From Lepidurus packardi (Eukaryota; Arthropoda; Branchiopoda; Notostraca; Triopsidae), in the NCBI GenBank assembly GCA_023053545.1, contig JAKZAN010000006.1, positions 6,081,001 through 6,145,000 of the forward strand: DNA of 64,000 nt. The letters are read 5' to 3'. The position numbers were made by a program, and so were the translations under genes. Below are positions 1-64,000 of the stretch, piece after piece. How positions within the stretch are numbered: the first letter of the stretch is position 1; each line of letters starts with the position of its first letter. Under the pieces are notes generated by a model. The model was given only the letters and a program-made list of their open reading frames with translations, did not search any database and was not told where the DNA came from.

Positions 1-1165
1 GAAATACCTGGACCATGCGCGTACCAAACGTACATTATCCAGTTAGGCTTGCTTTGTTTATAATAGGAAAATGTAGTTCGTGCGCGTTCTCTGGTTTTCT
101 GTCTGTGCTTTGCCTGCTTTCTGTTCCTATTTTCGGTATTCGCCTGCTCGGCCTATCTGTGCCATACCAAGTATTGATCGCCCGGCGAACTCGACCTTAT
201 CCGAGATGGCTGTCTCCCACGCGCGCAACTTGCTTGTACTCTTCTCTTGTTTGAGCTCTTCTTTACAAGGTTGCGAGAGCTTGTGAAGTAGAATCGGTTT
301 TAGAACGAATAAAAATCTCGAATATAAAGAACGAAACGAACTCAAGAGGCACTAGAAAACAATACTGTATGCAACATCAATGTTTAGAAGTCTGGGTTTG
401 TTAGGATGGCGCGTGTCATGAAACCATGTGTGATAAACTTACTCATCCACGAAAAATAATAATAATTTAAATTCTAATGTATACAGTGCAAAAGCTATAG
501 GATTTAAATTTATTGCTAGCCTTTTTTACAATGTTACTATGTTAAAATATGAAACGAACCGCCAACACAAACCTTCGACTTCAACGTTCAAGTTTAATAA
601 GTTTCGGTAGAGTAAGAGGAGCAAATATAAACGTATTTACCTTGGATTGTCTTTTATATCAAAATAATCCCAAGGCAAAATATTCTCAAAATAGGGTAGC
701 TGGTTCGCCTTTATCGACTCAAAATAGGGTAATGTTTACTGGAACTGCTGCCTTCCATTCCCCTCACGTATAATTCGAACTTTGGGCCAATGTTTGCACA
801 CAAACACGAGCTCCTAGTTTCTACATGCCAAGACAATGAGAGTTACTGCACTTTAACTTCCATAATTGCAAGACATGGAAAGATTTTCAATGTCTTAAAT
901 ATAAACGAAACTCTTCAATACAGACGCCGACCAGACGCCATTTTGCGATATCGAGTTATCGTTTTTATACATTGATCGATACTATCGATGTTAAGCATGG
1001 AGGGAAACATGAAAGTAGCTACGAAAGGCTTGGTATTTGGCATTCATTTTAAGATCCGGGTTATACAATAATTGCAAGCTTAAAAAAAAGAAAATTAATA
1101 TATCAAAATATTATAAGGGATCATACAAGGTTGAGACCCTCACGCTTACATGAAACTCTTTGAAT
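1..1165. other. Intergenic, no gene recognised
   Basis: I see no convincing coding exon here. Short open frames have no family resemblance and no splice-consistent partners. The only structure noted is a short phrase (CTCAAAATAGGGTA) present twice, near 690 and 718, and a TATCGATG-like word near 983. This is the region downstream of the minus-strand gene ending at 1166. Confidence 0.5.
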
Positions 1166-2500
1166 TCACTGAAGCTCCGACGTATCCTCCCCGTCGAACT
1201 TCAGAAAAGGCTCACGGATGTTGTATACTTTTACTAAGTCCTACGGAATATACATGAGTTAAACCAAACGAAAACCGGGATGAATATATAGGTCGTACCT
1301 CCCACTCTTTTATGCCTATTGTCATAATAAACTGTGATTTCTCTCCATCATCGATTTGTTCATCCTTTTTGCCTTTATGCTTCTTAATCGGCTCAATATA
1401 AGGAAGTCCATCAGGTCCTATAGCGAGAAAGAAATGAGCTACTTAAGGTACTTGATCTCAAAAACTTACCCATATAAAGTTTAACTTTAAAGTCTTTGAC
1501 AAGAAATGCTACGTGAAACATGTTTTCTACAGTTTGAGAGAATGAAGATGGATGTAAAATAACGTCGAAGTATGACATGGGTTTCTTTCCGTTAGCATTG
1601 AATAAGCTTTCCAGATCTCGATTTATACGTTCCACAATAGTTTCACCTCCGGTTCTTTTATCAATTCCTTTTGTCAACTAGTTCGAAATGAAAAGGTCAA
1701 AAACTACTATAGTACTATATACGTATTTTGAATTGGTTACCAGCACAGGTTGGGTCAACTCAGATGAATTTGGTCCTCTTCGCCTTGCTTGTCTCTGCTT
1801 CTGTTCAGTTCTAGGTCTTTCTCCAGGCTCGAAGGAGCCAAAAATAGGTCTGAAAGAGGGTACTTGCTTCCCCAAGAGCAAAACTAAATCTTTCTGTAGT
1901 CGTTGAAAGCCAGAGAGTGTTAGCCCATCATCTCGACCATCATACTCATTATAAAAATTGACCTAAATAATAGATATATCGCTTACTGTCCATACATGTT
2001 TTTTGTAATTGTATAGTTACGATGGTATCGTCCACATCGCCAGAACGGTAAGTCCAAAATCCCGAAGCTAACTGTTTTGACTGCTCCTTACAAGCATAGG
2101 AAACTATCGAGACTGTCTTGAAATCAATTAGCCCATTGCAGGTGTCTTGAACTGAAATAATATTCCCATTACATATTATACAATATGGAGCTTATGGTAA
2201 TAGGGAGAATTTACCGTTTTCGAACATTTTATCAATCTCTTTCAAACGGTCTGTCAGCCTGCAATCTTTGAGATCAAGCAAATCATCCTGATCGTCTAAA
2301 AATATAAGACTACGAGTTTTTAAAGATCACTACCATAATTTCTCTAGATTTGTATTACCCATTGTTCTATCAAGCATTTTATTAAGTTTATGTCGTAATT
2401 CATACTTGTTTGTCTTTGCACTTTTATTTATTTGTGAAAGACTGTTTCCCTTTTCTGTTTTTTCCACACTTACGTCGCGACCTTCCCCTAATCCCGCCAT
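1166..2500 (-). CDS. NSMCE4A: Non-SMC element 4 (kleisin of the SMC5/6 complex)
   Basis: Eight exons read on the minus strand: 2500-2474, 2404-2359, 2295-2215, 2151-2021, 1962-1741, 1677-1470, 1417-1299 and 1210-1166. They join in frame to 292 residues, with GT-AG introns of 52-88 bp. The family bridges the SMC5 and SMC6 heads in the nucleus and serves DNA repair and replication-fork stability. The N-terminal part (YELRHKLNKMLD near residues 10-21) fits the conserved Nse4 head. The C-terminal block with PMSYFDVILHPSSFSQTVEN, then FHVAFLVKDFKVKLYMG and DGLPYIEP, is the diagnostic Nse4 winged-helix region. The start is the first ATG in a short 9-codon exon, in good context. The last exon (PFLKFDGEDTSELQ) is the least certain; reading through its donor would give a different short tail. 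The gene appears intact. Confidence 0.93.
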
Positions 2501-5074
2501 TTCACCGAATTTTGATAACAGTAAACAAAGCTAGAGCAAGTCGCAAAGGCGAAGAACTCGTCCTTTTTAGACCTGGCTTACTTCAGCGCGTGCAGCGGCT
2601 AAAGTATTACCTAGCCTTGGTCCTCGTGGGATGTCTCCTCACCATGTGAATGCACACGCCAATTTATTAAAAAAAATGCGATCTTAGGATTCTCTCATAT
2701 AATATCTCTCAACTCAAAATTCTTGAAGCTTGAAATATAACAGCTGCTAATTATAGAACATCCAATGCCATTTTAAGTGTGCATGCAGACAAAAAAAGAT
2801 CACGTTCAAAATAGAAGATAATCAACGTCATCATGGTGCGAATTGGCTACTAGTGCTAACAGCTTTACTTGGGCCTGTTTGGCAATTAATCAGCGATTCA
2901 CAGTAGTTATTTCTGCTTAATCTCACTTCTACGCGCAAAGTTAAAAGGGTAGAAACGAGGTCTGAAACCTAGAGTACAAAGAGACAAGGTAATTCTCACT
3001 CATGACATATGTCTTCCGGTATTTTCTTCCGGGAACTTTCACTCACGCATGCGGTGATACCTGTTCTTCGCTTACCGCTAAAGAATTCGGTGGTATGTGC
3101 ATCCATCCCGTCACTTCAAAACCACTCGCTCAAAGGAGTCGTTTTCTTTTTTTAAGAGACAAATTACTTTTCATACATGTAACTGGAGAAAGCTTATCTT
3201 TTTAATCTTTCTGGTTTCGCTCAAAGAATGAGAAAAATGAGTCCTTGAGCTAAATTCTCAGGGTTGCGTTTGTTTGCTTATCGTATCATAGTCAAATTTC
3301 GTTGACACTTTTCTCACGCGTCTTTTAGTTCAACTCTCTTCCCATAATTGTATGAGGGCACCGTGACGCACTTTTCCTAAATTTACTAATGAGGTCTGAC
3401 CCGGTAAGTTTCGCCATGATAATTCCCTCTGATCCCTTTAAGAAAAAGATCCTTATATTTCAATTATTACGAACGCTATGGGATGAAACATCATAGCTCA
3501 AGGAGAAAGCAAGCGATGCAGTCTGGTTCGTTTTTACTACTTTCACAGGCGTGATCCCTTTTCTGTTCTCTGCACGAACCGGAAGATACGAAGCTGAAAA
3601 ATTACAGTGGGCCATTCCTGTGTAGTGAGAATACACAAATTGTCGTCTATTGTATTGTATAGTCTTAAAATCCTATTTCTTCGAAGTTTTCTCAAAAGTA
3701 TTCACCCGGATCCGAATGTTTAATTTCAAAAGTTACGGAAAGTATTGTATTGACGAAAAACTCTTTAAAACTGTAACGAGATTTTTAGTGACTTCACGTC
3801 GTAAATTGCCTTCAAAACACATAGATTTCCGTACGTGCCTTGTATTATATTACAGATTTATAAGTTAAACGTTTTGCCCGAACTTGCAAACGAAAACTGA
3901 TGGGTGTGCGTGCGTGACAAGTAAACTATATGACAAGCAAACCGGTTGCTCACCTTATTTATTGTGTGCATACGTAAACTATTGGCAGCCAGGGGCCACA
4001 TCGGAAATTGTACAAAGCATTGTGCTCACCGTGATGGTAAACAAAAGTGTCCTCATTTTTCTACATGAGATCCCGTTCGAGCCGTCCATTGTGAGGATCT
4101 CACAGTAAAGCATAGAGCGTAGGCATACGACTGTTCCGAAGCAGAGTTCTCCTCGCAACGGAAATCCGGGTTGGTATCCATCGCAAGTACCAAAACTTTC
4201 TCACTTGTCCAAGGTGTGAATCTCGGCATCACCACTGTGCCAATTTGACAAGGGAAGAGGAGGGAGATGATTTTAAATGCTGTACGTGCTTCGAGTGTTG
4301 TTTAGGTGGAAGTGACATACCTCATGTGCAACAAAGTGTGAAACGAGAATTGATATAAACAGTGTTAAACAGTTGAAAATACTGAACACTTCAAAACTAG
4401 TGGCTGGCGTGATGTGAAAATCTTGAACACAGAAAATTGATAACTTATCTGCGGTGCAAGAAGAAGACGCGTTTATGTATACAAGAAGTGTTTATTATCA
4501 TCCAGCATTCATTTAGCGGATCAAATGAAGTGCCAGGTATCAACAGAATGCTTTATTCTGGTATCTGCTTGAAACAATCTTATTTGGCTAACAAACTAGA
4601 CCATAAATTAGACCAAACCAGTTAACCTAATAGCCTACTATCAACGAATAAACTTTCCTGTGGCTTTGCTACCAAGCCCGTGTTCAGCTAACTTTCAATG
4701 CATACATTCATGCAAAACGTATACTCTACACGGATCTTTCACCTTATATTTCAAATCTTATCTCTTTTAATCTTCTGTCTTTGGATGCATGCTTTCGCTA
4801 TGCTCGGTTCTATTCGAGAAAGCGGTACAATAAACCACCATCAGAAAGAAAGGAGCCGAAACTCCCCCGACTGATTTCTTTCCTTCTTCGAGTTTTTCGA
4901 AGTGGCCTACATTTGCGCTCTTGAAGGTAGCCGAAGTTTCACCTTTCATCAGCATGGCCAACGACTGAGTCTTACATTACAAATCGACCTTCTAACCTAC
5001 ACGCTTCCCACCCTTGCACCGTCCCTTTTTATGTTTCCCGTGGTTGGAGTTATTAAAGTCATCTATACACGTTA
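2501..5074. other. Divergent intergenic region, no gene recognised
   Basis: This lies between NSMCE4A (leftward) and the Spatzle-like gene (rightward). No open frame here resembles a known family or carries a splice-consistent structure. It may contain an upstream exon of the Spatzle-like gene, because that gene's first exon contains a strong acceptor-like sequence at 5113, but I could not identify such an exon with confidence. Confidence 0.45.
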
Positions 5075-6580
5075 ATGTTCGCCCTTACCATATATTCTGG
5101 TTTCTACTTGCAGCCTGTTCTCTTCGTGTGTTGCTTCGTCATCATCCTTCCTTTTACTCGGACCCAAAACCCGAAGGCCAACGCAGGCACCCGATTTCGA
5201 TTGCCCAATGTACTTTTCGGGGCCCCTTTTTCTTTATCTAACTTCTTCCAAACGCAGCCTCACCCTACAGGACCAAGAGAAAATACCGCATCTCTGCCAC
5301 GACGGCCATTTCATAAAGCTCCACCTATAGCACCACCGTTACTTGATAATGCCAATCGACATTTAGCCTTGCCACTCGGCACCAATTTAGGCCGACAATC
5401 AACGCAAAGCTACGCACCTTACTATGTACAGTCCCAACCGCCAGGAGAAAGGACCATCCGCGCTCCAAATGTGAACAACAATAATTTCTACCCGTTCCGT
5501 CACCAGCAATCTTTGGAAACCCCACGACCTCAGGCATTCCGACAAAATCAGCAACAACCTAGTTTCCCCAACTCGCAGCTTCCCTTTTCGCCTACCCAGC
5601 CTATCCTGTTGCCACCTTCCTATAAGCAAGGTCCGCCATCGTCTAACAACGTAAACCTTAATCCGAGCTTCAATTCTCCTATCGTACAAAGCGGTTTCTT
5701 TCCTACCGCTCAAGTTAGCGCTCCATTAGAGAACAACCCGGCCCCTCGACATCAATCGAATCTTAACTTTGGACCTCCACAAGCACAGTTGAATGGTTTG
5801 TCTGGTCAACGTATCCCAACCAGGGATTCCGATAACGCTGCTTTTTATGGAACTGATGCCCTGATTGAAAATGGTCTGACCGGCACGAGGTTAACTGGGG
5901 CTCCTAATGTCACGGCGGCTTCTGTTATCGAAAACGTGTTCGTGACTTTAGACCAAGCTAAGAAACTTACCCTCGATTGTGGAGGGAGCAACGATTTAGG
6001 CTACTGCGCCATGACCGAGAAATACCCCAAGTAAAAGTTGTCAACACGGAATATTTAAAACAATAATATCAAAAGCTGCTGTGCTTATTTTTTTTATAGA
6101 TCTACTGTTCAAGAACTAGCTGAGCGATGCCGGGATAAGATACGGCAAATGTATGTGGAAGTACCAGAAGATTTTGAAAGTCTGGGAGAAGGAGGCCCCA
6201 CAGTTGTTTACACAAATTTTTCGCGGTTTAGTAAAGATGTAAAACCTTGGTCATGGGCGACCTACACTAAAGAATCAGCTTGCGATTCGGAACTTCGCTA
6301 CATTCGGCCAGCGTTAGCGCAAGACCGAAATGGCCACTGGATGGTCGTAGTTCAAACGGATGAATTCGTACAGCGTGTGGCTATAGATGTATGCCGCAAT
6401 CCAGACGGAGTCTGCAAAGTGTATACGGATTGCGGGCGGAAATCTAGATGTGTTCAGCGACATAGCTTCCATACTATGATTGCCATGGATCAAGATAATC
6501 CTCTTGAATGCCCTGTAATGAAAGTTTTCAAGTTCCCGACAAGTTGTAACTGTCATGTTGAAACTAAAAAAATTGCTTAA
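5075..6580 (+). CDS. Spatzle-family secreted cystine-knot protein
   Basis: Two exons, 5075-6030 and 6100-6580, join in frame to 478 residues. The 69-bp intron has a T-rich acceptor. Spatzle proteins are secreted proproteins whose C-terminal cystine knot, once released by proteolysis, binds Toll-type receptors in development and immunity. A hydrophobic stretch at about residues 14-29 serves as signal peptide. A long Pro/Gln/Asn-rich prodomain follows, with no family fold visible. The knot lies at about residues 380-472, opening with ACDSELRYIRP and ending FKFPTSCNCHV; it has eight cysteines. The family is clear, but I do not assign a paralogue number. The start is uncertain: TTTCTACTTGCAG ending at 5113 is a good acceptor, in phase 0, so the first 13 residues could be intronic and the true Met could lie upstream. 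No convincing dibasic furin site is visible just before the knot. Confidence 0.9.
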
Positions 6581-7040
6581 GAGCGTTTGCTTGCTATACT
6601 TATACCTGACCCGTCTTCCACATCATTATCATTTCAGCAAATACACGTAAGCAAGGTGTGATAAACCTTAACAACGCTTTACCATTAAAAACCCTTCGGA
6701 CTGAAAAACACGTACCGGTGGTAAGCAAGCCATTTAGAGTTTGTGATTTGTCGTATTTTTGTACTCTTATTTCGTTACCTTTTTTGCACACACAATGTTA
6801 AAATATATTTTTTACTAAATGTACACCAATCTTGATTTGATTTTTTACGAATACGTATAAGGCTACCTGATATTTAAATTGTCTCGTGGTTCCGAAACAA
6901 GTTCCTTCTGGCGGATGCTTATTCTCTTTGAGCAGCTTGATTGGAACGATAATGAATTCTTTCCAGCAGATTCGTTCGCATAAAATATGAAGAGACACAT
7001 TCTCAAACACTGTGATCTGCATTACTGTCGCGATAGTTTG
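6581..7040. other. Spatzle 3' flank, no gene recognised
   Basis: Downstream of the Spatzle stop. An ATTAAA near 6685 is the only poly(A)-signal-like word noted. No other feature is supported before the repeat cluster begins near 7044. Confidence 0.4.
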
Positions 7041-7043
7041 TTG

Positions 7044-7296
7044 AGTTTAGAACGTTCGGTTCAACGATTTTGTGCACGGGTACACACTGAGTGCTGCACA
7101 GGTGTCGCACTGGTTAAGCACTGGTTTGGCACTAGTGCAATACTGGGTTGCGCTGAGTGCTGAACTGGTGAGGAATGTACATGTACTTTAGATCACATTG
7201 TTTCAGAATATTGTTGTTCTCGTTTCTTTCAAATCGGACTTCAAACGAATCTGCTAGAAGCAAAACAAAAATCGTTCGAATCGAATGTTCTAAACT
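7044..7296. mobile_element. Small non-coding inverted-repeat element (MITE-like)
   Basis: The left end (7044-7071, beginning AGTTTAGAACGTTCGGTTC) is the reverse complement of the right end (7267-7296, ending CGAATGTTCTAAACT), with about two mismatches and one gap over 28 bp. The interior has no coding potential but contains degenerate short phrases (GCACTGGTT, GAGTGCTG) near 7090-7165. About 250 bp with terminal inverted repeats suggests a non-autonomous DNA transposon. I could not find a clean target duplication; outer bases read TTGA on the left and TTAA on the right. Confidence 0.55.
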
Positions 7297-7408
7297 TAAA
7301 AAGTACATTGACAGTTATTGTTACGGATCAAAATAACGCCCTTAACAAGTAACTTCAGTTAAAAGGTGATACTATCGAGTCAACTAGCTTAGTGGAAAGA
7401 TGATGTAT

Positions 7409-7513
7409 TGATGCTCGTTGTGGACTGTATTGATGTTCGTTGTGGACTGTATTGATGTTCGTTTGGACTGTATTGATGTTCGTTGTGGACTGTATTGATG
7501 TTCGTTTTGGACT
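7409..7513. repeat. 22-bp minisatellite
   Basis: About five tandem copies of a unit close to GATGTTCGTTGTGGACTGTA plus two bases. Copies differ by single substitutions or by loss of one to three bases. No gene overlaps it. It sits between two copies of the same element end (7267-7296 and 7785-7850). Confidence 0.85.
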
Positions 7514-7784
7514 TTCGGACTGTCTTAGACATGGGGTATATATAGTCGAAAAGTTCAGTTGTATAGTTAACGTCAGAAGTGATGATTCTCTGAAAGGTCA
7601 GATAATGTCTTAGTCTCATGGTTATCGATGACAAGAAGGAATGCAAAGGTCAAGTCACAGTGTAGGTCTCGTCAATTAACCGTATACTGAGTCATGGGTC
7701 AAGGTTCATACAAAAGTCTTCTGTCCTTCCGGGCAATCCGGAACAGTTGTGTAGATCATACTGTTTTAGGGTGTTGGTTTATGT

Positions 7785-7850
7785 TTAATTCATATCGGAC
7801 GTCAAACAAATATACTAGAAGCAAACAAAAATCGTTCGAATCGAACGTTA
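7785..7850. repeat. Second copy of the element end found at 7228-7291
   Basis: The sequence from ATCGGACGTCAAACAAATAT through CGTTCGAATCGAACGTT matches 7228-7291 in the same orientation at roughly 85-90 percent by eye. It corresponds to the right end of the 7044-7296 element. I did not find a matching left end nearby, so this looks like a truncated copy or a segment duplication. Confidence 0.7.
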
Positions 7851-7929
7851 AAACTTTTTGAGATAAATAATATTTTACATGTGCCTTTTGTCCTTGTTTC
7901 ATTTATCCACGTGAAAACTTGATCTACAA

Positions 7930-8106
7930 CAGTGTTTCTCAAAGTGTGCGCCGCGGTAGGCTTGTCGCGAAAAAAAGGGGTGCCGAGAAAGATTCCTATA
8001 ATTTCATAGATGCAAAAATTATATAGGCCTATGTTCTAAGGGGCGCCGTACGAGCTGGGGATACGTTCCGAGGGGCTCCGCGAGCGAAAAAGTTCGAGAA
8101 CCCCTG
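7930..8106. mobile_element. hAT-type MITE with 8-bp target site duplication
   Basis: The element starts CAGTGTTTCTCAAAGTGTG and ends AAGTTCGAGAACCCCTG. The two ends are imperfect inverted repeats of the CAGGGGTTCTCAAACTT type known from hAT elements. The 8-bp word ATCTACAA lies directly on both sides (7922-7929 and 8107-8114), a perfect target site duplication of the length hAT elements make. At 177 bp with no open frame, it is a non-autonomous copy. The intact duplication suggests a fairly recent insertion. Confidence 0.92.
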
Positions 8107-8114
8107 ATCTACAA

Positions 8115-8871
8115 GTTAGTTCATCTTCATTGTTAAAACTGGAAATAAGCGTAAGAGCAGAGAAATTGGTTTATCGTTGATTTGTATTCTATGATGTCAC
8201 CATTAAGTTAACGAAGCAATAAAAATAAAATAAAAAAAAGTACAACGAAAGCGGCCACAGGCCTTACGACGAGGTATAAATTACTCCTTCACAACTTTGA
8301 TTCAGAAACGGTTGAGCACAAGACCAGGTTTCGTTTCTTATACATAGAAGCCCACTCTGCTAATAATTCTAAACGGTAAACAAATTTTCCGTTTCTTCCT
8401 GGACGAGTTTCTAAAAGGTTGCACTTGTTTACAATAGTAAGAAAATCTTGGGACAGTCGATTTTAAAACAAAATGTGCAAAAGAGCTAGAGAACAGCAAC
8501 TTCTCAATAATAATATTAAATAAAACAGGGAGCTGATACGACTTCGCGGAAAAGAGCATATCCGCAAAATACCCCACTCCCCTGACCATCATTTTTGTAT
8601 ATACAGCACGCGGATGGTTGCACTAGAGGAAGAAAATCTGGATTTGGTATAGAAGTGTCCACCGAACTATCTTCTAAAAAAAAAACTAATTAAAAAAATC
8701 TGAAAGTTCTCGAACGAAATGGTCGGCCAGTGGAGCGTTGAGGGGAGGGGCTATGATGGCAATCAGCAATCCATAATAGGTTCTATGGAATGTTGTCGTA
8801 CGTCGTAATAAATTAAGAAACAGTCACTGGTCAAAAGTCTTCGTTTTTTTTCTCGTCTCTGTCTATGTCCT
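8115..8871. other. Intergenic / 3' flank of YGAP gene
   Basis: No coding exon recognised. The stretch includes an A-rich run near 8220-8240. The 3' untranslated region of the minus-strand gene ending at 8872 should lie here, but I saw no clear poly(A) signal on that strand. Confidence 0.4.
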
Positions 8872-11800
8872 TTATGCAGAAGCAGCATCTGAACTTGCTG
8901 CTTCTTGTACTTCAGCGGCTACGGGTTCAAACTCTATGCTATCACTGGGACTTGCTTCCGCTGGTGAAACGTCATTAGATTTGCCGCCTCGCTGGTAAGT
9001 GGGAGCTGGTGCAGTGCCTGGTTGTTGCTGAGGTTGGGCAGGATAGGCTTGGGCTGGAGCGGCGGCAGCATTGATTGGTAGCCAATCAGCTTCGGGCCTG
9101 GCAGCTTGTGCTGAAGCTTCGTAATTGGCGTTGGCTGGGGCAGCTTGCACTACAATGTATGCAATAAGTACACGATTTAAATTTAAGTATTGCAAGATAA
9201 CTTACCGGCAGGGGCGGCATCACTGTAAGCACCGTTCTGGTCATAACCGTTCGGGCCACTAGTGAAAGCAGCACTCACGGGCGATCCGTGAGATTGATGT
9301 TGCTGGTCATAACCGTCTTGGTACTGGGGCTGGTAGCCTTGATCGCCTTCGTAGCCCTCGTCATGCCCAGATTGGTGCCCAGATTGGCCGGATTCTTGGT
9401 AGCCTTGCTGGGAATCTTGGGGTTGTTGGTAAGCAGCACCACTAGCAAGCTCACCGTCAAAAGCAGGTCCTGAATAGTAAGCGGGGGTTTGCTGTGGGTT
9501 GTAAACAGGGGCAGGAGCAGCAGGTTGGCCTTCATAACCGACATTGGAGTAACCTTGAGCTTGACCTTGCTCGCCTTCATATCCGCCAGCGGAGTAAGAA
9601 GGTGTAGCAGCCTGGGCTTGAAAGCCTCCGCTGGGGTTGGAAGGACCAGCAGACTGAAATTCATATCCGCCATTAGAGTAAGGGGTGATTTGGGAATCGT
9701 AGCCAACTTGACTTGGGTAGGCGGGTTGTGCCTCGTAACCGCTGCCAGCTCCTCCGGAGTACGCAGGCTGGGCATCATATCCACCGCTGGAATACGAGCT
9801 AACAGGAGCAGGAGCAGAGTAAGCTGGAGCTGGGCTGTATTCGGGTGCTTGGTAAACGTGCACTGGAGGACGAACACCTTGGTAGATGATGATTGGTGGT
9901 TTGTGATAAGCTTCAGGTGCTGGTACGTAGGTAGGAGCCTTGGATTTGAAGGAGACGGAAGGAGCACCATATGAGCCTTTGGGTGCCTTGGGTGCTTTGG
10001 GTGCTTTGGGGGCCTTTGCTTTGGATTTGCTGGGAGCGCCATAACCGCTGGAAGGTGCACCATATCCGGTGGAAGGGGCACCATATCCGGTGGAAGGGGC
10101 ACCATATCCAGTAGAGGGTGCGCCATATCCAGTAGAAGGTGCGCCATATCCAGTAGAAGGTGCGCCGTATCCGGTAGAGGGTGCGCCATAGGACGCAGAG
10201 GGAGCGCCGTAAGAGTTACCTTTGCCTTTAGATTTAGGGGCAGCATAACCGTCACCACCCTTGCCCTTGGACTTGGGAGCAGAATAGCCACCGTCACCTC
10301 CTTTACCTTTGCCCTTGGACTTCTCCGGAGCTCCATAAGATTGCTGGGGCACAACGTAGACTGGGGGCTGTTGGTAAACATGGACAGGGGGATGTCCAGC
10401 GTAAATGATGTGGGGGGCAGGAGCTTCATAAGAATTGCCTTTGCCTTTAGATTTCTCTGCTTTAGGGGCTTTAGGGGCTTTGGGTGCGGGATAGCCCGTA
10501 GCTTTAGGGGCTTTAGGAGCCTTAGGTGCTTTAGGAGCAGCGTAGCCGTTGGACTTGGGCAACTTAGGCAACTTCAATTTGGGCAACTTGGGCAAGCCGT
10601 ATTCAGACGTAGGGGCCTTGGATTTGCTGGGAGCACCGTACGAACCCTTAGGGGCTTTGGGTGCTTTTGGGGCCTTGGATTTTTCGGGGGCGCCATATCC
10701 ACCCTTGGGTTTCTTGCTAGGGGCACCATACCCGGAGCTTGGAGCACCGTATCCGGAGCTAGGGACGGCGTATCCAGAGCTGGGGTAAGCTGGGGCGTAA
10801 TAGGGCTCAGGCTGGTTTACATAGACGGGTGCGGGAGCAGCAGGAGCGTGTACGTAAACAGGAGCGGGTTGTTCGTAGCCACTATCGTAACCGCTACCAC
10901 CGCTGCTATATCCAGAAGAGGCCGGGGCTATGAATTTTAAACAAACAAGAAATAGAAACTAGTCGATTTTGACTAAGAGTATTTTGGGCTTACCGGAATC
11001 GTAAGCTTGGACAGAAGGAGCAGCATTGTATGCAGTCACTTGGCCGGCTCCATTGTAAGTACCAGAATCGTAAGCAGGAGCGGCAAGGGCATGTTGGTAT
11101 GCACTCACTTGGCCGGCTCCACTGTAAGTTCCAGAATCGTAAGCAGGAGGGGCAGGGGCAGGCGGATATCCAGACGATGCACCAGCAGAATAATCAGAGC
11201 CGCCAGTAGAATAAGAAGGGGGAGCACCTAAATCAATTACAAAATGCATGATTTTCTTCCCAGCCAATGAGTAATAGGATTGCTGTGCTTACCAGTATCG
11301 TAAGCAGGAGCAGGAGGGCTATACGGGGCAGGTTGAGGAGCGTAACCAGCAGAAGCACCAGAATCATAGCCGGAGGCAGCATGACCAGCGCCAGCACCGG
11401 TGTCGTAACCAGTAGCGGCACCACCGGAATAGGCTCCAGCATTATCGTATTCGGAAGAAACGGGAGCAGCGGGCGCATAAGCAGCACCTGCACCTGTAAA
11501 CGTTTTTGACGTTAATGGAATAGTTTCTACAGTTCACGTTCTTTCTTACCAGCATCGTAGGTTGGGGCTTGACCGCTGTAGGCAGCACCAGTATCATATC
11601 CACCAGATGGGGCACTGTAGCTTGGGACAGGGGCAGAGTACGAAGATGATCCATAAGATTGTGCAGGGGGATGAACAACGTGCACGGGGGGATGACTGTC
11701 TGATTGGTAGATGAGTACCGGCAAGTCGTGATGGGGCAATGGTACGTATTTCACGGGAGGAGCTGCTTTGCCCTTACCGCTATCGTAACCACCACCATAG

Positions 11801-12321
11801 CTGGAACCGCCGCTGTATCCATAGCTACCGCTGCCTCCCTTGCCCTTGTTACCTTTGCCTTTGCCTTTGCCGCTTTCGTAGTTCTCCTATGGTATATAGA
11901 AACGAAATTGAGTCCCCAAGTAATTTTAAGAAAAGTAAAAGCTGCCGTTTACAATACTTACAGGAGGTGGGGGAGGGGGGAAGTAGATCACCGGGGGCTT
12001 CTCGCCGGCATAGACAATAGGACCACCATACTTTACGGGTTCGTATGATTGACCTTTTCCTTTGCTTTTTTCACCGCCTTTATCGCCCTTGCCCTTGGAA
12101 GGAGCGCCGTAGCCGGAGGATGGAGCGCCGTAGCTTGCGGAAGGAGCGCCGTAGCCAGTGGATGGAGCACCATAACTAGCAGCCGGAGCGCCGTAACCAG
12201 ATGAGGGTGCACCGTAAGAACTAACCGGAGGAGCACCGTAGCCGCCACCACCTCCACCGCCACCGGCTCCTTTGTCAGCTAAACATTGTTGAAGTGCAAC
12301 TGCAACTAGCAGTAATCGCAT
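8872..12321 (-). CDS. Secreted YGAP-repeat, resilin-like structural protein
   Basis: Six minus-strand exons (12321-11962, 11886-11550, 11493-11293, 11227-10994, 10927-9206, 9149-8872) join in frame to 1043 residues. Introns are 56-75 bp. A signal peptide (MRLLLVAVALQQCLA) is followed by a Gly run and YGAPS-type heptads (seven in exon 1, nine in tandem in exon 5, more scattered). Interspersed are KAPKAPK and KLPKLPK runs, SKGKGKGG blocks, YDSG/YDTG motifs and a hydrophobic module of the form IIYAGHPPVHVYQ occurring about four times. The tail from about residue 952 is less repetitive and acidic at the end. YGAP heptads resemble the elastic repeats of insect resilin, but there is no chitin-binding Rebers-Riddiford domain. 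I infer an extracellular elastic or cuticle-associated matrix protein. Tyrosines could support dityrosine cross-links. Exact tissue and function are unknown. Confidence 0.9.
10030..10213 (-). repeat. 21-bp coding tandem array (YGAPSTG heptads)
   Basis: Nine near-identical 21-bp units within exon 5 of the YGAP gene. They encode successive YGAPSxG or YGAPSxS heptads. The units near the middle are nearly identical at DNA level and differ mostly at third positions, which suggests recent unequal crossover or slippage. Copy number is likely to vary between individuals. Confidence 0.9.
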
Positions 12322-12445
12322 AACCTATTAATAAACATGAAGAATGGTAACTTGAGTTTGGGGATAAAAGAGCGTTGTGGTTCAATCGTGACGTTCTCAA
12401 GCATCGACATTCGGTTTCTTTTATTCTTTCTATTGGTTAACTTGG
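12322..12445 (-). promoter_or_regulatory. Putative proximal promoter of YGAP gene
   Basis: On the minus strand, reading toward the ATG, there is a CCAAT-like AACCAATAG (about 12432-12440). An A/T-rich GAATAAAAGA (about 12419-12428) follows and could act as a TATA-like element, about 100 bp before the start codon. This is an inference from position and sequence only; no start site is proven. A short 5'-untranslated intron ending at the TTAATAG just before the ATG is also possible. Confidence 0.3.
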
Positions 12446-15400
12446 CAATCATACTCAAGCGCCCGTAGATGGATTTTCGTGCTCTTCAGTTCGTGTAACG
12501 GGTCACCTACCTTGAGGGGGTCTTCACTTCGTCTTCTTTTCCCGCGACCTAATTACCTAACGTTGCGTGGATCTTCCTTGCCCACGGCTACTTCTAATGC
12601 AAAAGACCCGTTCTCTTCAACTTGCCCTTTGCACGTCCCTTTTCTGTGAGCGGGACACAACCCACCTGTGCTAGTCTTGGTCCCTCTTCCACTTCCTTGC
12701 CCTCCTTTTTTGGACACCCTCGTTCTGACCTCAAAACCACATTACCCGGTATCCAAAAGTTTGCTGGTCATTCGCCTCTTGCAATGTTGTAACCTAGTAG
12801 TAGCGTCCGTGTATACCTGCGTCGACCTACATTTCTTACCTAGCTATCTGTTTTGCTCGAGTTCACGCAACAGAGCTACGTTTTTCTAGTTCCCTTCAAC
12901 CCCGACCTTGACATTCGCTTATATCGTTAAGGATGCATTGAACGGTAGAAATCGTAAAGTTACTTGACATCCAAAGTGATTCCGGTATTCCTTTTTAAAA
13001 AAATGCAAAATGAAGTAATAAAATGATTATCCGGTTTGGGGTATAAATATTTTGTTTAGGAAAATGTTGGAAAACAAAAAGACATTTGACCGCTGCATCC
13101 GCGAGAAAGCTAAGGTGCCAATGTCTTGGCCAAGGTTGGAATCAGGTATACAGTATACTGGCATTTTGAAGTAATTATTTTTCGCTTCTATTTTTGTATC
13201 TTATTTGATTATTCCTGAAGGCTAGAATCGATAGTATAGCATGAAAGTGAACAAGAAACTAGAGGAAATAATTTGCAATCAGCAAAATGTAAAAATATAA
13301 ATGATGGACTAAAACCGGTACTTTAGAATTGACATAGAAAAAGTTCACGCTTAAAGCAACTACATTCCAGTCAAAATCTCACCAACGCTTAGCGTTACGA
13401 AAAAATGCAAAGTTCACTAAATTTTTTCACAGCCAACTCCTGTCGATTTCAAGAGTGCGTGTATGTGTGTCCTGTACTGTACCTATTAAAGGCCAAGAAT
13501 CCGAACTCTTTTCACAGTACACTATAATAATCACTTATAATACAAAAAGGCCTAAAATATTCCCCATTGGCAATTTGAGATAACCAGTTCGGGCTTTTAA
13601 GTTAGAAATTAAAGGTTATTAAATCAAACTTACGTTTCGTATCCTTGTTTGCGCCATGATAAATAAAAAGAGGAGGTCTTGGCCCCCGCCACACTTTCAA
13701 GTCACAACTATCTTCTGATGGTCCTGTATGGCCTTTTATACCATGGTCCTGCAAAGCCAGTCCTGTAGTGGGCTTGGTTATCCAACGCAAGTAGGCAGGC
13801 CGATGCTGCTTTCAATTCTTACCTCCAAGGAAAAGTTTCAACATAACAAGAATGCAAGTTCTTCGGACCCAAATGGAAGTCCCGCCTTTACAACGAGTAT
13901 GGAGCCAGTTTGAGGCACTGCACTGTACATAGGTGCTGCCGATCCTCACCAGGCATCTCAGTACAGCATATGGTGGCGAAATCGGTGTCCTACAGTGCAA
14001 GAATACATCACAAGGGTTGCTATATCCTAGATGAAATAATTGAGGAAAAAGCCGACTAAATAACATTCGTTGCTTTTTTCCTAGTCTACCTATAAAAAGC
14101 TATTCATCCTATGACTCCTTCGGTTCATAGAATTTTGGTGTCAGTCATCGATCAGGCCATAAAATGAGATTTTTTTTGGTCCTCCAATCCGTTAAATCCG
14201 CATACCATACAGTGACTGCACCAACACACTCCACGTGGAACACTCTCCTCAGCCAGATTTTTTCTTTCTCGCAAGTTTAAGCTAGTGAAACCCGAGAAAG
14301 CGTCACGTGCGTCCTTAATGTCCTGATGAAAGTTTCCGAATTTTCTCCAAATTATTCTTGCAGTAATTGTATTGCGATATAGGTACTACAATGTATAATA
14401 TGCCTCATTTCATCTCTTCTGCAGAAGATAGATTTGGAACATGGAGTAACACAGTTCGTTGTTCATTTTGGGTGCCAAATGCCATGAGGCACAAGGATGC
14501 TCTACTTCACCACCATTGGCTTTTACTCGGCCAGGTTAACCAGGAAGTCGGCGTTGGCTGTAGAGTCTTGCCGCTCGAGAGTTTAATACATACACTCACG
14601 TCGTCTTGACCTTGATCTACTCTAAAACAATTATCTTCCTAAATTTTGCCATTGACAGTGCTGAAGTCGCCCCGCAGAAACTTTGATCGCTACAGGGCCA
14701 GGGGAAGGTGTAAAAAAGCAGCACATACTACTACTGTACTACTACAAACATGCAAAACAAGCTCCAATAGCGATTCTCTTTCTTTCGAAATGATGACTCG
14801 GAGCAACGGTTGAGCTATTTTAAGTTTCACTGGCAGATGTGCAACCTCATTTTATTACGGTGGGCACAATGCAGTCTTTTTTTCGTTGAGAAAATATGCA
14901 ATACCTAATGAACAATAGATGGTCTAATTCTACAAATTGTGCCAACTTCTAATGGTACAGCTTACTGTTGCGTTCAATTGTGAGCATTTTGTAAGTATAA
15001 AATATACTCAGTAATCCTATGAAATTTGTCGATCTAAATTATTTGGCCTTACAGAGAGTAATCCAGTTCATGCTTTACTGGGTAATGTAACTCCTTACTT
15101 TTATTCCCCTGGAGAAAACAAGGAAACTGTGAGAAGTTGGAAGCGCCAAATTCGCCAAATGTGCAGTCTTTATTAAAGTTGAAGAGAAAGCAGTGACCAA
15201 ATAACGCCGCAATCATGGTTCCGGAGAAAAGAACCTGAGTAAGCATCATGCAATGGCAATACATCCGTGTTTTTTTTACACTCGAGTTTGGGTCATGCTT
15301 TGCAATGCGGATGAGGAACTATTTCACTGCGTTAGCGAAAGTGGGTTTATAAGATAAACAAACTAAGGACATATCTCTTAACAGTAGTGGAGTGGTTTTC

Positions 15401-18400
15401 CTTGTATTACAAAAGTAAATACAGTAATTAGATGACATGGTCATTGACATAACGAAATGTGTTACGATCATAGGGCGGAATGCAGGGAAACTCCGTGGTT
15501 TACCCAGTTCCGAAAACGATCATATCTTTTAATCCAAGTTTTCACACCCTAACCACGACGACCACGTAGTTCGTCTATTGACTTTTGGGCAATAATGCTA
15601 GAAACCGTTTTCTTTCATTCATGTGGTGAGAACTTTATAGGAGCTAATCAATTCTAGGTCAGACATGTCACACGTTCAAGCCTTACATTCTTTCCTAGAG
15701 CTAAATTCCTACCCAAACCGAAGTCAGGAAATCAATTACGGAGGTTCCTAGTCAAAAGCATCCCGGCTCAGTACTTCAGGGTTTCAAGACAATTATTACA
15801 GTAAAACCTAAGGACGTCTAATGCCCAGTCATTCTTCGAGAAAAGAAGAAACGAACACATGTTTTGCTTGACAGCCTAGAGATAACCAAGGTTGTGACGT
15901 GAGAACAATATTGGCCGCAAAACAGGTTCATAATGCTAAAGGCTTTTAGAGGCCAAGGTAAAAGGTTAAGGTAACAGCATGAGCTCTTGCTCTTCCGTTA
16001 CTCCATGTAACAACCTTTCTAAATTCGTCCCTGTCCTGCGCGGCCTCTACAATGTCAATCCCTAAACGCCTGACAGGGCATTTCCATTGCAAAGTGTCCC
16101 ACATTTGCCTAGGAATGCCAGAAAGTTGCCTGGCCACTGAATGGGTCTTCCCAGACTTAACAATAGCTTACAACAGCATCGAATTCGAAATACCTCTTCT
16201 AGGTGTGTATACTCATTATTCCCTGTCGCTTCAATTCTCTTGTTCCTGATTACGCCTGCCAAAGCTTTCAGTTACATTAACCTCTCCAGAGCGCAAATTT
16301 TTCAGAAAGTTAGGAAGCATGATACAACTTAAGAACTTTGTTTTGTTGTTATGGCGCTAAAGCGCAATAATGGCCATACAGAGGTTTTCTTAGTTTTCAC
16401 TTGAAACCCAAGTAGAAACGTTCTCATTAATTCCACTGTTTCCATTCCCCTATCGCCTGATCTTGGGGTGTAGTTCGATGTAGATTAGAAAGGGATACTT
16501 TTACAGCAATAGTGAAAATCGCTTGCAATTTCGTTTATAGGATCCCGGACAGTCCGTTTTTGGCGGTTCTACTTTTCTAACCCAAATTGAGGTATACGTA
16601 GGCTGTGAGACGAAATTTTTGGCTTGCGGCCCATCCCTACCAACAAGTCAGTCGCCTTGGCTGCGGCCAGGGTCAGTCGGTCAAATGCTCAGGCATCTTT
16701 ACCGTACACGGAACAAGGTATATAGGCAGCGGCAACGCAATAAGAATTCATTTCTGGCTTACAGGTTTACAATGCAGGATGTGGCCAAGTTGCATATATC
16801 ATAAATTTTCAATACGATATGTACACTCCGTAATAAATTGGGTATCACCTTCCATATAAGTAACGGGAGATGGAACAGAATAGTGGTCTATTTTGGTATA
16901 CGAAAACATGTCAAGCAAGTTCCTAATTATACAGAAACCAGGTAGACACGCTAACCTAATATTGAGAAGCTTACGTATGACACCCAGGTACAACAGAACT
17001 TGCTGCCTTGGCTGATTTCTCTATTTTTTATACTGGGATTAAAAATTCAGCCCAGGAATCCAAAGCCGCAGGGACCGTGAGGTAACTTATAACTTCAAAA
17101 CAGAAAAAAATGGATACAAGGTGGGACTCTGTCAAACCTGTCACATAAAGACGTGAAAGAAGTCCTCTTTTATGATTGACTTTCTTTTCGTATGCCCGAT
17201 TCTGATATGGGCTGTACATTTCAAAGCGAATGCTTTGTCGGAAATGGAACATCCTCTTTTTCTTACGTAAGAGGCAGTAGAACACTACAACCACTGAAAC
17301 TTGTAACCAAATTATAAATCAAAGAAAGTATATCATGCAAAAAATTAAAGGAAAATACAACAAAGGCAGCAGAGGGTGAACACCTTCCTTATGCACTTAG
17401 AATGTCCCGTTAGTCTTCATTCATGGAGTTAAGAAAAATTGGCAAAAGTGATACCAAGAAATCCGCCGTAACTGAAGATACAACAGTTTCTATTACAGAG
17501 GGAAACCCAATGCAAACCAACATGCAGACACAGTCTTGATCTTCAATGTCTATTCAAAGTTCAAAAACTGAGATGTTGGATATAAACAGAAAGCAAATAT
17601 TATTGAAAAAAAGGGGTCTTTGAACTTTCTCTACTTCTGTGTTGTCAGAAACAAATGGAAAAAGCTCGTGTAAATACACTAGCATAGACACTTAGAAGTT
17701 AAATTTGGGGTAGCCCGGTTGTAAGTTTTATGAGCAGCGGTGAAACTGAATGAAGAGAAAGTATCGAACTTTAGCCCACGAATAGATGACTACAGAAAAA
17801 AAGGGCCGGAAAATAGCACTTACAGGTTGCAGGGTTGCGCGACGCGCAGTATTCGTCGTTTGAAAGTGGGCGATGATACGGCGAGAGCAATAAGGAGGAG
17901 GTCGTACTTGAATAGAGTGGGAAGCGACTAACTCATCCCAGCGCAGAGTTCCGTTACTCGTGAGTAAAGTTTAACTAGGTCCAGACTATGCTAACAGGCA
18001 AGGCAGGTTTTGGTACCCAGTAGGTAGGTAGGTTTAGGCAACGTTACCAACGCTATCTGACCTACAATAGCACCGGATGGCCGCATTCTTGTGACCCGTG
18101 GAAGGCCGTGTAAGCACCGTGCCTCGCATGGGATTCGCCCCATTACTGAAATCACAACGACTTATAAGAAACGCATACGGCTTGCGTGCAACAAGACATG
18201 CAAAGGAATCTTGGGATGAGTAGGTTAGCGAGCCAATATTTTCCTTATCCACTATGTACGACAACTTGACAAGCACATACCTCAAAAAAAAAAAAAAAAC
18301 TTGAAAAAAAAAGAATCCCACGACGACATTCGGTACGTCAGTAACAATAAAGTATATTCAGATTTAGAGTTTGTATACAAAATTCAAATTAGCAGAAAAA

Positions 18401-18424
18401 TTACGTTTCACTTCCTTTACGTAA
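12446..18424. other. Six-kilobase gap without recognised genes
   Basis: No coding gene could be supported on either strand. Open frames (for example 13812-14066 minus, 14367-14609 plus, 16605-16859 plus) show no domain and no partner exons. Minor structure includes GGTAGGTAGGTAGG-type sequence near 18020-18032 and homopolymer A/T runs near 18283-18311. The stretch could hold non-coding RNA or regulatory DNA for the neighbours. Confidence 0.45.
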
Positions 18425-19153
18425 TTACGACTCCACGACAGCTGCAATGAGATCCTTGACAATGGTGTCCAAATCAGATTCCATACTCATTAGCAAGCCA
18501 GTATTTGCTTCTCTGGTGGCAATTAGAGTAACCAAAAGTGGCATCTTGTTCATCTGCACAACCTAATAATGAAAAAAGAAAAGCTAACTCACGAATGGCT
18601 GCGGACCAAGGACATCACGTTACTTGGTAGTTAGAGTACATGCAGGCAATTTTAGAATTTTTTCCCAGTCCAAGCTTTCCAGCTTGATCTGTGGCCATCC
18701 CGAAAGTTGACAGAAAACTCGGCCTTAAGGCAAGATCAGGTGTGATATCTTGAGTTGCTATATAATAAATTTGTTATATTAACAGCTGGCTAAATGTCCC
18801 TACAATGGCGGAAACGGAAAAGCATGAAAACATTCAATAGTACCTTTAATTAATGGGACACCATCCCTATCCGAAATAATGATGGCCAACAAACCATCCA
18901 TCTTTTGAACGTACTGGTATATGTATTTTCGAACTTCCTAGAGAAAATCATTTTTTTTTTCAAATTAAACTACGGCGCCCCGGATATGCAGGCAATTCGC
19001 CAAATTCGGCAAAGGAGAATAAAAAGATCAATTAAGCAATCAAAACAGATTAATATTTCAAAAACGAGACGTTATTCGTAGCAGTTCAGTTAAGTCTTGG
19101 ATAAAGGTGTATCAGTAGAAATATTTAAGAAATAAAGTTTAACTTACCTCCAT
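18425..19153 (-). CDS. LAMTOR3: Ragulator complex subunit LAMTOR3 (MP1)
   Basis: Four minus-strand exons, 19153-19148, 18937-18844, 18757-18624 and 18562-18425, join in frame to 123 residues; the human protein has 124. The first exon encodes only Met-Glu. This roadblock-fold protein pairs with LAMTOR2 in the lysosomal Ragulator, which docks Rag GTPases and mTORC1 and scaffolds MEK/ERK. Conserved segments visible are MDGLLAIIISDRDGVPLIK, then LRPSFLSTFGMATDQAGKLG, GKNSKIACMYSNYQVVQMNK and MPLLVTLIATREANTGLLMS. These follow the family order with no missing element. It stands head to head with the PSD gene and may share its promoter region. Confidence 0.97.
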
Positions 19154-19559
19154 TTTTAATCTGTTGCTGCTTGTTTACAAGTATTCAGGGGGCGGCTTAA
19201 GGTGCCTCTAGAAGACGAAAAGCGAAATAAAACCTATTATTCGAGTTACAGTTTCGCAGTCTGTTATGACAAAAGTAAGGATAATCTTCGAAATACAAAG
19301 TAATTTGCAAGATTGAAACCTCTCATTCATTATTTCCCTACGTAATAAAATAAATTATTTAGCTGCTTTATTAAATGTGAAATTCAATCATCTCAACCAT
19401 AAATTGCCATTTGCACGTTAGTGTTTAATTCCCAATAGATGGCAACAAATGCCGTAACCAAAATTTTACTACAAACTGTTCCCAGATGGCGGAAAGCATC
19501 ACACACTGGAGTATTTGTAAGCTAAAAATTAAAGGGCAAGGGCACAGAGTTCATAGTTG
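19154..19559. promoter_or_regulatory. Shared LAMTOR3/PSD divergent promoter region
   Basis: About 400 bp separate the LAMTOR3 start from the probable PSD 5' untranslated exon. The region is A/T-rich and contains AATAGATGGC at 19434-19443, a 10-base word that recurs exactly in the STAMBP/MADF promoter at 27969-27978. A related CAGATGGCGG lies near 19485. No TATA box is obvious. The bidirectional role is inferred from gene arrangement. Confidence 0.5.
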
Positions 19560-19649
19560 ATATTAGAATGTCTGTCTCTGTTCCATCCTTTTAGGATTCG
19601 CTTCCAACAATCTGTGTGGTATTGCTGTTTCGTTGGTGATCTTATCGTG

Positions 19650-19730
19650 GTAAGTGTTAAGCAACAGTATTCAACTCCCTTTCTATTCTTTGATTTCTTT
19701 CTTCTGACGTTTCTCATTACTTTTTTCCAG
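19650..19730 (+). other. Probable 5' untranslated intron of PSD
   Basis: A strong donor (TCGTG|GTAAGTG at 19650) and a strong acceptor (CTTTTTTCCAG ending 19730) bound 81 bp, a typical size for this region. Both lie upstream of the PSD start codon, so the intron would be within the 5' untranslated region. Support is from splice-site quality only. Confidence 0.5.
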
Positions 19731-19872
19731 GTTTGTGCATCGTGTGTACGTATGTGCGATGCGATAGTTCGTGAGTCATTAACAGCCATCAAGTGCACCT
19801 GTGCCATCTAGTACTGCTATAAAGTTTCGACGCTCTTTACTTGCATGACCAAAAACGCAAATTGGAAATAAC

Positions 19873-25098
<5,226 letters not shown>

Positions 25099-26118
25099 GA
25101 TGGTTCAGATATTATGACGAATAGCCTGACAACCCGTAACGCAATCAGGAGATAAGCGACAATGCAAAGTTAGAGCAAAAAAGACAAGACTTAACAAGAC
25201 AAGGATAGCGCAAGTTGTATTATAACAAGGACCGTTAAAAAAAGGAGAAAAAAGAGGAACATAGGCATGTGAATCCACATGGTTTCCAAAAGGGGCTTCC
25301 TTCACTCTGTGGCAAATTTTTTATTCATTTTTAGTTTGACTGCTAAGTATTTGGTTCAATTCCCCCGATTTCGTAACAAGGTAGACGTGTTTTTGCAAAA
25401 GTCTGCAATAAGGTCTGCTTTATCCCCTGTTTATTGTGTGTCCTATTTGCAACTTTACTACATATATTGTAATACGAAAGTCGTTCGCAAGTGACTGTCC
25501 AATCGGTTCTGGTTCTGCATATTAATACTGTCTCTGCTGTTTTCTGTCCATCGGTTTCCCTTCTATCCCATACTGCTTGTACATTAGGGCGTAGCAAAAC
25601 TCTAGTCAGTTGTTATATTTCTAGAAACTTTTCCCGAACAAGTAGAACTACTTGTCTTTCTGAACAACCTGGTAGCTTGTCCGCTACTCTGCACGCTAGA
25701 TAAAAACTTAACAGAAAATATGTGACGTCAAAACTACTCCCTAAATCAACTTGCCATGACGAGATTCTTGCTCCGTTTTAAAGAAGAAAAAAAATTTCCG
25801 TTTGAGGCAAAATGAAGAGTGATGTTATATCCAATGGTGTGCCAGTTTATGATCTATCAAAGCTATTAGGACAGCTTGGACTTCTGCAAAACTTTCCGAC
25901 GAAGGGGAGAAAACCAGCAATTATAAAAAAAATTTGAACTTGTCTCGCTCTCCTTACGAAATACATACAGACCGTCTTTCCCCCAACGATATTGAATAGC
26001 CAATCCATTACATTCAGGTGAACGGACACTTGGGAAAGAGAAAAATTTCGTAGGAAGCAGCCAAAGCAATGCTTATACGGTGTTGTTCAACAAAGTATAT
26101 AACGACAAACGCGAAGCA
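25099..26118. other. Tail-to-tail intergenic region of PSD and STAMBP
   Basis: PSD ends at 25098 and STAMBP ends at 26119 on the other strand. No coding exon is recognised between them, so the sequence should mostly be the two 3' untranslated regions. Open frames at 25279-25703 and 25847-26069 have no family resemblance. Confidence 0.5.
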
Positions 26119-27794
26119 TTATTTCCTTAAATCCATCACAGTAACAGGTGCCCTTGCATCTAGTTCGACATGATTCCCCACCTAAAAAAAAATTGTTAGC
26201 AAATTTAATTTAACAACACGAAAACAGTGAATAAACAAAGTATTACTTCGAAAAGAGGCGGCTCGATGGGATGAGGGTGAAAGCCCGTCTGAAGGCAACT
26301 AGCGATAGCGTTTAAGCCATAATCAGGCGTAAGAACAAAGTAGCCGGTCCTGCATTATAAATCCATTTCATCTCATTTGGTTTCATAATTAATACCAAAC
26401 AAAAACTTACTCATTATATTTTGGAGAACAGACAATAGCAATAGCTTCTGGCATCATTAATTGATATGCACAGTGAGTATGCAAATCCACACTGGACAAA
26501 AACGCCGTCTGAGTTGGGTGAGTCTACAATGAGATAAAATATTCAGTTCTGGGAACATGGTGATGCGGGGCAAATAATTTGTACATGGATCCAACCCAGG
26601 GTTATGAGGCCAAATTTGTCTTGGACAGCAAATAGATCTTCTTCGTTGCGGGTAGTGCACGAATCTGCCGTTCCACTCTGCTTTGGAATTAGCAAATGCG
26701 TTACCCATAGCTTTCCTTGTGCCTAAGGGAAAAGTTAACAAATATCTGTGCTAAGAACGCAGAGCTTACCAGTTTCCCAGCTAGAATTCCACACGTTTCG
26801 ACGTTTTTTTCGGTGTTTTCCCAAGAGAGCCGTATAAACTCGGACGGTAAATCAGCCGGGACTACTACAGGACGCAAGCCGGAAAAGTTTTTATTGCGGG
26901 CAGAAACATAGTTTTGTGGCTTGGTACTTCGATCAAATACAGGCCTTATTAACGTAAGCGAATGTAGATTTACATAAACTAAGAATATAAGTTGTGTGTA
27001 CTTTGGTCGCAAGTCTTCTAACGTAAGACTCGAAAACGTATCTTCAAGTGGGTTTCCCTCAGCGCGAATGGATGACGGGAACATGTCAGCCAAGTCTTTT
27101 TCAAAGGCTATAGCTTTATCGGAATCTTCTACACTGTTGATATTGTAGGCGCAGAGATTTTGGTCTTCCTCTGGTTGCTCTAGCTGCTTCTGAGCTTTCT
27201 CCTCAGCCGTCTTTTTCTCTTCTTCCGCTTTCTTTGCTTCAGCTTCTCGCCTTTGTTGCTACAAGACAAGGAAACGTTATTTTCACAAAATTAAAGATAG
27301 TTTTTGCCTCACCGCTCGAAGTTGGTGGGCTTGAAAGTCAATTTCATATTTCTTTGCAATTTGCTGCTTGATGGTTTCGGTTAAGGCCATTATATCTTTC
27401 ATCTTATTGTGATTTGAGGCTTTATCAACTGCGGGGACAGATGAATACTGAGGATGTTGCCGAATTTTCTCCAGGAACAACCTAAAAAAATTCCTGACTA
27501 CAACAGCTTCAAGAATCGTCCTTGGCTTACGAAAGAAAACGGAGATACAGAATGTATGCATTTTCTAAATCACCCTCACTGCAGTAGACATCAGCCATCC
27601 TGACCATTTCGACACCTGATCGATAATACCTAAAAAAAACACTGCATTTATAATTTAGCTGAAGAAATTGTACATTAAGCACACCTTAGAACAGGAACAT
27701 TTGGATCGACTTGAACTGCATTAGCAACTTCTGTTAGTTTACGCATTCTGAGTCCCGGTTCCCAGTTATCTTCTTTCTTCTCTTGTTCTGCCAT
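26119..27794 (-). CDS. STAMBP: STAM-binding protein (AMSH), K63 deubiquitinase
   Basis: Nine minus-strand exons (27794-27685, 27629-27531, 27481-27313, 27258-27002, 26944-26770, 26722-26585, 26523-26411, 26349-26247, 26181-26119) join in frame to 408 residues; human STAMBP has 424. The enzyme cleaves Lys63-linked ubiquitin on endosomes with ESCRT-0/III and controls receptor sorting. The N-terminal helical USP8-dimerisation/MIT-like region covers about residues 1-115. A charged coiled-coil rich in Glu/Lys/Gln follows (about 127-160). The JAMM/MPN+ domain begins at about 235: Glu261 in [11 protein letters not shown], His316 and His318 in [16 protein letters not shown], and Asp329 form the zinc site. 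The final segment VTVMDLRK matches the family C-terminus. All catalytic residues are present. It is divergent from the MADF-BESS gene across 283 bp. Confidence 0.97.
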
Positions 27795-28077
27795 GACTAC
27801 AGAGCTAGAGCACACTAACCCGCACAGATTTCTGAAGCGTAAAAGAGAACAGACAACAGCTATCGTAAAACAAAATAATAGGTTAATCTCGTTGACAAAA
27901 ATTATGACTCATACGAATAGGAATACGCACGAGCCCCCTTGTTGACTCGTCTCCCACATTGGCATCTCAATAGATGGCGAGAGTGTTTGAAAACAACACA
28001 GAATAAAAAAATATGTAATGTGTTACGGTTTGTTTTGTTCGTCAGAAGTGTATGGACCTGTTTCCTTAAAAGTTAAA
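27795..28077. promoter_or_regulatory. Shared STAMBP/MADF-BESS divergent promoter region
   Basis: The two start codons lie 283 bp apart on opposite strands. The region contains AATAGATGGC at 27969-27978, identical to the word in the LAMTOR3/PSD promoter region. No TATA box stands out. An upstream in-frame start for the MADF gene at 28018 falls inside this span. Confidence 0.5.
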
Positions 28078-29084
28078 ATGGAACTACCATTAGAAATACA
28101 TCTTTCAAATCCTGCTGAAATCCGAAAAAACAAGAAAACCCGAAAAAAGTGGAATCCAGCTACAGAATCCCAACTAATCGAGCTCATGAAAAGGTACACC
28201 ATGCTTTGGCACCCGAAAGACCCAGATTTTAACAGCTATTCCAAGAAAAACGAGTGCTATAGTAAAATCGCAGTAGAGATGAACCTCGGACCCATGTATG
28301 ATAGTAATAATTTGTTTCTTTTTATTTATAATTAAATTCAACTGTTGATCTAATTATTTTATTTGTGACTAGAGTACAAAATTAAGGAGAAAATAAAGAA
28401 TTTGAGAGATTCCTTCCAGCGGGAAGAGAAGCGGTTTCGCGAGCAGAATGGTAATTTCACATCCAGATGGGAACATTACCCGGCTATGTGTTTCCTAAAA
28501 GAAGTGGAAACCTCCGACATGGCTCCAGGGGCCTTAGTTGTAGAAACTCCACTTGGCGGGGTATATTTCCCATTCGCAAATACACTACTCTGAACTTTGA
28601 ATAATCTGTTTCCTTTTTTTCCTAGGATGGACCCTTGAAAATTACATTTCCCACGGACGATGAGGTTATGCTTGGTCAATGTACGAACAAAGAATCTAAG
28701 GAGTATTTTGACCCATTAAACTGCGACAGTGCTAGACGAGTTAGTGAAGGTTACAAACGCCATAGAAGCATAAAACACACCCAAAGATACGAGAAAATTA
28801 CAAAACGCTTTTTCAGTCTTCTGCACGATAACCCTAAAGATGATTGTGACCATTTTGCTTCTTATGTTAGTACGCGTATAAAATCCTTACCTGAAGAAAG
28901 TCGGACAAAAGTTAAAGAAAATATTCAAGAAATACTTTTCCAGCTATCTGGTGATATTCGTCCTCAAGCTGCCAGCTACGAATCGTCTACGCATAGTTTG
29001 TCTCGCGGACAAATAAATCAACACCTCATAATAAGCGATGTTAGAACAGAATTTATTAGCTTGGATCAATTTGATTTGGGTTAA
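28078..29084 (+). CDS. MADF-BESS domain protein (Adf-1-like regulator)
   Basis: Three exons, 28078-28303, 28373-28560 and 28626-29084, join in frame to 290 residues. MADF domains are Myb-like DNA-binding modules, and BESS motifs mediate protein contacts; the family is expanded in arthropods and generally acts in transcription. The MADF domain lies at about residues 25-115: ESQLIELMKRYTMLWHP, then YSKIAVEMNL and KYKIKEKIKNLRDSFQREEK across the first intron. A BESS-like motif is at about 220-260 (DHFASYVSTRIKSLPEESRT, then KENIQEILFQL). The middle is basic and polar. I chose ATG 28078; an in-frame ATG at 28018 would add 20 residues without similarity. The gene converges on MCMDC2 with 182 bp between stop codons. 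Its target genes are unknown. Confidence 0.88.
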
Positions 29085-29265
29085 TAGTCAAGTAAACGAA
29101 ACTTTAACGTTAATATTATATACTTTAATTTGATGTGTGTTATAGCATTCTTTTTATGTACTTCGACTTTTCCTCAAATAGAAAATTATTAGTTTTCCCA
29201 TCACACTTTCTCATCGAAGCAAGTCTAACGGGGCTGGTAGAAAACAAGCGCCAGGAACAGCTTAC

Positions 29266-29271
29266 TTTATT
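29266..29271 (-). terminator. AATAAA overlapping the MCMDC2 stop codon
   Basis: On the minus strand the final codons read GAA GAA TAA AG, so an exact AATAAA poly(A) signal overlaps the stop. If used, the 3' untranslated region would be only a few tens of bases long, which would suit the tight convergence with the MADF-BESS gene. Confidence 0.4.
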
Positions 29272-31697
29272 CTTCGACAAAATGCTGCAGCATGTTATCG
29301 AGGGCTCGCTCGAACTCGTACATTTCCTCATCGTGCTGAAACGTCTTTTTTTAGGTTTTGCTATCTAAATTAGTATAGCTTACCCTGCAGCCAATCAAAT
29401 AATCTAGGGGCTTGTTCGCCCATCCTTTACTCGTAATTCCGAGCTTGTTTGTGAACACAAAATTCCCAGTCCGTGTATTCAAGGAAGTTTCAATTAACCA
29501 GATAGCCGCAATTGCATCCATTTTCGTGGCTTCTGCTGATAGCATCAGTCGGGCGTGTGCCTGTGCTATACTAGTCCTTAGAAGTAATAAAGATAAAACG
29601 TATAATCAAAGGATTAAGTGATAATGTTTACAAGGTTTGCAATGTAAAGCGATTCATCGTAGCTGAATCTTCGCGACTACGTCTACTAGCTATAAAATAT
29701 TGCTGTAGTAGAGTCTCAGCCTCGGCGTTCAGTTTTGGGATTTGACCATTGTTAGCAAAGGAAAGGTACTATTAAAAAGTGTTTACTTTATCATTGTTTA
29801 GATTTCTTAATCTACCTGCTTAAACTCCTCATCTGAAATAATTATTTTAGGGTTAGTTCCAGCTGCAAGATCGAAGATATGGTCACTAATAGCCAGATCG
29901 TCCTCTTCGGTGTTCTTAACCGGAGCCAAGATAAGGCCGAATTGCCTAAAGAAAAGAAAACGATGATTGTTCAATAAAGAAATTTTCGAAAACTAACAAG
30001 TTTGCCTACGTACGAAAGCGTTGATAGAAGTACGGGGTCTTTGAAATTGTTGATTAAGGGTTGGTTTGGCTTATCTGTACGTTGGAGTACCCAAATAGCA
30101 CATTTCAAAGGCAAATGCAGATTTTCAGCTGAAATCGCATTATGCGATAATACTGATGACATAGGAAAGTGTGCAGGTTAGATTAGGTTGCCCTTTTCCA
30201 GTGCTAATTTGAATTGTGTACTTGTTCTGAGCTCAGTAAGACTCGTTGCCTTCCAAAGGGAGAGTTGCTGCATGTAACAAACTCCTCCAGCGGCCAATAC
30301 AAGCGAATTTGCTTCCGTCATACTTTTGCCCGATAAAATATCCTTGGACTCAGCAAGTCCTAGGGTGTCGGTTTGCGAATGGTACATAGAGCGATCGGCT
30401 AGCTTGGACACGCTTTGAATTACATTGCTTATCATCCTCTCTTCGGAATCAAGGATTACTACCGAAAGCGGGCTCATCTAGAGAAAAGTGTTACAAATGA
30501 ATTGCTGCTAAAGAAGCTAGGCTTAGTTACAGAATTATTGAGAGAAGCTAGGCTTAGGATCAATCCTAGTTTTAGCTGGAGTGCGTAACCCGGTGGAGAT
30601 GCCCCATTCGCCAGCAGGTAGGCCACGCTTAGTGGGAAACTCCAAGGAGATTCCCCACATCGTTTGCGCAACTCGCGGATCTTTTCTGGTAAGTCGTGCG
30701 TGGTCAAGTAGGGTACATGAAGAGCGACACTGTTCACCTCCAAAGCCAGATAATTAGATTTAGCGAAGTTATGCCTTGTTTCTGCCAGGACGGTAACATT
30801 GTAAGTACTGCCCAACTCCATACGGCTAATGAGTTCGTCTAGCAGTGTACGAAGTTATTGCAGCTGTGAAACAGGTTGAACGTATTACCCCTGACAGTTA
30901 ACAGGAGACTTTGGGAAATATAATAGTTCGGGTTGTTGAAACGTTTGCGTAGACAAGCGGGATCAACTATTCTGCAAAGCACAAGAGTACCCATTACTCG
31001 GTGTTGTGCATCTTCCTCCAACACAAGATGACATTTTGCACATCGGCAAGCTTGATTGTAAATGCTTCGAATCCCGGAAGTGAACACGCGAATCCAAGAA
31101 TGTTGCCATTCAGAATTGCACTCGGGGGTTTTGCAGACAAACGTGGAGCTTTGTCTGTGAAATGTAGGAATTTAATCAAGCTAAAAGTAATGAGCAACGT
31201 TTCTTCTACTTACATATATTGGCCAATTTTAGAAATGCCGGTTGTGACTCCGGATATTGTCCGGTATGGAAAACCAGAAATAATGACTGCCTTGGGATTA
31301 CCAAGCAGAGAAGGGAAATTTTTCACTTGCAAATGTATTATTGGCAGAATACTTTGGCTTAGTGTCGGACAAATATCTTCAATTTCAGACCTTACAAGAG
31401 TTTCGAATGCCGTTGTTACTACATCAGGACTATCGAATAAACGGCTCAGTAGCGTAGCTAATATAAAAAACGCATATTAGTCAAAGAGATTATAAGTAAA
31501 GGAGACCTTTAGAAGCCGTTACTGTAATGTTCTGCGCATTCGTAAAAATCCAGCTCCATGGGAAACCGAATTACTTGAATTCCTGCAGTATCGTTTTGAG
31601 GAGGTAATAGCATTTGGAGGTACTCTAAAAGTTTTTGATGCTGTTCGGAGCCAAATAACATTCGAGTAGCTTCACATAATACTGTTTCTTCTTCCAT
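29267..31697 (-). CDS. MCMDC2: MCM domain-containing protein 2 (meiotic MCM-like)
   Basis: Ten minus-strand exons (31697-31523, 31457-31214, 31154-30889, 30838-30531, 30477-30222, 30152-30014, 29945-29816, 29768-29632, 29576-29384, 29335-29267) join in frame to 638 residues; human MCMDC2 has 681. The family promotes meiotic crossover formation and is related to Drosophila Mei-217 and Mei-218, which split the same protein in two. Visible are an N-terminal MCM OB region with paired cysteines (Cys147/Cys152 and Cys178/Cys181, the latter in CAKCHLVLEED), the DELISRMELGSTYNV strand region, then a degenerate AAA core (SGKSMTEANSLVLAAGGVCY) without a Walker A motif, and a C-terminal lid with SIAQAHARLML and AAIWLIETSLN. 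The first in-frame ATG is chosen as start. Exon 10 and the acceptor at 29336-29337 are less certain. An AATAAA overlaps the stop codon. Confidence 0.87.
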
Positions 31698-33646
31698 GTT
31701 TCGTTTCAATTCATATTCACCCCAATATTCTCCAAAACTTTCGAACGTTTTCAAACACTTTCAAAAGTTTCGAACGTTTTTTTTAAGCCTGCTTCGAAGT
31801 AGGTTTCACTAGTAAAGTGCTGCCATCGCTTAAAATAGTCCACAAACTTCCACGATAGGGCTAAAATAATGGTCGGAGTCAATCTGAAGGCGCGAAGATA
31901 TTTTGTCACACGCTCTCTAAGTGAAAACAAAAAGTACAATAGACAACAAATGGAAAGTGTCTCCCGTAATAAATGTACGGATTTAGCGTGTGTTTGGCGC
32001 TATATATCCTTGTATAGTGTACGTATGAAGCGAAGTATTACGCATAAGCATTAAGCTGAAGGACGTTATGGTAAACACACTGCGCGCGGGGAATGGTGTC
32101 CCGACTATTGTATTATGTTACTGTTTTTATTCTGCTGGATGTAGTCTTGTGCAACGGAAAACGCGGTGCTTTACGAACTAGGTGGTTTACCAAAAATTAA
32201 ACGGTAAGAGGAAAAGCCTATGTAATTAATGCGGTGGGTTGGATGAAAACCTTAATTTTGCTTTTACATTGCCTTATTATCTCAGGCGCATCGCCTTTAG
32301 GAATAAAATACGGCTACACGAAGACTGTCTTCATCAACTGCACTTGCTTTCCGAATAGGTCTGTACCTACGTGTTAAATTGTATTCCCGTGTGGTTAATT
32401 GTCGTTATGAGTGTGATAATCTTCGGGAAAGAAAGACTGCAAAGATATAATCCATGGGTTCGGTGCTTTTCATCCAGCATTCTGGATCTGCATTGCTAAT
32501 TAGGCAATAAATTTATGCACAGGGTTGACTGATTTGGTGGATATACAGTCAAATGTGGCATCTCCATTTTTTGTATGTATATTTCAACGTCTTTACTTAT
32601 ATTCAAGGATAAGGCTGAGCCACGACTTCATGCAAATCCGTACTTGAGGATTGCTGGTAATGACTGACGACTGAATCCGCTAAGCACACAATCTTTCCAA
32701 GGTGCACGCGAGAGCTGGTGTTGAATATTTAGCAGTCTAATTAATGCATTGCCGAAGGAAAGGATGGCACTTCAAGGGCCTATTGTCTCTTGATAACTTG
32801 GGAAGACGCCGAGCAAACGAAGACAAGTTTGAGTAAGCGCCTTCTGTAGCTTTGTAAGATGATTGAGTTTTCGGGATGCCCGAAACTCAGCACCTGAGCT
32901 GAGCAGCACTTGACACTCCGAATCTTAGCCAATCTTGGAATTAAAAGTTGGAAGTTAGCGCGGACGATACTACAATGGACCTCAACTGAGATCTTAAAAA
33001 ATTGGACAAGCCCTGTTTGTTATTGACAATACGGCTGGCTAAACTTCGCAAGTGGTCGTACACGAAACGCGTCGCAGGATTTTCATGAGAACATCAGGAA
33101 AAACTGCGAAGAAATGAAACATTTATTAGGACCAAGAACGGGATTGAGAGCTCATTAATGGTCTTGTCCAACTTGCGTTGCGGTATCATCAAAGGGAGGC
33201 AAGGCTGGGGAGAAAGAAGATTAGGAGAAAAACTAGCTTTAGCAAGCGACTGGCGATTGGTAAGGGAGCTACAAGGCTTTTAATCGAGGCAATGTGTGTC
33301 AGAGGCTTCCCGATGATTGTACGCGATAAGCCTTTTGTTGCTTGTTTCTCTTTCGGGGAAATTGTGTGCTGCTCACAACAAAGACTGGCCCAAGTTTGGA
33401 ATTTAATTGGCTGCACCAAGGGTAACAAATTGAGATTGGCCTTATTTGAAGAAGATGGAGGATACAACTACTGCATTGCAACATCGTGACGATGGGGGAA
33501 ATTTTTCGAAAAGTTTGTTGTTTTAACCAGAACCAATAACGTTCCACTTATTGAGATTGCCTTGAACCTCTGCTATTTCAAGGCTTTATAAAGTCTTGTG
33601 TAATAACCCATATTGAATAATAAGACCCATATAGCTATAACCTCAG
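31698..33646. other. MCMDC2 upstream flank, no gene recognised
   Basis: The presumed MCMDC2 promoter lies here. A short phrase TCGAACGTTTT is repeated at about 31741 and 31780. A 63-codon open frame at 31751-31939 (minus) lacks any ATG and does not join cleanly to MCMDC2. A 103-codon frame at 33178-33489 (plus) also has no ATG start and no family resemblance. Confidence 0.45.
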
Positions 33647-33735
33647 TGTAGAGGTCTTTTAGTACGTACAGACCTATATACTCCATTTGTTTTAAATATA
33701 TTAAATAGGTCTGTACGTACTAAAAGACCTCTACA
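33647..33735. repeat. Perfect 31-bp inverted repeat, 27-bp spacer
   Basis: The arm at 33647-33677 (TGTAGAGGTCTTTTAGTACG and 11 more bases, ending GACCTAT) is the exact reverse complement of 33705-33735. The spacer is A/T-rich. The 89-bp unit could fold into a long hairpin as DNA or RNA. It could be a foldback element or a small MITE; no target duplication is evident at the ends. Confidence 0.93.
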
Positions 33736-36700
33736 ATATGTTTTTTCTTAAAAACAGGATTTTTGTAGGCCAGTAAGGCTTTTTTGCCTATATTCTAAAG
33801 TTTTTTGTAATTAGTTACCAAAAGGATTGGTTACGATTAAATTTGGACCCTACTCCCTAGCGACGTTGGCTGTTGGTTTGAAAAAAAGCTTTCTTTCCAT
33901 TTGAACGGCATCGTCTTTCTTTTCCGAGTCCGAGAAGAAGAAAATTATGAAGCTGCATAGCAAAAAAAATGTATGGAATTTCTTCGAGAACACAGACGTT
34001 AGCAATCTCAAGTCTATTTTGCATAAATGTGCGCATACGAAGCTTTCTAAGGTCTTAAGTTATGTTTGTAAAAAGTGTATAGAAACTTGACTAGGGAAAC
34101 ATAGCAAAAAGACTAACAAAGAAGAGGTCTTTCAAGTTATGAGACAAGTCAATAGACCTCCCGTCGTACTCGCATTCAGCGAATCGCACTGATATGCAAA
34201 GGAAGCTACGATGCCATGTACCCTGGGCAAATCAAGCGTGTTGGAGAAACTTTATATTGCAACGGAAAGGCTGTATACTTCATAGTCATCTCTGTGTCGG
34301 GGTCTTCCCTTTTAGGCGTCGTCAAGAGGTCTAGCAGCAACTTCATTTCTAGCAGAGACGATACGAAAAAGAAGTATGTTGCAACTGCTCACTCGAAAAA
34401 CCCCTCTAAGAAAATCTCGAGCTAGAAGATGTATGGGGAAAATGGAAAGGATAAGGAATCACTTATAAAAAAGAACTTTGACTGTATCCCAGAATATCCG
34501 ATGTATGCATAAGCTATGCATAAATAAGTCCAGCGTATCTCCTAAAGGGGGAAAAAACATCATGGGAATCCGAGAGGATTTATCTGATTATTTTTGCCCA
34601 GTGTTGGTCGTCCACAGCTCGTGAGGTGTTTCCCCCCTTTTGAAACCAAGTCTTTTACAAAAAAGTTCACTTTCCTGTTTCTGGCAGTGCTTTTTTTTCC
34701 CTGCATTTTTTCCCCTTTTTTTCCGTCAGCGTTCACTAACTACAAGCTTGTATCGCAGCCTAGTTGTGTTGCAAGTTGAAAAGCTCTTGGTATACTTGGA
34801 AACTTCGTCTGGGACATGTCCACCTTTCAGGCTTTTAATTTCCTGATCGAAATCGTCCGACTTTTAGCGTGCAAAGAGAAACAAAACAAAAAACTGTACC
34901 CCAGCCTCTGTCAGCGAACATTGGTTAAAGTGCAGACGAGACTATTGCGAGAGGTTAGGACGAGAAGATTGGTCAGTTGGGAACTTGCCAGCGTATAAGT
35001 ATAAGTGTTGCATCCTAAAAGAGTATTTACTGGGCTTAATTTATCCCCAAGCTTCGCCAACTAGTTCTTTAAATTGCTATCGTATATTTTCGACACTATT
35101 GGAAATGGCGGCTGAATGTCATGTTAAACCAAACATTAAAGGGAAAAGGGGATTTTTTTACATCTGTACATAATTGTGCCAAATACCCTGCTCATATGGA
35201 TAAACTATATATACATACATACATAAGAAAAAAAATCTTTAAAAAAAATGCCATGCTGCGTTTGGCATCGGTTGCCTTGCTCTCATGGATCCTAAGACGT
35301 TGCACGATACGAATAGGCCCCGATTCTGACTTTTATTTACTGAGCTACCATAATGGATGTCATTATTCCCTTAGATACCATTAGGACTGCATTGGTTCAT
35401 GAAATAGGGGAACTGATGTAGAAGATGTTTGCTTTGCTTCTACTATACAACTTGGAAAAGACTGACTGACTTGGACTTGCACGCGTCAGTAAATCAGTAA
35501 AATAACGGAAACGAAGATGGAAAGACAGCCCTGCTGGCATTCCATAAGAAAAAGCTTTTTCTCCTCCTTCCGTTGCTATTGATTATTGCTATTTATACCC
35601 TGTTAGTATTGCTTTTTATTATTACTATGGACAGTTTCTTGAAAAACAAAAAACAACAACAATACTTTACCAGAAGGTGAGCTAACGAATATCGTTTCAT
35701 GAGGAACAATATGTCGTTATCAGCTACCATTTACGGCTCATCGAGAAAGTTCTTGGAGTGGCTGATTAATTCATTTTATTGCTGTATAAAAACACAAAAT
35801 TTCGCATAACGCAGCGTACAATACCTACATGGACTTCGCTGAACCTGTTTGCATTCGCTTCAGATGTACAATTAAGGTCATACATTGGTAGCTATATATT
35901 ACATGTTTGCTATGATGCTGGGTTAGCTAAGGTTACATTCGTGTTATCCGCTCTGCCAGAAGGGAGCCTTTTTCTTACTTTTTCACTTTTTTTTGGCTGG
36001 AGCTTTTTGTGTAAAAGCTAAAGCAGGTGTGGGCGGAATATCTTAGATAGCAGAAATCCTCGGGGATCTGGCATAGCTGGAAACCTTAAGTTTTTGTGTC
36101 TTTTTTAAACTTTCTTCACTGAATTCATTGGCACCTGGCGGTTGGGTGTACTGAATTAGAAATGGCTTGCGAAATATGTGATTGTAGTTGAGAAGGGATC
36201 TTGCTGCTATTTCTGTGCGGCGGCCTTTGCCTGAGTGTAAGTTCAACGAGCATTGTTTAGCAGAGAAGCAGTCGTCTTTTCAAGGGGGTAGAAAGGTAAT
36301 CAGTTCGAGTGCTGGATAGACTGATCAATCGTAGCTAATATAAAGTTTAGACGTTGTGACTGCTGCACGTAGTTGTTTTATGCCCTTTCGCTATCGCCAG
36401 AAGCCAAATCGGGAAATTAGAAAAACTAACTCTGATGGAGCAGAAGCAGAAATTGCCCACTGGGCGTATGAAAGGGGCAACAGCTTCGTAAATTTCTTAA
36501 AGAAAATGTTCGGATTAGCTGGAACGTGATGGTTTCGTATCGCAGTTTCTAGTTTTAAGTACAATATTGACTCCTATTACAATAGACTAATGGGATAACA
36601 AATTGTGATATTTGGTAGAGCTCCAAATACGGGATTTCATTCAGTTATGCGTTGTTTTATTAGACTATTTGGATTGCACCATGTAAGGCAATAGTTTGAC

Positions 36701-39700
36701 GGATCTCTCTAGTTCTTTTCGATTTCTCGGAGCAATACGTTTAGAGCGATTTATAAAGCACAACACTTGGTGGTCTAAAACAACTCTGCGCTATCATCGC
36801 TCATCATTGAATCGAAGATTAAGACAAATTTGGCTGTGGTATTGTGTTAGGAACCGGCCTCTGGTTTAAATTTGAATATCTTCAAGTATGGATACAGATT
36901 CAAGTCTTGGGCCGCTTATCTTTGCAACTCTACATCAATCAAGGTTCGAGTAGCTTTGACAGGACAAATTGACCGCCTACATATGCATGTTTGGTGCTTA
37001 CGTGCAAGTCACCTGTCATTTCCTGAGTGGGATGATGGTCACCCTAATACTATCCTGCCACAAAGCATCTTAAGTCACGTCGTCTGTTTTCCGTGATTTC
37101 GTAAAATACAAGCTTATGGAATCTTATAGAAGTTTTCAGTCTTACTCTTGCTTCCTATCTAACGAGGTCCAGAGTTAGGGCTAGTGGTCGAGGTCCAAAC
37201 TTAGGGAGTGTCGTATTCGGAGATTTACATCTCGCGCATAGTGTGAAAAAACACTTTTTTGGTCTCTTCTTTCTAAAGTTCCTGTTTAGGAAGTCAGGCT
37301 TACTTTGCTAATACTAGTTAAAATTCTAATATTCACATAGATCACCCATTGAAGGCTATTAGGTACACTTCTTTACAACCGTGTCCAACTTTGCTTATTA
37401 TAGCAACTCTTCAGGAAAAAAATCTGCCAAAAGTCGTTCCACACAATCTGGGTACTTTCAATCGGGGACAGATCGACCTTTCTGTCTTGTAAGGATTTGG
37501 CTATAAACGAAACGACATGTCTTTGTCAATTGCTTTTTGCGCAGTTCAATTGCCGACTGCCTACATTGTTTTTGCACTGAGAGCAGAATTTTGTGCATTG
37601 CAGGTCTAAAACGTCGTCTTTTCGTGGGTCAGATATGGAGCACACACAGAAAATAAATATAAAGAAGGAGCCTTACCGTTTCTGGCGTTTTTTTCTGCCG
37701 CTTACATTACCTGCATAGGCTTTTGAAAGATGCATGCAAATGCCGGTGGGTTATATGGAGGTTTGCCTTCCAAATAAGGACCACATGATGGAGTATTTTT
37801 CCTTATCTTGTAAACGGCCGCTCCTTCACTATATTATTGTTTCGATTTTTTTTTGTTACTTTAGTGTTTAATATGGGATTGCTATTTTACAGAAAAAAGA
37901 CATTCGAGGTTTCCAAGCGTAGTTGCATGAGCACATTTAACTTTACCGAAAACGTATTTACATCTGTGGCTCCTCAGTTGTCGTAAAGCCGTTATCTAAC
38001 GGCTCAATTCAATTTACTAGATAACAAAATGGTAGGAACTGTGGAGCCAATTTTGCAGATTGCCTACTTATTGATTTTTCCCCACTTTCATTATACAAAT
38101 TCAAATTTTTTTCTGTCCTCCAATAGTCGTTGGGGGACCTTATGGATGTATACTATCATTAGTTGAATATATAAAGTTTATAGGCCTAATGGAGCTAATG
38201 ACTTGGCCCGTTCTTGCGGAAGTGATGGCATTAGGTGAAAGTATCGGCGTCATGCCGTGTTCGACATTTGATATTCCATGTAAAACATGTACAAAAAACA
38301 AAAAAGTCAACATACAAGTTCTCTGGCTGTCGTAGGGACTTTTTCCATGTTTTCTTTCCAATTAGAGTGTATACTTTTGTAACTGAGCAAGACAGTTCCC
38401 GTCATATCGCTTTGGCTTCGAGAATCGGCAACTTCCGCACGCGCAGGTGCTCCAAGGACTTCCCCGCGAGAGTCTTGGCCGAGGCCTTATGAACACATAT
38501 AGCACGGAAAGACAGAGTAGCTGCAAAGATAAGCTATAAGTTCCGTTGCAGTGCTCGTTCCAGTCCTTAGTATTCGTGCTGGAGTCATGAATGCAGCTAG
38601 CCCTTGTATGTCGTTATTTGTTTGAACAATTTGGGCTTCAAATGAACGCTCTGATCGTATAGTCGGTATACTCCCTCACCTTTCAAACGATTGTGAGCTC
38701 GACAATGTCAATATCTTTCCGTGATCAGGGCAGTTATTCACATTCCCAGACACACCTCGATCCAAAGTTGGCCAAGATTCATTGAAGGCTTTTTATTAGT
38801 GAATAGCGACAAAAAATGTTCGTTGGAACGAGGAACCGTGGCATCTGCAAGAGTGTAAAACCCAAAATAAAAAAGGACAGACGTTCGGTGTTGTATTCGT
38901 GTCCCAAAAGCGTTCTTGTCCCAGCAGCTGCGACGCCAAGCCTAATGTAGCTGTTTTGTCTGTTTGATTAAACTTTGGATTGGGAACAAAGTCGTTATTT
39001 TCATGAAGAGGGAATTCCTTTTTTCTACTTGCCGCCTTCCATTTGCATATGGCAAATACCCCTGTGTCTGCTTGCGTCGCCTACTCACGTTCAGGGATGC
39101 TGCACGGCACGACATACAGCAAAGCCATATAAAGGTATTATAAACACAATGTCGTCTAAACTTTTTTTCCATATCTTTGGGTTCTGTAACGCATGTGAAG
39201 TACGGTCTCAGCCCTACGGAAGTGAGTTTGTAGAATTTAGATCATTCCTAAGAGTTAAAAAAGATGGGGAGAACTACGAGTTACGTCAGATAATTACTCG
39301 GTTGTCTTCCTCGATTCATCTCTTTTCTGACTCGTTGATTACTATACGCGGACCACGTGTCAGTTCGTGAGTTGGGTCTCCTTTTTCTGCTTGGCCCCTT
39401 TTCCGCTCCGCCTTCGTTTTGTATGTCGACCTATCTTAGGAAATTGTGATTCTGTCAAACACGGCCGGCGACGGCAGACTGCGATATGGCTTAACATATG
39501 CAAATAATGAAACGTAGAGCCAGAACAGTTAACCGTGACATAGACATTGCTTTATTGTATAACATGTCTCTTGCGAACGTCTTTTACTTGTCCAATCGCC
39601 CAAACACATTTACGAAAAAAGTTGTCGGCAAGCTTTGGAAACGTTTCTTTAATTGATGAGGTCACACAGGCCCAATACGTTCACGTCCTATTTCACGGGG

Positions 39701-40681
39701 TTGCGGACAGATTTCAAACCCTGGCCAGCAATTTCCTGCTGCGTATTCTTGACTTGTCCGACAGCCGTACATTGACCGGTCCGGTCCGTGTCCTCTGTCG
39801 CAGCAAGTCACGAGTACGTACTGTGTACCCCTCGCTGGTCTTAAAATCTTGCCGTTTGAACGCTATAAATATGTAGATGCGCCCTTAAGAAAGTAAATCT
39901 TATCGCACCAGCTGTGAAGGGACTCGATGAACCTAGAAACGCTACTTGACTTCGCTGACGATTTCCGTAAATAATCTGCAGCAGCGCCCGGGAACTTGCT
40001 TTTTTTTCGTTTCTGATGGAAAGGAGATAGATCCTAGTGGGATTGTTTTTTTTTCGCGCCCTCGTCTTCTCTTGATGTCCTCTAGCTAAGTGTGATATGA
40101 ATGGAATCAACCTCCTTCATCACGAAACGTTTTCACGTCTCTTACGCCCTTCATCAATTTATAAAACAGACTCGTGTGTTCATACTAAGCGATGTATAAG
40201 AACCACGGATCCTATTAGGAGCCTGCAGATGAAGTCATAGAGTACTTTAAGGCGAGATTTCTGCTCCCGTTTTGAATACAGAGGGGCGAACTGTTATGAC
40301 GTCATCATGTTTACCCACGATGATCTTAAAACAGAGGCGTTCCGGTGCCGGAATATGCAAGTGGAAGCTGATTTGGCTGTTTTTGTGCCAAAAGCTCATG
40401 AAAACTCAATTTGGAATTTCCGTGAATTGTTGGAACTTTCAATTACTCCTATTATATTTTTGATGACGTGCTACGGCAGTCACTGTAATGAAACCCCAAG
40501 CTTTTGCGTTTCAGTAAGTAGTTGTAACAGTTTCCAAGAGTTTATTGATGCCAGACACTTAATGCATGCATGTCGTCACGCATTTTCGTGAGAGGCAGGT
40601 ATGGACTGAGGTGACCTTCCCAAATGGAAGATTGACATGCATCGTAAATTGGACGGATGACTGTAATTTGGCTTTCCGTCG

Positions 40682-40732
40682 CCCTCTTTACAATCGGGAG
40701 AATTTCTCCCTCTTTACAACTCGGAGAATTGG
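40682..40732. repeat. Short tandem duplication
   Basis: CCCTCTTTACAATCGGGAGA is followed after a few bases by CCCTCTTTACAACTCGGAGA. Two copies of a roughly 25-bp unit lie in tandem with small differences. No gene overlaps them. Confidence 0.7.
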
Positions 40733-43700
40733 TTTAGGTTAGGATTTTAATTCCATTGGCTCTGCCAGGTCGTATAAATACGTGTTTAGGAACAGAAAAG
40801 GCCAGTCAAATTTTACTTCGCCAGGGAGGATCAGAATCTGGATCTCGACAGTCTTCCAAATATCCCTGTGGCTGCTTCTACCAACATTCAGCATCAGAAA
40901 TTCCGCGGAGCTCCTTGGGCACGTGCGGCTCCTAGGTTTACGCAGCCTGCAAAGTTCGTCATTGTATGAGCCAGCCAATAGGGTACAATACTCAGGAAGG
41001 AACTGTGCCACAAAAAGTGTACATGACTTGCATGCTTTAGATAAAACATTAGATGGTTTCCACCGGGTCTTGTCGCGAAGCCGTGTCAGGAATATAGTTT
41101 TGGATTTTTTTTCGTACTTCGTGTTAGAATAGCGTTTGTGGTTCAATCATAGTGTTTGGGATTTTTTTCTTCTTCTTGTCGATTCAATGCGGTTCAGACA
41201 CGAAGCACTTCTATCGCGTTGGTTTTAATGCGACTGCATGTTAAATTGGCATAAGCGTATGCTCGTATGCACTATTCTTGTTGGACTATTTAATTTTTTT
41301 GGTGGGGGAGCAATTGCTTAAAAAAGCGTTAGTTTTTTTTTTACAAACGAAATTACCTCGACTCTCAGTTTCGCCAACGCTCGCAATTCCTGCCAAGACT
41401 ACCGGGCCCAATCAATGCCGGTACATCAGGAAAGACATTTATGGATTAGCTTTACTGCAGTATAGCCGTTGGGAAATATAGTAATGCTATCAGCAGTTTC
41501 CGGTCATATGAACCTTTTTCTTGATCATTCGATTAGATGGCAATGAACGAACGGTAATATTAATCTCAGAACCTGTAGTAGAATTTTTATGTCAACATTC
41601 TCTACTAGATATCTCCAATTATGGAAGGGAAAGATGCACAATAGATGTTTATGGTGAATGAATAGATTTCCCTTTGATCCGGCGCTCCGATCATAGCGTC
41701 TAAAAATGTTGAAAAGGAGGCTAGAAAAAGATTTTCGGGGAAGACAGTCAGGTCTATAAAGGGTCAGCTAAACATTTTTTCTGTTGTTTTTGTGTGCTAA
41801 GAAAGCATCATGTCCTTTGATCCAAAACAAAATTTCAGGAAGAATCAGCAGATTTCTAGCTTTTTTCGAGGGATGCGGCGGCATCAGTACTGCCGTTGTC
41901 ATGTGAACTAAATTAGTCGTCCTTTTTCTATCAAGTTGACCCCGAAAGAGAGAGAAAAGGAAAAAGAGAAAAAAAGTAAGGATTTTCCCGGGCGTTTGCC
42001 AGCAAAAGAGGTGGAGTATTGGAGGAAAGCAGCCCAAGTGGTGCTCCTTCTTATTATTCCTTTCCCGCTAGTTCGCTGTCGAGGACGATGAGACTATTTA
42101 GGCCTTTCTTGATGAAGACTCATCGTTTTGCCTGCCAGCTCGTCTGCTCGCGTTTGTTCCTGATACACGAATAAAGAAAGTTAAGTTTAGCGTGCTTTAA
42201 AGGGTGGTGAATCTGCGTTGTTCCATTTGTGTTTCAAAAGGTATAAATAGCTGTGCCCCTTAAATTGGGGTTTCAAGGATAAGGAACACTCCTCACACCT
42301 GTGCGAATCGTATTCGGTATGGTGATCAACGACTACCAACTGCAAACTGTATAAGCAACCCCGAATCCTTTTCTCTTGGTGACACCGAAAGAGAAAGAAA
42401 AAGAAAAAAGCGGAAACACGCTCATGTGCCAAGAACGTACCGTTCGCGCATAGCACTTTTCTTCTCTTTACAAAAGATGTTGGGGGATTCCTAATAATGC
42501 GGCTCGGCTAATGATATGCAATTTCGAGTTTTGTAAGAGGCATTGAATGTGTGCCAAGGAATAAGAGACAAGCGCCTTAGAGAGTGGTTCGTTTTTACTA
42601 ATGCGTCCCTCATTTGCCACTCCACGATGGCAGAGCGCGCTATATGCAGCGTCGTAAACGTTTTAGCTCCATGTTTTTAGCTTTGCAATTTGTCAAATTT
42701 GGAATCAGCGGTCCAAATGCACTGGACTGACCAATATCAGCGGGAAAAAAAAGCCCAATATAACCTTATTACTTGCACTAATAGCTTAGGTTTATCACGT
42801 CAGTAGGATCATAGTCTTAATGTGGATTTTTCATCATCTATTTCTATCGCAAGATCATATAAATTGTAAAAATATTCATAGTCGATGTTTTAAATTTGGT
42901 CCGCTTCACATTTCGCAACGTCGGCGAATCTTGCCAGTAATCTTGCCAGAATCACGCCAGTAAACGCGGAATTTTGGCCAAGTGCCTTTTTGCAGCGGTG
43001 TCAGATCTGCATTGAGTATTGGAAAGCTGTGGGTACATTGTTGCATTGTTGTGATCTTTGCCTGCTGGTGCAAGGGGTTTGTGGCAGCTTTGCATTGTTA
43101 TCTATCGATCTACGTTATACAGCCTACGTATACCGTCGAACATCCAGTTGATCTTCTCGCTGGGGCTTTTTTTCTGTCCAGGATTTCGACATTCCAGATG
43201 TGCTTTTTTGGATATCACAAATTCACTGGTGGATTTGCCCGTCTCCTTCGCCTCCTTCATTTCCCTCAGCTGTTCAGCCCGATCGCTTGGCAATTTATGC
43301 CTCTTTTTTTTTTTTTTCGTGGCCGGAAAAAATCAGCTTAATATAAGTCCCCTTGCGTGACGAGTACATTCTCGTAGACTTTGATTCAAGCAAGCTAAGC
43401 TCTATTGCACATTTGCCTGTTACTCTCGCGATATGTGTAGATACTCGTCTTAGGGGCTTTTTTCGTCTTTTCTTCTTTCACTATTAAGAGGACTCGCGAG
43501 GTTTTAAAAAGCGAGAGTGAATGTAATATTTTTGGTTATTGCCAAGACGCCGTTTTTGCGCCGAAATACGTAAAATTCACTCGCATTAGCCAGGTGGAAA
43601 TAACCACATATGTCTTTCTTCATCCCGTTTGTCGTCGCACAAGTTAGCAAGACAATTTTTTTTCTCCAGGAAAAAGTCAAAGTTCTGTCCCAGAACAACT

Positions 43701-46183
43701 CTTGGCTGCGTGTTAAGCAATGTCACCCAGTTTTCACGCTTGTGTGGACGCTAGCTGTGTCACCAAGTAATTTTAGACAGGCCTAAGTGTTTCCCAGATC
43801 CCAAAATAAAGACATTTTGCAACCTCCTGGGACTGGTTTCTTTGATTCCCCGTTTCGACCGACCGATTCTACTAGAGCAGGCGTAAGGCAACTTATGTTT
43901 ATCCTCCAAAGGCACACTTGGATTTACAGAACACATAGAACAACTCACAGTCATGCAATCAACTCGAGAATCGGAAATCTAAAGTCCGTTGCATGCGTAT
44001 ATTACGTTTCTGACAAAAAAAGGCGAGTTTATTGCCGAAACAAGGCTCTGTATTGATGAATTTAAAGCGTATTTCTCTTCAGTGAGGGTTTCCTTTTTCT
44101 ATCATTGGTATTTTCGCTGTCGGAGAACATTTTGCATTAGGATTCGGAAATGGCTAGGGTATGGTCAATACAGTTGACAAGGCATACAAAGCGGCATTAG
44201 GGCTTGGCTGTTTGTGACTGAGCCAAGCGTTTCTAAGTGTGTCTCGCTTGGTAGTTTTAATGGATCGAAAACCATTTAGATGGGAAGTAGACACATTTTG
44301 AGGTGGATAGAACTCAACAGTCTTAAGGTGGGGTTGAGGGTTTATACTGCTTTGGCTCTCTGACAAGGGATTTCATGCCAGGTCTATAAGGCGCACCGAA
44401 TAGCTGGATACGTGGCACCACATTACCTTTCCCGAGGTTGGGGTGACCGCTGTGTGCTCTGATTGCGTAATTATCAAGTAAATGTTGCGAAGGTCCTTAA
44501 TAGACTCGGCGAGATTGGTTAAACCCACGGAGAAACCATTGATTTCATGGCTTGTAAACTGACATAATGGGAAAAGGTGTCAGTAAACGCTGCAGTTTTC
44601 GGAAGGGGAGTTGCAACTGAATGATGTATGGAGTAGGCGTGTTAGAGGAGACCGTAAAGTTCCCTTTTAGAGCGTTATAATTAGACTTTTGGGAGCCTGT
44701 ATAAGCATCAGTTGGTCAATAAAATTTTCTTTTTAACTTTTGTAGGCTTTTCATATTTTTTTACAACTCAGTAAATTCAAATTGACAAGACGCTCTCCAG
44801 GCGTTAAATTGCTGCCCATTGCTGCGTGCAAAGAAATTTTTCACGCCAGTGATTCCTAGCCGCGAATTTATGCTGTAGTGAAGGATGCAGGAAAAGCCAG
44901 GCGAAGCTATAACTGATGTTTTCTTGGCTTTATGACCGTCAGACATTATCAAGCGGGGCTCTTAATGTACACTCAAATGAGCTCGCCCGGAGTGCCTTTT
45001 ACTACATATGTCCGTGTGACCGTAAAAAGAAATGGCCGTTACAAATTCAGCACCGGGACTACCTACTGTGTGAAGTTGTAGAATCTTGTTTCTATTTACA
45101 GTCCAAACAAACGCGGGGAAGACGATATAGCAATATTGGAGCAAGTTGCTGAAATGAAAGTATGCCAATATGTAGTCTATACTGTACCATGTGTACACCA
45201 CACAAAACAAAGTTTAGCTTGCTCTCCGCCCACGCCAACAACCTCTTCTTCCTCCTCATCCAATCTTCGTCAGGCTTTTCCGGAAAGGGATATCAGTGTA
45301 TTGTTTAAAGCCGTGGATCGTAGAACTGGATCTGTGTAGGCGTATTGTCAACGAGGCAGTGTAACAATTCTTTTGCTTTCCTGCCAGTTTTTGTTACAAT
45401 ATTTCGTGAAGAGAACGTACCTGCTTAGTGGCATAAAAAGACCCTACATGGAAAGAATCTGGAAGGACCAGGTCTCCAAATGAGACTCAGTCGAATGATT
45501 CAATAGACAGAAAGGCAATCCGTTGTCGCTCCAAGAAATATATCACACCTTCCGCTACGCTGTTCGGAGAAGGTAATGGGCAAATTGCGTTGGTTTTGAC
45601 GCAAGATGGTGGCTTAGCTTTGTCTTCTTCCGTCAGGACTCGGGACTTTTTTGCCTATGATGAATCCTTTTCGGCGCAGATGTAAAGAGGCTCGACTCAT
45701 TTTGGCTATCGAACGACTGCCTTTGTCATGGGGAGGTTAGGGTGGTTGATGTCGTTTAACCTAGTCGCACATTAGAAGCAAGACCACACAGGACGCACGC
45801 AACGTCCAGATAAGTATTTACCACGAACACATTGAAGGAGCTGTCGAAAAGGAAACGTGATAATGAATAGTAGGGCTCGTTTCAAGTGGTTTTTCGGCAC
45901 CTCCCATAATGCAGCGCAATCTGCGGTTAGAGGACAGGATAAGGCAATTCTTTATAAGTTTTCCGGGCTGAAAAGCGGCAGCGTGATAACTAAGTACACT
46001 AGAGGAAAGTTTTCTACGAAGTCCTTTCGATGAATTTAATATTCTTAAAGCAAAAACTGACTCGGAAAGCAAAAGTTTATTTTTCTCTCCCTCGCTCGCA
46101 CACTTGTCAAAGAAAGCTATATTGTATAGGCCCTCCACAAGTGCTAGAATTTTTGATAGCTTTGTCGGCCACTTCCAATTCTT

Positions 46184-46200
46184 CCTGACGAATCGTCAGG
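46184..46200. repeat. Short palindrome CCTGACGA-A-TCGTCAGG
   Basis: Eight bases are followed by one centre base and their exact reverse complement. Its size suits a dimeric transcription-factor site, but no factor can be named. It lies in the gene-free stretch. Confidence 0.5.
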
Positions 46201-46635
46201 TTCTCTTGTGATCGTAGAAATTGCTTAGGCTCCAGGTCCTAACTATATAGCAATCGTTTACGTCAAGTCGTTCAAAGGAAGCGTACCATATCGAGCCTCT
46301 CTGAATCAGTAGCGTCCATTCATCACCCTTGGAAGCTGACGGAAAGAGGAAGTGCTGCTGTGGATGTTTTTTGACGCTACTTTCTTTGCAATCCAACGCA
46401 TTCACCACGTATTATACTCTGCCTGTTAGTTATGGCAAATGGTCTTTGTTTGCCAAAATCCCTTCCAGAACAACACATAGTCATTATGATGCAAGGACAA
46501 TGGAAGCCTGGTGAAAGCTACTATATTTCTTCATACTTCCGAAAAGAAAAGAAAAGAGAAATTCATGTAAATCCTTCTCTTGGAATTGGATTTTTTGATT
46601 CAGGTGACACCCTTGTGGCGCAAAGCTGAACTGAC

Positions 46636-46654
46636 GTGTGTGTGTGTGTGTGTG
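46636..46654. repeat. (TG)n microsatellite
   Basis: An uninterrupted run of TG dinucleotides, about nine units, in non-coding sequence. Confidence 0.9.
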
Positions 46655-49600
46655 CACTGTAGGAGCTTTTTTTGGGGGAAAGGGAATCGTTTTGGCGCTG
46701 TTAATAGTGGCTTATATGCTTTCGTTCCCCAGGACGGACTGGGTCGCATGGGGAAAACGTTCGAAAAACTCTGTTTTTCTTAGATCTAAGATCTGGAAGA
46801 TAAGACATGCTTATTAGCTTTACTGGTATTGACCTGTTTTTGGAATCGGGAGTCGCGGGGGCGATTGGGGCTGGTCTCTTATTCCTTGTCCCTTCCACGC
46901 GAAACTTTGGTGACAGCGGGGAAATGAGAACTTGCCTGACGGAGAGAAACTGCAATGCGTCACAAAAGAAGAGCTAATTCTAGGATAAGGGTTTCCAGGA
47001 CTAGGCAAGACTGTGGATAAATCCTCCAAAGCACGAACCTTAGACAACAAACAAGAGTGTAGTTAAAAAAAAATCTTTCTGGAGCTCATTGCTCTGGGTC
47101 TAGCCTTTACTTTGCCTGGAAGTTCCGAGAAAATAAACACACGTTTACTTTACCTTTCCGTCTAATACGGGTATCCGTTCTATTGGCACGAAGTACTATT
47201 TCACATTTCCGTCTTGGGCCGCTAAGGAGCCTCGTCACCTTCCCAATCGTGATCTCGCGGAGGAAAAGTTCAAGATTGTCGCGTCCTTCATCTAATCGAT
47301 CTGCAGCACTGTGCAAATTCTTAGGGAAGCTTAGTTTTATGAACTCTATTAAGGAATAACGTGTTCTCAAGTTCGCAGGAAATAAACGGAGCTTTGTAAT
47401 GTTCTCTAAAAAAAATGGCTCAGTAATTGCCAGCTATAGTGCGCGTGTCCTCAACGTAGCCAGATGTTCTCTTTAAAACGCGTAGCAGGAAGAGAAAAAG
47501 AAAAACACATAATGTATAATACCGTGTCTACCCAGGTTAAACTTTTATATTCAATTTAGTTGACAAGGGCAGTAGTAATCCTGAAAATGACGCAGGCAGA
47601 AGTGATTGTAGTGACCGCAAAATCGTGATTATCCTGTTCAGGAGCCGAAATCTTTGAGAAGCTAGAGCTCGTGGTTGCCATGGGAACCGTTCTGTCACGT
47701 CAAAGAAGTAAACTGGATGAGCCTCTTTCAAAATTCCTCGTACTCTAGAAGAAGCGAGCGAAGAAAAACAGTTTCATTTATGGATTAAGCGAGATAAATC
47801 GAGCGAGATTCATTGTTTACCTGGATTTTTTTTTATCTCTTCATGCTTCGACAAGTGTGCGACGTTCATTAGGGAAGTATCTTTGCCAGCAAATTAGTAC
47901 GGTGAGAGGATTTATATTTCTAGTGCTTTTCTGAACCTTGTGTTTTCTGCAGAATATTGCCTGTAAAAATAGATTTAAAAAAAATTAAAACTCCGACCTT
48001 TCTCAATGGCAATTTCCAAGCCTTCACTTTAGTACGACTACCAAACTCGCTGGGGTCGATTAGTGGGGTTTGTAGCGTACGAGTTAGGACCACGCTCTGA
48101 TTAGCGCAGATGACGTAGTTCGGTGGCAGTTTCTCGTGTCGAATTTTTTACTCCGAGTGAGAAAGAAAAACTGACGCAATTAGGGACTGTCGCAGAAATG
48201 AAAATGGAAGTTTGCTGAGCCCACTTCGCGGAATCCAAGGAGGATATTTTTCCAGCAATATACAGTATCTTGAAAATCCCTGTATTGTACAATCCCGTTA
48301 TCGTTCTCATCATTCCCTTCACTATATACTTACGTTCCGTAGAGGTTCTAGATTTGGAAATTATGGGAACCTTTAGGGACTTCGAAAGCTGATCATGCTT
48401 TTTTTCCCATCCATATTCTTGTTCCCATCCTTCCAACCGAAAGCGAAGTTCTTAAAAAAGATGGCTTTTCAGCTTTGCCGTAAATAAGGAAAGTCTTTTT
48501 TCTTTCTTTTTCAAAAAAATATTCTTGCGTAGGTGGGTCATAAGAAATTTTCAGCCCAATTAAAGGATGCCATCTTAATCTTTTCCGTTCTCTTCAATGT
48601 AAAAATGTCCGTCACAGTTTTTTTTAAAAAATATTCCTTGTTGTGTAACCAATACTTCTTCTGCAGTGAAGAGCTAAAAATAAGCAAACTTGCTTACGTA
48701 TCTCTCCTTGAGACGGTATTCTTGTTGGTGTTCTTTCTTATTATCGAGGCTATAGAGCTAAGAGATTGCAATAAGCAAAGAAGAAGCACATAGAGCCGCG
48801 CAAGGATAGCAGGAATGTAGTTCTTTGGGTCGAAGCCAGCAAGAAGAAAAAGAACGGGAAGGATCGTCACATATTTGGTTCGTTTTTTCTTAAGGGAAAA
48901 AGGCTGGGGTGGATTTTTAACTTTCTTGTCCTATCTGCTGGCACTGGCACTGATATAAACCTAAGCTCTTGCCCTTTCCTTTTGGTCTTTTCTCCCTCCT
49001 GAGAACTGTGTCCTATCGAGCCTTTACAAGCTAACCTTTGGGGGTATGCACACGGTCGGGATTTCTAGTTGCCCATGAAAGTGTGTTAGCCCTCTGGGCG
49101 ATCGATTTATTGCGGCAGCACTGAGAGCCGAGGAGAAATGCCTTACGTTAACCCGGCCAGATGCTTTTGTTGTGTGGTATGCAGGATGTAGTATTCGCCA
49201 TATGTGCAGATCTCGATCCCTTTTTGCTTTTTGGGCTTCCGTAACGAGCGGGTATATTGCAGCTATTGCAAGTCGCAGTAATTCCGCACCCGGGAAGCTG
49301 CAACCTAAACTCTAGCTGCAACCCAACGGCGGTGGCTCGCTTTCTGGTTTTCTTCCCCCCATACTTCTCTGCTAGTTTCATGTGACACTTGAACTCTCTA
49401 GGGCTCCTTATTCCGCTGACTTGCTGAAGACGCTTTTCATTATGATTCGAGCTTTTCATTCATTTATTTCTTTTGCATCCGCAGCGAAAGAAGAATTTTT
49501 TTTAATGAAGTGCTAAATTTATGAACGTTGGTGGAACTATCAAGTCGTTGCCAGATTAATGGGGGGAAAGTTGGGGAAAACCCAGAGTCGAAGAAAAAAG

Positions 49601-52600
49601 TTTAAAGCCTTTTCTTCGGTAGATACGTTCATCAGGTATCGTTTGGGGGCGGTTGGGGGATTCGAAAGGTTCCGTCTAATTTGGTTGGGATGAGCTTTAG
49701 TGAACATTACAGCAGCATGAGATGGGAGTTTATAAGCTTCGGAAATTAAAGGAGGGAGTGGGAGGTTGGCGTAAAGTGTTTGACATCCCAGAAGTATTAA
49801 AAAGTAAAGGCGAAGGCAGCTTCTCGTTGCTTTTTCCTTTGATTAGCTCTTCTGTGTGAGCTTAAAACTCATCTTCCTTAATATCGTTTGCGTAACAACT
49901 TGAGTTTATTGAACCAGAAGCTCTCTGCCTAAGCATCCCTTCACTCCTAGGAGACACTGATTAGCATCCCCACGCGGTGTAATTAAGATAAGGTACTTTT
50001 TTTTCCAGATGTCCAAACTGATATTCTGGAGTCTTTTTGATGCTATTTTTTTCGTGAGCGCCAAGGCTGTTGTGCTCACGTTTTGAATGATTCAACTGGG
50101 AATCACTTGCGTAAGTCCCATTCGAGTAGAGAAGAGCCTTTTGATGATAGATCTAGGGCTGCGGAAAGGGTTTTAGAATTGCCTCCTATTCAGCGCTTCC
50201 TTTAGTTCACTAGCATATCACTTGCCGAAGTCACATTCATCTCTTTATACGCGTTAATTGATCGCAAGACACGTCTGCCCACTACACAGTAAGGTTTCGT
50301 CGTTGACTGCAAGCTAATCAATAACTGTATAGTACGATTGCTAGGGGTTTTTTTATGGTTGGGTGAGGGTGAAGGAAAGTCCCCCTGCCGTATTATGATT
50401 TATCGGACATAATATTAGCTCTGAGATGTCATGATTGAAGGGCATAAGCTTGGGAATATGTATTGGCACGGATAATCCGGGTGTCAACTTTCTTTTGATC
50501 GAAGCAGAGCCAGATAAGCAAAAGGAATTCTCGTTAGCCAAGCTTGGGAGCCAACTCCGGCATAGAAGGAAATGTATCTTAACGCTCGAACTACGTCGCA
50601 ATCATTCCTATCCATCGTAACTCATTCGTGGTTCTTTCCTTGCATTAAGGCAGGCTCGGTTGGAATATTAAAAAGTTCCTCTAGATGAGGAAATTAAATT
50701 ACCGGAAATTATGTGTAAGTTCTTGGATGCGTCGTGATCCTTAAATGCTCTAAATAAACTGTTGTCGAGGCCCAAGACACGGTAGCCATAGGCAACAAAG
50801 CCTACGGGCTTAAGCCTCCTTTCTTTATTTTTGTTTCTTTTTTTAGAGGAGAGAAGTTAGTGACAGGACAGAAAAGGTATGTTTTCGCGTTCGGAACCTT
50901 TGGTTGTGCTTGTGTGCATTTCTGATTGCAGGGATGGTTCATTAATTGCTTGGGATTTCAAGTCTTAGATCATTCGAACACACCTGCATTGTGTTGTTGT
51001 AAGCTACTGCCTGGGAGTTAAGCCATGTGAATAGGAGAAATCTCGGTTTGCATTTGGATTTTGGTTGACAAGGTCCGGAAAGTAGCTTGGTTTCCTATTG
51101 CCCTGCACCTGCAACGGTCCAGGTTCGTAGCTTCAAAGGGAAGCTCGGAGACTTTGAGGAATATTCTTCGTAATCCCGAAAGCCTTCTTCCTCATTAAAG
51201 GAGCTTTATAGCTTCGTTGCCGTGTGAATCTTCCAACTTTGATTTTGTAAGCATAATTCCTTACCCCTTATGCGTTTCTACTTCCAATTCGCTCTTTCAA
51301 AAATAATGGCTTTCAATGATATAACTAGGTTTGTGTGGGTGGGAGTCGTTCACTTTTAGAAGTTTAATTGGGTTAGATACAAAGGAAAGAACTCGTATGC
51401 GTCTCGAGAAATTTAATATAAAGTTTCTAGAATTCAAAAATCGATAATACAAACTCTGAGTTTTGTCTCGGGTTCCGTATACCACTCTAGGCTGCCACAA
51501 GACACACCGAAGCCCAAGTCTCCACATACCATTCAAGAGAGCAAAGTTTCTTGCAGTTGTATCTTATAAGGTTAAAACGAAGTAAGTTAGACTCGGAGGG
51601 AGACCCAAAACGACGCAAGAAACCTCACCTTGGAAAACAAGAGTAACACCAGGACACAAACTGTCGTATTGTACTGTCTTGTAAGTTACTCACACTCCGC
51701 TTTTCTCATTCTACATATCCTACTGTTACTAAGAAAGACTCCTGCAGGAACCCCATAAATATTAGAGGGCAAAAGCATCAAATCTTTCCGTCGCCCTTTG
51801 GCCCGGGAGCACACAAGAGTTGTGAGAAAACGTGAAAGAAAAAAGAGCATGAGTAAAAGCTTCAGCAAGGGAGCCATCCACTGAGGTTGCGCCTAAGAAA
51901 ATGAATCCGCTGCCAGAATCTTCAGGAGAGAAAAATATGTAAAAAAAGGGATCCGGATTTGAATCAAGTCCAGCTGAGATAAATAACAGCTGAAGAATTC
52001 GATCTTTTTTCAAACTTCTGGTTCATCGTCCTATTCTTCTCTACATAAATAAAGAAAGGAAAGAATGAGGACGTTTTGGCGTTGTACTGTTAAATAGATG
52101 CGACACATTCCCTTGAATCGAAAAAACGTTCTAGCTTTATCTAGCGAGATCCATGGCCGGGGATTCTTGTTCAGTGAAAACCGACACATGTCCCTTAATG
52201 GCTGTCGTTTAATTGCGCAGAAGAAAAAAGAGAGCCTTGATTCTGGAGTTTTTTTCCATTTTTTAACCCTCGGCACCCGCTTTTATGTATTATCCTATCT
52301 CGTATTAGAAAATGTGATAATCGAAGAAAAGTGGCCGATTTTGTGCTTGTGTTTTCTGTTTTCCCCCGAATAAGGCTCGAATTCACTGTCTTGTTTGTGA
52401 AGACGAAAACTTAATTCGAAGAAGATAGGCTCTTCCATTCCATTGAGTTCTTCTACTGACCGTGATCATAGCTGCTCTATGATGTAGACGATTTCGCGTC
52501 GTATCCGCAAATTGAATTGTTTTTCTTCTCAAAAGATTGAAAATGTCGTTCAGCTTTTCTCCAAAGATGCCATTTCCGTGCTTTTATGACTAGCCCGGAG

Positions 52601-54466
52601 ATGCTCATAGCCTTTTGTCAACATCTTACGTCAAGGAATTGTTGAATTGATAAAGTCTGTGGTACGCGACATAACCTTTATACTAGTCTTGGTCAAATAA
52701 ATTTTCCTTGTCTTGTCTCTGGCTGAGCAATAAGAGTATCGACGTCTGAATTTTGTGTTGAGCAGTGGCTCTAATCCTACTGTTCGTTTTTTAATTGTCT
52801 TAATCTCTCTAACGGTAAAGCTGGGAGTTGGATCTGATCTTTGTCCCAAAGAAAGATAAGTTTGTCTTAAGTTCAAATCTTTTTTCGTCTAGGAAGCAGG
52901 TTTGTTCCGTCTTTCAACCCCAACAAACTTGTTCTCTTGAAATGAAAAGTGACAAATCTGCTCTTAGTCGACGTTAAGAGGATGACGGCTGAAGTAGAAC
53001 ATGTAACTTTTCTCAAAGCTTTTTCCTTCAGTTCGTAGAAGAGGTCTAATAAAATGTACAGCTTGGCTAATTTCTCTGCTCTCTGAAAGCTTTTCTTTGA
53101 CTACTGAATCTCAGAGGTTGACAAAAGCCTCAAGCGGAAAGGTAAATCGAATTACTTGTGCAGCACAGTTTCATCAAAGGAAATCACATTGTTTCTTATT
53201 GGCAAGATTTCGAGTAGTTTTGGTTTCACGACCTCGACATGAAGGGATGAAAAAGCAGGTAGCCCCTGCTTTTTTCGCCTTTATTTTGGCTCTAAAGTGT
53301 ATATAGTTTCCTCATGACCCATTTTGCCGACGTCTTTCGGTTGGGCGCTACCGCTGAAAGGGTACAGCAAGCGCCATGGTGCAGAAGATCGGTCTGCAGA
53401 AGCATTTCACGGAAGGCCACCGAATGACTTTTGCTGTATTGCTGCAGCGCAAGCTCGTTTTCGACTTTTATGGAATGTTTCGTAGGACAAGGATACAGCT
53501 TTCTGTATGCGCTTGTGCTGCTGCCGTTGAGGAAGATAGCTACAGCAAATGGCATCGCTTTTTTTGGAAGAGAAAAAGTATCCGTATATGAGCCGTATAA
53601 AGAGAGGCCTGTGCCAGGGTCGATAAAAGCTACGTTTCTTTCATACGCACTTCACGTTCGAATTCTTATAAGGGCTCTGTTTCGGTGATCTCGCTCTTAC
53701 CAAGGTTAAGCATTTCGTTATTTATTGTAAAATTTTCCAGTTTTTTTTTTGTTTGCCCAAGTTAAGTTTTCATCTAACGCAGCACAGACATCAGAAAGAA
53801 ATTTTGCCCCATAAAAGAACCATACGGATTACGTCATTCTTTATACACAAAGGCCTTATCCATATTAGGACTTATCCATGGAAAGGACACATGCCAAAAG
53901 GACATCCATAGTTGTGGTAACAGGACTCTTTCATCCCATTGTCTTGGTTTAATTTCCGGATGTTTCAGCCAATACTTGTGTAGGGAGCTACCAATATTGG
54001 AAATCAATGACATGAAGAGGAAGTCGAGTGTCACGGATACTTCAAATAATAAAAGTTTTGATTTTATACCTCCAAACTTTTTTTAATTTTGTTAGTCTTT
54101 CTTTATTGCAAGGTTGAACCACCGTACATAGAATCTAATGGTAAAGTAAGGTTTTTACCGAAAGGTAAAGTTTTTTTTTTTTTTTAATTGTAGGGTGTCT
54201 TCTTCCTTTGACTCGGTCTCCCGCCACAAAAGCTTTTGATGCCGAGAATACAGGCTAGTGTACTTAATTTGGTCGTGGAGCTGCACGTTCCTTTTGTACG
54301 CGCGTTTATAACGTACCTGACGGCGAGCTGCCCTTCCGGCGGCTACAGCGGGAAGGAGAGTCATTTGGTCTGTTCGTTAGCAAGACAGCAATCTCGTTAC
54401 GCGTCCACCTTAACGCATTTAGCGTACTAAGTAGACACTATTTTGGTTCCCTTCCTCTCTTCGTAG

Positions 54467-54776
54467 AAAAGGTAGTCGATTTAGCAATCGCCTAAAATTC
54501 TGCAAACAGATCAAACGCGTCTGTCTATCATTGTCACCGAAAGAGGAAGCTTCCAAACTACAAACTCATTTCCCGCGACGTCTCTTGGTCTGTCAAAATC
54601 TAACCTGATATCTTGTGTGATTTTATGATTTGAACAAAGCAGATGCAGAGATCTTCAAGTCCGTGGCAATCCGCAAATTTGGAAACATGACGGGGGCTCT
54701 ACTCCACTACATTAGAGGAAATTTGGCCATCTTGACCATGACGTTGGGGAATCTGGCCATGCCGTACCTTTTTTAA
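54467..54776 (+). promoter_or_regulatory. Probable 5' leader of the octopamine receptor with three uORFs
   Basis: A strong splice acceptor (CCCTTCCTCTCTTCGTAG) ends at 54466, so a leader exon probably begins at 54467. Three upstream ORFs follow: 54625-54633 (Met-Ile-stop), 54643-54690 (15 codons) and 54687-54776 (29 codons, MTGALLHYIRGNLAILTMTL...). The second stop overlaps the third start in the sequence ATGA. The third ends TAA directly against the receptor ATG at 54777 and is in the same frame. This arrangement suggests tight translational control by reinitiation or stop readthrough, an inference from sequence. Confidence 0.6.
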
Positions 54777-56348
54777 ATGACAACAATGAATTCGTCTCAC
54801 GGGGATATGGGTACTGTGCCCATGGCTTCCCTGAGTTTTGCCTCCTTCGCCGATTCTGCCAATTTTACCATGAGCAGTGGCACGGACGAGGGCTTTTTGG
54901 CAAGCTCCCCGGAAGGTTTTGCCGAGGACCAGACGGCAACGTGGTTCAGCATTACGATCTTGGTTCTGAAAACGTTGATCATGGCCCTGATCATTGTTTG
55001 CGCCGTGTTTGGCAACCTACTCGTAATCGTCTCCGTAATGCGGCATCGAAAGCTGCGGATTATTACCAATTACTTCTTGGTATCCTTGGCACTGGCTGAT
55101 ATCTTGGTGGCTTTGGTTGCCATGGGCTTTAATGCTTCTGTGGTGATCCTGGGGAAATGGATATTTAGCTACCGTATGTGTGACGTCTGGAACTCTTTTG
55201 ATGTGTACTTCTGTACGGTGTCCATTTTGCATTTGTGTTGCATCAGCGTCGACCGGTACTATGCCATTTCCCGTCCCCTCATGTACCCTCTGAAAATCAC
55301 GGGCAAAGTAGTCGCTATAATGTTGACCAACGTGTGGATTTGGCCCGCGGCAATCTCATTCTTGCCCATCTTTATGGGATGGTATACGACGAAAGAGCAC
55401 CTCGAATTCCGGGCCGAGCATCTGGATCGCTGCGATTTCGTGGTCAACAAAGTGTACGCCATCATCTCTTCCAGCGTTTCCTTCTGGATTCCTTGCACCA
55501 TCATGGTCTTTACCTACTATCGCATCTATCAAATGGCTTCCCATCAAGAAAAGATGCTTTTGCGAACTGCAGATGCTGCGTACATCCTCCGCCAGCAGAA
55601 CCAACGTCGAAGCGAAGAAATGGAACATCACCAAATTCATCACATTCAGCACGCTCGTCCACCCCAACCGGACATTCTCATCACCGCTGCTGCTGCTGGC
55701 AGCGATACGGCCACAATGAACAGCACTAAAGCCGCCGAATCTCGGCACCCAGCCCCAGTGCTGAGTACGAACGGAACCGAAATTCAAAAAATTAATTTGA
55801 TGGTGAACGTTCCGGGGGCTAAATCTCCCCATAGACTCTCCGTGTCCGGGGCTGCAGAGAACACGTTGCTGGTAGAGAAAGAAGACCCGGACTGGCACTC
55901 GACCCCTACCAAAGACCGCCATTTGATGAAGTTGAAACGAGAGCACAAAGCTGCCCGTACGTTAGGGATCATCATGGGAGTTTTTGTGCTGTGTTGGTGT
56001 CCGTTTTTCATGTGGTACCTGATCATCCCACTGTGTGGCGATAGTTGCGAAAACCCCGCCATTGTGGTTGAAGTGATGTTCTGGATTGGCTACTTCAATT
56101 CCACGTTGAATCCCCTTATCTACGCCTACTTCCATCGAGACTTTCGAGAAGCTTTTAAGAGGACGTTAATTTGTGTGTTTTGCTGGTGCGTGCCTAGGCA
56201 GCCTGACGCAGCGTACGCTCATATCTTGCGGACAAGTTTAGCCCACGCTTCTGACACGCGAATACGGCACACCAGCGGCGATACTATTTCTGGCATTGAA
56301 CGGATAGATAGCAAAAGACCCAGCACTTGTGCGGTCCATAAACTTTGA
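54777..56348 (+). CDS. Octopamine beta-type receptor (GPCR)
   Basis: A single uninterrupted frame encodes 523 residues with seven membrane segments. Beta-octopamine receptors couple to Gs and raise cAMP in neurons and muscle. Class A markers are present: Asn80 in VFGNLLVI, Asp108 in SLALADILVAL, Cys135 and Cys219 for the extracellular disulfide, amine-binding Asp142 in NSFDVYFC, DRY at 159-161, a serine cluster in TM5 (ISSSVSFWIP, about 230-239), CWCPFF at 406-411 and NPLIY at 445-449. HKAARTLGIIMGVF at the base of TM6 and FNSTLNPLIYAYFHRDFREAF closely fit insect Oct-beta receptors. NSS and NFT near the N-terminus are possible glycosylation sites. The third intracellular loop is long (about 252-390), His/Gln/Ala-rich. 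I do not assign the beta subtype. The start could also be the second Met, at 54786. The coding region has no intron, unlike its multi-exon neighbours. Confidence 0.93.
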   Translation: MTTMNSSHGDMGTVPMASLSFASFADSANFTMSSGTDEGFLASSPEGFAEDQTATWFSITILVLKTLIMALIIVCAVFGNLLVIVSVMRHRKLRIITNYFLVSLALADILVALVAMGFNASVVILGKWIFSYRMCDVWNSFDVYFCTVSILHLCCISVDRYYAISRPLMYPLKITGKVVAIMLTNVWIWPAAISFLPIFMGWYTTKEHLEFRAEHLDRCDFVVNKVYAIISSSVSFWIPCTIMVFTYYRIYQMASHQEKMLLRTADAAYILRQQNQRRSEEMEHHQIHHIQHARPPQPDILITAAAAGSDTATMNSTKAAESRHPAPVLSTNGTEIQKINLMVNVPGAKSPHRLSVSGAAENTLLVEKEDPDWHSTPTKDRHLMKLKREHKAARTLGIIMGVFVLCWCPFFMWYLIIPLCGDSCENPAIVVEVMFWIGYFNSTLNPLIYAYFHRDFREAFKRTLICVFCWCVPRQPDAAYAHILRTSLAHASDTRIRHTSGDTISGIERIDSKRPSTCAVHKL

Positions 56349-59090
56349 GTTAGACTTCCCAATCGATACAAAGAATTCAATGAGCCGATCTGGCTAGAGA
56401 GTGAAAGAGGGATGTATCGATTAGAAATTAACAGCCGCGTCGCGAAAAGTTCTCTTTTTTGCTCCATCGAACAATTCCGGCTTGCTTTATTATTATATTC
56501 ATTTTTATTTCAGCTCATTAAACTTTTAAGGTCTGGCTATGTGAGCGCAGAATGTGTGGATCTGTCAAATGTAAGCATTTCTGTGGCGCTAGTTTTCCGT
56601 GTTCTAAAAATTCCCGCTATTTCTCCCGGTAATGCTTTTTCTCAAGTCGAGACCGCGGAATGTTTTCCTTTTATAAGATTTGTAATTACTTTACAGCATA
56701 CTGCACAAACTCTCTGAAAGTTAAGATTTTTCTTAATGCCAGAGAGGGATTCGAGGCGTTTTTAACTTAGCTTAGCAATTTGGATGCATTTTCTAAAGCA
56801 TAGTATATGACTTTTTAAAGTTTTAGTCTCCGTTTCGTAAGGTCAAGCCGGGGTTGTTCGATTTCTCGAGAACACACATGTATTTATAGCCTCCAGTAAT
56901 TGGACCGTGAGTTCTTTGGAGCTCTTAAGTGATTACAGGTTTTCTTTTTGTTTAAAAAGAGCTGCCCGAAAGCAAACTATCTGTACTCAATTCTGTCTGT
57001 AACCTGAATTACGCTTGGGCGATCCCAAAGATATTGTCATACCATGGAAACGTCGCTTGCCGCGTGCCAGAATTATGGCGTACAGTAAACCAATTAAGAA
57101 AGGTTTTCTTAGTTTAAACTTGTCGTGTGTTGGCCCTGAATATGTTTTATGTTCCCACCAATTACGATTTATAGGACAGATAACAAAATACGGCGGTTTG
57201 CTGTTGAAACAATCCTTATGAATATAACCAGGACAGCAACTGTTAACCCAAGCATAACTTTTCCAAACGGTGGCTACTTTTCGCCGTTCTATATCCCACT
57301 GAAAACGACACATTTGAGCTTTTCTCCCAATTCTTCTTACGTTTACGTGCCAAAGTTCCGTGCGTCGAAATATACCAAGAGAGGATTGTCAGTTCCCCTA
57401 AGTGCAATGATATTGATTTCAATATATACGTAAAGAAAGAACTGTTAGAGACAATTGCAAACGTCGTTCTGTCGTTCAAGAGACAAGCAAAAGAACGACG
57501 GTGCCTTGACAATTAAAAGTATCCTGTGCTCTTCGTTATTGTTTGCTTCTCTCATCAATTTTTTAAAAATTTTCGTTGCTATATCCACAGAGAAATATCT
57601 TAATGGTCTTTTGTCTCGTCTAATAGGGTCACTTCCCTGCCACTTGAACATGTGTTTCCTATCTCATAGCGGGGAAGACAAGCGCTTATAGTTAATGGTG
57701 TATAATTAGTAATCTGTGAATTGTACAGAAAGAAACAAGGAAACGAACGTTCCTGTGCGGATTGCTGGAATTTCACCCAAAGAATGTTTGCTGTACGTTT
57801 TCGGACTTTTTGATTGATGTATGCTGTAAAACTTCCTCATGGTTGACTCTCTGCAATGATATTTTTTTTTTAACTGTCAAAATATCAAGTCTTTCTCCCG
57901 AAATGCTTTTGCCGCTAATCACCTAAAAATTCCAAGGAGGAATGAAAGGAAGTCAGTGGAGTTGTCCATTAGTCGCGTATTACAGTTTCTTGTTTTATGT
58001 TTACGTTTGTTGTAGCAGGTTACACAATGATGTGAAAACTATAGTTAATCGTAATGATATGAACATCATAGTTTGTTTTTTTTGCCAATCTAGTCCATAT
58101 ACACGTTGGTGTTCAGTTCGGACTGGGGAATAACGGGATTGCTGAAGAAAAAACCAGGGAGTTTTTAACAATAATTTGATAAGTATAGTGTGCAGAGAAC
58201 TATAAGAATTGGTTTGACTTATCTTTCACAAGGGCCAGCATTGAAGTTGAAAATATAACGATGCTCATCCTCCTTTATGTGATCCGCCTGAATGATAATA
58301 ATCCTCTATCTGAATGACTGGACGTAAATATATATTGAAAAAGCACACCGTCTTAGACAGATATTTATTCCGATGAAAAGTTTATTATTGGTTGAGTTAG
58401 AGTCAAGGGAAAAGAAAATGTCCTGCACTATACCAGACAGGCGTCGGATTCAAGCTGGTTGCTGTTTAAGCTTTATTTGCGTGTCCATAGACAAAAACTC
58501 ACAACACTGTTATACTCTGACTAAAAAAGGAAATGTTCATCCTTCTGAAAAGTTAAAAGTGGCGTAGAATGTGCAGTTGCCACTCCGTGCTTGTCATCTT
58601 CATGATTCAAAATGTAAAAATTGGATCATGGACAACATGACATAAAAAATTTGAATTTTTTGTCGCGGTCGTCTTCATAGATTATTTGTGTGAGCAGTTG
58701 TTTACTTGGCTTAGATCCAGTAAGTATGGTTTATCGCGCTTTAGCTCTCGCGATCTGTCCCCGATGATGCTGTTGTATGTTATTTTCAGTCTGTTTTGAT
58801 TGTCAATAGCATGAAGCAATTACGATCAGAAATTGCCTTTGTTACGTCCTCAAAAGAAACATAAATACATGCAAGTACTTTTCTCCTCCCCGTGGTGCGT
58901 TATAATTTGTGAAATATAACCGAGTACTATTGTATTATGAAACTAGATACCGAAACAGACGACAGTTTTGAAATAGGTGTTATTATTTTTCTTATTTTTT
59001 TCTTCCAGGGAGTTTCCCATTATCTGTCAAATTTTCTACGGAAGTAATAACAAGCTTTGGTTATTAGCTGGGAAATGTTGAAATTCTTAT
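56349..59090. other. Receptor 3' flank, no gene recognised
   Basis: The 3' untranslated region of the receptor should begin here. An AATAAA occurs at about 59095-59100. Open frames at 56412-56717, 56987-57313 and 57455-57691 have no family resemblance. Confidence 0.4.
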
Positions 59091-59955
59091 TCAAATAAAG
59101 AAGAGGCAAGCTACGGAAGAATTAACGCTTAAGAGTCCTTTTGTGTATAGGCATGGCATGCCAGACGGGTTGTTCTGATCTTGCCTGATCTGTTTGTTTA
59201 GCCATTGTTTTCCTTTCAGCATATCTTCCAGAGAACTAACCCCGGGTTTCCGTAACCCATTTATGGCCAATGATGTGATCTTTAATCCTTTGCTTTGTTT
59301 CGTATGCCTTGTTTTTTGGCATGAAAAGCCATCCTTCAGTCTCACTTCGTCAAACTGGAGCTGTGGGGACTTTTGTAACTTTAGTTTATCTCTTCCTATA
59401 TTCAGAGTTAGGGTTTGTTGCCAAATGTACTAGGAAACTATGTGATGGGGCCATTGCATGGGAGATGTTGAAAGCGCTATTGCGTTCGAGGAGTTCTTAA
59501 GTGTATTGGCACGAGCCTGACAAAAGAGAACTTGATCTGCGAAGGTGTTTTGCCTACATTAATGAGATATTGTCTCTTTCTAGGAGTCAACACTTGGCAC
59601 TGAGTAAACAAAGCCCAGCAACGTCGTCCAGCTGATCTGCTTCCCGAAAGTCAGTCATCCGTCAAATATCCAGAACCCTGTTTTAGCATAACCTGCTTCC
59701 ATTTCTGTGGTGTGTGTTGACTAAGCCATCCAGTCCATGCAGCAATACGTGCTGCCAGTAAGTTGTTTAGGGTCCAGCCAGGGCAGGGAGCTTCCCGCCG
59801 TAGGAGATTTTGGCAAACTCACTTGTCCTGTTTACAATTCTGAAACAAACACTCCCAAAAGGAAGAGGAAATAGCTTATCACCGACAAACACTTGAACGA
59901 CGATGGAAGGGTGGGGAGAGGGTGCTTCTTGCCCTAGCTTTTCTGGTTGAGTCAA
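59091..59955 (-). pseudogene. Possible decayed retroelement remnant (non-LTR type?)
   Basis: Minus-strand frames contain protein-like phrases in several pieces that do not lie in one frame, for example AARIAAWTGWLSQHTPQKWK (about 59680-59760) and KPGVSSLEDMLKGKQWLNKQ (about 59180-59240). Their order and style recall the region after the reverse transcriptase in some LINE proteins. The match is by impression only, and no catalytic motif was seen. The remnant is broken and looks old. It may instead be chance sequence. Confidence 0.28.
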
Positions 59956-62900
59956 AAAAAGAAACTCGTCAGTTTTTGTTTATTTATTATTTGGCTTGTG
60001 TATGAAGAGACTAGTTATGTTCCTGACAGCAATGCCTACGGCTATTTAATTAAATGATGGGAGAAGTCCATGTATGTATACGCAGCACACAATGGCCGCC
60101 ATAATGATGTTTCCTGTTGACGCTTCTCGGTTATTGCTGTAGCGTCTGAGTATAGGGCTTTCGTGTGCAGTGGTTTGGCGGTCCATTATACTGATAGCGG
60201 CGGCGGATTTACCATAAGCCTAACAATTGTGTCTGAATGATTGCCTGGCTTTGTTTCTAGGCCAAGTAGGTGTCCAGTATTTTATATTTCTCCTTCCTGT
60301 GCTATTCGGTGATGGTGTCTAAAAAAAACATTCGTGTGCACGTGCTGATAGATGAGTGGTGAACGCCATCAGTAAAGACTATATGTTTGGTTGGTGTTTT
60401 CATAATAATACATGCGGGTGGTTGTGTATGGTCTATTACTGCATAAAGTTTAGTAATCGGTCTCGTTTGAGCTGCAAGGATACCTTGAAGTTTCCAAAAT
60501 GCACGATGAATGGCGTCTTGATTTGGAATTTGATTTGTCGCGTGTTTTCGCGAAATGTGTGCACTTTCTCTCTTCTTTAAAGAACGTAAAGGGACTTTTT
60601 TTGCTTTTTTTTTTAAAAAAATCTGTTCTTTTAAGAGAAAAGGTTTCTGTTCAAAGCAGAGAAATAACGATCTTTTTTTGTAACAATGCTTGGAGGGAAG
60701 TAACGAGTGTCAAGAGACTTGTCACCTTCGCGATGTGGCAAAAGAGCACGGAAGAAATAGCGACTGCGACAGTCTGGGGTGGAGTGATATGGAGTCCTTA
60801 TTACTGCAGGTGAAATTGTGATTCCTTGGGGTACCTTGATGCAAGGAAAGCTTGGTTTCAGAGCTGTAAGAAATGGCACTTTTCCGCAACGCTCGCATTC
60901 TCGCTTTGCCTTCGTTCTTTTCGGAAGGGGAAAAGGTTGCAGCAATGAACAGGTCCGGCAGAACAGACGAATTATGTATTTGCAGCTCACTAGGGGCGGA
61001 AAGTAGAAACCAGCTCAAGGGAACTGTTGTGTCGGAGAAAAGAACTGCTAACCAAGGAAGTGACATGCTCTTTCTCGGGTAAACCTACATCACTTGTTAG
61101 ATAAAAAGAAAATATATCTGACTATAGCGTGTGAGTTACTCCGTTGGACGGAAAGACGTGGTTGTATCTCTGGAGGCAACCCAACGCAATATTTCCCAAT
61201 ACAGAATTCTATTACACAGAGGGGGAAAAAGAAACACGTCGCAGTCGTTTAGTAGTGCGATCGATACATTACCAGTAAGAAGTAATAAAAAAGGAAGATG
61301 GAAACTTTGGAGGAAACAAAGATGAGTTTGGAAAGGCACTTGGGGGACTCTGGTACCCTGCAATGAGACGGGACTTAGATGACAGGAGCAAAGAAGGAAG
61401 ACTGAGTTCCCTGGCCAGTAGTAACAACCTATAGTGTCATTATGACGCTGATAGACAGTCTATGAAAAGGTATTGCTCTCGACAGCAAACATTCTTGCTC
61501 TTTTCTTATAGGGCAAGGATTTCGGGTTACATCGACGGAGAAAAATGAAATACATATGTCATCTGCGTTATATGTATTGGTACTCTTGTATCTAATCCAA
61601 CTTCCTAGAATAGTGCTGTAATAGCATTTTCTGTATCGGAGTATTTTCTTCGGAAAAATTGACAAGGTATGAAAGTAACGTATTATCTGTTATGGCGAGC
61701 TTGCATTTCAAACAAGTCAGTAAATTAGTTTCTCTAGCACGTTCTATTCTTCGTTTTAATCTTTAGAAAGAGGCAATCGAGCTCTGTCCTATTTCTTTAG
61801 AATTATAATAGTTGCCGATGTGTAGCTCTTAGACTTTACATAACTGAAAGAACATTAAAAAATAAGTGTCGCGTGTTGTCGAGCGTTCAGAAGTTTGTAA
61901 TTATGCTGAACGTAATTTTTCTAAATGACTAGTTGTAGTCTAGCCATTGTCTCTACCGCTGTAATTTACCCTACTCTACGCTTGTTTTTAATACCTTAAC
62001 CACTTGTTTTAAGAATCTTAAGACCTTAACCTCTCGTTGTAACTAAGCCTTAAGGGTTCCGAACTCTTAGTCATAGAACTTCACTGTCTCCTGAAACGCG
62101 ATTCAGCTAGAACCTATACTGGACGTTTTTTGCCCAGGTCGATCGTGTCATGTATTTCATTAGAACTTTTGCCCAATTCTAGGATGCTCACCTCTAGAAA
62201 AATAATATATCTCGAGAGCCGGTTCCTGCAATGTTACTATACATCAGGCTTAGAACTGAAAACAACAACAGCAAAGATTTTCCCATTAGATCTGACCGGC
62301 TGGACTGTTGCACCGATATTGATGTGCTCGAGTGCGCTGTCTTTCTGTTTCCGTTTGCTTCGGAGACATGCAAAGCTTCGATTTACGTTGGCCTCGATCT
62401 CATCTAAGGTAAGGGAGACGATATTAAATGGACAATGGATGCTATCGTTGAAGATTCCGTTTTCTTTTTTTATAACCTTTTTTCCACCATTTTTTATGCT
62501 TGTAGCAAAGTTATATCGAAGCTGTATCGGGCTGATATAATAAGAAAATTTAATCAAACTTGGCATTGCCAATCTTTGACGGAAGCTTTCCTATTTATAT
62601 TTGAAAGGGCTCCATGTAAAATCAGTTTCGTGTAATCGTATTGCTTGAACTCTTTCTGAAGGCTATTCTGTAGCTAGCTTCTGAAGTCAAGTCAGCCGGA
62701 AGAAAACAATAAGCAACAGAAATTCAACTTTTCACAAGCTTGCCCCAAAAACTTTTTTTCCGAATAAAACTGCCCTTAGTAGGTCTTTGAGCTTTAACGA
62801 TGAATTGATGTCAGACTCTTTGGTTGGAAATGGCAATATTATGTCCTACTCATTCTTTTCTTTCGTAGCTTCTTTGCATCGGGAGTTTTGAATAACAAGG

Positions 62901-64000
62901 CAGCAGGCGGTATTCAAAGCGAACAAAACCGAAAATTCTTCCGAAGTTTTTAGCTCGCGTTCATTAGATTCACAGGTTTGACGCTTGGTTCGTAAATGTC
63001 CTCCAACCTTGGAACGTGCAGAAAGCGAAATGAAACTCTGTAGTTTCTCCGAATTAAAAAAACCCAGAAGTCAGCGATCTCAGGACGAATTTCTCTCTAG
63101 ATTGCTTCCTTTAGTACCTTATTTACTTGCGCTTTTTTTGGTTGCAGGTGGAGGTATTAAGTGTCTTATAATCGAAATGGGTCAGCACAAGTTGACTTGT
63201 TCTTGGAGACAAAAATTAATTAAATTCTTGATTTTCTTCCTTTTCTGAGCTGAATATAGTTGAGCACAGAGACGCACCCATAAGAAGGGCTGCCGGTGAC
63301 ACAGGGTACGAAGGTGAACTTTGGTAGCTTCCCGGTTCCCGCTGGTTGAAGAATTGAAGGCGAAGCCGAAGTCCGTAGTTCGATACAGCATTTGGATGCA
63401 AATTTTGTTTAGAAAAAGCTTTTTCAGAAAGATGGTGTTTCCCCTGGAGAAGCCAGGTAAGAGAGACTGATTTCAGTTAGTTTGAAAGCGCTCCGAAAGG
63501 CCAATGGCTAGGACACATTCAGGGATTTATGTATGTCTTTTGGAGTTATTTGTTGACAAAAAGAAGCTCTTGCTCCAGAGGAACCTGAGAGACACTGAGC
63601 TGAGAGCTGTAATGCAAAACGGAAAATCGATCAAACATTACGCAAAGCTTGTGATGCCAAGAAGTTCCCTTTTTGTTTACGATTGAAGGCTTCTTGCAAT
63701 TGAAAAAAAACTATGAGCAGCCCACAGCTTAAGCGGAAAGTTTGAGCTGCCAAATGGCATATTAGAAAATTCATTCAAATATTCAAAATATTTAAATTTT
63801 GAATGCCGAAGGAGAGAAAGGAGAAAAAATTAAGGCTTCGGAAGGGTAGGCTGGTGTTGGCAAAGAAAAGTAGGAACCTGGTGTTGACATATTCGAGTCA
63901 GAAAAGATTCCTGCCGGAAATGTTTAAAACAAAAGGGAAGTAGAAGTCAAGAAGCTTTTAAAGATGCGAAATTGGAAGGAAAACTACTGTTGCTAAGGTT
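59956..64000. other. No gene recognised to window end
   Basis: I found no coding exon or RNA gene that can be supported. Open frames such as 60722-61066 (minus), 62130-62540 (plus) and 62985-63248 (plus) lack domains and splice partners. The sequence is A/T-rich with homopolymer runs. Confidence 0.45.

Follow-up and report, generated by a model that had tools for sequence, protein, structure and literature searches.

Among described proteins, the systems closest to the gene reported here are the Muc91C-type resilin-like proteins, which include Drosophila CG7709, Monochamus MaMuc91C and Anopheles AGAP002367 (PMC10063229). Muc91C carries 17 A repeats (PSSSYGAPA(S)) and 11 B repeats (GGYSSGGN), it is described without an R&R domain, and tracheal elasticity falls when it is knocked down (PMC10063229). 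Pro-resilin (Drosophila CG15920) is built with YGAP-bearing elastic repeats, GGRPSDSYGAPG (PMC3233583). The Tyr-bearing Motif 2 of Cornman 2010 takes in the resilin repeat; its highest count is in mucin 91C, and in Daphnia pulex it was matched 646 times (PMC2932725). Short Tyr-bearing motifs of cuticle and matrix proteins also include GYR and YLP (PF02756 and PF02757). As for cuticular cross-linking, His is the residue named most often, and Lys and Tyr have also been recovered bound; the authors of that report found no His, Tyr or Gln peptide to be consistently absent (PMC5395146).

The gene lies within a window of 64,000 nucleotides (C5:6081001-6145000), the whole stretch of DNA that was analysed, where it occupies the minus strand from 12321 to 8872. 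Its six exons join into one frame of 1043 residues plus stop, and this joining confirmed the coordinates, strand and length given in the initial annotation, save that the start is probably further upstream. All five introns are GT-AG (each begins GTAAG and finishes AG), with phases 0, 1, 1, 1 and 1. Read from the sequence in coding order, and all on the minus strand, the exon at 11962..12321 holds a hydrophobic core like that of a signal peptide, 7 YGAP units, a Lys/Gly block and module 1, and the exon at 11550..11886 holds a Lys/Gly block and module 2. Two Tyr/Ala/Gly-rich exons that are free of Lys come next, one with YDTG/YDSG (11293..11493) and one with YDSGTY..GAGQV repeats (10994..11227). 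The large exon (9206..10927) then combines modules 3 and 4 and 15 YGAP units with KAPKAP, KLPKLP and KGKG blocks and the beginning of an acidic Gln-rich C-terminal part, and the last coding exon (8872..9149) supplies an Ala/Pro/Gln-rich C-terminus and the stop.

By inspection, the N-terminus has a signal-like hydrophobic core (MRLLLVAVALQQCLA). Immediately upstream of the start at 12321 stands a plausible acceptor (ATTAATAG before GTT), and ~1.3 kb upstream of 12321 there is an open exon of 24 bases (13634..13657, minus strand, encoding MAQTRIRN) that is followed by a GTAAGT donor, together with a TATA-like GGTATAAAAGG (13742). The consistency of its frame and splice sites makes this a probable first coding exon: it joins in phase 0, placing MAQTRIRN directly before VMRLLLVAVALQQCLA, and the joined product reads MAQTRIRNVMRLLLVAVALQQCLADKG. 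The true start is probably in this exon, from 13657 to 13634, which probably also completes the signal peptide. If the upstream exon is real, the protein would have ~1052 residues and the exon at 11962..12321 would begin at 12324.

The protein is dominated by Ala (16.5%), Gly (15.5%), Pro (14.0%), Ser (12.5%), Tyr (10.2%) and Lys (6.0%); Thr, which bears on a possible mucin character (PTS domain, O-glycosylation sites), accounts for only 2.4%, and the single Cys is within the signal-like N-terminus. The resilin-like YGAPS heptads of the initial annotation are amply present, with 22 YGAP units, 18 of which are YGAPS, mostly in a 7-residue period. Seven of them fall in residues 28-77 (array 1, 12091..12240, minus strand) and nine in residues 617-679 (array 2, 10023..10211, minus strand), where several are near-identical in DNA. 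Recent duplication seems to have shaped part of the YGAP array, since of 80 shared codons 32 differ between neighbouring heptads spaced by 7 residues (0.40), against 556 of 924 for all YGAP pairs (0.60; expected 0.61). The reported Lys-Pro-Ala and Lys-Gly runs were likewise recovered, as KAPKAP and KGKG. Except for positions 17 and 1008, Lys is confined to residues 76-166 and 449-720, and on the minus strand Lys-rich blocks precede both module 3 (KAPKAPKAPK, KLPKLPKLK and KSKGKG; 10440..10715) and module 4 (KSKAKAPKAPKAPKAPK...KSK; 9939..10028). Residues 387-760 are basic (46 K+R vs 12 D+E), and residues 761-1043 are acidic and Gln-rich (3 K+R, 30 D+E, 38 Q).

The protein and the Muc91C type have in common arrays of the S-S-Y-G-A-P-(A/S) type and no R&R domain, and the signal-like N-terminus found here by inspection would correspond to the signal peptide of the Muc91C type. 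By eye, the Muc91C repeat A, PS(Q)SSYGAP(A)S, is present here as SSGYGAPS, STGYGAPS and SASYGAPS, the residue before Tyr being often Gly rather than Ser, and repeat B, GGYSSGGN, has one similar stretch, GYSSGGSGYDSG, a likeness that is at most faint. In contrast to the window protein, Muc91C is described, in the text available for it, with no mention of a PPVHVY module or of KAPKAP or KGKG blocks. YGAP-bearing repeats are found in pro-resilin and the window protein alike, but the latter differs by having no R&R domain (Chitin_bind_4), by its mostly 7-residue units and by its Lys-rich blocks. Because no R&R domain is found in its sequence, the predicted protein falls outside the definitions of pro-resilin and of CPR cuticular proteins; its repeat type and the missing R&R would fit the Muc91C clade. 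The YGAP units are probably of the Motif 2 kind, given that this motif extends to the resilin repeat and peaks in mucin 91C, and neither PF02756 nor PF02757 matched the module or YGAP array fragments (Pfam, E<=10). By analogy, the protein would work in the manner of Muc91C-type resilin-like proteins, which lack R&R. Proteins of that kind are known; what is unusual here is a repeated hydrophobic module.

The module can be written as [IVL][IVL]Y-x(2,7)-PPV-x-[VYI], a pattern that matches the protein four times: module 1 is IVYAGEKPPVIYF (residues 102-114; 11980..12018), module 2 is LIYQSDSHPPVHVVH (residues 178-192; 11671..11715), module 3 is IIYAGHPPVHVYQ, followed by QPPVYVVPQQ (residues 551-563; 10371..10409), and module 4 is IIYQGVRPPVHVYQ (residues 724-737; 9849..9890), all on the minus strand. 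The initial annotation had counted about four copies, and all four sequences that it quoted were found, at residues 102, 178, 551 and 724. Its PPVHVY consensus holds for copies 3 and 4, which have PPVHVYQ, but the corresponding residues are PPVIYF in copy 1 and PPVHVVH in copy 2. It had also placed the modules between the elastic blocks, which is closely so only for copy 3, with YGAP units at 474 and 575, and not for the other three: copy 1 comes after an array, with the last YGAP at 71 and the next not until 437, copy 2 adjoins no YGAP array, and copy 4 is downstream of the final YGAP unit (697). At least one copy appeared in 5 of 20,000 composition shuffles and in 96 of 20,000 first-order Markov sequences, and four copies in none of either set, figures that flatter the pattern because it was written after the copies had been seen.

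The modules concentrate aliphatic residues and, in copies 2 to 4, His. Their cores (55 residues) contain 18 of the 61 Val/Ile/Leu, which none of 20,000 random placements equalled, and 6 of the 17 His (counted after residue 16; 49 of 20,000 placements were as good). When the windows are extended by 8 residues upstream (93 residues in total), an extension chosen after His had been noticed there, they take in 23 of 61 Val/Ile/Leu (0 of 20,000) and 10 of 17 His (14 of 20,000; fraction 0.00055 in another run). Copy 2 contributes 5 of these 10 His, and copy 1 has none in either core or extended window. For Tyr the modules show no enrichment (6,536 to 11,328 of 20,000 random placements were as good). 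The 93-residue windows hold 20 of 146 Pro, a marginal value (fraction 0.053), and few Gly (5 of 162). Lys accumulates before the modules, totalling 18, 26 and 40 in the preceding 25, 40 and 60 residues where random placement gives 6.3, 10.3 and 16.1 on average (the observed totals are reached in fractions of 0.019, 0.021 and 0.011 of placements), and the unit is perhaps better described as a cassette made of a Lys-rich run, a Tyr/Pro spacer and the hydrophobic module. This order is clear in copies 2 and 4 and blurred in copies 1 and 3: for modules 1 to 4, the 25 residues before contain 6, 3, 6 and 3 Lys, and the 25 residues after contain 5, 0, 4 and 0. As Lys is plentiful also downstream of modules 1 and 3, the Lys-first order has only moderate support.

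Copies 1 and 2 are divergent, poor copies. Over 13 aligned residues, copy 1 is identical to copies 2, 3 and 4 at 4, 7 and 6 positions, and copy 2 to copies 3 and 4 at 7 and 8, that is, 4 to 8 of 13 in five pairs; copies 3 and 4 agree at 11. With 11 of 13 residues in common, copies 3 and 4 nevertheless use different synonymous codons at 6 of the 11 shared residues (expected 6.1 from the codon usage of the gene), which argues that they are no fresh duplication. All six pairs together differ at 25 of 43 codons (expected 25.4). That copies 3 and 4 would be old and yet alike hints, with small numbers, at constraint within the gene. As a separate observation, of the 8 residues that copies 2 and 4 share, only 2 have different codons (expected 4.6), a similarity that runs against old, codon-scrambled copies.

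Pfam returned no family for the whole protein (E<=1), in agreement with the earlier remark that no known chitin-binding domain is seen. Five fragments (the four modules and the YGAP array) also matched none at E<=10, a search in which HMMER filters may hide weak matches, and for the module fragments this agrees with the view that the module fits no named domain. Searched against PDB sequences, the module 4 region matched no chain (E<=10). Residues 530-760, modelled by AlphaFold as a single sequence, gave a mean pLDDT of 51.5 and a pTM of 0.14, and no secondary structure was assigned; by 10-residue blocks the scores were 65 and 72 for module 3, 63 and 62 for module 4, and 35 to 47 for the YGAP array. 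Such output would be expected of a disordered protein whose modules are slightly more definite; no hairpin is shown by it, and since AlphaFold assigns no secondary structure, the strands proposed below have no support from the model.

The genome searched, the only animal genome covered, comprises 108,557,554 bases in 344 contigs. Neither protein queries nor degenerate patterns revealed a second full module elsewhere in it, a result that is provisional because the first look of the search was limited and skipped common words. A 44-residue query around module 4 (E<=10) had two matches, the gene itself and C179:53587 (E 0.67, 39% over 38 residues), and a module 2 query found the gene itself and, at E 4.8, a Tyr/Ala/Pro-repeat gene on contig C6. 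The degenerate PPVHVYQ pattern matched twice genome-wide, both times in modules of this gene (backward control 0), and the IY-x-G-x-PPV pattern four times, in modules 3 and 4 and at two other places (backward control 2). Both of the latter were taken as chance: the frame at C5:5346372 is rich in stops, one of which comes after IYEGRRPPVL, and at C3:9101162 PPV is not in frame. A scan of viral contigs for relatives produced 20 pattern stretches, none of which was confirmed. The arthropod cuticle domain PF00379 occurs in at least 150 places of the genome (150 of 266 candidates scored), which marks the genome as arthropod; its size, its short introns and its sequence would suit a small-genome crustacean. 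Among COX1 matches, the best one with TGA codons is on the large contig C6; it contains one further stop when read with the mitochondrial code and looks arthropod-like by eye. The YGAP part is ordinary for this genome, because other Tyr/Ala/Pro-repeat frames exist at C3:2640346 (SYGAPRP, PKYEAPKYE), C6:6343886 (YSAPAP) and C1:9099564 (SYGAPAS). At C5:2156614, SYEAPKP repeats occur together with an R&R domain, so that such repeats do accompany the cuticle domain in this genome.

The same genome contains a similar gene at about C3:7418907-7422813 (E 6.0e-4, 61% identity; with a composite query, E 4.7e-4 and 65%), which, like the window gene, has a signal-like N-terminus and SYGAPS, KAPKAP and KGKG runs. 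Its single hydrophobic stretch, YPVVLVYDTPIAPP, stands before PAQPSYG and is from its residues a possible half-module; the PPV-x-V half is missing, and the C-terminal part is long and Gln/Pro-rich. As a genome query, the exon with this stretch matched only itself. Homology between the KGKG exon of this gene and exon 2 of the window gene was considered and set aside: the preceding intron is in phase 1 in the former and phase 0 in the latter, and a shared exon is therefore not claimed.

On balance, we consider it somewhat probable that the product of the gene is a resilin-like protein of the arthropod extracellular matrix, secreted and for the most part disordered, whose modules serve as association or cross-linking nodes; we infer that it belongs most likely in the cuticle, or else in another apical matrix. 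Its YGAPS heptads would form an elastic chain and provide tyrosines for dityrosine bonds, and the four cassettes, each with its Lys-rich run, short Tyr/Pro spacer and hydrophobic IIYQG..PPVHVYQ module, would act as nodes. IIIY and VHVY, as short strands prone to beta structure, may pair with one another or bind a partner, and the His of copies 2 to 4, together with nearby Lys and Tyr, could be sites for quinone or tyrosine cross-links. In addition, the basic, cassette-bearing region may pair electrostatically with the acidic Gln-rich C-terminal part. A function as nodes is plausible from composition, position and the two well-matched copies, and would fit the concentration of aliphatics and, in copies 2 to 4, of His in modules that stand behind Lys-rich sequence. 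We add, as a speculative proposal, that IIYQG-x(1-3)-PPVHVYQ might be an unnamed conserved matrix-assembly motif, a mostly His-bearing hydrophobic hairpin after a Lys-rich run that would network an elastomer without a chitin-binding domain. Were the module conserved, it would offer arthropod elastic proteins an anchoring route besides dityrosine bonds and R&R, as well as a short peptide for constructing elastic networks; were it not, the gene would be another low-complexity cuticle or matrix protein.

The divergence of copies 1 and 2, together with the irregular spacing and flanks of the modules, could also be read in terms of remnants of old internal duplications, under a weak constraint on hydrophobicity only and with no specific partner or cross-link. 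The presence of at most a half-module in the similar C3 gene points the same way, as does the warning by Cornman that drift alone can homogenise repeats (PMC2932725); copies 3 and 4, however, retain most of their residues with codons as scrambled as those of unrelated ones, and copies 2 to 4 are rich in His, which makes this explanation rather improbable. Runs of Lys/Gly and Lys/Ala/Pro and a basic/acidic split would, from general knowledge, suit an adhesive, and the protein might then be a gland product (an egg coating, a cement or a silk-like thread) rather than a cuticular one, with the hydrophobic and Lys/Tyr-rich cassettes used for adhesion. We regard this as unlikely, given the other Tyr/Ala/Pro-repeat proteins of the genome, one of them with R&R; weak evidence against it is also that the open literature on a crustacean YGAP or resilin-like cement protein yields insect resilin only.

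A chitin-binding role for the module itself, as an unrecognised motif replacing R&R, would agree with a protein that has no Pfam chitin-binding domain, and also with the aromatic and, in most copies, His residues of what looks from its sequence to be a beta-prone stretch. Such a role appears very unlikely for a module that is this short, whose copy 4 region fits no solved chain and whose four fragments fit no Pfam model, the more so as resilin-like proteins are already described that have no R&R. Finally, the exon chain is predicted from genomic sequence and might in principle combine more than one gene or reflect an assembly artefact; this is hardly credible, as the frame stays open through all five junctions with consensus sites and the KGKG/YGAP vocabulary is common to exons on both sides. 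In the open literature, we found no paper on YGAP cuticle proteins in Daphnia or on a crustacean resilin with Lys-rich repeats. Among the matches listed for PPVHVY-type module strings, none deals with cuticle, as judged by title and abstract. For strings of the SYGAP/KAPKAP type, the relevant matches among those listed, judged likewise, were on resilin, resilin mimetics, Muc91C and Anopheles CPR proteins.

A second YGAPS/KAPKAP/KGKG gene of the Lepidurus genome lies on contig C3 (stretch L039, C3:7416000-7423000, locus positions 2908-6813), and its C-terminal part is very long, rich in Gln, Pro and Tyr, and partly built of units repeated in tandem, QQVVYEQTEAPAYQP and QVIEQQWVQQTEAP among them. 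On contig C1, an open frame (stretch L018, C1:9098064-9101225, locus positions 805-2067) joins SYGAPAS repeats, a hydrophobic membrane-like stretch and a tail containing Cys, a mix that is odd for a matrix protein. Among the matches scored, those to the R&R cuticle-protein domain form a very large cluster at about 0.4-2.8 Mb of C3; many of these score nearly equal, which suggests that the cluster was amplified recently.

Within the window, open frames near the main gene, on the plus strand (5057-6580), encode a long part rich in Pro and Gln and then a Cys-rich stretch, which we take to resemble a Spaetzle-type cystine knot. Further along the same strand, a 523-residue open frame (54777-56348) looks by eye like a biogenic-amine type G-protein-coupled receptor.

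Across the genome, COX1 matches are broken by TGA and other stops on C1, C2, C4, C5, C6, C21 and C38, and we think that those on the large contigs among these are nuclear mitochondrial copies. COX1 translation covered one copy. Stop-free COX1 frames occur on C43, C52 and C214, and these may be bacterial.
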